Shown here piece after piece: positions 1 through 33,082 of a stretch of 33,082 nt of DNA. The position numbers and the translations under genes are program-made. This stretch comes from a virus. The DNA lies in IMG/VR virus record IMGVR_UViG_3300051212_001202, positions 1 through 33,082 of that record; one strand, 5' to 3'. Each line of letters opens with the position of its first letter. Position 1 is the first letter of the stretch. Under the pieces are notes generated by a model, which saw nothing but the letters and a program-made list of their open reading frames with translations, did not search any database and had not been told where the DNA came from.

Positions 1-161
1 TCCCGCAAGGTTTCGCTGCGCAAGCCATGACGCCGGGCGTTACACCTCCCATGTCCAAAGAGCATGAGCTGCACTTGCAGAGCATTTTGGAGGTTTTTGT
101 CCGGGACTTTTCCAAGAAGTACCGCAAAGGACAGGCGGAGCATGGAGGAGCCCTTTGGATG
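1..161. repeat. Terminal direct repeat, left copy
   Basis: These 161 bases are repeated at 32922-33082 with a single difference (A at 128, G at 33049). The difference is synonymous (AAA/AAG, Lys) in the gene starting at 27. The repeat implies a circular or circularly permuted molecule of about 32,921 bp, because the endolysin gene at the far end runs through the repeat into this gene with normal 4-nt coupling. A true fixed terminal repeat is possible but less likely, since it would sit inside two coding genes. Confidence 0.9.
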
Positions 162-365
162 CGGCCTTGCTGGGCCGACGCCATTTCGGAGGTCTTGGAT
201 CTTGTGTCGTATGTCTACACCCACAAGGTGCAGCTGGCCGTGATTGCCGACCTCGCTCTGAAGGGCGCCGAGGATCCGTCCGTGGCGGCGGCCGACAGCC
301 GGGCGGCTTGCGTAAAAATCCTCCAAGTCCTCCAGGGCATGCCCGGATATGAGGACAAAAAGTAA
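27..365 (+). CDS. Small alpha-helical phage protein, possibly MazG-like
   Basis: Predicted 112-residue, mostly helical protein of unknown function. On the closed circle its ATG overlaps the stop of the endolysin gene by 4 nt (ATGA at 32948-32951), so it is the last gene of the lysis operon. The central part holds KYRKGQAEHGG followed by a helix with SEVLDLVSY. That resembles small phage proteins with a conserved GQxEHGG block and an ExxD helix, an arrangement reminiscent of all-alpha NTP pyrophosphatases. The resemblance is weak, and the metal-binding ExxE half is not clear. A second Met at residue 9 is an alternative start, but the overlap favours the first. Confidence 0.65.
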   Translation: MTPGVTPPMSKEHELHLQSILEVFVRDFSKKYRKGQAEHGGALWMRPCWADAISEVLDLVSYVYTHKVQLAVIADLALKGAEDPSVAAADSRAACVKILQVLQGMPGYEDKK

Positions 366-381
366 CAAGGCCCATAAGCCT

Positions 382-387
382 TTGACA
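382..387 (+). promoter_or_regulatory. TTGACA motif 20 nt before start of 402
   Basis: TTTGACA precedes the ATG at 402, which has no Shine-Dalgarno sequence. There is no -10 box at the proper distance. One of six such motifs at nearly the same spacing in this genome. Confidence 0.4.
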
Positions 388-401
388 CATACAGCGTAGC
401 A

Positions 402-1199
402 ATGGCCCGCATTTTACTGGTCGTCAGTGACCTGCACTGTGGATCCGAGGTCGGGCTCATGCCACCCGACACCACCGTCCGCACCGGGAACAAAATCTCC
501 TTTGGCGGGAACGTGCACCAAGAGTGGCTGTGGGCGTGCTGGACGGATTTGCAGGCGCAGTTTGCCCGGATCCGCGGGAAGGATAAGTACGCCCTACTGC
601 TCAACGGGGACCTGACCGAGGGCATCCACCACAAATCCATCGAGAGCCTTACGCAATCGATCGAGGATCACGCCAACATGGCGATTGAGGCCGTGGGCGG
701 TCTGGCCGCCAAGGCCCACAAGACATTCGTCACGTTGGGCACGGAGGTGCACACCGGCCTCATCGAGCACTACATCGCCAAAAAGATCGGGGCCGAGGGC
801 AAGGGGGCGAAGGCCAAGTGGCTTTTCCGTATGGCCGGATGCCTCGTGGACGCCACCCATCATATCGGCGTGACCAGTCGCGCCTATCTGGAGGCGACCA
901 GCCTTTCGATCACGATGGGCAACGCCCGCCTAAACAGCATGCGCTGCGGCCAGGAGCCGGCTCGGATCTACCTCCGCGGGCACCGGCACACCGGGGGCTG
1001 GTTTTCGGATGGGCAGGGGATGATCGGCGTCACCGGCGGCTGGCAGTTTTTGACCCGCTACGGCCGCAAGGTTGTGCCCGACGCCATTCCAAGGCCCAGC
1101 GCCATGGTGCTCGACTGGCGGCGCAAGCGGGACGGAGAGCTGCCGGAAGTGACGGAGATCGTATTTACGCCCGATCAGGATGAGATCGCCGAAGTTTAA
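402..1199 (+). CDS. Calcineurin-like metallophosphoesterase
   Basis: This 265-residue protein has the metal-binding pattern of the calcineurin-like phosphoesterase superfamily. D10-x-H12 sits in SDLHCGS, G69-D70 in LLNGDLTEG, GTEVH at 113-117 replaces the usual GNHE box, histidines follow at 153-154, and GHRH at 193-196 is the C-terminal GxH motif. Such enzymes hydrolyse phosphomonoesters or diesters with two metal ions; phage members are often implicated in nucleic-acid processing, but the substrate here cannot be told. The GNH to GTE change is the one departure from the textbook motif. The gene follows a 36-nt gap containing TTTGACA and no Shine-Dalgarno sequence. Its 3' end overlaps the next gene by 20 nt, so the two are probably co-translated. 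Confidence 0.85.
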   Translation: MARILLVVSDLHCGSEVGLMPPDTTVRTGNKISFGGNVHQEWLWACWTDLQAQFARIRGKDKYALLLNGDLTEGIHHKSIESLTQSIEDHANMAIEAVGGLAAKAHKTFVTLGTEVHTGLIEHYIAKKIGAEGKGAKAKWLFRMAGCLVDATHHIGVTSRAYLEATSLSITMGNARLNSMRCGQEPARIYLRGHRHTGGWFSDGQGMIGVTGGWQFLTRYGRKVVPDAIPRPSAMVLDWRRKRDGELPEVTEIVFTPDQDEIAEV

Positions 1200-1464
1200 G
1201 GCCGAGGATCTGCAAGCGGCCGCCTGGCGTGCCGCCTTTAAGAAAATCAACCAAAGCCAGGCGGAGACAGTGCCGCCCGGATGGTACACGCCTGACGAGA
1301 TTGCGGAGAAGCTGGGATACTGCAAAGAGGTGGCCATGCAAAAATGCCGGGAGATGGCCAAGGTGGGGATGGTGGAGCGGCGGGATTTCAAAGTGCAGTG
1401 GGGCCAGATCGTGCGGCCGCGTCCCCACTATCGCCTGATAAAAAAGAGCGCAAAAAGCGCCTAA
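1180..1464 (+). CDS. Predicted winged-helix DNA-binding protein
   Basis: The product has 94 residues and is basic overall. Residues about 33-70 (WYTPDEIAEKLG, then a helix ending KVGMVERRDF) look like a helix-turn-helix with a following wing, as in small phage regulators that read a DNA half-site. The start lies inside the phosphoesterase gene (20-nt overlap), suggesting translational coupling. No family could be named. It ends just before a hairpin at 1467-1489 and probably is the last gene of the transcript that starts in the lysis region. Confidence 0.65.
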   Translation: MRSPKFKAEDLQAAAWRAAFKKINQSQAETVPPGWYTPDEIAEKLGYCKEVAMQKCREMAKVGMVERRDFKVQWGQIVRPRPHYRLIKKSAKSA

Positions 1465-1466
1465 AA

Positions 1467-1489
1467 GCTTCGCGGAGATCCGCGCAAGC
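1467..1489 (+). terminator. Hairpin after the 27-1464 gene group
   Basis: GCTT-CGCGG and CCGCG-C-AAGC pair around an AGAT loop, with one bulged C. No T-run follows, so this is a possible factor-dependent terminator or an RNA-stabilising hairpin rather than a classical intrinsic terminator. Confidence 0.35.
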
Positions 1490-1520
1490 CTGTCCTATTC
1501 GGGACAAATTTACTCTATAT

Positions 1521-1551
1521 ATTCACAAATTTATTAAAATTTCTTGTGAAT
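1521..1551. promoter_or_regulatory. Inverted repeat, candidate operator
   Basis: ATTCACAA (1521-1528) and TTGTGAAT (1544-1551) are perfect 8-bp arms separated by 15 AT-rich bases. The repeat lies in the only AT-rich stretch of this region, just upstream of the gene at 1582, and is well placed to bind a dimeric repressor. Confidence 0.45.
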
Positions 1552-1569
1552 TAACCTATCAGTTGGGTT

Positions 1570-1575
1570 GATAAT
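1570..1575 (+). promoter_or_regulatory. Candidate -10 box for the 1582 operon
   Basis: GATAAT ends 6 nt before the ATG at 1582, the same spacing as at the RHH promoter near 3282, so transcription would start at or next to the start codon. TTGTGA at 1544-1549 is a possible -35, but the 20-nt spacer is long. No Shine-Dalgarno sequence is present. Confidence 0.35.
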
Positions 1576-1581
1576 GTCGGC

Positions 1582-1857
1582 ATGAAAACACAAGAAATCG
1601 AACAGCCTAGAATCGGTTACTGTGGAATCGACGATCGGCATCTCCTGGCAGTGTTGGGGGAGATTCTGGTCAACAATCAGATCCCGGACGGAACGCCGGA
1701 TCACGAAAAGGAAATCATCCGCTGGCTCCTCGCCTATGAGTATGAGGGGGACGACGGCCGGAAATCCTACCACCTGAGCGTCCGGGGCCATCTGGTCTAC
1801 GACCTGCTCGCAACCATGGGCACGAGTCAGCTGGAGCTTAGTCATGCGGAGTGGTAA
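1582..1857 (+). CDS. Unknown small protein, tandem paralogue A
   Basis: This 91-residue protein is of unrecognised function. Residues about 18-80 align by eye with the two following genes: DRHLLAVLGEILVNNQIPDG, then a helix with EIIRWLL, an acidic turn, YHLSVRGHLVYDLL. The shared pattern (helix, LP turn, helix, short beta hairpin, Lt..G helix) looks like a winged-helix fold. It heads a three-gene set (1582-2358) with overlapping starts and lies behind an AT-rich leader with an inverted repeat. It may be leaderless. The region next to the lysogeny genes often holds accessory functions such as host takeover or exclusion, but that is only context. Confidence 0.7.
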   Translation: MKTQEIEQPRIGYCGIDDRHLLAVLGEILVNNQIPDGTPDHEKEIIRWLLAYEYEGDDGRKSYHLSVRGHLVYDLLATMGTSQLELSHAEW

Positions 1858-2092
1858 TTGCCGATGCGGGTGCAGACTGCACGCGGATCCACGTCGGATC
1901 CGCACCATCCTCAATCACGTGTTTATCCGGCGGCAGCTGCCCAGCTTCGTCTCCATTACGGATAAGGAGCTGATTGTGGGGAAGCTGGTCCGCAAAGATA
2001 ACCAAGGAAACGGACGCACCGGCTCAACCTACTGCCTTACGGGCAGAGGGGAGGAGGTGCTGATCAGTCTTTACGAAAGGAGTATCAGATGA
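1844..2092 (+). CDS. Unknown small protein, tandem paralogue B
   Basis: This 82-residue protein is the second member of the triplet. From residue 15 (DPRRIRTILNHVFIRRQLPS) through KELIVGKLV to STYCLTGRGEEVLISL it follows the same pattern as its neighbours. Its N-terminus is distinctive: CRCGCR at residues 6-11 gives three cysteines absent from the other two copies, and part of it is encoded within the overlap with gene A (14 nt). The stop overlaps the ATG of gene C by 4 nt. Function unknown; the winged-helix assignment is inferred from the predicted secondary-structure pattern only. Confidence 0.7.
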   Translation: MRSGNCRCGCRLHADPRRIRTILNHVFIRRQLPSFVSITDKELIVGKLVRKDNQGNGRTGSTYCLTGRGEEVLISLYERSIR

Positions 2093-2358
2093 AGCAGCGC
2101 ATCATGGAATTGATCCAACCATCCACCCCTCAGAGCTACGGGAATATGACCCAGCAGCGGCTCCAGCACGTCCTCAACTACGTGCTCAAGTGGTCGTACC
2201 TGCCCGACGACATCACGCATGATGAGCAGGTGGCCATCCTCTACGAGCTCGTGAATCCGATCGAAACCGAAAACGGCGAGGAGATTCACCGGCTGACCGA
2301 GGACGGCGAAAAGCTGCTTTGCTACTTCTTGTTCGGCCCCTGGACGACGCAAATCTAG
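2089..2358 (+). CDS. Unknown small protein, tandem paralogue C
   Basis: This 89-residue protein is the third member of the triplet. TQQRLQHVLNYVLKWSYLPD, then EQVAILYELV, then EIHRLTEDGEKLLCYFL repeats the layout of genes A and B. The start is set by the ATGA overlap with gene B. It ends tail-to-tail with the leftward zinc-ribbon-like gene, and the two stop codons overlap at the CTAG of 2355-2358. Divergence among the three copies is large, so the duplication is old or under diversifying selection. Function not recognised. Confidence 0.7.
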   Translation: MKQRIMELIQPSTPQSYGNMTQQRLQHVLNYVLKWSYLPDDITHDEQVAILYELVNPIETENGEEIHRLTEDGEKLLCYFLFGPWTTQI

Positions 2359-2528
2359 CCCTTTAGCCGGCCCTTCCAGTTGGTGTTGCCTTTGGGGGCT
2401 CCGCCCTTGCGGGCGTTGCGGGCCGCTGCCTTGGCCTTGCGCCTGGACTTAACCCGGCCGAGGGCGCGATAGAACAGCTCCGGGGGGACGGGCTGCTGGC
2501 AGGTAGGGCAGATGACCTTGGTGGGCAT
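2355..2528 (-). CDS. Small basic protein with a CxxC knuckle
   Basis: The product is 57 residues, very basic, and not previously called because of its size. It starts MPTKVICPTCQQPVPPEL, giving one CPTC zinc-knuckle half, and continues with a run rich in Lys, Arg and Ala ending GGAPKGNTNWKGR. The GNTNWKG-type tail is common in small phage DNA-binding proteins. With only two cysteines it would have to bind zinc as a dimer or not at all. GAGG lies 7 nt before the ATG. It follows the secreted-protein gene on the same strand by 55 nt and may be the third gene of the leftward lysogeny transcript. Confidence 0.6.
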   Translation of the reverse strand: MPTKVICPTCQQPVPPELFYRALGRVKSRRKAKAAARNARKGGAPKGNTNWKGRLKG

Positions 2529-2583
2529 GGCAAAGCCTCGCCCATAAATAAAACATGGTCAATTCAGCGGCTAAAAAAGATGC

Positions 2584-3069
2584 TCAGTCTAGCGGTGCGT
2601 CTGGATGACGGGCTCGAAACTGCAACTTCTTCTGTTCGTTAACTTCTTTTTTATCAAAAAAGTAGTAAAGCCTTTGCCCTCCGAAATCGTCACGAATGGG
2701 GCCTGGCACAATTATGCACTTGGCAGGTTCGTTCACAGCTAAGTAGGGGGCATCAGGATGATCCGCCACTAGGTAGGTCCCGCCCTCCTCTCCGTCCTGA
2801 GTCTTTTTCCAGTAGGTAATTTCCAAAATAATTTTGCCGTCCTGCTTGTGTCTTGCTGCCACCTTTGCCGGGGTGACCCATATCATTGTCGCCGTAAGAT
2901 TGGTTGGCCTTTCTTTTTCAGCCTTCATCGCAGCCAGTTGGGAATCTGTGGGTATTCGGACAGACCTGCCTCCGCCTCCTACCGCTTGGATGGGGTCCCT
3001 GTATAGCTGCGCCTCAGCACTAAAACCGGCAATGATTATACCAGCTGCAGTCAAAGCCTGTTTAATCAT
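2584..3069 (-). CDS. Secreted protein of unknown function (lysogenic conversion candidate)
   Basis: This 161-residue protein has a clear Sec signal peptide: MIKQ, a hydrophobic stretch at residues 5-15, and an AEA-Q cleavage site at about 20/21. The mature part (about 140 residues) has no cysteine pair and no recognised catalytic motif, and reads as a mixed alpha/beta soluble domain with a basic C-terminus. It would be periplasmic or exported. Its ATG overlaps the stop of the RHH regulator upstream by 4 nt, so it should be translated whenever that regulator is made, meaning in the lysogen. Base composition is more AT-rich than the virion genes, which fits a cargo (moron) gene. Possible roles such as superinfection exclusion or host-surface change are inference. 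Confidence 0.75.
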   Translation of the reverse strand: MIKQALTAAGIIIAGFSAEAQLYRDPIQAVGGGGRSVRIPTDSQLAAMKAEKERPTNLTATMIWVTPAKVAARHKQDGKIILEITYWKKTQDGEEGGTYLVADHPDAPYLAVNEPAKCIIVPGPIRDDFGGQRLYYFFDKKEVNEQKKLQFRARHPDAPLD

Positions 3070-3275
3070 ATCCCTTTTGTCCTAGTTTTTGCCCGTGACC
3101 GTCCGCCCGCATACAGAGCAGGGCTCTCGAAAGTAAAACCCGTGTCGCGGGCCGCCTCCTTAAGAATCAGCTGGGTCACGTAAGTCGATAAACTCATGCC
3201 GGCCCTTTTAGCCATCTCCATGCCTCTGGCTTTAACCTGTTTGGGTAACGTTAAATTTGTGGCTTCCTTAGCCAT
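3066..3275 (-). CDS. Ribbon-helix-helix regulator, leftward (lysogeny side)
   Basis: This 69-residue protein has the Arc/CopG-type pattern: a short beta strand (ATNLTLP, residues 5-11), helix A (KARGMEMAKRAG) and helix B after the SLS turn (SLSTYVTQLILKEA). Such proteins dimerise and insert the paired strand into the DNA major groove. It is paralogous to the rightward RHH protein at 3387: TNLxLP, G, EMA, SLS and QLI are shared in register. The gene begins at, or one base from, the predicted transcription start, behind a promoter covered by a perfect palindrome, so autoregulation is likely. It overlaps the secreted-protein gene by 4 nt. By position it would act as the phage repressor, although RHH family members also serve as antitoxins or partition regulators. 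Confidence 0.8.
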   Translation of the reverse strand: MAKEATNLTLPKQVKARGMEMAKRAGMSLSTYVTQLILKEAARDTGFTFESPALYAGGRSRAKTRTKGI

Positions 3276-3294
3276 TTACGCATTTTATGCGTAA
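3276..3294. promoter_or_regulatory. Palindromic operator O1
   Basis: TTACGCAT-TTT-ATGCGTAA is a perfect palindrome with 8-bp arms. It abuts the start codon of the leftward RHH gene (ATG complement at 3273-3275) and covers that gene's -10 box. Its core CGCAT-N3-ATGCG recurs at 3360-3372. Confidence 0.75.
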
Positions 3295-3310
3295 AAACTG
3301 CGCATGTCAA
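3282..3310 (-). promoter_or_regulatory. Sigma70-type promoter for the leftward lysogeny unit
   Basis: On the minus strand, TTGACA (3305-3310) and TAAAAT (3282-3287) are separated by exactly 17 bases. Only 6 nt separate the -10 from the ATG, so the start point falls on or next to the start codon and the mRNA should be leaderless. The -10 is embedded in operator O1. Confidence 0.75.
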
Positions 3311-3351
3311 ATTGACCTAAAAAAAAGATTAATCATTGTTGACGATTTTTG

Positions 3352-3378
3352 TTGACGCACGCATTTCATGCGCATAAC
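3352..3378 (+). promoter_or_regulatory. Candidate rightward promoter for the RHH-xis unit
   Basis: TTGACG (3352-3357) and CATAAC (3373-3378) flank operator O2. The 15-nt spacer is short and the -10 is poor, so this promoter is weaker or needs activation. The predicted start would again lie at or just before the ATG at 3387, where no Shine-Dalgarno sequence is seen. Confidence 0.4.
3360..3372. promoter_or_regulatory. Palindromic operator O2
   Basis: CGCAT-TTC-ATGCG is a perfect palindrome with 5-bp arms and the same core as O1. It lies between the -35 and -10 of the candidate rightward promoter. A further TGCGCATG near 3299-3306 may be a half-site. Confidence 0.65.
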
Positions 3379-3386
3379 ACACGCAC

Positions 3387-3563
3387 ATGCCTCGCAGCCT
3401 TTCCTCAAAAAACGATGGCGCTGAGGTCACAAATTTGTACCTGCCGGTCCGCATTAAAAAGCTGGGCCGTGAGATGGCGGAGAAAAAAAACCTGTCTTTG
3501 TCACAGCTGGTAGCGCAGCTGATCGAGGAAACCGTAGCCGATGAAATGGAGACGGTGCGATGA
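3387..3563 (+). CDS. Ribbon-helix-helix regulator, rightward (Cro-like position)
   Basis: This small protein has 58 residues. Strand EVTNLYLP (residues 13-20), helix A (IKKLGREMAEKKN), SLS turn, helix B (QLVAQLIEETVADE) give a compact RHH fold. It is a paralogue of the leftward RHH protein, sharing TNLxLP, a Gly, EMA, SLS and QLI in register. Its stop codon overlaps the ATG of the excisionase-like gene (ATGA at 3560-3563), so both are made together. In gene order it takes the place of Cro: divergent from the repressor and linked to excision. No Shine-Dalgarno sequence precedes the ATG. The function is inferred from fold and position. Confidence 0.75.
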   Translation: MPRSLSSKNDGAEVTNLYLPVRIKKLGREMAEKKNLSLSQLVAQLIEETVADEMETVR

Positions 3564-3916
3564 CCGCTTCTGAGTACCTTTCGGCCGCCTTGGCTAAGCG
3601 GGGTTTTAACCAGGCGATGAACATGCGGGAGCTGGCGGCTGCGTACGGGATTGCGTACGGGAAGATCCGCCGTTTTTCGCTGGAAGCTGATTTTCCAATG
3701 TCCCGCGGGATTGTGTTTCCGAAGGATTTTGACCGCTGGCTGGCAAAAGGCCGGCGTCCACGTGGCGGCGCAGGTCCTCAACAAAGTGGCGCTGGTACAT
3801 TTCATGCACCAGCGTCGAGGAATGGTTTACCAGCCGCATCGCCACGGATTGCGGGATCCCGGCTTTCCGCAGGTTGGTCACCCGCGTTGCCCGCAGGGAG
3901 TGAAACGTATGTTTGA
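3560..3916 (+). CDS. xis: Excisionase-like winged-helix protein
   Basis: This 118-residue reading frame is coupled by ATGA to the RHH gene before it. Residues about 20-64 (MNMRELAAAYGIAYGKIRRF through SRGIVFPKDFDRWLAKG) match a helix-turn-helix plus wing as in small Xis/MerR-like excision factors, which bend attP DNA and set recombination direction. After residue about 66 the sequence turns into Gly/Ala/Pro/Ser-rich low complexity. That part lies opposite the conserved catalytic end of the integrase gene, so it may be merely tolerated. The gene overlaps the integrase by about 310 bp tail-to-tail. The symbol is a functional guess. Confidence 0.6.
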   Translation: MTASEYLSAALAKRGFNQAMNMRELAAAYGIAYGKIRRFSLEADFPMSRGIVFPKDFDRWLAKGRRPRGGAGPQQSGAGTFHAPASRNGLPAASPRIAGSRLSAGWSPALPAGSETYV

Positions 3917-4772
3917 ACAGGCCGCAAAGATTGAGCAGCTGGCGCCATGCCACGGAGACGCGGGACCCGTGCCCCGGCCAGTCAAAGGCGTGCCGGCGGC
4001 CGGCGCCTTTCAACCTTTCCAGCAGGGGCCGGATGCCCTTGGGGATTGGGATGGTGTAAGCGCGGGTCGTTCCGCCTTTGGGCTCCGGGAAGGTGATGGT
4101 GTCCGCGTGCAAGTCCACCAGGCGCAGGTCCAGCCTTGTTTCCCGCAGGCGGCAGCCGGTGTGGTAGCCGATTTCAAAGCAAATCTGCATCCATTCCCGG
4201 GCCGGATCCATTTCCACGTCGTGAGCCAGAAAGCGGCGGACGCGGGCGATCTCCTCATCGGTAAACACCGGCCGCTTGCTGACGGGGCTTTTCTTGGTGC
4301 GGTAGTCCATCATCTTGACCGAGCTGACCAGCCCCAGCAGCCGGCCCTGGCGCAGGATCCATTTCATGGCCTTGATGTCGTCGCAGGCCAGGTTGCGGCA
4401 GACGGGCTTGCCATTGGTGCGGGGGATGGATACGCGCCAAGCGAGGTACTGCTCCGCGTGGATGGGGGCAAACTCCTCCATGGACAAGTTGCGCTCGTCC
4501 AGAAAGCGGGACAGCCAGCGCCAGCTGTTGCGGTAGTGCCAGCGGGTGGAGGTGCATACGGGGTGGCTGTCGATCATGCCTCCGACCCAGCTGTGATCCG
4601 TTTTGAGCGTCCGCTCGTGGACCGAGAGCTGCGCGGCCTCCTCCTGGGCCTTGGCCCGGTGGAGCGTGTTGTCCGTGCGGAAACGGGTGGCCTTGGCTCG
4701 CCATACGCCCTCGGCGGTTTTGTAGCGGATCCAGTACCAAGGAGAGTCTTTTCTTTTGTAAATGGCGGCCAC
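3606..4772 (-). CDS. int: Tyrosine-family site-specific integrase
   Basis: The product is 388 residues from a GTG at 4772, chosen because it gives the usual integrase N-terminus (AAIYKRKDSPWYWIRY). A GTG at 4793 would add 7 residues, and neither start has a clear Shine-Dalgarno sequence. An Arm/SAM-like N-terminal domain is followed by a catalytic domain with R208 (GCRLRE), H291-x-x-R294 (HSLR), H317 (VNHSS) and the nucleophile Y326 (EMYQRH). It catalyses attP x attB recombination by the phosphotyrosine mechanism. The attP site with the tRNA 3' end lies about 90 bp upstream of its start. The last 50 or so residues are low-complexity and overlap the excisionase-like gene on the other strand, while the catalytic residues lie outside the excisionase's conserved part. 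Confidence 0.93.
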   Translation of the reverse strand: MAAIYKRKDSPWYWIRYKTAEGVWRAKATRFRTDNTLHRAKAQEEAAQLSVHERTLKTDHSWVGGMIDSHPVCTSTRWHYRNSWRWLSRFLDERNLSMEEFAPIHAEQYLAWRVSIPRTNGKPVCRNLACDDIKAMKWILRQGRLLGLVSSVKMMDYRTKKSPVSKRPVFTDEEIARVRRFLAHDVEMDPAREWMQICFEIGYHTGCRLRETRLDLRLVDLHADTITFPEPKGGTTRAYTIPIPKGIRPLLERLKGAGRRHAFDWPGHGSRVSVAWRQLLNLCGLFKHTFHSLRATRVTNLRKAGIPQSVAMRLVNHSSTLVHEMYQRHFVEDLRRHVDAGLLPASGQNPSETQSRGTLENQLPAKNGGSSRTQSRTQPPAPACSSPG

Positions 4773-4823
4773 GTCACAAGCGTACCAAATCACTTAAAAA
4801 CACAAACAAATAAAGGGTAATCA

Positions 4824-5036
4824 ATGACAACTAATGACACAAATTTTACTTATAGTCCGCTCCGTGGGTTCAAATCCCACCCCGTCCGCCGTTATAATGA
4901 CAACAAGTTAAGCGGTCAGTGTAGCAAAAACGTAACACAGCAAACCGCTGGCGAGGCCGAAAAAGCCCGCGAGGTTATGGCGCTGGTGCGCGGGCTTTCG
5001 GCGCAAAAAACCGCGTGGCTGTGGGGGGCCCGATGA
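4824..5036 (+). CDS. Doubtful reading frame running through attP
   Basis: This 70-codon frame begins six bases after AAAGGG (a fair Shine-Dalgarno sequence) and ends with an ATGA overlap on the next gene, which argues for it. Against it, codons 14-23 are the tRNA T-arm and acceptor end, so integration would cut it in two, and the residues show no recognisable fold. A shorter in-frame start at 4977 would leave only a 19-residue leader peptide, which could couple translation to the gene at 5033. Listed as uncertain. Confidence 0.25.
   Translation: MTTNDTNFTYSPLRGFKSHPVRRYNDNKLSGQCSKNVTQQTAGEAEKAREVMALVRGLSAQKTAWLWGAR
4864..4890 (+). other. attP: attP core: 3' end of a tRNA gene
   Basis: GTGGG-TTCAAAT-CCCAC is a complete T-psi-C stem-loop, followed by CCCGTCC as the 3' strand of an acceptor stem, a G in the discriminator position and CC. 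No 5' half of a tRNA is present, so this is a fragment kept for integration into a host tRNA gene, not a phage tRNA. The G discriminator and the GCC ending would suit a serine tRNA. The next base is G rather than A, so the CCA end may not be fully encoded by the host gene. The fragment reads rightward, towards the early operon. Confidence 0.85.
4869..4898 (+). promoter_or_regulatory. Candidate early promoter using the attP core
   Basis: A perfect TATAAT at 4893-4898 lies 18 nt after TTCAAA (4869-4874), which is the T-loop sequence of the attP core. It points to the early operon at 5033. The core is restored on both sides after integration, so the promoter would survive in the prophage. Confidence 0.45.
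4962..4998 (+). promoter_or_regulatory. Leader hairpin before the early operon
   Basis: AAAGCCCGCG (4962-4971) and CGCGGGCTTT (4989-4998) are perfect 10-bp arms around a 17-nt loop. No T-run follows. It could attenuate transcription entering from the host tRNA gene or shield the start at 5033. Confidence 0.45.
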
Positions 5037-5185
5037 GCTGGGACGTCTTTTTGGACCTAGCCAAGATGGCTGGGGTCCTGACCGGCTGGGCCCTGATCGT
5101 GGGAGCCGGGTGGGGGCTGCTGGTTTTTGCCGTCAGCTTTGCCGCTTGGTTCGCCAAAAAGGTGAAAGACGAGGCCCGCCAGTGA
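5033..5185 (+). CDS. Small membrane protein heading the early operon
   Basis: This 50-residue protein has one long hydrophobic segment (about residues 14-40, Gly/Trp-rich) that could be one or two membrane passes, then a basic end (AKKVKDEARQ). The ATG overlaps the stop of the doubtful upstream frame and its own stop overlaps the next gene's GTG. It is the first confident gene of the early/replication operon. Function unknown; early phage membrane peptides often deal with exclusion or host inhibition, but nothing in the sequence proves this. Confidence 0.6.
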   Translation: MSWDVFLDLAKMAGVLTGWALIVGAGWGLLVFAVSFAAWFAKKVKDEARQ

Positions 5186-5403
5186 GCGTCCGGGATTTGG
5201 AGGCCGAGGGGTCTATGTCCAAGGCGGCAAGCGTTGGCAGTGGTGAGCTGTCCCTGTTCATGGCCGTTATTAACGCGCAGGCAGAAATCAAAATTCTGCA
5301 AAACGAGGTCAAAAAACTAAAGGAGGGGCAGCGTAAACTTTTGTCGGCCGTGGCGGCTGAGACCAGCGGCAACTCGTACACCACCGAGGGCGTCGATCAA
5401 TGA
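5182..5403 (+). CDS. Small coiled-coil protein
   Basis: The product has 73 residues from a GTG at 5182 that overlaps the upstream TGA by 4 nt; an ATG 11 codons later is the alternative. Residues about 25-58 (INAQAEIKILQNEVKKLKEG) form a heptad pattern typical of a short parallel coiled coil. The end is polar. No catalytic motif. Its stop overlaps the ATG of the nuclease gene by 4 nt. Function not recognised; possibly an oligomeric accessory protein. Confidence 0.6.
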   Translation: MSVRDLEAEGSMSKAASVGSGELSLFMAVINAQAEIKILQNEVKKLKEGQRKLLSAVAAETSGNSYTTEGVDQ

Positions 5404-5726
5404 GCCGTTTGGCTAGCCAGTTCGAGCGGCTGTGGGCCCTGCATAAAGGCCCGGCGCTGACCAAGGAAGTGACCTTCTTTCCCGGCCGTCGGTTCCGCTT
5501 TGATTACGCCCACCACTCCGCCAAGGCAGCCATCGAGCTGGACGGAGGCGTTTTTGTCAGAGGCCGGCACAGCGGCGGGATGGGGCAGGTGCGGGACGCG
5601 GAGAAAGGGCGGCTTGCCGCTTACTCCGGCTGGAACGTGATCCATTTCACTACCAAGTGCCTGACTCTCGAAAACGTCCGGCAAGCCGTCGAGTGGTTTT
5701 GGAAGCGGATAAAGGAGCGGGCATGA
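5400..5726 (+). CDS. PD-(D/E)XK family phage nuclease (resolvase-like)
   Basis: The product is 108 residues, close to the size of phage nucleases of this type. FRFDYAHHS (D35), then AIELDGG (E46-x-D48), then RHSGG and RDAEK (D66, K69), and finally SGWNVIHFT reproduce the order seen in small phage endonucleases of the VRR-NUC/DUF559-like class. The acidic residues coordinate the metal. Such enzymes cut branched or nicked DNA in recombination and before packaging. Note that ELDG replaces the usual ExK, with the lysine probably supplied elsewhere. ATGA overlaps on both sides place it in the tightly coupled early operon. Confidence 0.75.
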   Translation: MSRLASQFERLWALHKGPALTKEVTFFPGRRFRFDYAHHSAKAAIELDGGVFVRGRHSGGMGQVRDAEKGRLAAYSGWNVIHFTTKCLTLENVRQAVEWFWKRIKERA

Positions 5727-5938
5727 ACATCACCCGCGGATTTTTAATGATGGAGCTTGCCCAGGAACGTGCCCGTCGCGTCAGCGCGGAGCGGGCGGTC
5801 ATGGCCATCAACGAACACGACGAGCAGAGGGCTCGCCAAATGGCCCGGGCGCATGACCTGGGCTGGATGGAGCCGGAGCGTGAGCAGGTCACGGCCAGCT
5901 ATCCCCACGAAACCAGTGATTTCTGCGACGACGAGTAA
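5723..5938 (+). CDS. Small charged helical protein
   Basis: The product is 71 residues from the ATG that overlaps the nuclease stop (ATGA at 5723-5726). It is mainly one long amphipathic helix rich in Arg, Glu and Met, ending in an acidic tail (SDFCDDE). No family recognised. An acidic C-terminus on an early phage protein can act as a DNA mimic or interaction tail, but this is only a possibility. A 41-nt gap with a strong Shine-Dalgarno sequence follows. Confidence 0.6.
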   Translation: MNITRGFLMMELAQERARRVSAERAVMAINEHDEQRARQMARAHDLGWMEPEREQVTASYPHETSDFCDDE

Positions 5939-5979
5939 TCGCCGCTGAAAAAAGAGAAACCCCCAAAGGAGAAAAAGAC

Positions 5980-6501
5980 ATGGCAATCATCGCAATGAAA
6001 CCCAACAGCAACGGAACTTACACCCCCGCCCCGGAAGGCGTGCATGACGCGGTCTGCTGCGACGTGGCCGACCTCGGCATCGTCGAGACGACCTGGCAGG
6101 GCGAAACCAAATCCCAGCACAAGGTGCGGATCGTCTGGCAGCTGGGCACCCGGATGGAGGACGGCCGCCCGTACTCGATCGGACGCCGCTACGGCCTGAC
6201 GCTGCATGAAAAGAGCAGCCTGGCCAAGGACCTGAAGTCTTGGTTTGGCAAACCCGCCCCGGACAACTTCGATCTGGAAAAACTGATCGGGCAAAACTGC
6301 CAGATCGTCGTGACCCACAACGAGCGGGACGGGCAGGTGTACGCCAACGTGCAGAGCGTGCTAAAGGCCGGCAAGGCGAAGCTTAAAATCGACCCGGACT
6401 TTGTCCGATTCAAGGACCGCGAGCCCAAGCCGGCCCTGGCCGTGGCTGCCTCCACCCGCAACACCACCACCGACGCGGACGGCAACAACATCCCGTTTTA
6501 A
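5980..6501 (+). CDS. Single-strand DNA-binding/recombination accessory protein
   Basis: This 173-residue protein has the look of a phage OB-fold family: MAIIAMKPNSNGTYTPAPEG, then a strand-rich body with HKVRIVWQL, YGLTLHEKSSLAKDLKSW and a V-rich strand before the tail. The last residues, DADGNNIPF, match the acidic Ile-Pro-Phe tip through which SSB proteins recruit partners, which is the best evidence for an SSB-like role. It lies between two PD-(D/E)XK nucleases in the replication/recombination operon. AAAGGAG precedes the ATG by a good distance, the strongest ribosome site in this region, suggesting high expression. A dense hairpin follows the gene. Confidence 0.7.
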   Translation: MAIIAMKPNSNGTYTPAPEGVHDAVCCDVADLGIVETTWQGETKSQHKVRIVWQLGTRMEDGRPYSIGRRYGLTLHEKSSLAKDLKSWFGKPAPDNFDLEKLIGQNCQIVVTHNERDGQVYANVQSVLKAGKAKLKIDPDFVRFKDREPKPALAVAASTRNTTTDADGNNIPF

Positions 6502-6539
6502 CCCTTCGGAGAACCGAGCAACAAAACCAAAAAGAGGGG

Positions 6540-6571
6540 CCGGCGGCAGTTCCCCCAACTGCCGCCGGTTT
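6540..6571 (+). terminator. Perfect 12-bp hairpin after the SSB-like gene
   Basis: CCGGCGGCAGTT (6540-6551) pairs perfectly with AACTGCCGCCGG (6557-6568) over a CCCCC loop, followed by TTT. It could be a partial terminator that lowers downstream expression, or an mRNA-stabilising 3' structure for the SSB-like message. Confidence 0.6.
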
Positions 6572-6587
6572 CCTCGGAAAGAAAAAC

Positions 6588-6680
6588 ATGACTGAAACCA
6601 TCATCCGAATCGCCATCCCCGTCTTTGTCGTGGCCCTGCTTGCCATGGCCGTGCCGGTGCTGCGCAGCTGGAAAGCCTAA
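6588..6680 (+). CDS. 30-residue single-pass membrane peptide
   Basis: ATG to TAA encodes MTETIIRIAI followed by a fully hydrophobic stretch to about residue 24 and a basic end (LRSWKA). That is one membrane span with positive charges inside. There is only a weak GGAAAG upstream. It sits directly after the hairpin at 6540 and 4 nt before the exonuclease. It could be a real micro-protein or a coupling leader; function unknown. Confidence 0.45.
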   Translation: MTETIIRIAIPVFVVALLAMAVPVLRSWKA

Positions 6681-6684
6681 GACC

Positions 6685-7491
6685 GTGGGCAACCTTGTCG
6701 TCAAATACGACGCCGAATCGGCGCACTACTACCTGTCGACCGGGGAGCCGTGCCACGGGGATCTGCGCCAGGCCCGCAAGGCCGGCGCGTTCCCCAGCGT
6801 CACGACGATCCTCAAGATCATGGAGAGCGAGGCGCTGACAAAAACAAAAATTGATTCCGCAATCGTGCAAGCCATGACCCTGCCATCGATTGATGGCGAA
6901 ACGCCGCAAGAGTTTGCCAAGCGCGTGCTGGCCACAAACAAAGCCGACCTGGCCGGAGTTGCAGAGATTGGCACCCAGATTCACGAGCTGGCCGGCTTTG
7001 CGGTTTTAAAAACCGATCCGGGCAAATTTTTAAAAGGATTGGAAAGACATTGGGATGCGCTGACCTGCTGGTCGAGGTGCCTAGACGAGGTGGTGCTGTC
7101 GGAGGAGGTCGTGGTTCATGATGGGGAGGGCTACGCGGGCCGGTGCGATCTGATCGCCAAGATCGACGGGCACACGGAGATCATTGATTTCAAATCCAAA
7201 AACTTTGCAAAGGTCGCGCCGTTTCATCCCGAGATGCCCGGCTTCGCCACGGCCGACGAGGAACACAAGGTGTGGACGGACTACAAGGAGCTGCTCCAGC
7301 TGGCCGCCTATTCGTTCGCCTGGGCGGGCGAGGCGTTGCCGGCCCGCAACGTATTCATCGACCGCAAGACCGGGGCGCTGGATGAGAAACTTTACACGGC
7401 CGACGAGGTCGAGGACGCCTTCGAGGCGTTCCGGGCCTGCTGCACGCTGTGGCGGAAGGTGAAGAAATACGATCCGAGGGCGGGCAAATGA
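6685..7491 (+). CDS. RecB/Cas4-like PD-(D/E)XK exonuclease
   Basis: The product has 268 residues from a GTG at 6685, chosen over an in-frame ATG at 6625 because the earlier one would lie across the 30-codon gene and add a non-conserved cysteine-rich N-terminus. The motifs are in the canonical order: GTQIHE (H100), GRCDL (D155), IIDFKSK (D168-x-K170) and QLAAY (Q205, Y209). This is the RecB-family nuclease layout, a metal-dependent exonuclease used by phages in recombination and end processing, often with an SSB or annealing protein. Here the SSB-like gene is next door. No RecT/Beta-like annealase is recognisable. The stop overlaps the next ATG by 4 nt. Confidence 0.85.
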   Translation: MGNLVVKYDAESAHYYLSTGEPCHGDLRQARKAGAFPSVTTILKIMESEALTKTKIDSAIVQAMTLPSIDGETPQEFAKRVLATNKADLAGVAEIGTQIHELAGFAVLKTDPGKFLKGLERHWDALTCWSRCLDEVVLSEEVVVHDGEGYAGRCDLIAKIDGHTEIIDFKSKNFAKVAPFHPEMPGFATADEEHKVWTDYKELLQLAAYSFAWAGEALPARNVFIDRKTGALDEKLYTADEVEDAFEAFRACCTLWRKVKKYDPRAGK

Positions 7492-7661
7492 ACGACACCA
7501 ACTACGTCGTCCTTCCGACCGAGCCGTTAAGCCGCCAGCTGGTCGAGCGGATCCGATCGCTGGAGCGGCAGCTGGCCGAGACCCGGGACGCCCTCAAGGC
7601 CGCCGAGGAGCGGGAGAACGTGCTGATCCTGGACCGGCTGCGGACGGAGGGCGGGCTGTGA
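7488..7661 (+). CDS. Small coiled-coil protein
   Basis: The product has 57 residues from the ATG overlapping the exonuclease stop. After a short polar start it is one heptad-repeat helix (LVERIRSLERQLAETRDALK and onward to residue about 52). No catalytic residues. The stop overlaps a GTG start of the next gene. Function unknown. Confidence 0.55.
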   Translation: MNDTNYVVLPTEPLSRQLVERIRSLERQLAETRDALKAAEERENVLILDRLRTEGGL

Positions 7662-7789
7662 CCCTCCCCCAACTCATCTCCTTTTTCTCCGCCCGCATCA
7701 TCGGCTCCTGGACGATGGAGGAGTGGGCCGGCGTGCTGGCGCAGATTCAAAAGAACCGCGGGCGGTACGGAATGGGGCAGTGGGTATGA
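7658..7789 (+). CDS. 43-residue unknown protein
   Basis: GTG at 7658 overlaps the stop of the gene before (GTGA) and the TGA at 7787-7789 overlaps the next ATG. The product (TLPQLISFFSARIIGSWTME, then WAGVLAQIQKNRGRYGMGQW) has aromatic and basic residues but no known motif. It is supported chiefly by its exact 4-nt couplings on both sides. Confidence 0.5.
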   Translation: MTLPQLISFFSARIIGSWTMEEWAGVLAQIQKNRGRYGMGQWV

Positions 7790-8175
7790 GCGCGCATGTA
7801 TATCATGTGGAGCAGGCGCTGCTAAAAAACGAGCGTTTTATGGGATCGCTTTTTATTTCGGCGATTGCCGACATAAGGGCCGGGAAAACGGATCAAGGCA
7901 TTAGCAAGATGCGCATATGTTACGGGCAACGGGCCAAGGACCGCGTTAAAGAGGCCATTGACCCAATTAAAACGCTCAAAGAAAACTTGCGATCTGCTCT
8001 CGAAAACAACTCTCGCCTTCAAGCAATTTTAGCAAATCGGGAAGACGTTTTTTGGGAAAACAAGCAGCTAAAAAATCACATCAGAGAGTTAAACAGAAAA
8101 ATTGCAACGATTGAGCGTGAGGCCACGGCAAGCCTTGCGGATGTTGATTGGTTCGGGGGCGAGTCATGTCCGTAA
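7786..8175 (+). CDS. Coiled-coil protein of unknown function
   Basis: The product has 129 residues from the ATG that overlaps the upstream TGA. Residues about 55-112 form a long polar helix with heptads (LKENLRSALENNSRLQAILA, then ENKQLKNHIRELNRKIATIE). The gene is clearly more AT-rich than its neighbours, with AAA, ATT and TTT codons where the rest use AAG and ATC, so it may be a recent arrival in the operon. A 10-nt overlap joins it to the next gene. Confidence 0.6.
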   Translation: MSAHVYHVEQALLKNERFMGSLFISAIADIRAGKTDQGISKMRICYGQRAKDRVKEAIDPIKTLKENLRSALENNSRLQAILANREDVFWENKQLKNHIRELNRKIATIEREATASLADVDWFGGESCP

Positions 8176-8381
8176 AACGCACCCGCTGCACCGAGGACGT
8201 GCAAAAGAAGGGCATCGCCATTCTGCGCGAGACCATGAAGCTGGACATGCCCGACGGCGTCTACCGCATGCTTAAGCGGGCGCTGGGCAAGTTTGACCTG
8301 GCGATGATCGTCATTAAGGAGCTGCGCGAGCGGGCGGAGCGGTACCAGGAGCGGGATCTGAAGGCGAGGGTTGGGAAATGA
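8166..8381 (+). CDS. Small basic helical protein
   Basis: This is a 71-residue protein; the start at 8166 is chosen because it overlaps the upstream end by 10 nt. It is strongly basic (many Arg and Lys) with helices at about 10-25 and 28-65. It could contact nucleic acid, but no motif is recognisable. Its stop overlaps the next ATG by 4 nt. Confidence 0.55.
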   Translation: MSVKRTRCTEDVQKKGIAILRETMKLDMPDGVYRMLKRALGKFDLAMIVIKELRERAERYQERDLKARVGK

Positions 8382-8563
8382 GCTTTGACGCAAAGCGAGG
8401 CATTCACGTGGATTGGGAAACGGCTGATGTGTTGGAGTGGTTTTTGTCTGGTCGGAAAACTGACTTTATTAAAGACGCTGGCGTGTTTGGCCACGAGGAA
8501 GAGGAGGCGGAAAATATGTACTACAACCTTAAAAAAAAGCTGCATGAAAGGCTGCACGCATGA
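8378..8563 (+). CDS. 61-residue unknown protein
   Basis: The start is fixed by ATGA with the gene before and the stop overlaps the primase-helicase start by 4 nt. The product begins SFDAKRGIHVDWETADVLEW, carries an acidic patch (HEEEEAEN) and ends in a basic helix (KKKLHERLHA). AT-rich in its second half. Its position directly in front of the replication protein, with coupled translation, hints at a role linked to replication, but no family is recognised. Confidence 0.55.
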   Translation: MSFDAKRGIHVDWETADVLEWFLSGRKTDFIKDAGVFGHEEEEAENMYYNLKKKLHERLHA

Positions 8564-10563
8564 GCATCCCCCTTGCCCCAGCTGTCCGCTCGATTTACGA
8601 AAACGGAGCCCCGGAAGGGGAGCGTAACAACCAGCTGTTTAAATTGGCCTGCCAGTTTCGCGACCAAGGCATGTCGATCGAGGACGCGGAGGTCGAGGCC
8701 GAGAGCTGGGCGCTCAAGGTGGGGCTGACCCAGCGGGAGGCGTTGTCGGCGGTTAAAAGCGCCTACAGCCGCCCGGGCCGGGAGCCGTGGGTGCCGGCCA
8801 GCCGCTACGGGATCCGGGGCATGACGGTTTACCGGGAAGCGGCGCACGTCCCGGCCATGCCGCAATCCTCCAAGGAGGATGCCATCGACAGTTTTCTTGC
8901 CCACGCCTTCCGCCAAAGCGAGCGCATCCATATCGACCGCGCCATCCTGGACGGCGAGCGGGAGCGGCCCAGCGGTCGGGGCGAAACCCGCACCCGGGAG
9001 GAATGGCTGGAGCTGTTCAAGGACGGCGGCCTGGCCACGTGGCAAGGGGAGGCCGTCGGCGTCTACGTCTGCATCAATCCGATCAAGGGCAACCGGCGCG
9101 TGCTGGAGGAGATTCAGCAGTTTCGCCACGTGCTGGTCGAGTTCGACAAGGGGACGATTGAGGAGCAGTGGGAGCAGATCAAAAAAGCCAAGCTGCCAAC
9201 GTCCTGCATTATCCGCTCCGGGGGCAAGAGCCTGCACGCTTGGGTGGTGGTCAATGCCGCCAACGCGGACGAGTTCAAGGAGCGGGCGGAGTTTGTCTAC
9301 AAACACCTCGAAAACTGCAAGGGGCTGGATGGTCAAAACAAGGACGCACCCCGGTTCAGCCGGCTCCCTGGGGCTATCCGCCGCAGCACGGGCAACGGCC
9401 AGGAGCTGGTTGAGGTGGCTGAGGAGGTGCAGGCGTTTGAGGATTGGCGGGAATGGACGATCGTCGGAGACCTGCCAACGCCCTTCAAGTGGGACGACAT
9501 GCTGGCCTTCGACAAGGCCAAGGATGAGACGACCCTTCTGGGGGACCGCTGGCTGTGCCGTGGCGGATCGGCCTTGTGGGTCGGATCGAGCGGCTTGGGA
9601 AAGTCCGTCCTTTGCTTACAGGCCGCCATTACTTGGGCCTATGGGGGCGAGTTTTTCGGGATCAAACCCAAGCGGCCGCTAAAGTCGATTATCGTCCAAG
9701 CGGAGAACGACGCTGGGGACGTTTCGGAAACCGTCCGAGGCATCATCGACCGCATGGCTCTAAGCCAAGAGGAGCGGAAGCTGGTTTTTGAGAACGTGAT
9801 CATCGTCCAAGAAAGTTTTTCGACGGGGGCAAGGTTTGCCGACCTGTGCCGCCGCTTGGCGAGCAAGCACAAGCCGGACCTGTTCTGGGTGGATCCGCTC
9901 CTGTCCTTTATAGGAGGGGACATCAGCAAACAGGAGACGGCCAGCGTGTTCCTTCGCAACGAGCTCAACCCGGTAAGCCATAGCCATGGCTTTGCCTGGT
10001 GCCTGATCCATCACAGCGGCAAACCCCCCAAGGATGCGGCGTCCGGGTATCAAGGTTTTGATAAAATGTATTGGGGGCTGGGCTCCAGCGAGCTGACCAA
10101 TTGGGCCCGGACGGTCATCACGCTTAACGCGGTCAAGAGCGAGGACAACGATCATTTCGTCCTAGAGGTGGTTAAAAGGGGCAGGCGCAGCGGATTAGTG
10201 CCTAGCAAGCCAGAGGCCGGCATCACGGCCAGCAAGGCCCTTCCTCGCGTGTTTTTGAGGCATGCTACGGATTCGATCGCATGGATTGAGGCAGAGGAGC
10301 CGGAGAAGCGGGGGGCTGGTAGGCCGGAGAAGGTGATCAAGTTTGAGGACTACTTGGACGACATCCGTCCCGGAATATCCGCCGGCCATCTGCAGGAGCT
10401 GATCATGGTCCGGGCCGATGTTGGGCGCGAGAAAGCCGTCAAAACTACAGGATTATGGGAACACGGAGACAAGGCCAAGGGGGCACCCGTCCGCATCAAA
10501 AACGTGGGGCACGGAAAGGCCAAAAAGTATGTCCCTTTTGACGTAATGGAGGCTCATGTATGA
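8560..10563 (+). CDS. Primase-helicase (PrimPol-like plus RepA-like ATPase)
   Basis: This 667-residue protein is the replication enzyme of the phage. After a helical N-terminus, residues about 160-275 look like an archaeo-eukaryotic-type primase: VLVEFDKG gives the E194-x-D196 metal pair, SGGKSLHAW the phosphate/His motif (H226), and KDAPRFSRLPG the third acidic block (D262). Residues about 325-560 are a RecA-fold ATPase of the RepA/AAA_25 type with Walker A GSSGLGKS (342-349) and Walker B LFWVD (D445), followed by IHHSGKPP. It should unwind origin DNA and prime it. It closes the early operon. Direct and inverted repeats and a long hairpin follow within 100 bp. Confidence 0.85.
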   Translation: MSIPLAPAVRSIYENGAPEGERNNQLFKLACQFRDQGMSIEDAEVEAESWALKVGLTQREALSAVKSAYSRPGREPWVPASRYGIRGMTVYREAAHVPAMPQSSKEDAIDSFLAHAFRQSERIHIDRAILDGERERPSGRGETRTREEWLELFKDGGLATWQGEAVGVYVCINPIKGNRRVLEEIQQFRHVLVEFDKGTIEEQWEQIKKAKLPTSCIIRSGGKSLHAWVVVNAANADEFKERAEFVYKHLENCKGLDGQNKDAPRFSRLPGAIRRSTGNGQELVEVAEEVQAFEDWREWTIVGDLPTPFKWDDMLAFDKAKDETTLLGDRWLCRGGSALWVGSSGLGKSVLCLQAAITWAYGGEFFGIKPKRPLKSIIVQAENDAGDVSETVRGIIDRMALSQEERKLVFENVIIVQESFSTGARFADLCRRLASKHKPDLFWVDPLLSFIGGDISKQETASVFLRNELNPVSHSHGFAWCLIHHSGKPPKDAASGYQGFDKMYWGLGSSELTNWARTVITLNAVKSEDNDHFVLEVVKRGRRSGLVPSKPEAGITASKALPRVFLRHATDSIAWIEAEEPEKRGAGRPEKVIKFEDYLDDIRPGISAGHLQELIMVRADVGREKAVKTTGLWEHGDKAKGAPVRIKNVGHGKAKKYVPFDVMEAHV

Positions 10564-10575
10564 AAATTAAAAAAT

Positions 10576-10661
10576 ATGTACGAAAATGGGTGGAATTGTT
10601 ATGTACGAAAATCCCCCCTTTAGGGGGGTTTTCATACATACATTCCCGACTTTTCGTACAT
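10576..10661. repeat. ATGTACGAAAA repeats flanking the early terminator
   Basis: ATGTACGAAAAT occurs at 10576-10587 and 10601-10612, exactly 25 bp apart, and the reverse complement TTTTCGTACAT is at 10651-10661, where it overlaps the ATG at 10660. They could be iterons of an origin beside the replication gene, or operator sites for the helix-turn-helix protein that follows. Confidence 0.6.
10600..10642 (+). terminator. Long intrinsic terminator closing the early operon
   Basis: CCCCCC (10613-10618), loop TTTA, GGGGGG (10623-10628) and TTTT form a classic intrinsic terminator. The stem is extended outward by TATGTACGAAAA against TTTTCATACATA with one mismatch and one bulge, and the A/T flanks make it potentially active in both directions. 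Confidence 0.8.
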
Positions 10662-11166
10662 GAGAGGGTTGGATAGGCGTATGTTAGACCAAGAGCTGGT
10701 GGAACGTCTGCCGTCCCAAGATCTGCATCCGGCGAGCCGGATCGACAGCCTAACCGATCTGGTCCGGGAGGCTTACAGCGTGATAACGGTCACAACTTGC
10801 CCAATTAAAAATACGGTATTCTGCTTTGAGTATTTGGCGGCAAAGGTGCCCGACCACCCGGTCATGCAGAATATGACCGACACACTAGACCAAGCGGTGC
10901 TGTCGATTGTCCTTAACCGATCCACCGAGTCTATGACGTCCGTGGCCAAGCGGTTCAACATTACCAAGCAGGCCGTCAGCAAAAAGGCGTTGGACGTGGC
11001 CGACCGGCTGGGGATTCGGTTCCGGGCCGCCAAAAGCGAGAAGGCACGAAAATCTTACGAACAGAGAGCACGGGCACATCACGACAAGCGCAGGCGTGAA
11101 ACGCCCAAATTTAACCTATCTGCGCTGACGAAAGGCATAAAGAAATGCAAACCCTTAAAGCGGTAG
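10660..11166 (+). CDS. Helix-turn-helix regulator, late-switch candidate
   Basis: This 168-residue protein has a sigma-like helix-turn-helix at about residues 92-118 (SMTSVAKRFNITKQAVSKKA) and a very basic C-terminal third. In this position, after replication and before the terminase, phages often carry the activator of late genes, so that role is plausible. The ATG at 10660 lies inside an inverted copy of the ATGTACGAAAA repeat. An in-frame ATG at 10681 (MLDQEL) is an equally good start with GGATAGG nearby. Autoregulation through the repeats is an inference. It overlaps the next gene by 22 nt. Confidence 0.65.
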   Translation: MRGLDRRMLDQELVERLPSQDLHPASRIDSLTDLVREAYSVITVTTCPIKNTVFCFEYLAAKVPDHPVMQNMTDTLDQAVLSIVLNRSTESMTSVAKRFNITKQAVSKKALDVADRLGIRFRAAKSEKARKSYEQRARAHHDKRRRETPKFNLSALTKGIKKCKPLKR

Positions 11167-11606
11167 TCAAAGAGCTTAACAAAAAGCGCGAGGACGCGCT
11201 GGCTCAAGTGGGCGAGGTCATCGGCCTTGCCGCTAAGGCAGGCGCCATAATTGGCCAAGCCAGGGCAGACGGCGAGGACGTGTCCAAGCTGATCGAAAGC
11301 GCTGGCATCACGGACGAGCAGGCCAAGCGATATGAGCGCGTGGCCGCGCATCAGCATAAGCTCAACAGCGGCGAGCCTGGCGTCGTGCGTCAGATCATGC
11401 TGTGGGCCGAGATGCTGCCCGACCCCATCACCACCAGCGAACCGGGCGAGCCCAAGCCGTTCCTGTCGCCAGTGATTCGTGTGGCGCAGTGGGTTTCCAA
11501 CCGTGGGCTGCGCTACATCAAGGCGGACGACGACCTTCGCAGGCAGTTTTTACGCGAAGCGCAACCAATAGTGGCTGCCTACAAAGAGCTAGGCGGAGAT
11601 GCTTAG
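11145..11606 (+). CDS. DUF3102-like unknown protein
   Basis: The product has 153 residues. The N-terminal helix (TLKAVVKELNKKREDALAQV) is followed by IGQARADGEDVSKLIESAGI and DEQAKRYERVA, which resembles the helical pattern of DUF3102-type phage proteins (a block ending in a helix that reads like a recognition helix). The rest is helical with a proline-rich link. AAAGG stands before the ATG, inside the previous gene. It ends before a 183-bp AT-rich gap. Function unknown; DNA binding is likely. Confidence 0.6.
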   Translation: MQTLKAVVKELNKKREDALAQVGEVIGLAAKAGAIIGQARADGEDVSKLIESAGITDEQAKRYERVAAHQHKLNSGEPGVVRQIMLWAEMLPDPITTSEPGEPKPFLSPVIRVAQWVSNRGLRYIKADDDLRRQFLREAQPIVAAYKELGGDA

Positions 11607-11625
11607 AATTTTGAAAAACAGAGCC

Positions 11626-11708
11626 TTACTTACAAAAGCACGGTAGCTGATATGCATAGATTTACATACACCACTATAAGTACTTGCTGTTACAGTTACT
11701 TACGCAAG
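11626..11708. repeat. Repeat pair in the gap before terS, cos candidate region
   Basis: The AT-rich gap 11607-11789 carries TTACTTACAAAAG (11626-11638) and TTACTTACGCAAG (11696-11708), 70 bp apart, with the palindrome AAGTACTT (11678-11685) and a possible -10 (TATAAG, 11675-11680) between them. Lambda-type terminases bind repeats next to cos just upstream of the small-subunit gene. No cohesive end can be read from the sequence itself. Confidence 0.35.
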
Positions 11709-11789
11709 GAATCTTTTAAGCTAATACAGCCCGCGGTGGCGACGACTCCCGTTAATTTCTTGAGTGTGACCCGCAAACCTTAAAGTCTC

Positions 11790-12269
11790 ATGGGCAGATC
11801 CAAGAACCACGACGTCGCAAGGGCTATGGCTGCTACGGGCGAATCCAGGGCAACCGTCTACCGCAAGCGGGCGGCCGCCCCGGCCCAGCCTCTGGTCAAA
11901 GCCAAGGGTGGGGGTCTGGACATGGAGATCAAGCGGCTGGAGGACCTTGCGGCCAGCTTGGGCGAGAGTGCCAAGGACGACACAAGGGCGGACAGGTCGG
12001 AGCTGATCAGCAACTACACCAAAGTGGTCGAGGCGCTTCGCCGCATGAAGGGCGACCGCCCCGAGATCGACCAGGCGGAGGGAACGATGGTGCCCGTGGA
12101 CGAGGCCGACAAGCTGGCGGCAGCCCGGGACAACGCTCTGATCCCGCTCCTCAAGGGGATGGCCAAAAGATTGGCGCCCATTTGTGCCAACCGTCCGGCC
12201 GCCGAGGTGGAGGCCGAGGTGGAAGGCGAGGTCGGGCAGATAATGCGGCAGGTCGAGGCGGCGCTGTGA
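11790..12269 (+). CDS. terS: Terminase small subunit
   Basis: This 159-residue protein begins with a helix-turn-helix (HDVARAMAATGESRATVYRK, residues about 7-26), then a coiled-coil central part and an acidic C-terminal helix (AEVEAEVEGEVGQIMRQVEA). This is the usual small-subunit plan: DNA recognition, oligomerisation, contact to the large subunit. Its stop overlaps the GTG of the large subunit by 4 nt. No Shine-Dalgarno sequence is evident. The gap upstream holds repeats that could be its binding sites. Confidence 0.75.
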   Translation: MGRSKNHDVARAMAATGESRATVYRKRAAAPAQPLVKAKGGGLDMEIKRLEDLAASLGESAKDDTRADRSELISNYTKVVEALRRMKGDRPEIDQAEGTMVPVDEADKLAAARDNALIPLLKGMAKRLAPICANRPAAEVEAEVEGEVGQIMRQVEAAL

Positions 12270-13999
12270 CCGGGGCGCAGGAGGAGCTGCGCCGGAGGGC
12301 GAGGGCACGGTGGCACTACGAAAAGCCGCCTAGCGTCATTGAGTGGGCGGAGCGAAACATCCAACTGGACAGCCGGCTGACCGCACGCCCGGGACTCTAC
12401 AGCACCAGCTGGACGCCTTACGTCCGGGGTGTGCTGGACGCGCTGGCGGATCCGGGCGTCCATACCGTTACCCTTTGCTGGGGAAGTCAGACGGGAAAGA
12501 CCCTGACGCTGGCGATCTGGCTCGCTTACCGCATCGCCAACGACCCGGCGCCGGCGCTGCTGGTCATGCCCAACGCCGACCTAGCCCGCAGCTACAGCGA
12601 GACGCGGCTAACACCGATCTTTCAGAAATGCCGGCCCGTCCGGGCGCTTTTTCCACAAGACATGGACGACTTCAAAATTTTAGAAATGCAGTTTGCCACG
12701 ATGACCCTGTCGCTGGTCGGCAGTAACAGTCCGGCCAACATCTCCAGCCGGCCCATCTGCATTGCCGTACTGGACGAGCTGGACAAGTTTGCGCCTCCAA
12801 CCGAGAAGGAGGCCGCCGCCTACAACCTGGCGCTGGAGCGGACCAAGGCGTTCCCCGGGCGCAAGCACGTCTTGACCAGCACGCCCACGCTCAACACCGG
12901 GGACATCTGGCAAAACTACCAAGCCGGAACCCAGGAGACTTTTCACGTGCCTTGCCACGCCTGCGGAGAGCGGCAGGCCATGGAGTTTGGGCAGATCAAG
13001 TGGGACGAGGGGGCGCGATCCGAGGACGGCAAGTGGGATCTAAAGCGGGTGACGGACTCCGCCGTCTACCATTGCACCAAGTGCGGCGAGCCCTGGGGCG
13101 AGGGGCACCGGCGCAAGGCGATCGAGCAGGGCAAGTGGGTGGCCGGCAATGCGCACGCCGATCCCGGGCACCGCTCTTTCCGCCTGCCCAGCTGGTACAG
13201 CAACATCAGCTTCGGAGAGACGGCCAAAAAGTTCCTAACCGAAAAGCACTATCTGCACGGACTGCAGGGGTGGGTGAACGGGTGGTGCGCCTTGCCCTGG
13301 GAGGATCAGTTCGACGACGACGAGGCGGCCGCCATCCCGCCCGGAGCCTTTGCCAAGAAACAGCCATGGGACAAGGATCACGTGCTGCTGGCGGCGATCG
13401 ACCGGCAGATCGACGAATACTGGTACGTCATCCGGGCTTTTGCCCGGGATGGAACCAGCCGCCTGTTCGACGAGGGCCGGCGGCGGACGATCGAGGACAT
13501 CGCCCAGCTGATGGCGGACAATAACGTCCGACCCCGGTGCGTGGCCATCGACTCCGGCTACGAAACCCAAGACACCTACCGAATCGCCGCTAGGTACGGG
13601 TGGACGGCCATCAAGGGCGAGGAGCGGCCGCACTTTCTGGTGGAGGAGCGCGGGGTGCGGGTCAAATCCGTGCACAGCTCCGTCCAACCCACCGACGCCG
13701 GCTGCCAGCTGCTGCTTTTGTCCAGCCCCGGATGCCAGGATCTGCTGGCGTGGTTGCGCCGCGGGCAGGGTCCGATGTGGGAAGTGGCGCATGACGTCAG
13801 CCCTGAGTACCGCGAGCACATGGCCAGCCATAAAAAAGTTCACCGGGTGAACCGAAAGACCGGCAAGGATCTGTATGAATGGATCCGGGTCAAACATCGC
13901 CCCGACCATCTTTACGACTGCGAGACCTATCTGGCCGGCTTTGCCGTTTTCGGAAAGGTGATTGCCGCCGAGGCCGCTATGGAGAAGTCCGATGCTTGA
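12266..13999 (+). CDS. terL: Terminase large subunit, GpA type
   Basis: The product has 577 residues from a GTG that overlaps the small-subunit stop by 4 nt. The ATPase domain has Walker A GSQTGKT (73-79) and Walker B VLDELD (D170, E171). Four cysteines in CHAC (230, 233) and CTKC (270, 273) form the zinc-ribbon insertion typical of lambda GpA-type terminases. The nuclease half has D379 (AAIDRQ), D429 (VAIDSGYE) and DHLYDCE near the C-terminus. It pumps DNA into the prohead and cuts it. GpA enzymes usually act at cos sites, so unit-length packaging is expected rather than headful. TTGACA at the stop precedes the next gene's start by 19 nt. Confidence 0.92.
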   Translation: MTGAQEELRRRARARWHYEKPPSVIEWAERNIQLDSRLTARPGLYSTSWTPYVRGVLDALADPGVHTVTLCWGSQTGKTLTLAIWLAYRIANDPAPALLVMPNADLARSYSETRLTPIFQKCRPVRALFPQDMDDFKILEMQFATMTLSLVGSNSPANISSRPICIAVLDELDKFAPPTEKEAAAYNLALERTKAFPGRKHVLTSTPTLNTGDIWQNYQAGTQETFHVPCHACGERQAMEFGQIKWDEGARSEDGKWDLKRVTDSAVYHCTKCGEPWGEGHRRKAIEQGKWVAGNAHADPGHRSFRLPSWYSNISFGETAKKFLTEKHYLHGLQGWVNGWCALPWEDQFDDDEAAAIPPGAFAKKQPWDKDHVLLAAIDRQIDEYWYVIRAFARDGTSRLFDEGRRRTIEDIAQLMADNNVRPRCVAIDSGYETQDTYRIAARYGWTAIKGEERPHFLVEERGVRVKSVHSSVQPTDAGCQLLLLSSPGCQDLLAWLRRGQGPMWEVAHDVSPEYREHMASHKKVHRVNRKTGKDLYEWIRVKHRPDHLYDCETYLAGFAVFGKVIAAEAAMEKSDA

Positions 14000-14001
14000 C
14001 A
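13996..14001 (+). promoter_or_regulatory. TTGACA motif 19 nt before start of 14015
   Basis: The motif includes the TGA stop of the terminase gene and precedes the GTG at 14015. No -10 box follows. One of six at this spacing. Confidence 0.35.
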
Positions 14002-14014
14002 CGACTAGAGGCGC

Positions 14015-14335
14015 GTGGAGCGTGGGCTCATCTTTTCCCTTTGGATCCAGGCATCGAAAGACCCTGTGGCCCTCCGCCTTGCCTTGGAGGCTCTTGCGGC
14101 CGGGCAGGCCAACACCTTTACCAACGGGGGCAAGGTAATGGTCAGCGCATCCGTGGCCGGCAAATCGTTCAGCTACCAGCTGCAGCCAGGCTTTAATCCC
14201 GCCGGCGTTGCCCAGCTGGCGCTTAACTGCTGGAAATCCGTGAAGGATTTTACCACGTCCACTGAAGTCGAGGATTTTCTGACCAAGTCTACCGGCTCGG
14301 TCTCCTATCCGTCCTACCCGTCCGAGGTTTTCTAA
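14015..14335 (+). CDS. Small protein in the gpW position
   Basis: The product has 106 residues from a GTG with AGAGG just upstream. It lies between terminase and portal, where lambda-like phages encode the head-tail joining protein gpW. The pattern of a helix (VALRLALEALAAGQAN) followed by a strand-turn-strand (VMVSASVAGKSFSYQL) and a second helix is loosely like gpW but longer. A Ser/Pro/Tyr-rich end (SVSYPSYPSEVF) follows. The assignment rests on position and topology, not on a clear family motif. Confidence 0.6.
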   Translation: MERGLIFSLWIQASKDPVALRLALEALAAGQANTFTNGGKVMVSASVAGKSFSYQLQPGFNPAGVAQLALNCWKSVKDFTTSTEVEDFLTKSTGSVSYPSYPSEVF

Positions 14336-14336
14336 G

Positions 14337-15944
14337 ATGGGATCCTGGGGCAACTGGTTTGGCCGGATTATCCGTGCGGGGGAAAACGACCAGCGCCGGC
14401 GCCGCTACATTTACGCCACGCCGCAGGACACCAAGACAGACCTGACGACCGCCAGCCGCCGGCAAGTGCTGGGGCTGGCCCGTTATTTTTATTACAACAA
14501 TCCCGTGGTGCGCGGGGCGATCGACAGCATCACCCGCAACTCCATCGGCCCGGGCATCAAGTGCCAGGCCCGCACGGAGGACGAGGGCTGGAACCGCGCC
14601 ACGGAGGAGTGGTTCCGCTCATGGGAGATCGCCTGTGACGTCCGTGGCATTTTGGATTGGGCCTCGTTCCAGCAGGTGGCCTGCCGGGCGATGCTGCGGG
14701 ACAACGAAGTGTTTTGTCTTTTGATCGATAACGGCGATGGATGGCCCCAGCTGCAGATGGTCGAGGCCCACCGCTGCGAGACACCGGCCTACCTTTCTGG
14801 CGAAAAAAGGATTTTTGACGGGGTACGCACCAACGCGCAGGGCCGTCCGCTTTCCTACTACATCCGCACCGGCGACGGCGACAAATACACCGAGGTGCAG
14901 TCGTCCGACCTCTTGGTTTTGGCCGAGCGCGACCGGCCGGACGAGCTGCGCAGCATCTCCCGGCTGGTGACTTGCCTCAACCTTTTGCAGGACCGCGACG
15001 AGATTCTGGACCACGAAGTGCAGGGCGTGAAACGCGCCGGCGCCATCGGCCTTGCCTTGGAAGGGCAAGGAAACACCGGGTTTTTCGGACCCGACACCAC
15101 CAGCGACGACGGCATCACCACGGACAAGATCCTAGGCGGAGGAGCCATCTGGAACCTGCCTGCCGGCAAGACACTCAAGGAAATCAAGAACGACCGCCCC
15201 GGGCCCAACCTGCAGGAGTTCATGGATCAGATTTTGCGGGCCGCTGCGGCCGGCCTTGGCCTGCCTTACGAGTATTTGTGGAAAGCCGACCTGTCCGGCC
15301 CTTCGCAGCGCTTTGTCCTGGCACAAGCCCAGCGCCGTTTTGACGAAGTGGCGCAAGCCATCACCAGCCAGCTGGTCTCCCGCGTCCGCCTCTGGGCGCT
15401 GGCCAAGGCCATCAAACGCGGCGACCTAACCCCGCCACGCGGCATGGACCGCTGGTGGCAGGCGGTTTACCACACTCCTCAACGCACAACGATTGACGCG
15501 GGGCGTGACAGCGCCGCCGACCGGGAGGATCTAAAGCTGGGCCTGACGACCATGGCGCACATCTACGCCAGCCGCGGAGAGGATTGGCAGGAGGCTGTGG
15601 ACCAGAAAATTGCCGAGGCCACCTATATCCGGCGCAAGGCCGAAGAGGCCGGACTGATGGCATCTGACGTCCAGTTTATCCCCAACCAACCGGCCGCGCT
15701 CACCCCTCCGTCCGCCGAGCCGGCCGTTGACCAGACCGTCCAACCGGAGCTGGCCGCACCTACCGTGACCGTCACCATGGCCGCGCCGGTGGAAGTGACC
15801 CAGCCCGAGCCCTCTCCGGCGGCCGTTTTGACCGAGGCTTTTACTATGAAAGATGAGCCCGACCTGCAGCTGTCCGATAAGGAGCTCAACATGGTGGTTA
15901 AAGCCATCGGCCTAAAAAACAAAAAGCTAAAAAAGAAAAAGTGA
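14337..15944 (+). CDS. Portal protein, lambda gpB family
   Basis: The product has 535 residues, as expected for a lambda-type portal. Diagnostic parts are the N-terminal RRRYIYATPQDTKTD, YFYYNNPVVRGAIDSITRNS, the block VQSSDLLVLAERDRPDELRS where family members have their conserved Arg-Pro-Gln region, and AAAAGLGLPYEYLWKADLSG. The dodecameric ring sits at the capsid vertex and holds the terminase and later the tail. Residues after about 450 form a Pro/Thr/Val-rich linker and a Lys-rich tail (KNKKLKKKK) that is unusual and may touch DNA or scaffold. Its TGA overlaps a lipoprotein GTG. Confidence 0.9.
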   Translation: MGSWGNWFGRIIRAGENDQRRRRYIYATPQDTKTDLTTASRRQVLGLARYFYYNNPVVRGAIDSITRNSIGPGIKCQARTEDEGWNRATEEWFRSWEIACDVRGILDWASFQQVACRAMLRDNEVFCLLIDNGDGWPQLQMVEAHRCETPAYLSGEKRIFDGVRTNAQGRPLSYYIRTGDGDKYTEVQSSDLLVLAERDRPDELRSISRLVTCLNLLQDRDEILDHEVQGVKRAGAIGLALEGQGNTGFFGPDTTSDDGITTDKILGGGAIWNLPAGKTLKEIKNDRPGPNLQEFMDQILRAAAAGLGLPYEYLWKADLSGPSQRFVLAQAQRRFDEVAQAITSQLVSRVRLWALAKAIKRGDLTPPRGMDRWWQAVYHTPQRTTIDAGRDSAADREDLKLGLTTMAHIYASRGEDWQEAVDQKIAEATYIRRKAEEAGLMASDVQFIPNQPAALTPPSAEPAVDQTVQPELAAPTVTVTMAAPVEVTQPEPSPAAVLTEAFTMKDEPDLQLSDKELNMVVKAIGLKNKKLKKKK

Positions 15945-16075
15945 TCCGGGTCCTCTTGGCCGCACTGCTGCTGGCCGGATGCCAAAAGCCAGACCAGCCC
16001 AAGGTCGATCTGCCTGTTTATTCCGACATGGGCGCGGCGGCGGATGCCGGCCGCGTGGAATTTGACAAGCCCTGA
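15941..16075 (+). CDS. 44-residue lipoprotein inside the head gene cluster
   Basis: GTG at 15941 overlaps the portal stop by 4 nt. The product, IRVLLAALLLAGC then QKPDQPKVDLPVYSDMGAAA, has a textbook lipoprotein signal with lipobox LAGC and Cys at residue 14. The mature chain of about 31 residues would be anchored by lipid; Gln after Cys favours the outer membrane. It is not the Rz1 partner, which is in the lysis cassette. A known precedent for small phage lipoproteins is receptor masking (as T5 Llp), but late co-expression with the portal is odd. The stop lies 6 nt before the protease gene. Confidence 0.65.
   Translation: MIRVLLAALLLAGCQKPDQPKVDLPVYSDMGAAADAGRVEFDKP
16062..16067 (+). promoter_or_regulatory. 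TTGACA motif 20 nt before start of 16082
   Basis: TTTGACA lies within the last codons of the lipoprotein gene. A short AGGA also precedes the ATG. One of six motifs at this spacing. Confidence 0.35.
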
Positions 16076-16081
16076 CAGGAC

Positions 16082-17056
16082 ATGGCCGAAAAGAAATTTA
16101 AGGGCATCTCCGTCATTACTGCCGGCCCCGCCCTGGGCCACGGCATGGTCATCGACGCGGAGACTCTTTCCCAAGTTGTCGAAAAAGGGAACGAAGCCGG
16201 GCAGGTTAAGGTCCTGTCTGACCATAGTTCGTCCGTCTCAAATATAATCGGCTATCTGGAAAACTTTGGACTGGATGGCGGCCGTGTCCGCGCCGACCTG
16301 ACTCTTTTTGAAAGCCATGACGGCTTTCAGTATTTCAGCGAGCTGATCAGCACGCTGCCTGGTCAGATCGGTTTTTCCATCAGCTTCAGCGGCGTGCCCC
16401 GGGAGGCGGCCGATGGCACCCAGCTGGCCACCGTGCAGACGCTCTTTTCCGTGGATCTGGTGCTGACTCCGGCCGCCAACCCCACCGGGGTTTTCCATGC
16501 GCGGGTTGACAGCAAGCAAAACGCCGTGACCAAAACATCACAGGTTGAAGAAACCAAGCTAGAGACGCCCGCCACGGAAGCGGCGCCCGTAGCCCCGGCG
16601 GCCCCGGCGGCAGAGCCCGCCAAACTGGCCGAGCCCACCCTTTCCGACATCAACGCCAAGCTGGACGCCATCATGGCCATGCTGCAGGCCGATGTCGTCG
16701 AGGACGTGGTCGAGGAGCCCATGACCGGCAAGCCCGAGGAAAGCAAAATGGAAGCCGCCGTGGAGGAAGCTCCCGTGGCCGAGGAACCCAAGGCCGAGCC
16801 CGTCCAGGAGCCCGTGGCCGCCGAAGCCAAGATCGAGGAGATCAAGGCCGAAGCGCCCGCGACCAACGAGGCCGCCGCTCTCAAGGCCGAGCTGACCACC
16901 CTCAAGATTGATCTGGAAGCCTCGCGTGGCATCAAGCCGCTCGAAGTTTCCGCTGAACAGAATTTCTCGCGTGCCGACCTGCTCTCGCAGTTCAACGCGG
17001 AAAAGGATCCCCGCCGCGCCGCGGAGATCTTCAAGAAAATCAAACTGGCGCGATAA
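16082..17056 (+). CDS. Prohead protease fused to a scaffold domain
   Basis: The product has 324 residues in two parts. Residues 1-150 have the phage prohead serine protease look: H48 in KVLSDHSSS, a hydrophobic strand GYLENFGLDGG, and S99 in GQIGFSISFSG, ending VDLVLTPAANPTGVF. Residues about 150-285 are Ala, Glu, Pro and Lys-rich low complexity with coiled-coil stretches, as in scaffolding proteins. The C-terminus is helical and basic (PRRAAEIFKKIKLAR). As in lambda C/Nu3, scaffold and protease come from one gene. An internal start for a separate scaffold is possible (for example the Met near residue 195) but not certain. Confidence 0.8.
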   Translation: MAEKKFKGISVITAGPALGHGMVIDAETLSQVVEKGNEAGQVKVLSDHSSSVSNIIGYLENFGLDGGRVRADLTLFESHDGFQYFSELISTLPGQIGFSISFSGVPREAADGTQLATVQTLFSVDLVLTPAANPTGVFHARVDSKQNAVTKTSQVEETKLETPATEAAPVAPAAPAAEPAKLAEPTLSDINAKLDAIMAMLQADVVEDVVEEPMTGKPEESKMEAAVEEAPVAEEPKAEPVQEPVAAEAKIEEIKAEAPATNEAAALKAELTTLKIDLEASRGIKPLEVSAEQNFSRADLLSQFNAEKDPRRAAEIFKKIKLAR

Positions 17057-17077
17057 CCCAAAGGATAACCAAACACC

Positions 17078-17956
17078 ATGGCTAACACACTCGGTTCCGT
17101 CTCGAACGGAAAGGTCATCGCCCAGCGTGCGCTGGAGTTGCTGACCGAAAACTATAACTGGATCTCCGCCGGCGTGGCCGACTTCTCGGACGCCACCGCC
17201 CGGAAAGGCGATTCCATCACCACCCACATCGTCAGCATCCAGTCCGCCTCGGACTACAGCTCGACCGCCGGCTACGTTCCCGCGGACGTGACGCAGACCG
17301 ACGTGACCGTGACGCTCAACAACTTCAAGCACACGACCTACGCGGTGAACGACGAGGAGCGCACCAGCTCCAACATCAACCTGATCGAGCGTTTTGCCGA
17401 ACAGGCCGCCCACGCGCTGGGCAAGGCGATGGTGGACTCCGTCCTGGCCCTCGTGACGACCCACTACAGCTCCACGCTGTCCGTGTCGGCCGATGCCATG
17501 ACCTTCCGCTCCATCGTGAGCGCGGGTCTCTCGCTCGACAACAACAAGGTGCCCATGGGCGGCCGCTTTGCGGTTCTCTCCCCGGGCAACTACGCCAGCC
17601 TGCTCAACGATTCCAACATCGTGGCCAACGCGCAGCGCAGCGGTGACGTCGTGGCCTCCGGCCAGATCGGCACCGTGGCGGGTATCTCCGTCTACGGCTA
17701 CAACGGCCTCGCGGCCGGTGTGTCCAAGGGCTTTGTCGCCCAGCGGGAAGCCCTCGTCGTGGCGACCCGCCTCCCGGCGATCCCCGACGGCGTCAGCCTC
17801 CCCGGCAACGTCGAAGTGGTGACGGAACCCAAGAGCGGTCTAAGCCTGCAAGTTGCGGAACACTACAACTTCCGCCTCGGCAGCCACGAGCGGTCCTATC
17901 GGATCCTCTACGGTGTCGGCCGCGGGCAGACCAGCAGCCTCGTCCGTATCGTCTAA
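17078..17956 (+). CDS. Major capsid protein, HK97 fold
   Basis: The product is 292 residues. It follows the protease-scaffold gene directly. An N-terminal helix-rich arm (KVIAQRALELLTENYNWISA) leads to an acidic core, and GGRFAVLSPGNYASLLND plus GTVAGISVYGYNGL are the typical spine-helix and P-domain signatures of tailed-phage coat proteins of the P22/T7-like branch. Codon use is the most GC-biased in the window, consistent with high expression. A GC-rich hairpin follows. No separate decoration protein gene lies next to it; the next genes are a glycosyltransferase and a methyltransferase. Confidence 0.88.
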   Translation: MANTLGSVSNGKVIAQRALELLTENYNWISAGVADFSDATARKGDSITTHIVSIQSASDYSSTAGYVPADVTQTDVTVTLNNFKHTTYAVNDEERTSSNINLIERFAEQAAHALGKAMVDSVLALVTTHYSSTLSVSADAMTFRSIVSAGLSLDNNKVPMGGRFAVLSPGNYASLLNDSNIVANAQRSGDVVASGQIGTVAGISVYGYNGLAAGVSKGFVAQREALVVATRLPAIPDGVSLPGNVEVVTEPKSGLSLQVAEHYNFRLGSHERSYRILYGVGRGQTSSLVRIV

Positions 17957-17974
17957 GTAATTAGACCAACTGGT

Positions 17975-18006
17975 GGGCCGGCCGCATCGGGGGGTGCGGC
18001 CGGCCT
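17975..18006 (+). terminator. Strong hairpin after the capsid gene
   Basis: GGCCGGCCGCA (17976-17986) pairs perfectly with TGCGGCCGGCC (17995-18005) over a TCGGGGGG loop, followed by TTCCT. It is probably a partial terminator or an mRNA stabiliser that keeps capsid mRNA in excess of the downstream genes. Confidence 0.65.
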
Positions 18007-18019
18007 TCCTACTAAAAAA

Positions 18020-20158
18020 ATGAAGCACCCCCCGCTTGTTTCGATCGCCCTCATCGCCGGCCCCGGCGAGGGGGCGATCTTGCGTAGACTCATCGAATCC
18101 GCCCGTGGCCTGTGGGACGAGGTTGTCGTCGTGGCGGCTGTCGGCAAAAACAGCTCCGACGATCTGCGCCAATCGCTCCAGGACGCGGCCGGAGAGGCTG
18201 GCGTGTTTGCGGAGTATCACAACGCCCCGGAGAACGCGGAGTGGCCGCATATTGATAATTTTGCCGCCGCCAGAAATCAGGCGTTCAGCATAGCCAAGGG
18301 CAAATACGTTCTCTGGGCGGACTGCGACGACGTCTTTGAGCCCGGCCAAGCGGCCCTACACCGTGCCCAGATTGAGGCGAGGGTAGCTGGCAAAGAGGAC
18401 TGGGATCTGTTGGTCACCATCTATGACGTGCAAAACAGCGGCATGCGCAACAACCGCCGGGAGCGGATTTTCCGTCGGATGCCGGACGGCAAGCTCTCCG
18501 CTTATTGGGAGCGACAGATCCACGAGCGGGTCAAACCCGTTGAGGGCGCCAGAATTGGCATGGCCAATCACCTGCGCATCCTGCACGCGCCCGCAGGGCC
18601 GAAGGTCACATCGTCCGAGCGCAATAAGCGGATTATTGCCAGCCGGCTGCAGGGCATCGGCATGGAATGGTACTACCTATGCCAGGAGCATTTTCTAAAA
18701 AACCAATATAAGGAGGCCATCGGTCCGTGCCTCTTGGCTCTGGAGCACGACGACGTGGGCGCCACGGAAAAATATCAGCTCCACGTGCAGGCATCCATGA
18801 TGTTGGCCGAGCGCACCAAGCGGCTGGAACACCTGGGCAAGGCCATCACGCTTTCCCCGATGCGCCGGGAGGCCCACGGCCTTTTGGCCAGCGATCGGAT
18901 GGATCACGGGGATTTTTCCACGGCCTATCACATTCTCAAACAGGTGGACGCTATGCCGTCCACGCAGGACTGGAATCAGGAGAATCGCTGGTATAAGCAC
19001 CTACCCCGGCAGCTGATGGCGCAGTGCCTGCGGGCGCTCGGACAGCATGACGACGCCAAAAAGCTGGTCCGGGATGGATTCCGTGCGGCGTGGGGCCGGA
19101 TCACCGTCATCCATCTTGGGGAGCCGGATGACTGCCTAAAATCCATGGCGCTCTATACGGACTGCGCTGACAATTCCAACGGCATCCAGCACCTGCTCCT
19201 GACCCAAAAGGGCCATAAGATTGCCGACCGCCTGCATGTCGTGAGCGCCGAGGAAGCACTCCAGGAAGCGCTGGGGGACATCATTCTTACGGTCAAAGCC
19301 AAGGACGCCCCGCTGCCCGGCCTGCGCTGGGATGCGGCCCTGCTGGAGGATGAGACCGTGCCCCCCGGGACGGAGAAGTTGCCCAGCCCTATCGACAAAA
19401 AAAGCCGGGTCGTGATTGGCCTGACCACTACCCCAAAACGGATCCACACCGTCCTGCCCACGATCGAGAGCCTGCTGGCTCAGTCCATGCCGGCCGATGA
19501 AATAATTTTATCCGTCCCGGAGAAACTGGCCCGCACCGGGGAGCGGTTCCCGGAGATTCCTCCCGCCCTGCAAAAGCTGGCCGATGATGGAAAAATCACC
19601 ATTTACCGAAGCCGCGATCACGGCCCGGCGACAAAGTTTGTCGGAGCTGTGCAAAACGGCATCGACGCCAAGACGCTTGGCCTAGACGACTTCGTGATCT
19701 GGTGCGACGACGACATCCTTTACAGCCCGCGGATGGTGCAGACGCTGGTGGAAAATTGCCCCGACGGGTCGGCCATAGGCCTGTGCGGCTTTTTTATGAC
19801 CGGGCCCAAGGGCTACGCCATCGCACCCGACCACCTCGGCCACGCGGAGATTCTGGAGGGCTTTGGTGCGATCGCCTGCCGGCTGAAAGACATGCCCGAT
19901 CTTGGCCAGTTCCCGTCTTTCACGGCCAGGGAGTTTACCCAGCTGGACGACAAGGGCCGGGCTCAGTTCCTGGCGGATGATTTTATGACGTCCCACGCCC
20001 TGCGAAAAAAAGGGACGCGCACGCTAGTCTGCGCCACGCCGGACTTTAACCGCACCAACGGTCTCAAGATCCGTGCCGAGGGATTGGGCGAGGATGCCTT
20101 ACAAAACAACAAGGGCACGGGCGGAAACCTTGCCGCCTACGCATTGCTCAAGGGATGA
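18020..20158 (+). CDS. Two-domain glycosyltransferase with a TPR-like middle
   Basis: This 712-residue protein starts with a GT2-type domain: VSIALIAGPGEGAILRRLIE, then NFAAARNQAF and KGKYVLWADCDDVFEP (DxD-type D101-D104), and WERQIHERV, a hallmark of family-2 transferases. Residues about 210-360 are helical repeats resembling TPRs, which usually bind protein substrates. From about 457 a second transferase-like domain begins (VVIGLTTTPKRIHTVLPTIE) with DFVIWCDDDIL (D563-D565). It should move activated sugars onto an acceptor in the cytoplasm. The gene follows the capsid gene and its hairpin, has no Shine-Dalgarno sequence, and is ATGA-coupled to an FkbM methyltransferase. Capsid or tail proteins are the likely acceptors; this is inference. 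Confidence 0.8.
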   Translation: MKHPPLVSIALIAGPGEGAILRRLIESARGLWDEVVVVAAVGKNSSDDLRQSLQDAAGEAGVFAEYHNAPENAEWPHIDNFAAARNQAFSIAKGKYVLWADCDDVFEPGQAALHRAQIEARVAGKEDWDLLVTIYDVQNSGMRNNRRERIFRRMPDGKLSAYWERQIHERVKPVEGARIGMANHLRILHAPAGPKVTSSERNKRIIASRLQGIGMEWYYLCQEHFLKNQYKEAIGPCLLALEHDDVGATEKYQLHVQASMMLAERTKRLEHLGKAITLSPMRREAHGLLASDRMDHGDFSTAYHILKQVDAMPSTQDWNQENRWYKHLPRQLMAQCLRALGQHDDAKKLVRDGFRAAWGRITVIHLGEPDDCLKSMALYTDCADNSNGIQHLLLTQKGHKIADRLHVVSAEEALQEALGDIILTVKAKDAPLPGLRWDAALLEDETVPPGTEKLPSPIDKKSRVVIGLTTTPKRIHTVLPTIESLLAQSMPADEIILSVPEKLARTGERFPEIPPALQKLADDGKITIYRSRDHGPATKFVGAVQNGIDAKTLGLDDFVIWCDDDILYSPRMVQTLVENCPDGSAIGLCGFFMTGPKGYAIAPDHLGHAEILEGFGAIACRLKDMPDLGQFPSFTAREFTQLDDKGRAQFLADDFMTSHALRKKGTRTLVCATPDFNRTNGLKIRAEGLGEDALQNNKGTGGNLAAYALLKG

Positions 20159-20721
20159 GGGACGAGCCTTGGCTGGACGGGGCGGTGGCCGACCTGTTGA
20201 CCCGCTGCGGGCGCAGGCTGGCCATCGACATCGGGGCCAATCACGGCACGTGGTCCGTCATGCTCAAGCCGCTTTTTGCGCGGGTCATCGCCGTGGAGCC
20301 GGACGAGCGCTGTGCGGAAATTCAAGGCGTGGATTTTTACCGCTGCGCCGTCGGCCATTCGTCCGGCTTTGCCACGCTGTGGATTTCGGCGCGGCCGGAC
20401 CAAAATCACCTGGGGGATCTCCACCCGCTGCATCAGTCCGGCGGCCGACCCGTCCGAGTGCCTATCGTAACCTTGGACGAACTGTGCGGCCAAGAGGCTC
20501 CAGACTTTGTGAAGATCGACGTCGAGGGGGCGGAGGATCAGATTCTTTCCGGCGTCTGCGATCCGCAGTTCTACCGCTCCACCTCCTTTCTAGTGGAAAG
20601 CCACGCCCGGGAGGCCAAGCTGGCGGCGATTTTGAAGGGCTGGAATCGTCCGTTTGTGAAAATCCCGCATCCTGATCCGTGTCCAGACCACTGCTGGTTG
20701 GCCGTCCCTCCTTTGACATAA
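20155..20721 (+). CDS. FkbM-family methyltransferase
   Basis: The product is 188 residues. RLAIDIGANHGTWSVMLKPL is the SAM-binding motif I, VIAVEPDERC motif II, and IVTLDELC followed by DFVKIDVEGAEDQIL is the diagnostic FkbM block. Members methylate hydroxyls of sugars and other small groups using S-adenosylmethionine. The start overlaps the stop of the two-domain glycosyltransferase by 4 nt, so the pair should act on the same product, most simply by capping a transferred sugar. It is slightly short for the family at the N-terminus. TTTGACA overlaps its end. Confidence 0.85.
   Translation: MRDEPWLDGAVADLLTRCGRRLAIDIGANHGTWSVMLKPLFARVIAVEPDERCAEIQGVDFYRCAVGHSSGFATLWISARPDQNHLGDLHPLHQSGGRPVRVPIVTLDELCGQEAPDFVKIDVEGAEDQILSGVCDPQFYRSTSFLVESHAREAKLAAILKGWNRPFVKIPHPDPCPDHCWLAVPPLT
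20713..20718 (+). promoter_or_regulatory. TTGACA motif 19 nt before start of 20732
   Basis: TTTGACA lies at the end of the methyltransferase gene, before the GTG at 20732. No -10 box. One of six at this spacing. Confidence 0.35.
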
Positions 20722-20731
20722 GGCGTTCCGC

Positions 20732-21043
20732 GTGACCGAGCTGGACACCCTGATGACCGCCGGCCTTTCCGACATGATCGCCGGGGCCGGATCCGTGACC
20801 GCCTCCATCGGAGGCACAACGGTCACTGGCATGTATACGCCCGGCGAAAAGAGCGGGGAGCTGGGCATGGGCGGCCTCGTCACGCCCGCCCCGGCAGAGT
20901 TTGTCTACCCAGCCACGGCCGCCAGCGCTCCGTCCCTGTTGGGCACGATCACCGTGGCTAACGCCACCAAGCGAGTGATGAGCACCCAGGAGGACGGCGG
21001 TCTGATCACCGTCACGCTGGGCAATCCCGAGGACGTGCGATGA
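20732..21043 (+). CDS. Head-tail joining protein candidate
   Basis: The product has 103 residues from a GTG (AAGGCG upstream). It has a short N-terminal helix, Gly/Thr-rich strands (SVTASIGGTTVTGMY), and a C-terminal strand pair (GLITVTLGNPEDVR). In size and place, before the tail terminator, it matches lambda FII-type joining proteins. No specific motif was recognised, so the call is positional. The stop overlaps the next ATG by 4 nt. Confidence 0.5.
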   Translation: MTELDTLMTAGLSDMIAGAGSVTASIGGTTVTGMYTPGEKSGELGMGGLVTPAPAEFVYPATAASAPSLLGTITVANATKRVMSTQEDGGLITVTLGNPEDVR

Positions 21044-21459
21044 GCCTGCGCCTTTCGTTTGAAAGCAAGCTGGCGGATTACCTTACGGCCGTCAGTCCGT
21101 CCAAGCCGTCCGCTTTGCAAGTGCAGGCTGCCCATAAAATCACGGAGCTGGAGATGCCCGCCCTCGTCATCCACGCGGAAAGCGCGGAGACCATGGAGGA
21201 GGGGATCCAGACCAATACCCGCAAGATCACCGTGCAAGCCAGCGTCATGACGCCCATCCAGGAGACGGCCACCGTGGCCAGCCACACCGCCGCCTTTTTA
21301 TGGGCGGAGGCCCGGCTCAAGGATCGGGCCGCTATGATCTCCGGCATCACCGCCGGCGTCACCATCCTGGGCAGCCACATCCAAGCCGAGCGCACCGAGA
21401 CCAACGAGCGGGCGATGGCCGACAGCCTGACCGCCGTCTTTTACGTAGACCCGGCGTGA
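21040..21459 (+). CDS. Tail completion/terminator protein candidate
   Basis: The product is 139 residues. Alternating helices and strands (ELEMPALVIHAESAETMEEG, RKITVQASVMTPIQET, then a helix FLWAEARLKDRAA and a final beta strand NERAMADSLTAVFYVDP) fit the minor tail or tail-terminator proteins of siphoviruses (gpU/gpZ-like), which form the hexameric ring ending the tube. The start overlaps the upstream gene by 4 nt (ATGA), and its stop overlaps the GTG of the cupin gene. Family assignment is by pattern and position. Confidence 0.6.
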   Translation: MSLRLSFESKLADYLTAVSPSKPSALQVQAAHKITELEMPALVIHAESAETMEEGIQTNTRKITVQASVMTPIQETATVASHTAAFLWAEARLKDRAAMISGITAGVTILGSHIQAERTETNERAMADSLTAVFYVDPA

Positions 21460-21905
21460 TCGGCAAAACCACGGAGCAGTTCTTTGGCTCCGTGACGGAG
21501 CTGTCCTGGTACGAGGACGGCCGCGGCAAGCTGATGGAAATCCTGCGGGGCGAGGGGGTGGATTTTGGGCAAGCCTACGTCACCACTTGCCGCCCCGGGG
21601 TGGTGAAAGCATGGCATCATCACGAGCGCCAGACCGACAGGATGATCTGCCTTCACGGCGCCCTGCAGGTCGGCTTGGTGGATTTGCGGGCAGAAAAGAC
21701 CGCCACCGTTTATTCCAGCCCGCACGCGCCTCGCCTGGTGACCATCCGCCCGGGCATCTGGCACGGCTTTTCGGCGGTGGGGGCGGAGGAGGCGATTGTC
21801 CTTAATATCCCCGACCGCGCCTACGACAGAAAAAATCCAGACGAGCAACGTCGTCCGGCCCACGATCCGGCCATCCCGTACCATTGGGGCGTCTTGGACG
21901 GTTGA
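21456..21905 (+). CDS. RmlC-like cupin, putative sugar-nucleotide epimerase
   Basis: The product has 149 residues from a GTG overlapping the stop before it. GVVKAWHHHERQTDRMICLH (residues 48-67), then LVDLRAE, TIRPGIWHGFSAVG (97-110) and the C-terminal NPDEQRRPAHDPAIPYHW follow the order seen in dTDP-4-dehydrorhamnose 3,5-epimerase (RmlC) relatives. These are cupins that epimerise keto-sugar nucleotides in rhamnose-type pathways. The histidine cluster at W53-HHH and Y123 are candidate active-site residues. No other nucleotide-sugar synthesis gene is present, so it would tap the host pool. Being placed between tail genes is unusual. A non-catalytic cupin role cannot be excluded. Confidence 0.7.
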   Translation: MIGKTTEQFFGSVTELSWYEDGRGKLMEILRGEGVDFGQAYVTTCRPGVVKAWHHHERQTDRMICLHGALQVGLVDLRAEKTATVYSSPHAPRLVTIRPGIWHGFSAVGAEEAIVLNIPDRAYDRKNPDEQRRPAHDPAIPYHWGVLDG

Positions 21906-21907
21906 CA
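21902..21907 (+). promoter_or_regulatory. TTGACA motif 22 nt before start of 21924
   Basis: The motif contains the TGA stop of the cupin gene. The ATG at 21924 has no Shine-Dalgarno sequence. One of six such sites. Confidence 0.35.
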
Positions 21908-21923
21908 GTATTGATTCGGGCGT

Positions 21924-22205
21924 ATGGCTTACACCTACGGCACACCCGCCAGCACCACTCTTTCAGAAACAGTCGCCACGTCCTTCGAGCGGCTCTTTGT
22001 CCAAGGCGCCGATGGCGCCGTCAAAGCCGGCTTCAAGAAATACGCCCAGGGCGAAAAGCGCGTGGAGACCTACAGCAGCACGCTCCCCACGCTGGCCAGC
22101 GGCTCAATGGCCAACGGGGCCGTGGTGGGTTTTGAATATCGCGAAACCAACACGGACGAGCCCCGCGTGACGGAGACGCAACTGTCCTGGAGCACCATTC
22201 CGTAA
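21924..22205 (+). CDS. Small structural protein, tail tube candidate 1
   Basis: The product has 93 residues, rich in Thr, Ser, Ala and beta-forming residues (AYTYGTPASTTLSETVATSF, GAVVGFEYRETNTDEPRVTE). It ends TQLSWSTIP. With the next gene it occupies the place of the major tail protein. It is short for a tube protein, which usually runs to 130-250 residues. No family recognised. High expression is not obvious from its start region. An AGGAG follows for the next gene. Confidence 0.5.
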   Translation: MAYTYGTPASTTLSETVATSFERLFVQGADGAVKAGFKKYAQGEKRVETYSSTLPTLASGSMANGAVVGFEYRETNTDEPRVTETQLSWSTIP

Positions 22206-22215
22206 GGAGTAAATC

Positions 22216-22515
22216 ATGGCCGTAGGCACCACCATCACCGTCAGCGGACTTGTCGTCACCAACGCGACCCTCACCGGCACCGTCGATCAGTTGATCACCG
22301 AAAGCGGCACGGAAAACACCGTCCCGCCCGTCAAGCAGGCTTACAACGACCGCGTGGAAGCCAGCGTCGAGGGCATTGACGACGGCTACACCGCCGCCGC
22401 CACCTTTACCGCCAAAGGGCTAACCTTCCAGACCACCAGCGTGGAGCGCCGCCGCACGCTCGGGGACGTGGCCAAGGTGTCCATCCGCGGCATCTCCTAC
22501 CCGGATCTGACCTAA
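22216..22515 (+). CDS. Small structural protein, tail tube candidate 2
   Basis: The product has 99 residues with a very good ribosome site (TAAGGAG). It is beta-rich: TTITVSGLVVTNATLTGTVD, a lysine- and asparagine-containing turn, then AAATFTAKGLTFQTTS and KVSIRGISYPDLT. The strong start suggests high output, as for a tail tube subunit. It may be a split or minimal version together with the 21924 product. No motif is decisive. Confidence 0.5.
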   Translation: MAVGTTITVSGLVVTNATLTGTVDQLITESGTENTVPPVKQAYNDRVEASVEGIDDGYTAAATFTAKGLTFQTTSVERRRTLGDVAKVSIRGISYPDLT

Positions 22516-22533
22516 GCCTCCGGGCCCCACGCC

Positions 22534-23106
22534 GTGGCCCTGGATAAACTATTTTCCGAGAGCTTGGTCAACCGGGACGATCACGTCGTCCTCGGCGTCC
22601 GCCTGCAGCCTTTGTCCCTCTGGCATGCCACGCTTTTGGAGCTGATTGAAAGCCCGCTGTGGCACGGCAAAAGCGGCGTCACCATGACCGATTTGCGCTT
22701 GGCCGTTTCGATCTGTTCCGGCCGTTGGCCGGAGTACCGCATCCCGCAGGGATGGCGTCTCATGCTGTGGGCGTTTCGCTCCCGGCGCTGCCGGCTGGCC
22801 GTGGAGGCCGCCAAGTTTTCCGCCTACATCCGGGATTTTCACGCCCCGCCGATGCTGTGGGAAAAGGAGCAGAAGGAGCGGCCCAAGGGGCCGGATCTGT
22901 GCCCGTTGCCCCAGCCGCTGGACGTGGTGGCGTGGCTGGTGCGGCACGGCTTTGGCGAGGACAGGAGCTGGACCATGCCTATCGGCCTAGCCCATTGGTA
23001 CTATGTGGCCATCGCCAAGCAGCGGGGCGCGGAGGTGGAGCTGGTCAGTCCGGGCGAGCAGGTGGCGATCGAGAAGGTCAGAGCAAAAAGAGAGCAGCCC
23101 AAATGA
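22534..23106 (+). CDS. Tail assembly chaperone candidate
   Basis: The product has 190 residues from a GTG. It lies between the tube candidates and the tape measure, where chaperones of the gpG/gpGT type are coded. It is Trp- and Arg-rich and helical (WHATLLELIESPLWHGKSGV, DLRLAVSICSGRWPEYRIP). No slippery site leading into the next frame is evident, since the following gene starts at its own coupled ATG. The assignment is positional and moderate. Confidence 0.5.
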   Translation: MALDKLFSESLVNRDDHVVLGVRLQPLSLWHATLLELIESPLWHGKSGVTMTDLRLAVSICSGRWPEYRIPQGWRLMLWAFRSRRCRLAVEAAKFSAYIRDFHAPPMLWEKEQKERPKGPDLCPLPQPLDVVAWLVRHGFGEDRSWTMPIGLAHWYYVAIAKQRGAEVELVSPGEQVAIEKVRAKREQPK

Positions 23107-24014
23107 TCCTAGACGAATCAACACTACTTAAGAACTCGGTAAAAATTACCCTAGAAGACAAGGAATTCTCAAAAGCACTTGTACGATACTACAGCAAGTT
23201 TTCCGCTGACCTTTCAAAAATTATACGAACTCAAGCTAGACTAGTGGCTGTTAATCTAACATTCCAAACTCAGCCTTTTGGAGGATCTAGACCAACCCAA
23301 GGCAAGCAAGCTGACGAACAAATATCGGGCAAGCAGCTTGGGGACGGAGCTATTCAAAGAGACATAAATTATCTCTACACTACGCCAGAACGAGTTTTTT
23401 ACATGATTCGAGAAACAAGTCAGGCCGCCGCCAAGGGTTTTGTTCGTCTTATGAAAACTCGGCAATTCTTGAGAGCAAGGCAAATGCTAGATCGCTTGCA
23501 AATTACTGGCCTTAGAAGCGTAGATGTTGGGGACTTTGACGGCGGATCTTTACACAAAACAAGGCTTCAACCAATACCATCAAGACCACGAATTAAAAAA
23601 ACCCAGAAACCAGAACTAATTGTTCCAGATCAGTCCATGATCAACTCCTACATTAAGCAGATTCAAAAAAGAGTTGGGATGGCCAAAGCCGGCTGGGCTC
23701 ACTGCGCCCAACAGCTAGGAGGCACATCCGGCCAGACATCCACCGACGTTGAGGGGAAACAGCAGGTTATGGTCCCCAGATGGGTCAAGCAACATGCTGG
23801 AAGCCCATCAATTGGCAAAGTTGTCGACCGATCTTTTGCTCGACCAAACGCTTACGTTGAGATGACTAATGAGGTCCCATGGATTGATAAGTGCTTGAAC
23901 GCTGGGCAGATGCAAGCCGCCCTTGACATCCAGCGCGAAAAAATGGAAAAGGCGATTAAAAAAGCGGACGAGCACAACGCCAAGAAGCTAAGTAATCAAT
24001 TGCTCGGGTTCTAG
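23103..24014 (+). CDS. AT-rich tail gene of unknown function
   Basis: The product has 303 residues from the ATG that overlaps the upstream stop (ATGA). It is basic and helical: an N-terminal DKEFSKALVRYYSKFSADLS, a central block with YMIRETSQAAAKGFVRLMKT, and a C-terminal helix ending ADEHNAKKLSNQLLGF. It lacks signal or membrane segments. Codon use is clearly different from its neighbours: AAA, CTA, ACA and AGA are common, so this gene was probably acquired separately. Its place before the tape measure suggests a minor tail role, such as a head-closure or tail chaperone component. Confidence 0.65.
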   Translation: MILDESTLLKNSVKITLEDKEFSKALVRYYSKFSADLSKIIRTQARLVAVNLTFQTQPFGGSRPTQGKQADEQISGKQLGDGAIQRDINYLYTTPERVFYMIRETSQAAAKGFVRLMKTRQFLRARQMLDRLQITGLRSVDVGDFDGGSLHKTRLQPIPSRPRIKKTQKPELIVPDQSMINSYIKQIQKRVGMAKAGWAHCAQQLGGTSGQTSTDVEGKQQVMVPRWVKQHAGSPSIGKVVDRSFARPNAYVEMTNEVPWIDKCLNAGQMQAALDIQREKMEKAIKKADEHNAKKLSNQLLGF

Positions 24015-24016
24015 TT

Positions 24017-25183
24017 ATGGCGTTAATGATAAAAATCGGCGTCGACAGCGCCTCCGTCCAAACAGGTTTAGCCAGGGTTGAGAGTCTTGTCAGTAGATTT
24101 GGTGCAAAACTTGCCGGCGGTCTGGCTGCTGGATTGGGTTTTGCCGCCTTTGCTTCCGCCGCCAAGGGAGCTCTTGACCTAGCCGATCGACTTGATGACC
24201 TTTCCAAGCGCTACGATATAAACGCAAGAGGGCTGCAGTTAATTGGTAATGTAGCCAAAGAAAATGGGTCTGATCTTGAGGCCGTTAGCCAAGCGCTAAA
24301 ATTTCTTGGGAAAAACGCCCAGATGGCCGCGCAAGACGGCGGCGGGGAGTTGGTGCGGGCATTTGCTGCAATTGGCCTTAATGTATCCGAACTCCGATCG
24401 CTCCGCCCGGATGAAATTTTTTTAAGATTATCTGACGCCTTTCGATCCGGCAGGCTGGGCGGACAAGAGTTTGCCGTAACTTCGCAGCTTTTGGGCAGGA
24501 GCTTTGAGCAGCTGCTGCCAGTCTTGCGAATGGGCAGGGAAGAAATCGAGCGCGTCGGCAACTCTAAGGGCGTGTTTAGCGAGCAGACAATTGTCCAACT
24601 ATCTAAGGTTGAGGAATTTTTGGAAAAAATAAACAACCTAAAAAAGATTGTGGCAGGAGAAATCACTTTTGGATTTATGCGTTCATTCAAGGAATTCCTT
24701 GGTGAGGGACCGGCAGGATCCCCCGCGCGTGCTTTGCGCGATGCAATTTTCGGCCAAGACAAAGCACCCGCTGGGGCGCGCAGCGGAGGATCAAAAATAT
24801 CTGGGCTCGGTACCGGTGACAGCTTGGAAGACATAAAAACGCAGGAACGGCTTGATAAGGAATTTGTGCGATACCGGGTAAAACTGATTGATGCTGCCGT
24901 GGCCGGTTCTTCAGCTGCGGAGTCAATTTTAAGAAATTTTGAGGATCGGGCCGCCAACAATTCAGAAATGGATGCAACCTTCCCAAGAATAAAACAAATT
25001 TCCTCCATGCAAGTACTCGCTGATTCTCTCCAGCAGGTTGGCGGGGGAGGTCGTTTTGCCCAGATCGGCGGCGCGGAAACCACGCAAAGGGATCAGCTTG
25101 CCGTACTAAAAAACATTGAAAAAAACACCGCCAAAACCAGCGCAACCTTTGACGGAAAGTCTTTCGACATAGGAGTTCAATAG
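24017..25183 (+). CDS. Tape measure protein, short
   Basis: The product is 388 residues. Start MALMIKIGVDSASVQTGLAR, then the Gly/Ala-rich hydrophobic segment (GAKLAGGLAAGLGFAAFASA, residues about 29-48), LADRLDDLSKRYDINARGLQ and FLGKNAQMAAQDGGGELVRA are typical of phage tape measures. It sets tail length and helps DNA enter the cell. By the usual rule of about 0.15 nm per residue it would specify a tail near 58 nm, very short for a siphovirus. The gene is AT-richer than the capsid genes. No lytic domain is visible. Confidence 0.8.
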   Translation: MALMIKIGVDSASVQTGLARVESLVSRFGAKLAGGLAAGLGFAAFASAAKGALDLADRLDDLSKRYDINARGLQLIGNVAKENGSDLEAVSQALKFLGKNAQMAAQDGGGELVRAFAAIGLNVSELRSLRPDEIFLRLSDAFRSGRLGGQEFAVTSQLLGRSFEQLLPVLRMGREEIERVGNSKGVFSEQTIVQLSKVEEFLEKINNLKKIVAGEITFGFMRSFKEFLGEGPAGSPARALRDAIFGQDKAPAGARSGGSKISGLGTGDSLEDIKTQERLDKEFVRYRVKLIDAAVAGSSAAESILRNFEDRAANNSEMDATFPRIKQISSMQVLADSLQQVGGGGRFAQIGGAETTQRDQLAVLKNIEKNTAKTSATFDGKSFDIGVQ

Positions 25184-25186
25184 AAT

Positions 25187-25858
25187 ATGGCAACCTACGA
25201 ACAACCCGGCCGGACGCAGGTCGAGGACAAGTCCGGCAAAAAAACCCTTACGATCACCTACGTGGGAGATGAGATTGCTACGGCTCCCACGATTTCCAGC
25301 GCCTCTCTTTACTCCAAGACGGTGGTCACGGCCGAGGCCGGCACCGTCCGCACCACCTTCCAATATGACCTGACCGCGGCTGGATCCGTCACCACCCTGG
25401 GCGGAGACATCGTCGGGATTGAGTTTGTGGGCAGCCTGCGAACCGTGCCGCTCCCGGCTCATCCCCGCTATGCCGACCTGACGGCCGAGGAGCAGAAAGA
25501 GGTGAAGGATTTTGTGCAAAACCCCATTTCGGGGTCCAAGGCGTTGCCGGCCGCTTGGTCGTCCTTCGCCGGAGTCACGGAAATGTCTGAGCTGGCCACC
25601 AAGATGCTGGCTGGGCAGGAAAGCTACTACGAACCAACCGTCATCCTTCGCAAAACCTACTTCTCCTCCAGCCTGCCTTCCGGCTCAAAGCTGGGTAAAA
25701 TCAAGGATCCGAGTATATTTTATGCCGCCAAGCCGACAGACGCGGACTGGCTGCTGGTCTCCCTTTCGGCGCGTGGGCAGTCCGGCGCCTATTCCATCAC
25801 GGAGGAGTACGAACTGAGCGGCGAAAACGGCTGGGACGCCGACCTCTACACCCCGTAG
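25187..25858 (+). CDS. Tail protein, unknown
   Basis: The product has 223 residues with an AGGAG ribosome site. It is beta-rich with Thr/Ser-rich strands (ATYEQPGRTQVEDKSGKKTL, SASLYSKTVVTAEAGTVRTT), a helical insert (ADLTAEEQKEVKDFVQNP) and a C-terminal beta stretch. Located right after the tape measure, where distal tail or baseplate components are encoded. No family signature recognised. Confidence 0.6.
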   Translation: MATYEQPGRTQVEDKSGKKTLTITYVGDEIATAPTISSASLYSKTVVTAEAGTVRTTFQYDLTAAGSVTTLGGDIVGIEFVGSLRTVPLPAHPRYADLTAEEQKEVKDFVQNPISGSKALPAAWSSFAGVTEMSELATKMLAGQESYYEPTVILRKTYFSSSLPSGSKLGKIKDPSIFYAAKPTDADWLLVSLSARGQSGAYSITEEYELSGENGWDADLYTP

Positions 25859-25860
25859 CC

Positions 25861-26502
25861 ATGGCCTTTGACCAGCCCGACAGCTTCCAGATCGGGCCTT
25901 TCGAGGTCCGCCAAGACCCGTCCCCGCGGGAGCTAGCTGAAAAGCTCAACAAGCTGCGGGAGGCCGTGGAGCAAGTGCGCATTCAGCCCGGGCTCGGATA
26001 CACAATCAACCGAACAAGGGGTGGAACGACCATTCAGCTGCTGTCGCGGTCAGGATCGGCGGTGCGTGAGATATGTCCTTTTGACGTCTCCCTGCAGACT
26101 TCCGGCTCCAACTATAAAATCAAGGTGGAGCCCGGCACGCTGAACGGCCTGTATGCGACCAACTACGCCGACTGCCTTTCCTTTGCGTCCACCACGCTTT
26201 CCGTGGCCACGTCCGGGACGACCAACGTCGTGGTGGACGTCACCACCGACGGCAAGCAGGTGACCGCCTTTTCCATGGCCACCGTGGCCACCATGTCCGC
26301 CATGAGCCCCACCACGCCGCTGGCGCCCACCAGCTTTAAGTGGCCGGTGGCCCACATCAAACAGGGCGTCGTCTACAAGACCATCGGATGCGGCAGCCTG
26401 CAGGCCGCGGTGAAAGAGAATGTACGCCTGGCGAAAGCCCCGACCACGCCGGACGACAACGCCTACGACATTTACTACTTTTGGCAGCTGGAAGCGCTCT
26501 AA
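25861..26502 (+). CDS. Tail tip protein, unknown
   Basis: The product has 213 residues, starting two bases after the previous stop. A short N-terminal helix (RELAEKLNKLREAVEQV) is followed by beta structure, Thr/Ser-rich (LSVATSGTTNVVVDVTTDGK). The end is hydrophilic with YDIYYFWQLEAL. It is positioned like a baseplate hub or upper fibre connector. Its TAA overlaps the ATG of the Ser/Thr-rich gene (TAATG). Confidence 0.55.
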   Translation: MAFDQPDSFQIGPFEVRQDPSPRELAEKLNKLREAVEQVRIQPGLGYTINRTRGGTTIQLLSRSGSAVREICPFDVSLQTSGSNYKIKVEPGTLNGLYATNYADCLSFASTTLSVATSGTTNVVVDVTTDGKQVTAFSMATVATMSAMSPTTPLAPTSFKWPVAHIKQGVVYKTIGCGSLQAAVKENVRLAKAPTTPDDNAYDIYYFWQLEAL

Positions 26503-28034
26503 TGTTTTCGTACAGCTCCCACGAAAGTGTGGCCATCAATTTTTACTCAGAGAACCAAACTTATTATGACGGTGCGAACCTTTCTCAAACGGCCGTAGAT
26601 TACTCAAAATACGGCCACACCTATGCCGAGGAGTTTGTTGGATCAACACGCAATGGTGCTTTGAATGATTCGTTGGTTGTTTCCGGCCGATCTCAGTGGG
26701 CTTCAACCCATCTAGACAGCACTCAATCGGCATCCTTCACCACGCAAAGCTATTACACCGACGCGGATGCTGCCACTGATCTTGGGGACAGTTCGCCGGT
26801 GGTGGGGACGTACCCAAAGCAAGCGGCGGCCAGCGCATCTGTTTCATCGCATAAATACACGCTTACCTCGACGCAAAGCACGGTTTTCTCAACCGTGTTT
26901 GCCACGGTTGGCACCAGTTCAATTACTGGGTCGGCTTCGGCCACAACCCAGGGAACATCCACGTATACCGCCACCGCCGCTCAGGCCGGCACGGTCTACC
27001 TTTTTGGCGATGGCGCCATGGCTCAAATCTACAACGCTGACCGTGGGTGGCTGCCGCCCACCCGGCTGGTCGGCAAGGCTTTTGCCATCACCAGTCCATC
27101 CATTTCCAATGGCCCACACCCGGCGGCCTCCATCAGCGGAGACTTTTCTTGGGTTAGCAATTTTTACAACAAGCAGACCGCTAGCACCGTCACCAACACC
27201 ATTGTGGCCAGTCCTCCAAATTTTACGTACACAAAAAACTACACCTCATCTTATGAGTATTTCGACGTGACGGAATGGACCAGCACGCAGCTGCAACCTG
27301 CTGTTTCTGCCAAAAGAAAAATTTATGCCAGCCAAGGCTATATTTTCCCGGGCGCAAGCTCCGGCGTTTTTACCTCATATAACTTAAGCCCAGCCGGGCT
27401 TTCCGCGCTTTCTCTTTTTGTCTCGGCCTTTCCCGGTATTTACTTCCCGCGGATTTTTACCACGGTGTTTGGAGGTTTTAATTTGGACGGAAGCTCCGGC
27501 CTAGCCCGCTGGGTTTACACCAATTCCGAATGGAGCCTGCAGCTGACAAAAACAAATTCGAGCACTTCGATCACCCTTTGGGGGACAATAAGTCTTTCGG
27601 GGTCAAATTCCACAGTCACGGATAACGCCACCACCTCGGTGGGCAACACCACGGCGATTTTAGGCCCAGGCATACCCATCACCCGTGACTCGGCTCATTT
27701 GATTTCCGTCAGCGTGTTCCGATCTGGTACAGCCTCCACTGGGCCTATCTACTATTTTTCAGCGCCCGGGGGCTCGTCCTTTGCGGAGGCATCCTCCAGC
27801 CGATCCGATTCGACTGCCTTTACGCTGACCGCAGGATCCCAGACTGAATCCTGGGCACCGGCTACCTTTGAAAATTCAATCCTCGGCGCCTACAAAAAGA
27901 ATTTTGGTGCCAGTTTTTCCACCGCTTCCACGACAAAAAATGACCTGGGGCTGGCCTTCACGCTTCCCTCCGTCTGGATGCACTCAAAATACAACGAGGC
28001 GGGCCGGGCTGACCCTGTTTCCGTCATTCAATGA
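26502..28034 (+). CDS. Ser/Thr-rich tail fibre-like protein, putative glycan acceptor
   Basis: The product has 510 residues from the ATG that overlaps the upstream stop. Ser and Thr together dominate; stretches such as VFATVGTSSITGSASATTQG and TNSSTSITLWGTISLSGSNS read like beta-rich receptor-binding or fibre proteins. There is no collagen-like repeat and no signal peptide. The very high hydroxyl content makes it an attractive target for O-glycosylation, and its stop overlaps the ATG of a glycosyltransferase-like gene by 4 nt. Codon use is AT-richer than in the capsid genes. Receptor binding is likely by position; the substrate role is inference. Confidence 0.65.
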   Translation: MFSYSSHESVAINFYSENQTYYDGANLSQTAVDYSKYGHTYAEEFVGSTRNGALNDSLVVSGRSQWASTHLDSTQSASFTTQSYYTDADAATDLGDSSPVVGTYPKQAAASASVSSHKYTLTSTQSTVFSTVFATVGTSSITGSASATTQGTSTYTATAAQAGTVYLFGDGAMAQIYNADRGWLPPTRLVGKAFAITSPSISNGPHPAASISGDFSWVSNFYNKQTASTVTNTIVASPPNFTYTKNYTSSYEYFDVTEWTSTQLQPAVSAKRKIYASQGYIFPGASSGVFTSYNLSPAGLSALSLFVSAFPGIYFPRIFTTVFGGFNLDGSSGLARWVYTNSEWSLQLTKTNSSTSITLWGTISLSGSNSTVTDNATTSVGNTTAILGPGIPITRDSAHLISVSVFRSGTASTGPIYYFSAPGGSSFAEASSSRSDSTAFTLTAGSQTESWAPATFENSILGAYKKNFGASFSTASTTKNDLGLAFTLPSVWMHSKYNEAGRADPVSVIQ

Positions 28035-28687
28035 TCCGCATCGGCACCTTGGCCACCCGCTCCTTTGCCTACGCGCTAGAGGCGTGCGTGCGCAAAGCAG
28101 CCCAAGCCATCACCTACGCAGGCCACCTAGGGCCGTTTTCCTGGCATTTTGTGACAGACAAGGACGCCACCGTCCGGCCGGCGGCCGATATGGCTGAAAA
28201 GCTGATCCCAGGCTGCCAGTCTATCGTCACCGAAATGGCCAGCGCCCGGGAGGACGGCCAGCCCTACAAGGAGGAGCGGCAGCTGTTGATCGCCCGCGGG
28301 CAACAGGAGCTCTTTGACCGGGCCCGGGCCGATGGTGCCGAGCTGTTTTGGTCCATGGAAAGCGACGTGCTGGCTCATGCCAAAAGCCTGCGCGTCATGC
28401 TGGACGGTCTGGCCTTTGACCATGGCTACTATGCCATCTCCAGCTGCACCTATCCCAGCCAGGGCGGGGGAGGTTTTTTGGGCGGGCGAGGGGATCCGGC
28501 CCATCCCATTGCCGAATGTTTTGAGGAAAGCGAGAGGCAAGTGCCCGAGGAGCTGGCCCGCCAGCATAAGAATCTGAAAAAAGAATTTGGCGAGCTGAAG
28601 GCTCCGCCTTCCGCCGCCTTGCAAGCCCGGGCCGAGGAGATCCGGGAGAAGCTGAAAGCCTGCCCGCCCAAAGGGGAACGTCTTTGA
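28031..28687 (+). CDS. Glycosyltransferase-like protein, first frame
   Basis: The product has 218 residues from the ATG coupled to the Ser/Thr-rich gene (ATGA). It has a Rossmann-like start (IRIGTLATRSFAYALEACVR) and GAELFWSMESDVLAHAKSLR, where E110-S-D112 would serve as the metal/nucleotide-sugar DxD-type site of a GT-A fold. The next block, GYYAISSCTYPSQGGGGFL, looks like the conserved acceptor loop. The frame then stops at CTT-TGA (28682-28687), in the middle of what reads as one domain, and the missing half lies in the +1 frame. A truncated protein of this length is unlikely to be active on its own. See the frameshift site entry. Confidence 0.65.
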   Translation: MIRIGTLATRSFAYALEACVRKAAQAITYAGHLGPFSWHFVTDKDATVRPAADMAEKLIPGCQSIVTEMASAREDGQPYKEERQLLIARGQQELFDRARADGAELFWSMESDVLAHAKSLRVMLDGLAFDHGYYAISSCTYPSQGGGGFLGGRGDPAHPIAECFEESERQVPEELARQHKNLKKEFGELKAPPSAALQARAEEIREKLKACPPKGERL

Positions 28688-28688
28688 G
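28671..28688 (+). other. Candidate +1 programmed frameshift site
   Basis: AAGGGG (28671-28676), a possible internal Shine-Dalgarno sequence, stands five bases before CTT-TGA-G. This is the layout of the prfB +1 site, where a leucyl tRNA slips from CUU to UUU at a slow UGA stop; prfB has three bases between the two elements. A one-base error in the G run would also explain the data. Confidence 0.45.
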
Positions 28689-29072
28689 CTCAACGCCAAA
28701 AAGTGGCGGCGGCGTGGGTGGCTAGATAACGCCTACCCGGCCATCGGCATCGGGGCCATGCTGCCCAGCGACTGGTGCGGGCTGGGCTGCACCCTGCTCT
28801 CCAGAAAAGCCTTGGCCTTGGCGGATTTTTACGGATACGACGGCAAGGGCACCCAGGATCTTTTTCTGTGCTGGCAGCGCTGGTGGCCCAACGGGTGCCG
28901 GATTAACGTCATCCCGCACGCTCCCTGCGATCATGTGATCCGGCCGCGGGAGGGAACCACGGAGGGGCACGTTCACTGCTACGCCTACCACGAACCGCTG
29001 GGGGAGGCGCAAGGGCACCTGCGGGTGCGGCATTTTCCTTGGGCATCTTTGACACGCCCTCCTTCGCCGTAA
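28686..29072 (+). CDS. Glycosyltransferase-like protein, second frame
   Basis: This is the continuation of the 28031 gene in the +1 frame. From GAG at 28686 it reads ELNAKKWRRRGWLDNAYPAI, then GAMLPSDWCGLGCTLLSRKA and YDGKGTQDLFLCWQRWWPNG. The WCGLGCTLLSRKAL and GTQDLFL pieces look like the conserved C-terminal half of a GT-A-type transferase. Joined to the first part the protein would be about 346 residues. An ATG at 28758 could make a separate fragment but would drop the conserved start of this half. It ends 4 nt before the next gene. Confidence 0.6.
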   Translation, partial: ELNAKKWRRRGWLDNAYPAIGIGAMLPSDWCGLGCTLLSRKALALADFYGYDGKGTQDLFLCWQRWWPNGCRINVIPHAPCDHVIRPREGTTEGHVHCYAYHEPLGEAQGHLRVRHFPWASLTRPPSP

Positions 29073-29076
29073 CCCC

Positions 29077-29418
29077 ATGCCCGCACCCACCTACAACATC
29101 ACGATCGAGCAGGGGGCGGACTGGACCCGGGATCTTTTCCTCACTACCGCCACCCAGGGAACGATCGACGTCTCCGGCCGGACCTTCAAGGCCGAGATCC
29201 GCCAGTACCCCAGCGGAACGGTTGCGACCGCCATCAACTGCTCCGTCATCTCGGCCGCCGGCGGGCAGGTGCGGATGAGCGTGACCAGCGCGGCCAGTCT
29301 GCTCGTCCCCACCGCCGGGGCAAAGTGGGATCTGTTCATGGTGACCAGCGCCGGCGTCTCCACCCGCCTATTGCAGGGATCTGTGGCTCTCAGCCCCAGG
29401 ATCACGGTGACATCTTAA
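29077..29418 (+). CDS. Small beta-rich tail protein
   Basis: The product is 113 residues. APTYNITIEQGADWTRDLFL and VSGRTFKAEIRQYPSG show an immunoglobulin-like or BppU-like beta sandwich pattern that is frequent in small tail-fibre support proteins of siphoviruses. TTGACA occurs 28 nt before its ATG, farther than at the other six sites. The stop codon TAA is the first unit of a hexamer repeat. The role in the tail tip is by position. Confidence 0.6.
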   Translation: MPAPTYNITIEQGADWTRDLFLTTATQGTIDVSGRTFKAEIRQYPSGTVATAINCSVISAAGGQVRMSVTSAASLLVPTAGAKWDLFMVTSAGVSTRLLQGSVALSPRITVTS

Positions 29419-29439
29419 ACGTAAACGTAAACCTAAACG
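29416..29439 (+). repeat. TAAACG tandem hexamer
   Basis: TAAACG, TAAACG, TAAACC, TAAACG run head to tail over 24 bases, starting at the stop codon of the upstream gene and ending 9 nt before the next ATG. There is no Shine-Dalgarno sequence; an A-rich leader may take its place. Confidence 0.6.
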
Positions 29440-29448
29440 AAAAACACC

Positions 29449-30441
29449 ATGTCTGATATTTATCTTTCCTTAACCGAAACCCCGTCCGTGGTGACGCTAT
29501 CCCAGCCGGTCATCAGCGGTGCCTTGTCCTCCACCGTCACCGTGGCCAACACCGTCACCGTGGCGCTGGACGCAAACAGCCTTTCCGCCCTGGAGAACGT
29601 GACGGTGACCGTGGGTGCGGCGGTATCGGTTTCAAATTTTCCAGTCACGCAAGTGGTGTCTGGAACCGTTACGGCTAACACCGGCCTAAGCCAGCCGCTG
29701 ACCGATGCCCAGCTACGAGCCGCCGCAGTTTCTGTCAGCCTTGCGACACTTCCAGCTTCCACCGTTACGGTGTCCAACTCTACTGGGTTATCTGATGCAG
29801 TAATTTCCGGCCTGCAAAATGCTTTCGGAAATAGCGGAACAATCAAGGTGGATATTCGCACCCCAGATGGATCGGTTTTGGACGGAGAGGCATCCGTGCC
29901 AGTACAGGGAACCGTGGACATCGGCTCTCTCCCAGCCATCTCCGGCACGGTCACGGCAAATGTTCCGCTATCTGTAGATAGCTGGAATGCGGTTACTGGA
30001 TTAAGGGTTTTAGGCACAGCAATAAATAGTTCGCATAGAATACAGGGACTTCAAGTGGGTACAATAAACAGTGCTATATTTGAAGAAGGAGGAGCGATTC
30101 CGATTTGCGGAATGAAATCAGATGGTAGCACGTTTGCCTTAACCTCCGTCACCGTGGGTGCCATGCCATCCGGCGCACTGACCACCCGCTTCGGCTCGGT
30201 CACGACTGCATCTGTCGCCCAGTTAACGGGAGCGGTTACAAACTCCTCCCGCAAATATCTCCTTGTGCAAAACATTGCCACTAGCACCGTGACGATTGGG
30301 ATCGGCTTTGCCCCCACCACCACCCAGGGCATCCAGCTGACGGCCGGGGCCGGACTGACCTTCGATGCGTTTTGCCCGACCGGCGGGGTCTGGTGGCTGT
30401 CGTCCACCACGGGATCGAATTTTTCGATCTTGGAAGGGTAG
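29449..30441 (+). CDS. Tail fibre protein
   Basis: The product has 330 residues. The N-terminal half is Val/Thr/Ser-rich beta repeats (GALSSTVTVANTVTVALDAN). It contains SQPLTDAQLRAAAVSVSLAT, a motif widespread in phage fibre proteins, and repeats like VSGTVTANTG and ISGTVTANVP. The C-terminal part (residues about 215-330) is a globular, Gly/Thr-rich domain, likely the surface-contacting or trimerising end. It follows the beta-sandwich protein and precedes another fibre gene. Confidence 0.7.
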   Translation: MSDIYLSLTETPSVVTLSQPVISGALSSTVTVANTVTVALDANSLSALENVTVTVGAAVSVSNFPVTQVVSGTVTANTGLSQPLTDAQLRAAAVSVSLATLPASTVTVSNSTGLSDAVISGLQNAFGNSGTIKVDIRTPDGSVLDGEASVPVQGTVDIGSLPAISGTVTANVPLSVDSWNAVTGLRVLGTAINSSHRIQGLQVGTINSAIFEEGGAIPICGMKSDGSTFALTSVTVGAMPSGALTTRFGSVTTASVAQLTGAVTNSSRKYLLVQNIATSTVTIGIGFAPTTTQGIQLTAGAGLTFDAFCPTGGVWWLSSTTGSNFSILEG

Positions 30442-30444
30442 ACC

Positions 30445-31131
30445 ATGGGATTCTTTGGAGGAGGCGGGGCGGCTCCCGCAAATATGGGCGGGGCGACAAG
30501 TTCAGTTGCAGGCACGGCGGGCTTGGTTCCTGCTCCGGCGGCGGGAAACAGCACAAGGGTCTTGATTAGCGATGCGACTTTTCGAGATCCGCCTCTTGTT
30601 CCTTCATATAAAGTTACATCATCAGTTTTTTTGGTTCCTCGTCTTTTTCAGTCTAGCACAGGCAACGTGGCTCAAGTTGCAAGAGTTCGATATTTTTCAA
30701 TAGGATTTCTACCTTCTGATGGAGAAATAAACACAATCGCATACCGCACGGGTGGGGCTCCGGCTTCTTCAATTAATGTCCATGTAGCTATCTGGAAAGT
30801 GGCAAGCGACGGGCTGCCCGGCGATTATGTTGGAGGTGCTGTGATTGCCTCTGGAACTACAGGCAATACAGACATCAGCGCATCGCTTTCGCCATCGCTT
30901 TCTGTAGAGCGCGGCTTTTATTATTTTTCAGTAACACCAGAAAGTCTGTTAAATTCATTTTCTGGGCTGTCGGCAAGAGGAGCGGAGGCAATGTTTTTTG
31001 GAAACATCACAACTATTGCTGGAGCCGGAAGAATCCCGAAATACACGGCAACGACATACAACCAGACAACTCATGAAACATTTTCTTTTACAACTGACAC
31101 GACTCCAGCCGTAGGTGTGAGGTATGCTTAA
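30445..31131 (+). CDS. Tail fibre or spike protein
   Basis: The product has 228 residues with AAGGG before the ATG. It begins GFFGGGGAAPANMGGATSSV and carries GTAGLVPAPAAGNSTRVLIS, a segment common to phage and prophage fibre proteins where it precedes a receptor-binding head. The rest (residues 60-228) is Ser- and aromatic-rich and encoded by markedly AT-rich DNA, while the first 50 codons are GC-rich. That break fits a recent exchange of the binding domain onto a conserved shaft. It overlaps the next gene by 8 nt. Confidence 0.7.
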   Translation: MGFFGGGGAAPANMGGATSSVAGTAGLVPAPAAGNSTRVLISDATFRDPPLVPSYKVTSSVFLVPRLFQSSTGNVAQVARVRYFSIGFLPSDGEINTIAYRTGGAPASSINVHVAIWKVASDGLPGDYVGGAVIASGTTGNTDISASLSPSLSVERGFYYFSVTPESLLNSFSGLSARGAEAMFFGNITTIAGAGRIPKYTATTYNQTTHETFSFTTDTTPAVGVRYA

Positions 31132-31456
31132 AATGGGGAGCAAAAACTATCACAAAAACTTAGATGGTTCTTATTTATTTACAGACACTAGAACTATAGA
31201 ACAGGCTCAAGAGGAAAATCTTGCACGCATCCGGGAGCTAATCACGGACAAGATTCTTGAGGCTGGATACGATGAAGTCTGGCAACGCAACGCGGCTCTG
31301 GGCGTAATTTCACAGGACGAGGTGGAGGCTGGCAGAGCTTTTATCGCAAGCCTTCGATCCGCCTACCACGACTACAAGGCGAGGCTCTTGGCCAGCACAA
31401 GGGACGAGGCCGATGCCGTCCGCTTCCTCGCCCCGCCCGTGCCGTCCGGCCTGTGA
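31124..31456 (+). CDS. Tail fibre accessory/assembly protein candidate
   Basis: The product has 110 residues. It begins in the end of the fibre gene (8-nt overlap) and keeps the AT-rich base composition for its first third, then returns to GC-rich. It is helical and soluble (IEQAQEENLARIRELITDKI), with a Pro-rich end. Small helical proteins coded after fibre genes often assist fibre folding. That is inferred from context; no family signature is clear. Confidence 0.55.
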   Translation: MLKMGSKNYHKNLDGSYLFTDTRTIEQAQEENLARIRELITDKILEAGYDEVWQRNAALGVISQDEVEAGRAFIASLRSAYHDYKARLLASTRDEADAVRFLAPPVPSGL

Positions 31457-31459
31457 CCT

Positions 31460-31600
31460 ATGGCCGCCGCCTACACCTACGGCGATTTTCTCGCCGCGCT
31501 TGAGTATCTGGAGGCCGAGGGCTACATCGAGCGCTTCTTTGACGAGACCGGGGCGGAGTGCGTCCGTATCTGTGAGGGCGCAGAGGAGTGCGAGGTGTGA
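31460..31600 (+). CDS. 46-residue acidic protein
   Basis: ATG three bases after the previous stop, ending with GTGA overlap onto the next gene. The product (AAAYTYGDFLAALEYLEAEG then YIERFFDETGAECVRICEGA) is a very acidic helix pair with three cysteines near the end. No recognised family. Support comes from close packing in the operon. Confidence 0.5.
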   Translation: MAAAYTYGDFLAALEYLEAEGYIERFFDETGAECVRICEGAEECEV

Positions 31601-31821
31601 GTGATTCCGATATCCTGACCGAGCTCCGCATCGCCGTGGCGAGGATTGAGCAGCGCCAGATCCATATCCTGGAATTATTTGAGGACCACAAGGGCAAGAT
31701 GAAGGCCCTCGAGAGCGAGGCCGGTACGATCAAGGGCCGGGTCTGGCTCGTCTCCACCATCGTTTTCGGGGTGTTGGCGGCCGCCTGGGAGATCATTAAG
31801 AACAGACTCCTCGGCCATTGA
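31597..31821 (+). CDS. Coiled-coil membrane protein, holin-associated candidate
   Basis: The product has 74 residues from a GTG overlapping the stop before it. Residues 5-45 form a heptad helix (LTELRIAVARIEQRQIHILE), and residues about 48-68 one membrane segment (VWLVSTIVFGVLAAAWEII). A coiled coil with a C-terminal anchor matches the layout of XhlA/hemolysin-type lysis accessory proteins. It opens the lysis cassette. It could act as a holin regulator or a second holin. Confidence 0.65.
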   Translation: MSDSDILTELRIAVARIEQRQIHILELFEDHKGKMKALESEAGTIKGRVWLVSTIVFGVLAAAWEIIKNRLLGH

Positions 31822-31828
31822 TCCTTTC

Positions 31829-31856
31829 TTAATTCCTTAACCCCTTAATCCCTAAC
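31829..31856 (+). repeat. TTAAYYCC octamer repeat in the lysis leader
   Basis: TTAATTCC, TTAACCCC, TTAATCCC and a partial TAAC stand head to tail in the 59-nt gap before the holin candidate. No Shine-Dalgarno sequence is present there. Confidence 0.5.
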
Positions 31857-31861
31857 TGCCT

Positions 31862-31867
31862 TTGACA
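31862..31867 (+). promoter_or_regulatory. TTGACA motif 19 nt before start of 31881
   Basis: TTTGACA before the ATG at 31881, which lacks a Shine-Dalgarno sequence. No -10 box. One of six at this spacing. Confidence 0.4.
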
Positions 31868-31880
31868 TGCCGACCACGGC

Positions 31881-32045
31881 ATGGAAATCATCACCCATAT
31901 CCTTAACAACTGGCAGAGCTACATCGGCGTGCTGGCGACCGTGCTGGGTGCGGCCATTGCCGTCGCCACCCTGATCCCCGGGGACGAGCCGGAGCGGACG
32001 CTCCAGAAGATCGTCGATTTTATTTCGCAAATCTCCCGCAAATAA
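31881..32045 (+). CDS. Holin candidate
   Basis: The product is 54 residues. It has one hydrophobic segment (about residues 13-33, SYIGVLATVLGAAIAVATLI) and a polar, charged end (DEPERTLQKIVDFISQISRK). Small size, one span and location between a coiled-coil membrane protein and the spanin genes suit a class III-type holin or a pinholin, which triggers lysis timing by forming membrane lesions. No family signature confirms it. A motif TTTGACA and no Shine-Dalgarno sequence precede it. Confidence 0.6.
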   Translation: MEIITHILNNWQSYIGVLATVLGAAIAVATLIPGDEPERTLQKIVDFISQISRK

Positions 32046-32054
32046 GGGGAGGGG

Positions 32055-32231
32055 ATGATCACAGGTGCCCTTACCGTCCTCGGCACCCTTTTGGCGCTGG
32101 TTCTTTGGTGGCTCCAGAACCGCGGGAAAAACCGGCACGAATATCGGGACGCCATCATTGAGGCCGAGCGGCGCAAGCGGGATCAGAAAATCGATTCGTG
32201 GTGGACTAAGCGGCCTTCTGCTGGCTCTTAG
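32055..32231 (+). CDS. Inner-membrane spanin (Rz-like)
   Basis: The product is 58 residues with a strong ribosome site (GGGGAGGGG). An N-terminal membrane anchor (ITGALTVLGTLLALVLWWLQ) is followed by a charged helix (EYRDAIIEAERRKRDQKIDS). That is the topology of an i-spanin, although short. Its 3' end overlaps, in another frame, the signal region of a lipoprotein that would be the o-spanin partner, the classic nested Rz/Rz1 arrangement. The pair fuses inner and outer membranes at the end of lysis and implies a Gram-negative host. Confidence 0.65.
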   Translation: MITGALTVLGTLLALVLWWLQNRGKNRHEYRDAIIEAERRKRDQKIDSWWTKRPSAGS

Positions 32232-32445
32232 CCTTGCCGGCTGTGCCACGGTCACGCCGATTGCGGACGGCCCGCCTCCGCGCCCGGAAACGATCGAGGC
32301 GCTCATCTACGATTGGGATAAAATCGAAAGAAAAGAAGGCCCCGCTCCGGCCGCTTACCGCGACCAGTACGTCGCCGCGCTTAAGGCGCTATCTTCTAGC
32401 CTGGCTGAAACAGAGCGCTGGCGTCACCGGGCCGAAAGCAAATGA
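32194..32445 (+). CDS. Outer-membrane spanin lipoprotein (Rz1-like)
   Basis: The frame contains GLLLALSLAGC followed by ATVTPIADGPPPRP: a lipobox LAGC and a proline-rich start of the mature chain, as in Rz1. It is about 83 residues if translation begins at ATT 32194, or 87 from ATC 32182. No ATG, GTG or TTG lies at the right place; the nearest GTG in frame (32065) would put 52 residues ahead of the signal. Translation may be coupled to Rz with a near-cognate start. The stop overlaps the endolysin ATG by 4 nt. Confidence 0.65.
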   Translation: MRGGLSGLLLALSLAGCATVTPIADGPPPRPETIEALIYDWDKIERKEGPAPAAYRDQYVAALKALSSSLAETERWRHRAESK

Positions 32446-32951
32446 CCTGGCGGCAGATCGTTGACCGCAGCGAGGCACACATCGCCAAGCTGGCTCCGGG
32501 ATTCCGGGAGCGGGTGGCCAAGTGGTATCAAGAGCTGACGGCCAAACGGATCCCGGTGCTGATCTACTGCTCCGTCAGGACACCGGCGGAACAGGATGAG
32601 CTATTCAAGAAGCGGCCCAAGGTGACCAATGCCAAGGGCACGCCCGTGGCGCAGTCGTTCCACTGCTACGCCCGAGCGATCGATGCGGTGCCCGCAAGCC
32701 GTAACAGCGCCGGCGAGTACCTAGCCGCGTGGGAGGACACGACCACCTATGAAATTATGAGGAACATAGGCGAGAAGCACGGCCTGCGCTGGCTATCCTG
32801 GGAGCTGCCCCACTTTGAGGACGCTACATTCAAGGACTGGCGGGCCTTGGCCGGCGTGGCCACATCCGCGCCACAAAATTCCATGGCCGTTCGTAAATCT
32901 TCCCGCCTTCCACCTTCCACCTCCCGCAAGGTTTCGCTGCGCAAGCCATGA
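32442..32951 (+). CDS. Endolysin, M15-type L-Ala-D-Glu/D-Ala peptidase
   Basis: The product has 169 residues, ATGA-coupled to the lipoprotein. YCSVRTPAEQDELFKK, then SFHCYARAIDAVP (H and D of the SxHxxGxAxD motif, with Ala in place of the Gly) and the C-terminal LSWELPHFED supply the zinc ligands of VanY/Ply-type peptidases. It cuts the peptide stems of murein. There is no signal peptide, so it depends on the holin. The last 30 residues are basic and Ser-rich (RKSSRLPPSTSRKVSLRK) and cross into the repeated end. The stop overlaps the start of the gene at 27 on the circle. Confidence 0.85.
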   Translation: MTWRQIVDRSEAHIAKLAPGFRERVAKWYQELTAKRIPVLIYCSVRTPAEQDELFKKRPKVTNAKGTPVAQSFHCYARAIDAVPASRNSAGEYLAAWEDTTTYEIMRNIGEKHGLRWLSWELPHFEDATFKDWRALAGVATSAPQNSMAVRKSSRLPPSTSRKVSLRKP

Positions 32952-33082
32952 CGCCGGGCGTTACACCTCCCATGTCCAAAGAGCATGAGCTGCACTTGCA
33001 GAGCATTTTGGAGGTTTTTGTCCGGGACTTTTCCAAGAAGTACCGCAAGGGACAGGCGGAGCATGGAGGAGCCCTTTGGATG
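32922..33082. repeat. Terminal direct repeat, right copy
   Basis: This copy matches 1-161 except for G at 33049. It ends in the middle of the gene that is complete at 27-365. Confidence 0.9.
32948..33082 (+). CDS. Partial second copy of the gene at 27
   Basis: This is the first 45 codons of the 112-residue protein described at 27, cut by the window end. The ATG overlaps the endolysin stop (ATGA), which is the real junction on the circular genome. Confidence 0.8.
   Translation, partial: MTPGVTPPMSKEHELHLQSILEVFVRDFSKKYRKGQAEHGGALWM

Follow-up and report, generated by a model that had tools for sequence, protein, structure and literature searches.

The DNA analysed here (the window) is the full 33,082 nt of a 33-kb virus record, IMG/VR IMGVR_UViG_3300051212_001202 (positions 1 to 33,082). 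Because its end is joined to its start in one relative (L002), the window is a circularly permuted and probably near-complete phage genome. It carries a compact locus (Table 1) in which a cargo gene and a gene for a small ribbon-helix-helix (RHH) protein, RHH-L, are read on the minus strand and, across a gap of 111 bp, a second RHH gene, RHH-R, and an excisionase-like gene encoding a small helix-turn-helix (HTH) protein are read on the plus strand. A minus-strand tyrosine integrase gene and a tRNA-like attP sequence follow, beyond which lie nuclease-like, ssb-like, exonuclease and primase-helicase genes, all on the plus strand.

Table 1. Features of the RHH locus, in window coordinates
Feature	Position	Strand	Details
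Cargo gene	2584..3069	-	161 aa; signal-peptide-like start; overlaps the end of RHH-L by ATGA
RHH-L	3066..3275	-	69 aa; proposed lysogeny repressor
O_L1, predicted operator	3276..3294	.	TTACGCAT-TTT-ATGCGTAA; over the P_L -10, abuts the RHH-L start codon
P_L	3282..3310	-	TTGACA - 17 bp - TAAAAT; from promoter scan; predicted start ~3275
O_L2, predicted operator	3288..3304	.	TGCGTA-N5-TGCGCA; one mismatch to the pattern; the whole P_L spacer
P_R, proposed	3352..3380	+	TTGACG - 17 bp - TAACAC; from the sequence and the layout in relatives
O_R, predicted operator	3358..3374	.	CACGCA-N5-TGCGCA; the whole spacer of the proposed P_R
RHH-R	3387..3563	+	58 aa; proposed Cro-like lytic repressor; PHROG Arc-like repressor match
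Excisionase-like small HTH protein	3560..3916	+	Residues 1-64 well folded in the model; overlaps the end of RHH-R by ATGA
Tyrosine integrase (int)	3606..4793	-	PF00589, E=6.7e-9
tRNA 3'-end-like sequence	4855..4890	+	GTGGGTTCAAATCCCAC; probable attP core, read from the sequence

Two paralogous RHH genes and their neighbours

The initial annotation had described two small, related RHH genes lying back to back, and this is borne out: both open reading frames are present, divergently oriented, and their products align without gaps, with 18 of 34 residues identical (E=1e-10 in a single comparison) and about 40-50% identity in the core. Equally correct was the linkage of RHH-L to the cargo gene and of RHH-R to the excisionase-like gene, each through a 4-bp ATGA overlap. 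Proteins of the RHH (MetJ/Arc) superfamily read DNA with a short strand, which two helices follow. The AF2 model of RHH-R (pLDDT 77) shows an extended segment and two helices, and its best match among solved folds is the Arc repressor of P22 (Foldseek; TM 0.88 by target), with weak E-values, as is usual for so short a protein. For RHH-L, the profile matches Arc and CopG weakly, and there is also weak similarity to the CcdA antitoxin family; single Pfam matches of both window proteins fall below the gathering cut-offs. We accordingly place both in the RHH superfamily, RHH-R by its predicted model and RHH-L by homology.

The name "excisionase-like" reflects the position of the gene and the predicted HTH shape of its product, for which a PDB fold search with the model returned unspecific matches only and a profile search returned none. 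Over window positions 3606-3916 this reading frame is antisense to the 3' part of int (an overlap of ~310 bp), an arrangement also kept in relatives, where the corresponding frames are mostly 111-122 aa long. At the tRNA 3'-end-like GTGGGTTCAAATCCCAC, the probable attP core judging by its sequence, no whole tRNA gene was found in the window. Elsewhere, window positions 1180-1464 encode a small winged-helix-like protein with a weak MarR_2 match, adjoining a phosphoesterase gene, and HTH-like genes occupy the same place in relatives. Genes for a family 2 glycosyltransferase, an FkbM methyltransferase and a sugar isomerase-like protein lie among the virion genes (18020-21905), possibly for modification of host-surface or virion glycans.

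The initial annotation saw no CI-like HTH repressor, and our Pfam scan agrees with it: no CI-like, S24 or HTH_3 family was found in the ~45 window ORFs. Many small window ORFs have no family match and could hide a repressor missed by Pfam. No induction signal for the proposed RHH switch is visible.

Predicted operators between the two genes

The gap between RHH-L and RHH-R holds both exact copies of the core CGCAT-N3-ATGCG in the window (3279-3291 and 3360-3372), against 0.09 expected from dinucleotide shuffles. The longer pattern YRCGCA-N5-TGCGYR, with at most one mismatch, has four window matches, three of them in the gap (3277-3293, 3288-3304 and 3358-3374). A one-mismatch scan of the palindrome was uninformative, unlike the scan for the exact core. 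A palindrome with the same core had been reported at each start codon. This describes the left side well, where O_L1 abuts the ATG at 3275-3273, but the right palindrome ends ~13 bp upstream of its ATG. The core is indeed shared, although the symmetric arms on the right are shorter (CGCAT-TTC-ATGCG, compared with the O_L1 palindrome given in Table 1).

The candidate operators fall within the -35/-10 region of both P_L and the proposed P_R, the latter being weak by consensus and not reported by the promoter scan. Since only 6 nt separate the -10 element from the ATG on both sides, the L and R transcripts are predicted to be leaderless. By eye, relatives show a similar arrangement of operators and promoters.

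Conservation and exchange of the cassette

Relatives were collected from IMG/VR with three main seeds, namely the excisionase-like protein, RHH-L and the integrase, an additional RHH-R seed contributing a few loci. The integrase seed is blind to the RHH genes, and the search for other phages with a divergent RHH pair beside int, which the initial annotation had proposed, gave a uniform answer: the pair is present in 52/52 integrase-seeded contigs with enough DNA beyond int, the window included. The remaining contigs from this seed are too short to show it, breaking off within int, shortly past it, or between R and L. Among the loci found with RHH-L, R is present in every contig that reaches that far. 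The phages form two groups, group I (window-like) and group II, in which the genes follow largely the same order. A search of INPHARED, by DNA and with the RHH-L protein, gave no match, and the comparisons therefore use no named isolate.

The gene that follows RHH-L is replaced by unrelated genes, or missing, in relatives, so RHH-L is no dedicated regulator of a single cargo gene, a reading that we rejected on this ground. RHH-L and RHH-R sequences form two separate clades (100/98 support, in a tree built on 36 residues), which implies that the duplication is old and predates the specificity types described below. In group I, the C-terminal tail of RHH-L (window 3066-3140; ESPALYAxGRSRAKTRTKGI) is common to the specificity types, and it is absent in group II; its conservation across group I types suggests that crossover points may lie between the tail and the RHH domain.

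As to the host, a search of genome contigs with int found one 3.4-kb contig, from a Verrucomicrobiota MAG, on which int of this family and neighbouring phage genes are present and which ends before the RHH genes. The family thus probably infects Verrucomicrobiota, bin contamination being possible for this contig. A search of genome contigs with the RHH-L alignment confirmed nothing. Overlapping samples at the level of phylum (388 genomes), order (62) and class (384) yielded no close prophage of the family, and the int matches and RHH pairs that did turn up were all distant; no family member was found in these genomes except the MAG contig and a more distant element in G079, a genome of the same class as the MAG. 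There, a 3.76-Mb contig holds a distant counterpart of this arrangement in the vicinity of integrase-like and tRNA-Arg genes: its two RHH genes diverge, the one on the minus strand is overlapped by a small gene downstream of it, and TTGCGCAA occurs at either end of the gap. The whole has the look of an integrated element. About 19 kb including this RHH element are repeated at both ends of the contig (L144 and L146), probably an unresolved circular overlap. On two further Verrucomicrobiota contigs (G398:C143 and G399:C53; L132 and L133), a divergent RHH pair adjoins an autotransporter-like gene, and no phage genes were recognised in the neighbourhood; as these neighbours look chromosomal, both were left out of the phage evidence.

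We then classified the L-R pairs by three strand residues expected to face the DNA, from an alignment to Arc and general knowledge of the fold, and distinguished at least four specificity types. Type A combines ANT/PNT in RHH-L and VNY in RHH-R with half-sites GCGCA and GCGTA; type B has KTT in both proteins and half-site ACGTA; type C has KNT in RHH-L, mostly KNV/KNF/KNI in RHH-R, and half-site GCGTA; and type D has RNY in RHH-L, P/QNY in RHH-R, and half-site GCGCA. The half-sites are enriched in the gap over shuffles in type A (GCGCA, 4.9 vs 1.5 expected), B (ACGTA, 5.7 vs 0.7), C (GCGTA, 3.5 vs 0.6) and D2 (GCGCA, 6.5 vs 1.9), and more weakly in D1, whose sites are less regular. In the type B phages L002 and L003, the full palindrome is kept at the R side only.

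Phages with near-identical integrases can carry different types. L106 (type A) and L104/L105 (type B) share 98% identity in int and only 39% in L and 42-44% in R; L108/L111 (A) and L110 (D1) share 98-99% in int, 53-64% in L and 53% in R; and L086/L100 (D2) share ~90-97% in int with type C phages and 44-50% in L. Conversely, distant integrases can share one type, with 44-51% identity in int yet 81-100% in L and 69-100% in R. When L108 is compared with L110, a block of ~700 bp spanning cargo, L, operators and R stands out as replaced, with identity mostly at 50-70% or lower, whereas the flanking DNA is mostly 80-97% identical on the left and 95-100% on the right. In these comparisons, L, operators and R are exchanged as one unit, which is how heteroimmunity cassettes look. 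L and R distances remain correlated after int distance is removed (partial r 0.65, 0/1000 permutations), in a permutation that leaves some phylogenetic dependence.

In type B, the DNA-reading strand is TTLTI in both L and R, and the operator has CGTA instead of CGCA. Because the duplication precedes the types, the shared strand points to parallel change or local gene conversion, suggestive of a match to the CGTA operator; it is probably one event, of little statistical weight by itself.

A proposed switch and its relatives

We propose, with a probability of about 0.7, that L, the operators and R make up the switch between lysis and lysogeny of a temperate phage and also serve as its immunity cassette. 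The two RHH proteins, derived from one duplication, would bind a common operator class (YRCGCA-N5-TGCGYR in this phage) at P_L and P_R, and would repress each other from these shared sites. With L dominant, P_R, which would drive R and the excisionase-like gene, would be shut, and L, produced together with the lysogeny cargo gene, would tune its own promoter. With R dominant, P_L would be shut and R would damp its own promoter, allowing excision and lytic growth to proceed. Assigning L to the lysogenic and R to the lytic arm follows from their partner genes, and is best taken as provisional. The CI/Cro-like logic with RHH folds on both arms, put forward in the initial annotation, gains support from the conservation in 52/52 contigs, the cassette exchange, and the joint change of strand and operator.

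The main rival is that the pair is a secondary module like immI of P22, tuning a lytic helper, and that an unrecognised primary repressor encoded elsewhere keeps lysogeny. In P22, such an RHH pair is subordinate to a primary repressor of the CI type (PMC7549136, PMC8022706), and the small window ORFs lacking a family match would give such a repressor a place. Against this, the scanned window ORFs gave no CI, S24 or HTH_3 match, no antirepressor gene lies beside RHH-R, and the module sits beside int and is universal in its family, whereas P22-like phages vary in immI; we regard this alternative as unlikely. A role restricted to integration and excision, in which R and L would only govern how strongly the excisionase-like gene and the cargo gene are expressed, with no part in immunity, would account for the overlap of RHH-R with the excisionase-like gene and for operators found at these two promoters only, with none at replication genes. 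It is nevertheless rather improbable, as the repeated exchange of whole cassettes as specificity types fits immunity, and less so a private excision circuit.

RHH-R might also act as an antirepressor by mixing, forming inactive or altered L-R heterodimers rather than competing for operators. RHH dimers interlock via their strands, and the core identity of the two paralogs is compatible with this, but R keeps a DNA-reading strand of its own that co-varies with that of L, and mixing alone needs neither, which leaves heterodimers a small chance as the explanation. The similarity of RHH-L to CcdA raises the idea of a toxin-antitoxin module, with RHH-L as antitoxin and the cargo protein as toxin. 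This is highly improbable: relatives that lack the cargo gene, or have unrelated genes in its place, still keep L. A type II system was rejected on the same variability, since it calls for a conserved co-transcribed toxin.

Returning to the lysis-lysogeny switch, we also lean, a shade less firmly, towards a broader proposition: that two RHH paralogs alone form the primary switch of a widespread uncultured phage family, and that their strands and operators have co-evolved into several exchangeable specificity types, so that a few residues of the β-strand set heteroimmunity (e.g., Asn or Thr in both proteins, with CGCA or CGTA). If true, the logic of CI/Cro has arisen from a different fold in both of its arms, and an RHH pair serves as the main switch for an entire phage family, one probably infecting Verrucomicrobiota and for which the phage reference collection searched yielded no relative. 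By what route opposing repressors shift specificity in step with the operators they share is a long-standing question. The natural cassette swaps provide ready-made matched and mismatched repressor-operator sets, with which the joint change in specificity of opposing repressors and shared operators is testable using proteins of 58-69 residues and ~100 bp of DNA.

In the open-access literature searched, no RHH/RHH pair is described as the primary switch of a phage, nor did we meet there an RHH pair next to int that is universal in its family, has exchangeable specificities and comes with no CI in evidence. In phage lambda, CI and Cro are divergent repressors acting on shared operators, the lysogenic arm carries extra genes, and cassette exchange generates specificity types. 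The present locus is similar in its predicted operators, shared between both divergent promoters (P_R being proposed only), in the extra genes on its proposed lysogenic arm, and in the exchange of cassettes between specificity types. It differs in that its proposed repressors are RHH-like proteins (69 and 58 aa) rather than HTH proteins, and have neither a cleavable domain nor a separate cooperativity domain; each promoter has one or two predicted operators, with no induction signal visible. CopG of plasmid pMV158/pLS1 is an RHH repressor that binds a short palindrome covering its promoter. That palindrome is similar in size to the operators predicted here, but CopG is a single repressor and serves plasmid copy control. 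In SSV1, a single RHH protein, F55, maintains lysogeny and has been described as CI-like, with no divergent paralog described in that paper (PMC5569661). RHH-L would resemble F55 as an RHH lysogeny repressor, whereas SSV1 is an archaeal virus with one repressor and tandem-repeat sites.

In P22, mnt and arc-ant are laid out divergently around operators. This immI region encodes a pair of related RHH repressors that are ~40% similar (PMC7549136), of which Mnt serves lysogeny and Arc the lytic phase; it controls ant and is secondary to a CI-type primary region (PMC7549136, PMC8022706). The initial annotation, which itself named Arc and Mnt, had thought a symmetric duplicated RHH pair new as the central switch. 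The novelty is smaller than that, since mnt/arc already forms such a related pair with a lysogenic and a lytic arm, albeit one that is secondary to a repressor of the CI type. Our locus is like immI in having two paralogous, divergently transcribed genes for putative RHH repressors, and the closest solved fold to RHH-R is Arc itself. Unlike immI, it has no ant antirepressor gene downstream of the Arc-like gene, the partner of RHH-R being the small excisionase-like HTH protein; no separate CI-type primary repressor was found by Pfam in the ~45 window ORFs; and the pair lies beside int and is universal in its phage family. With these differences, P22 immI (mnt/arc) is the nearest precedent of the RHH-L/RHH-R pair.
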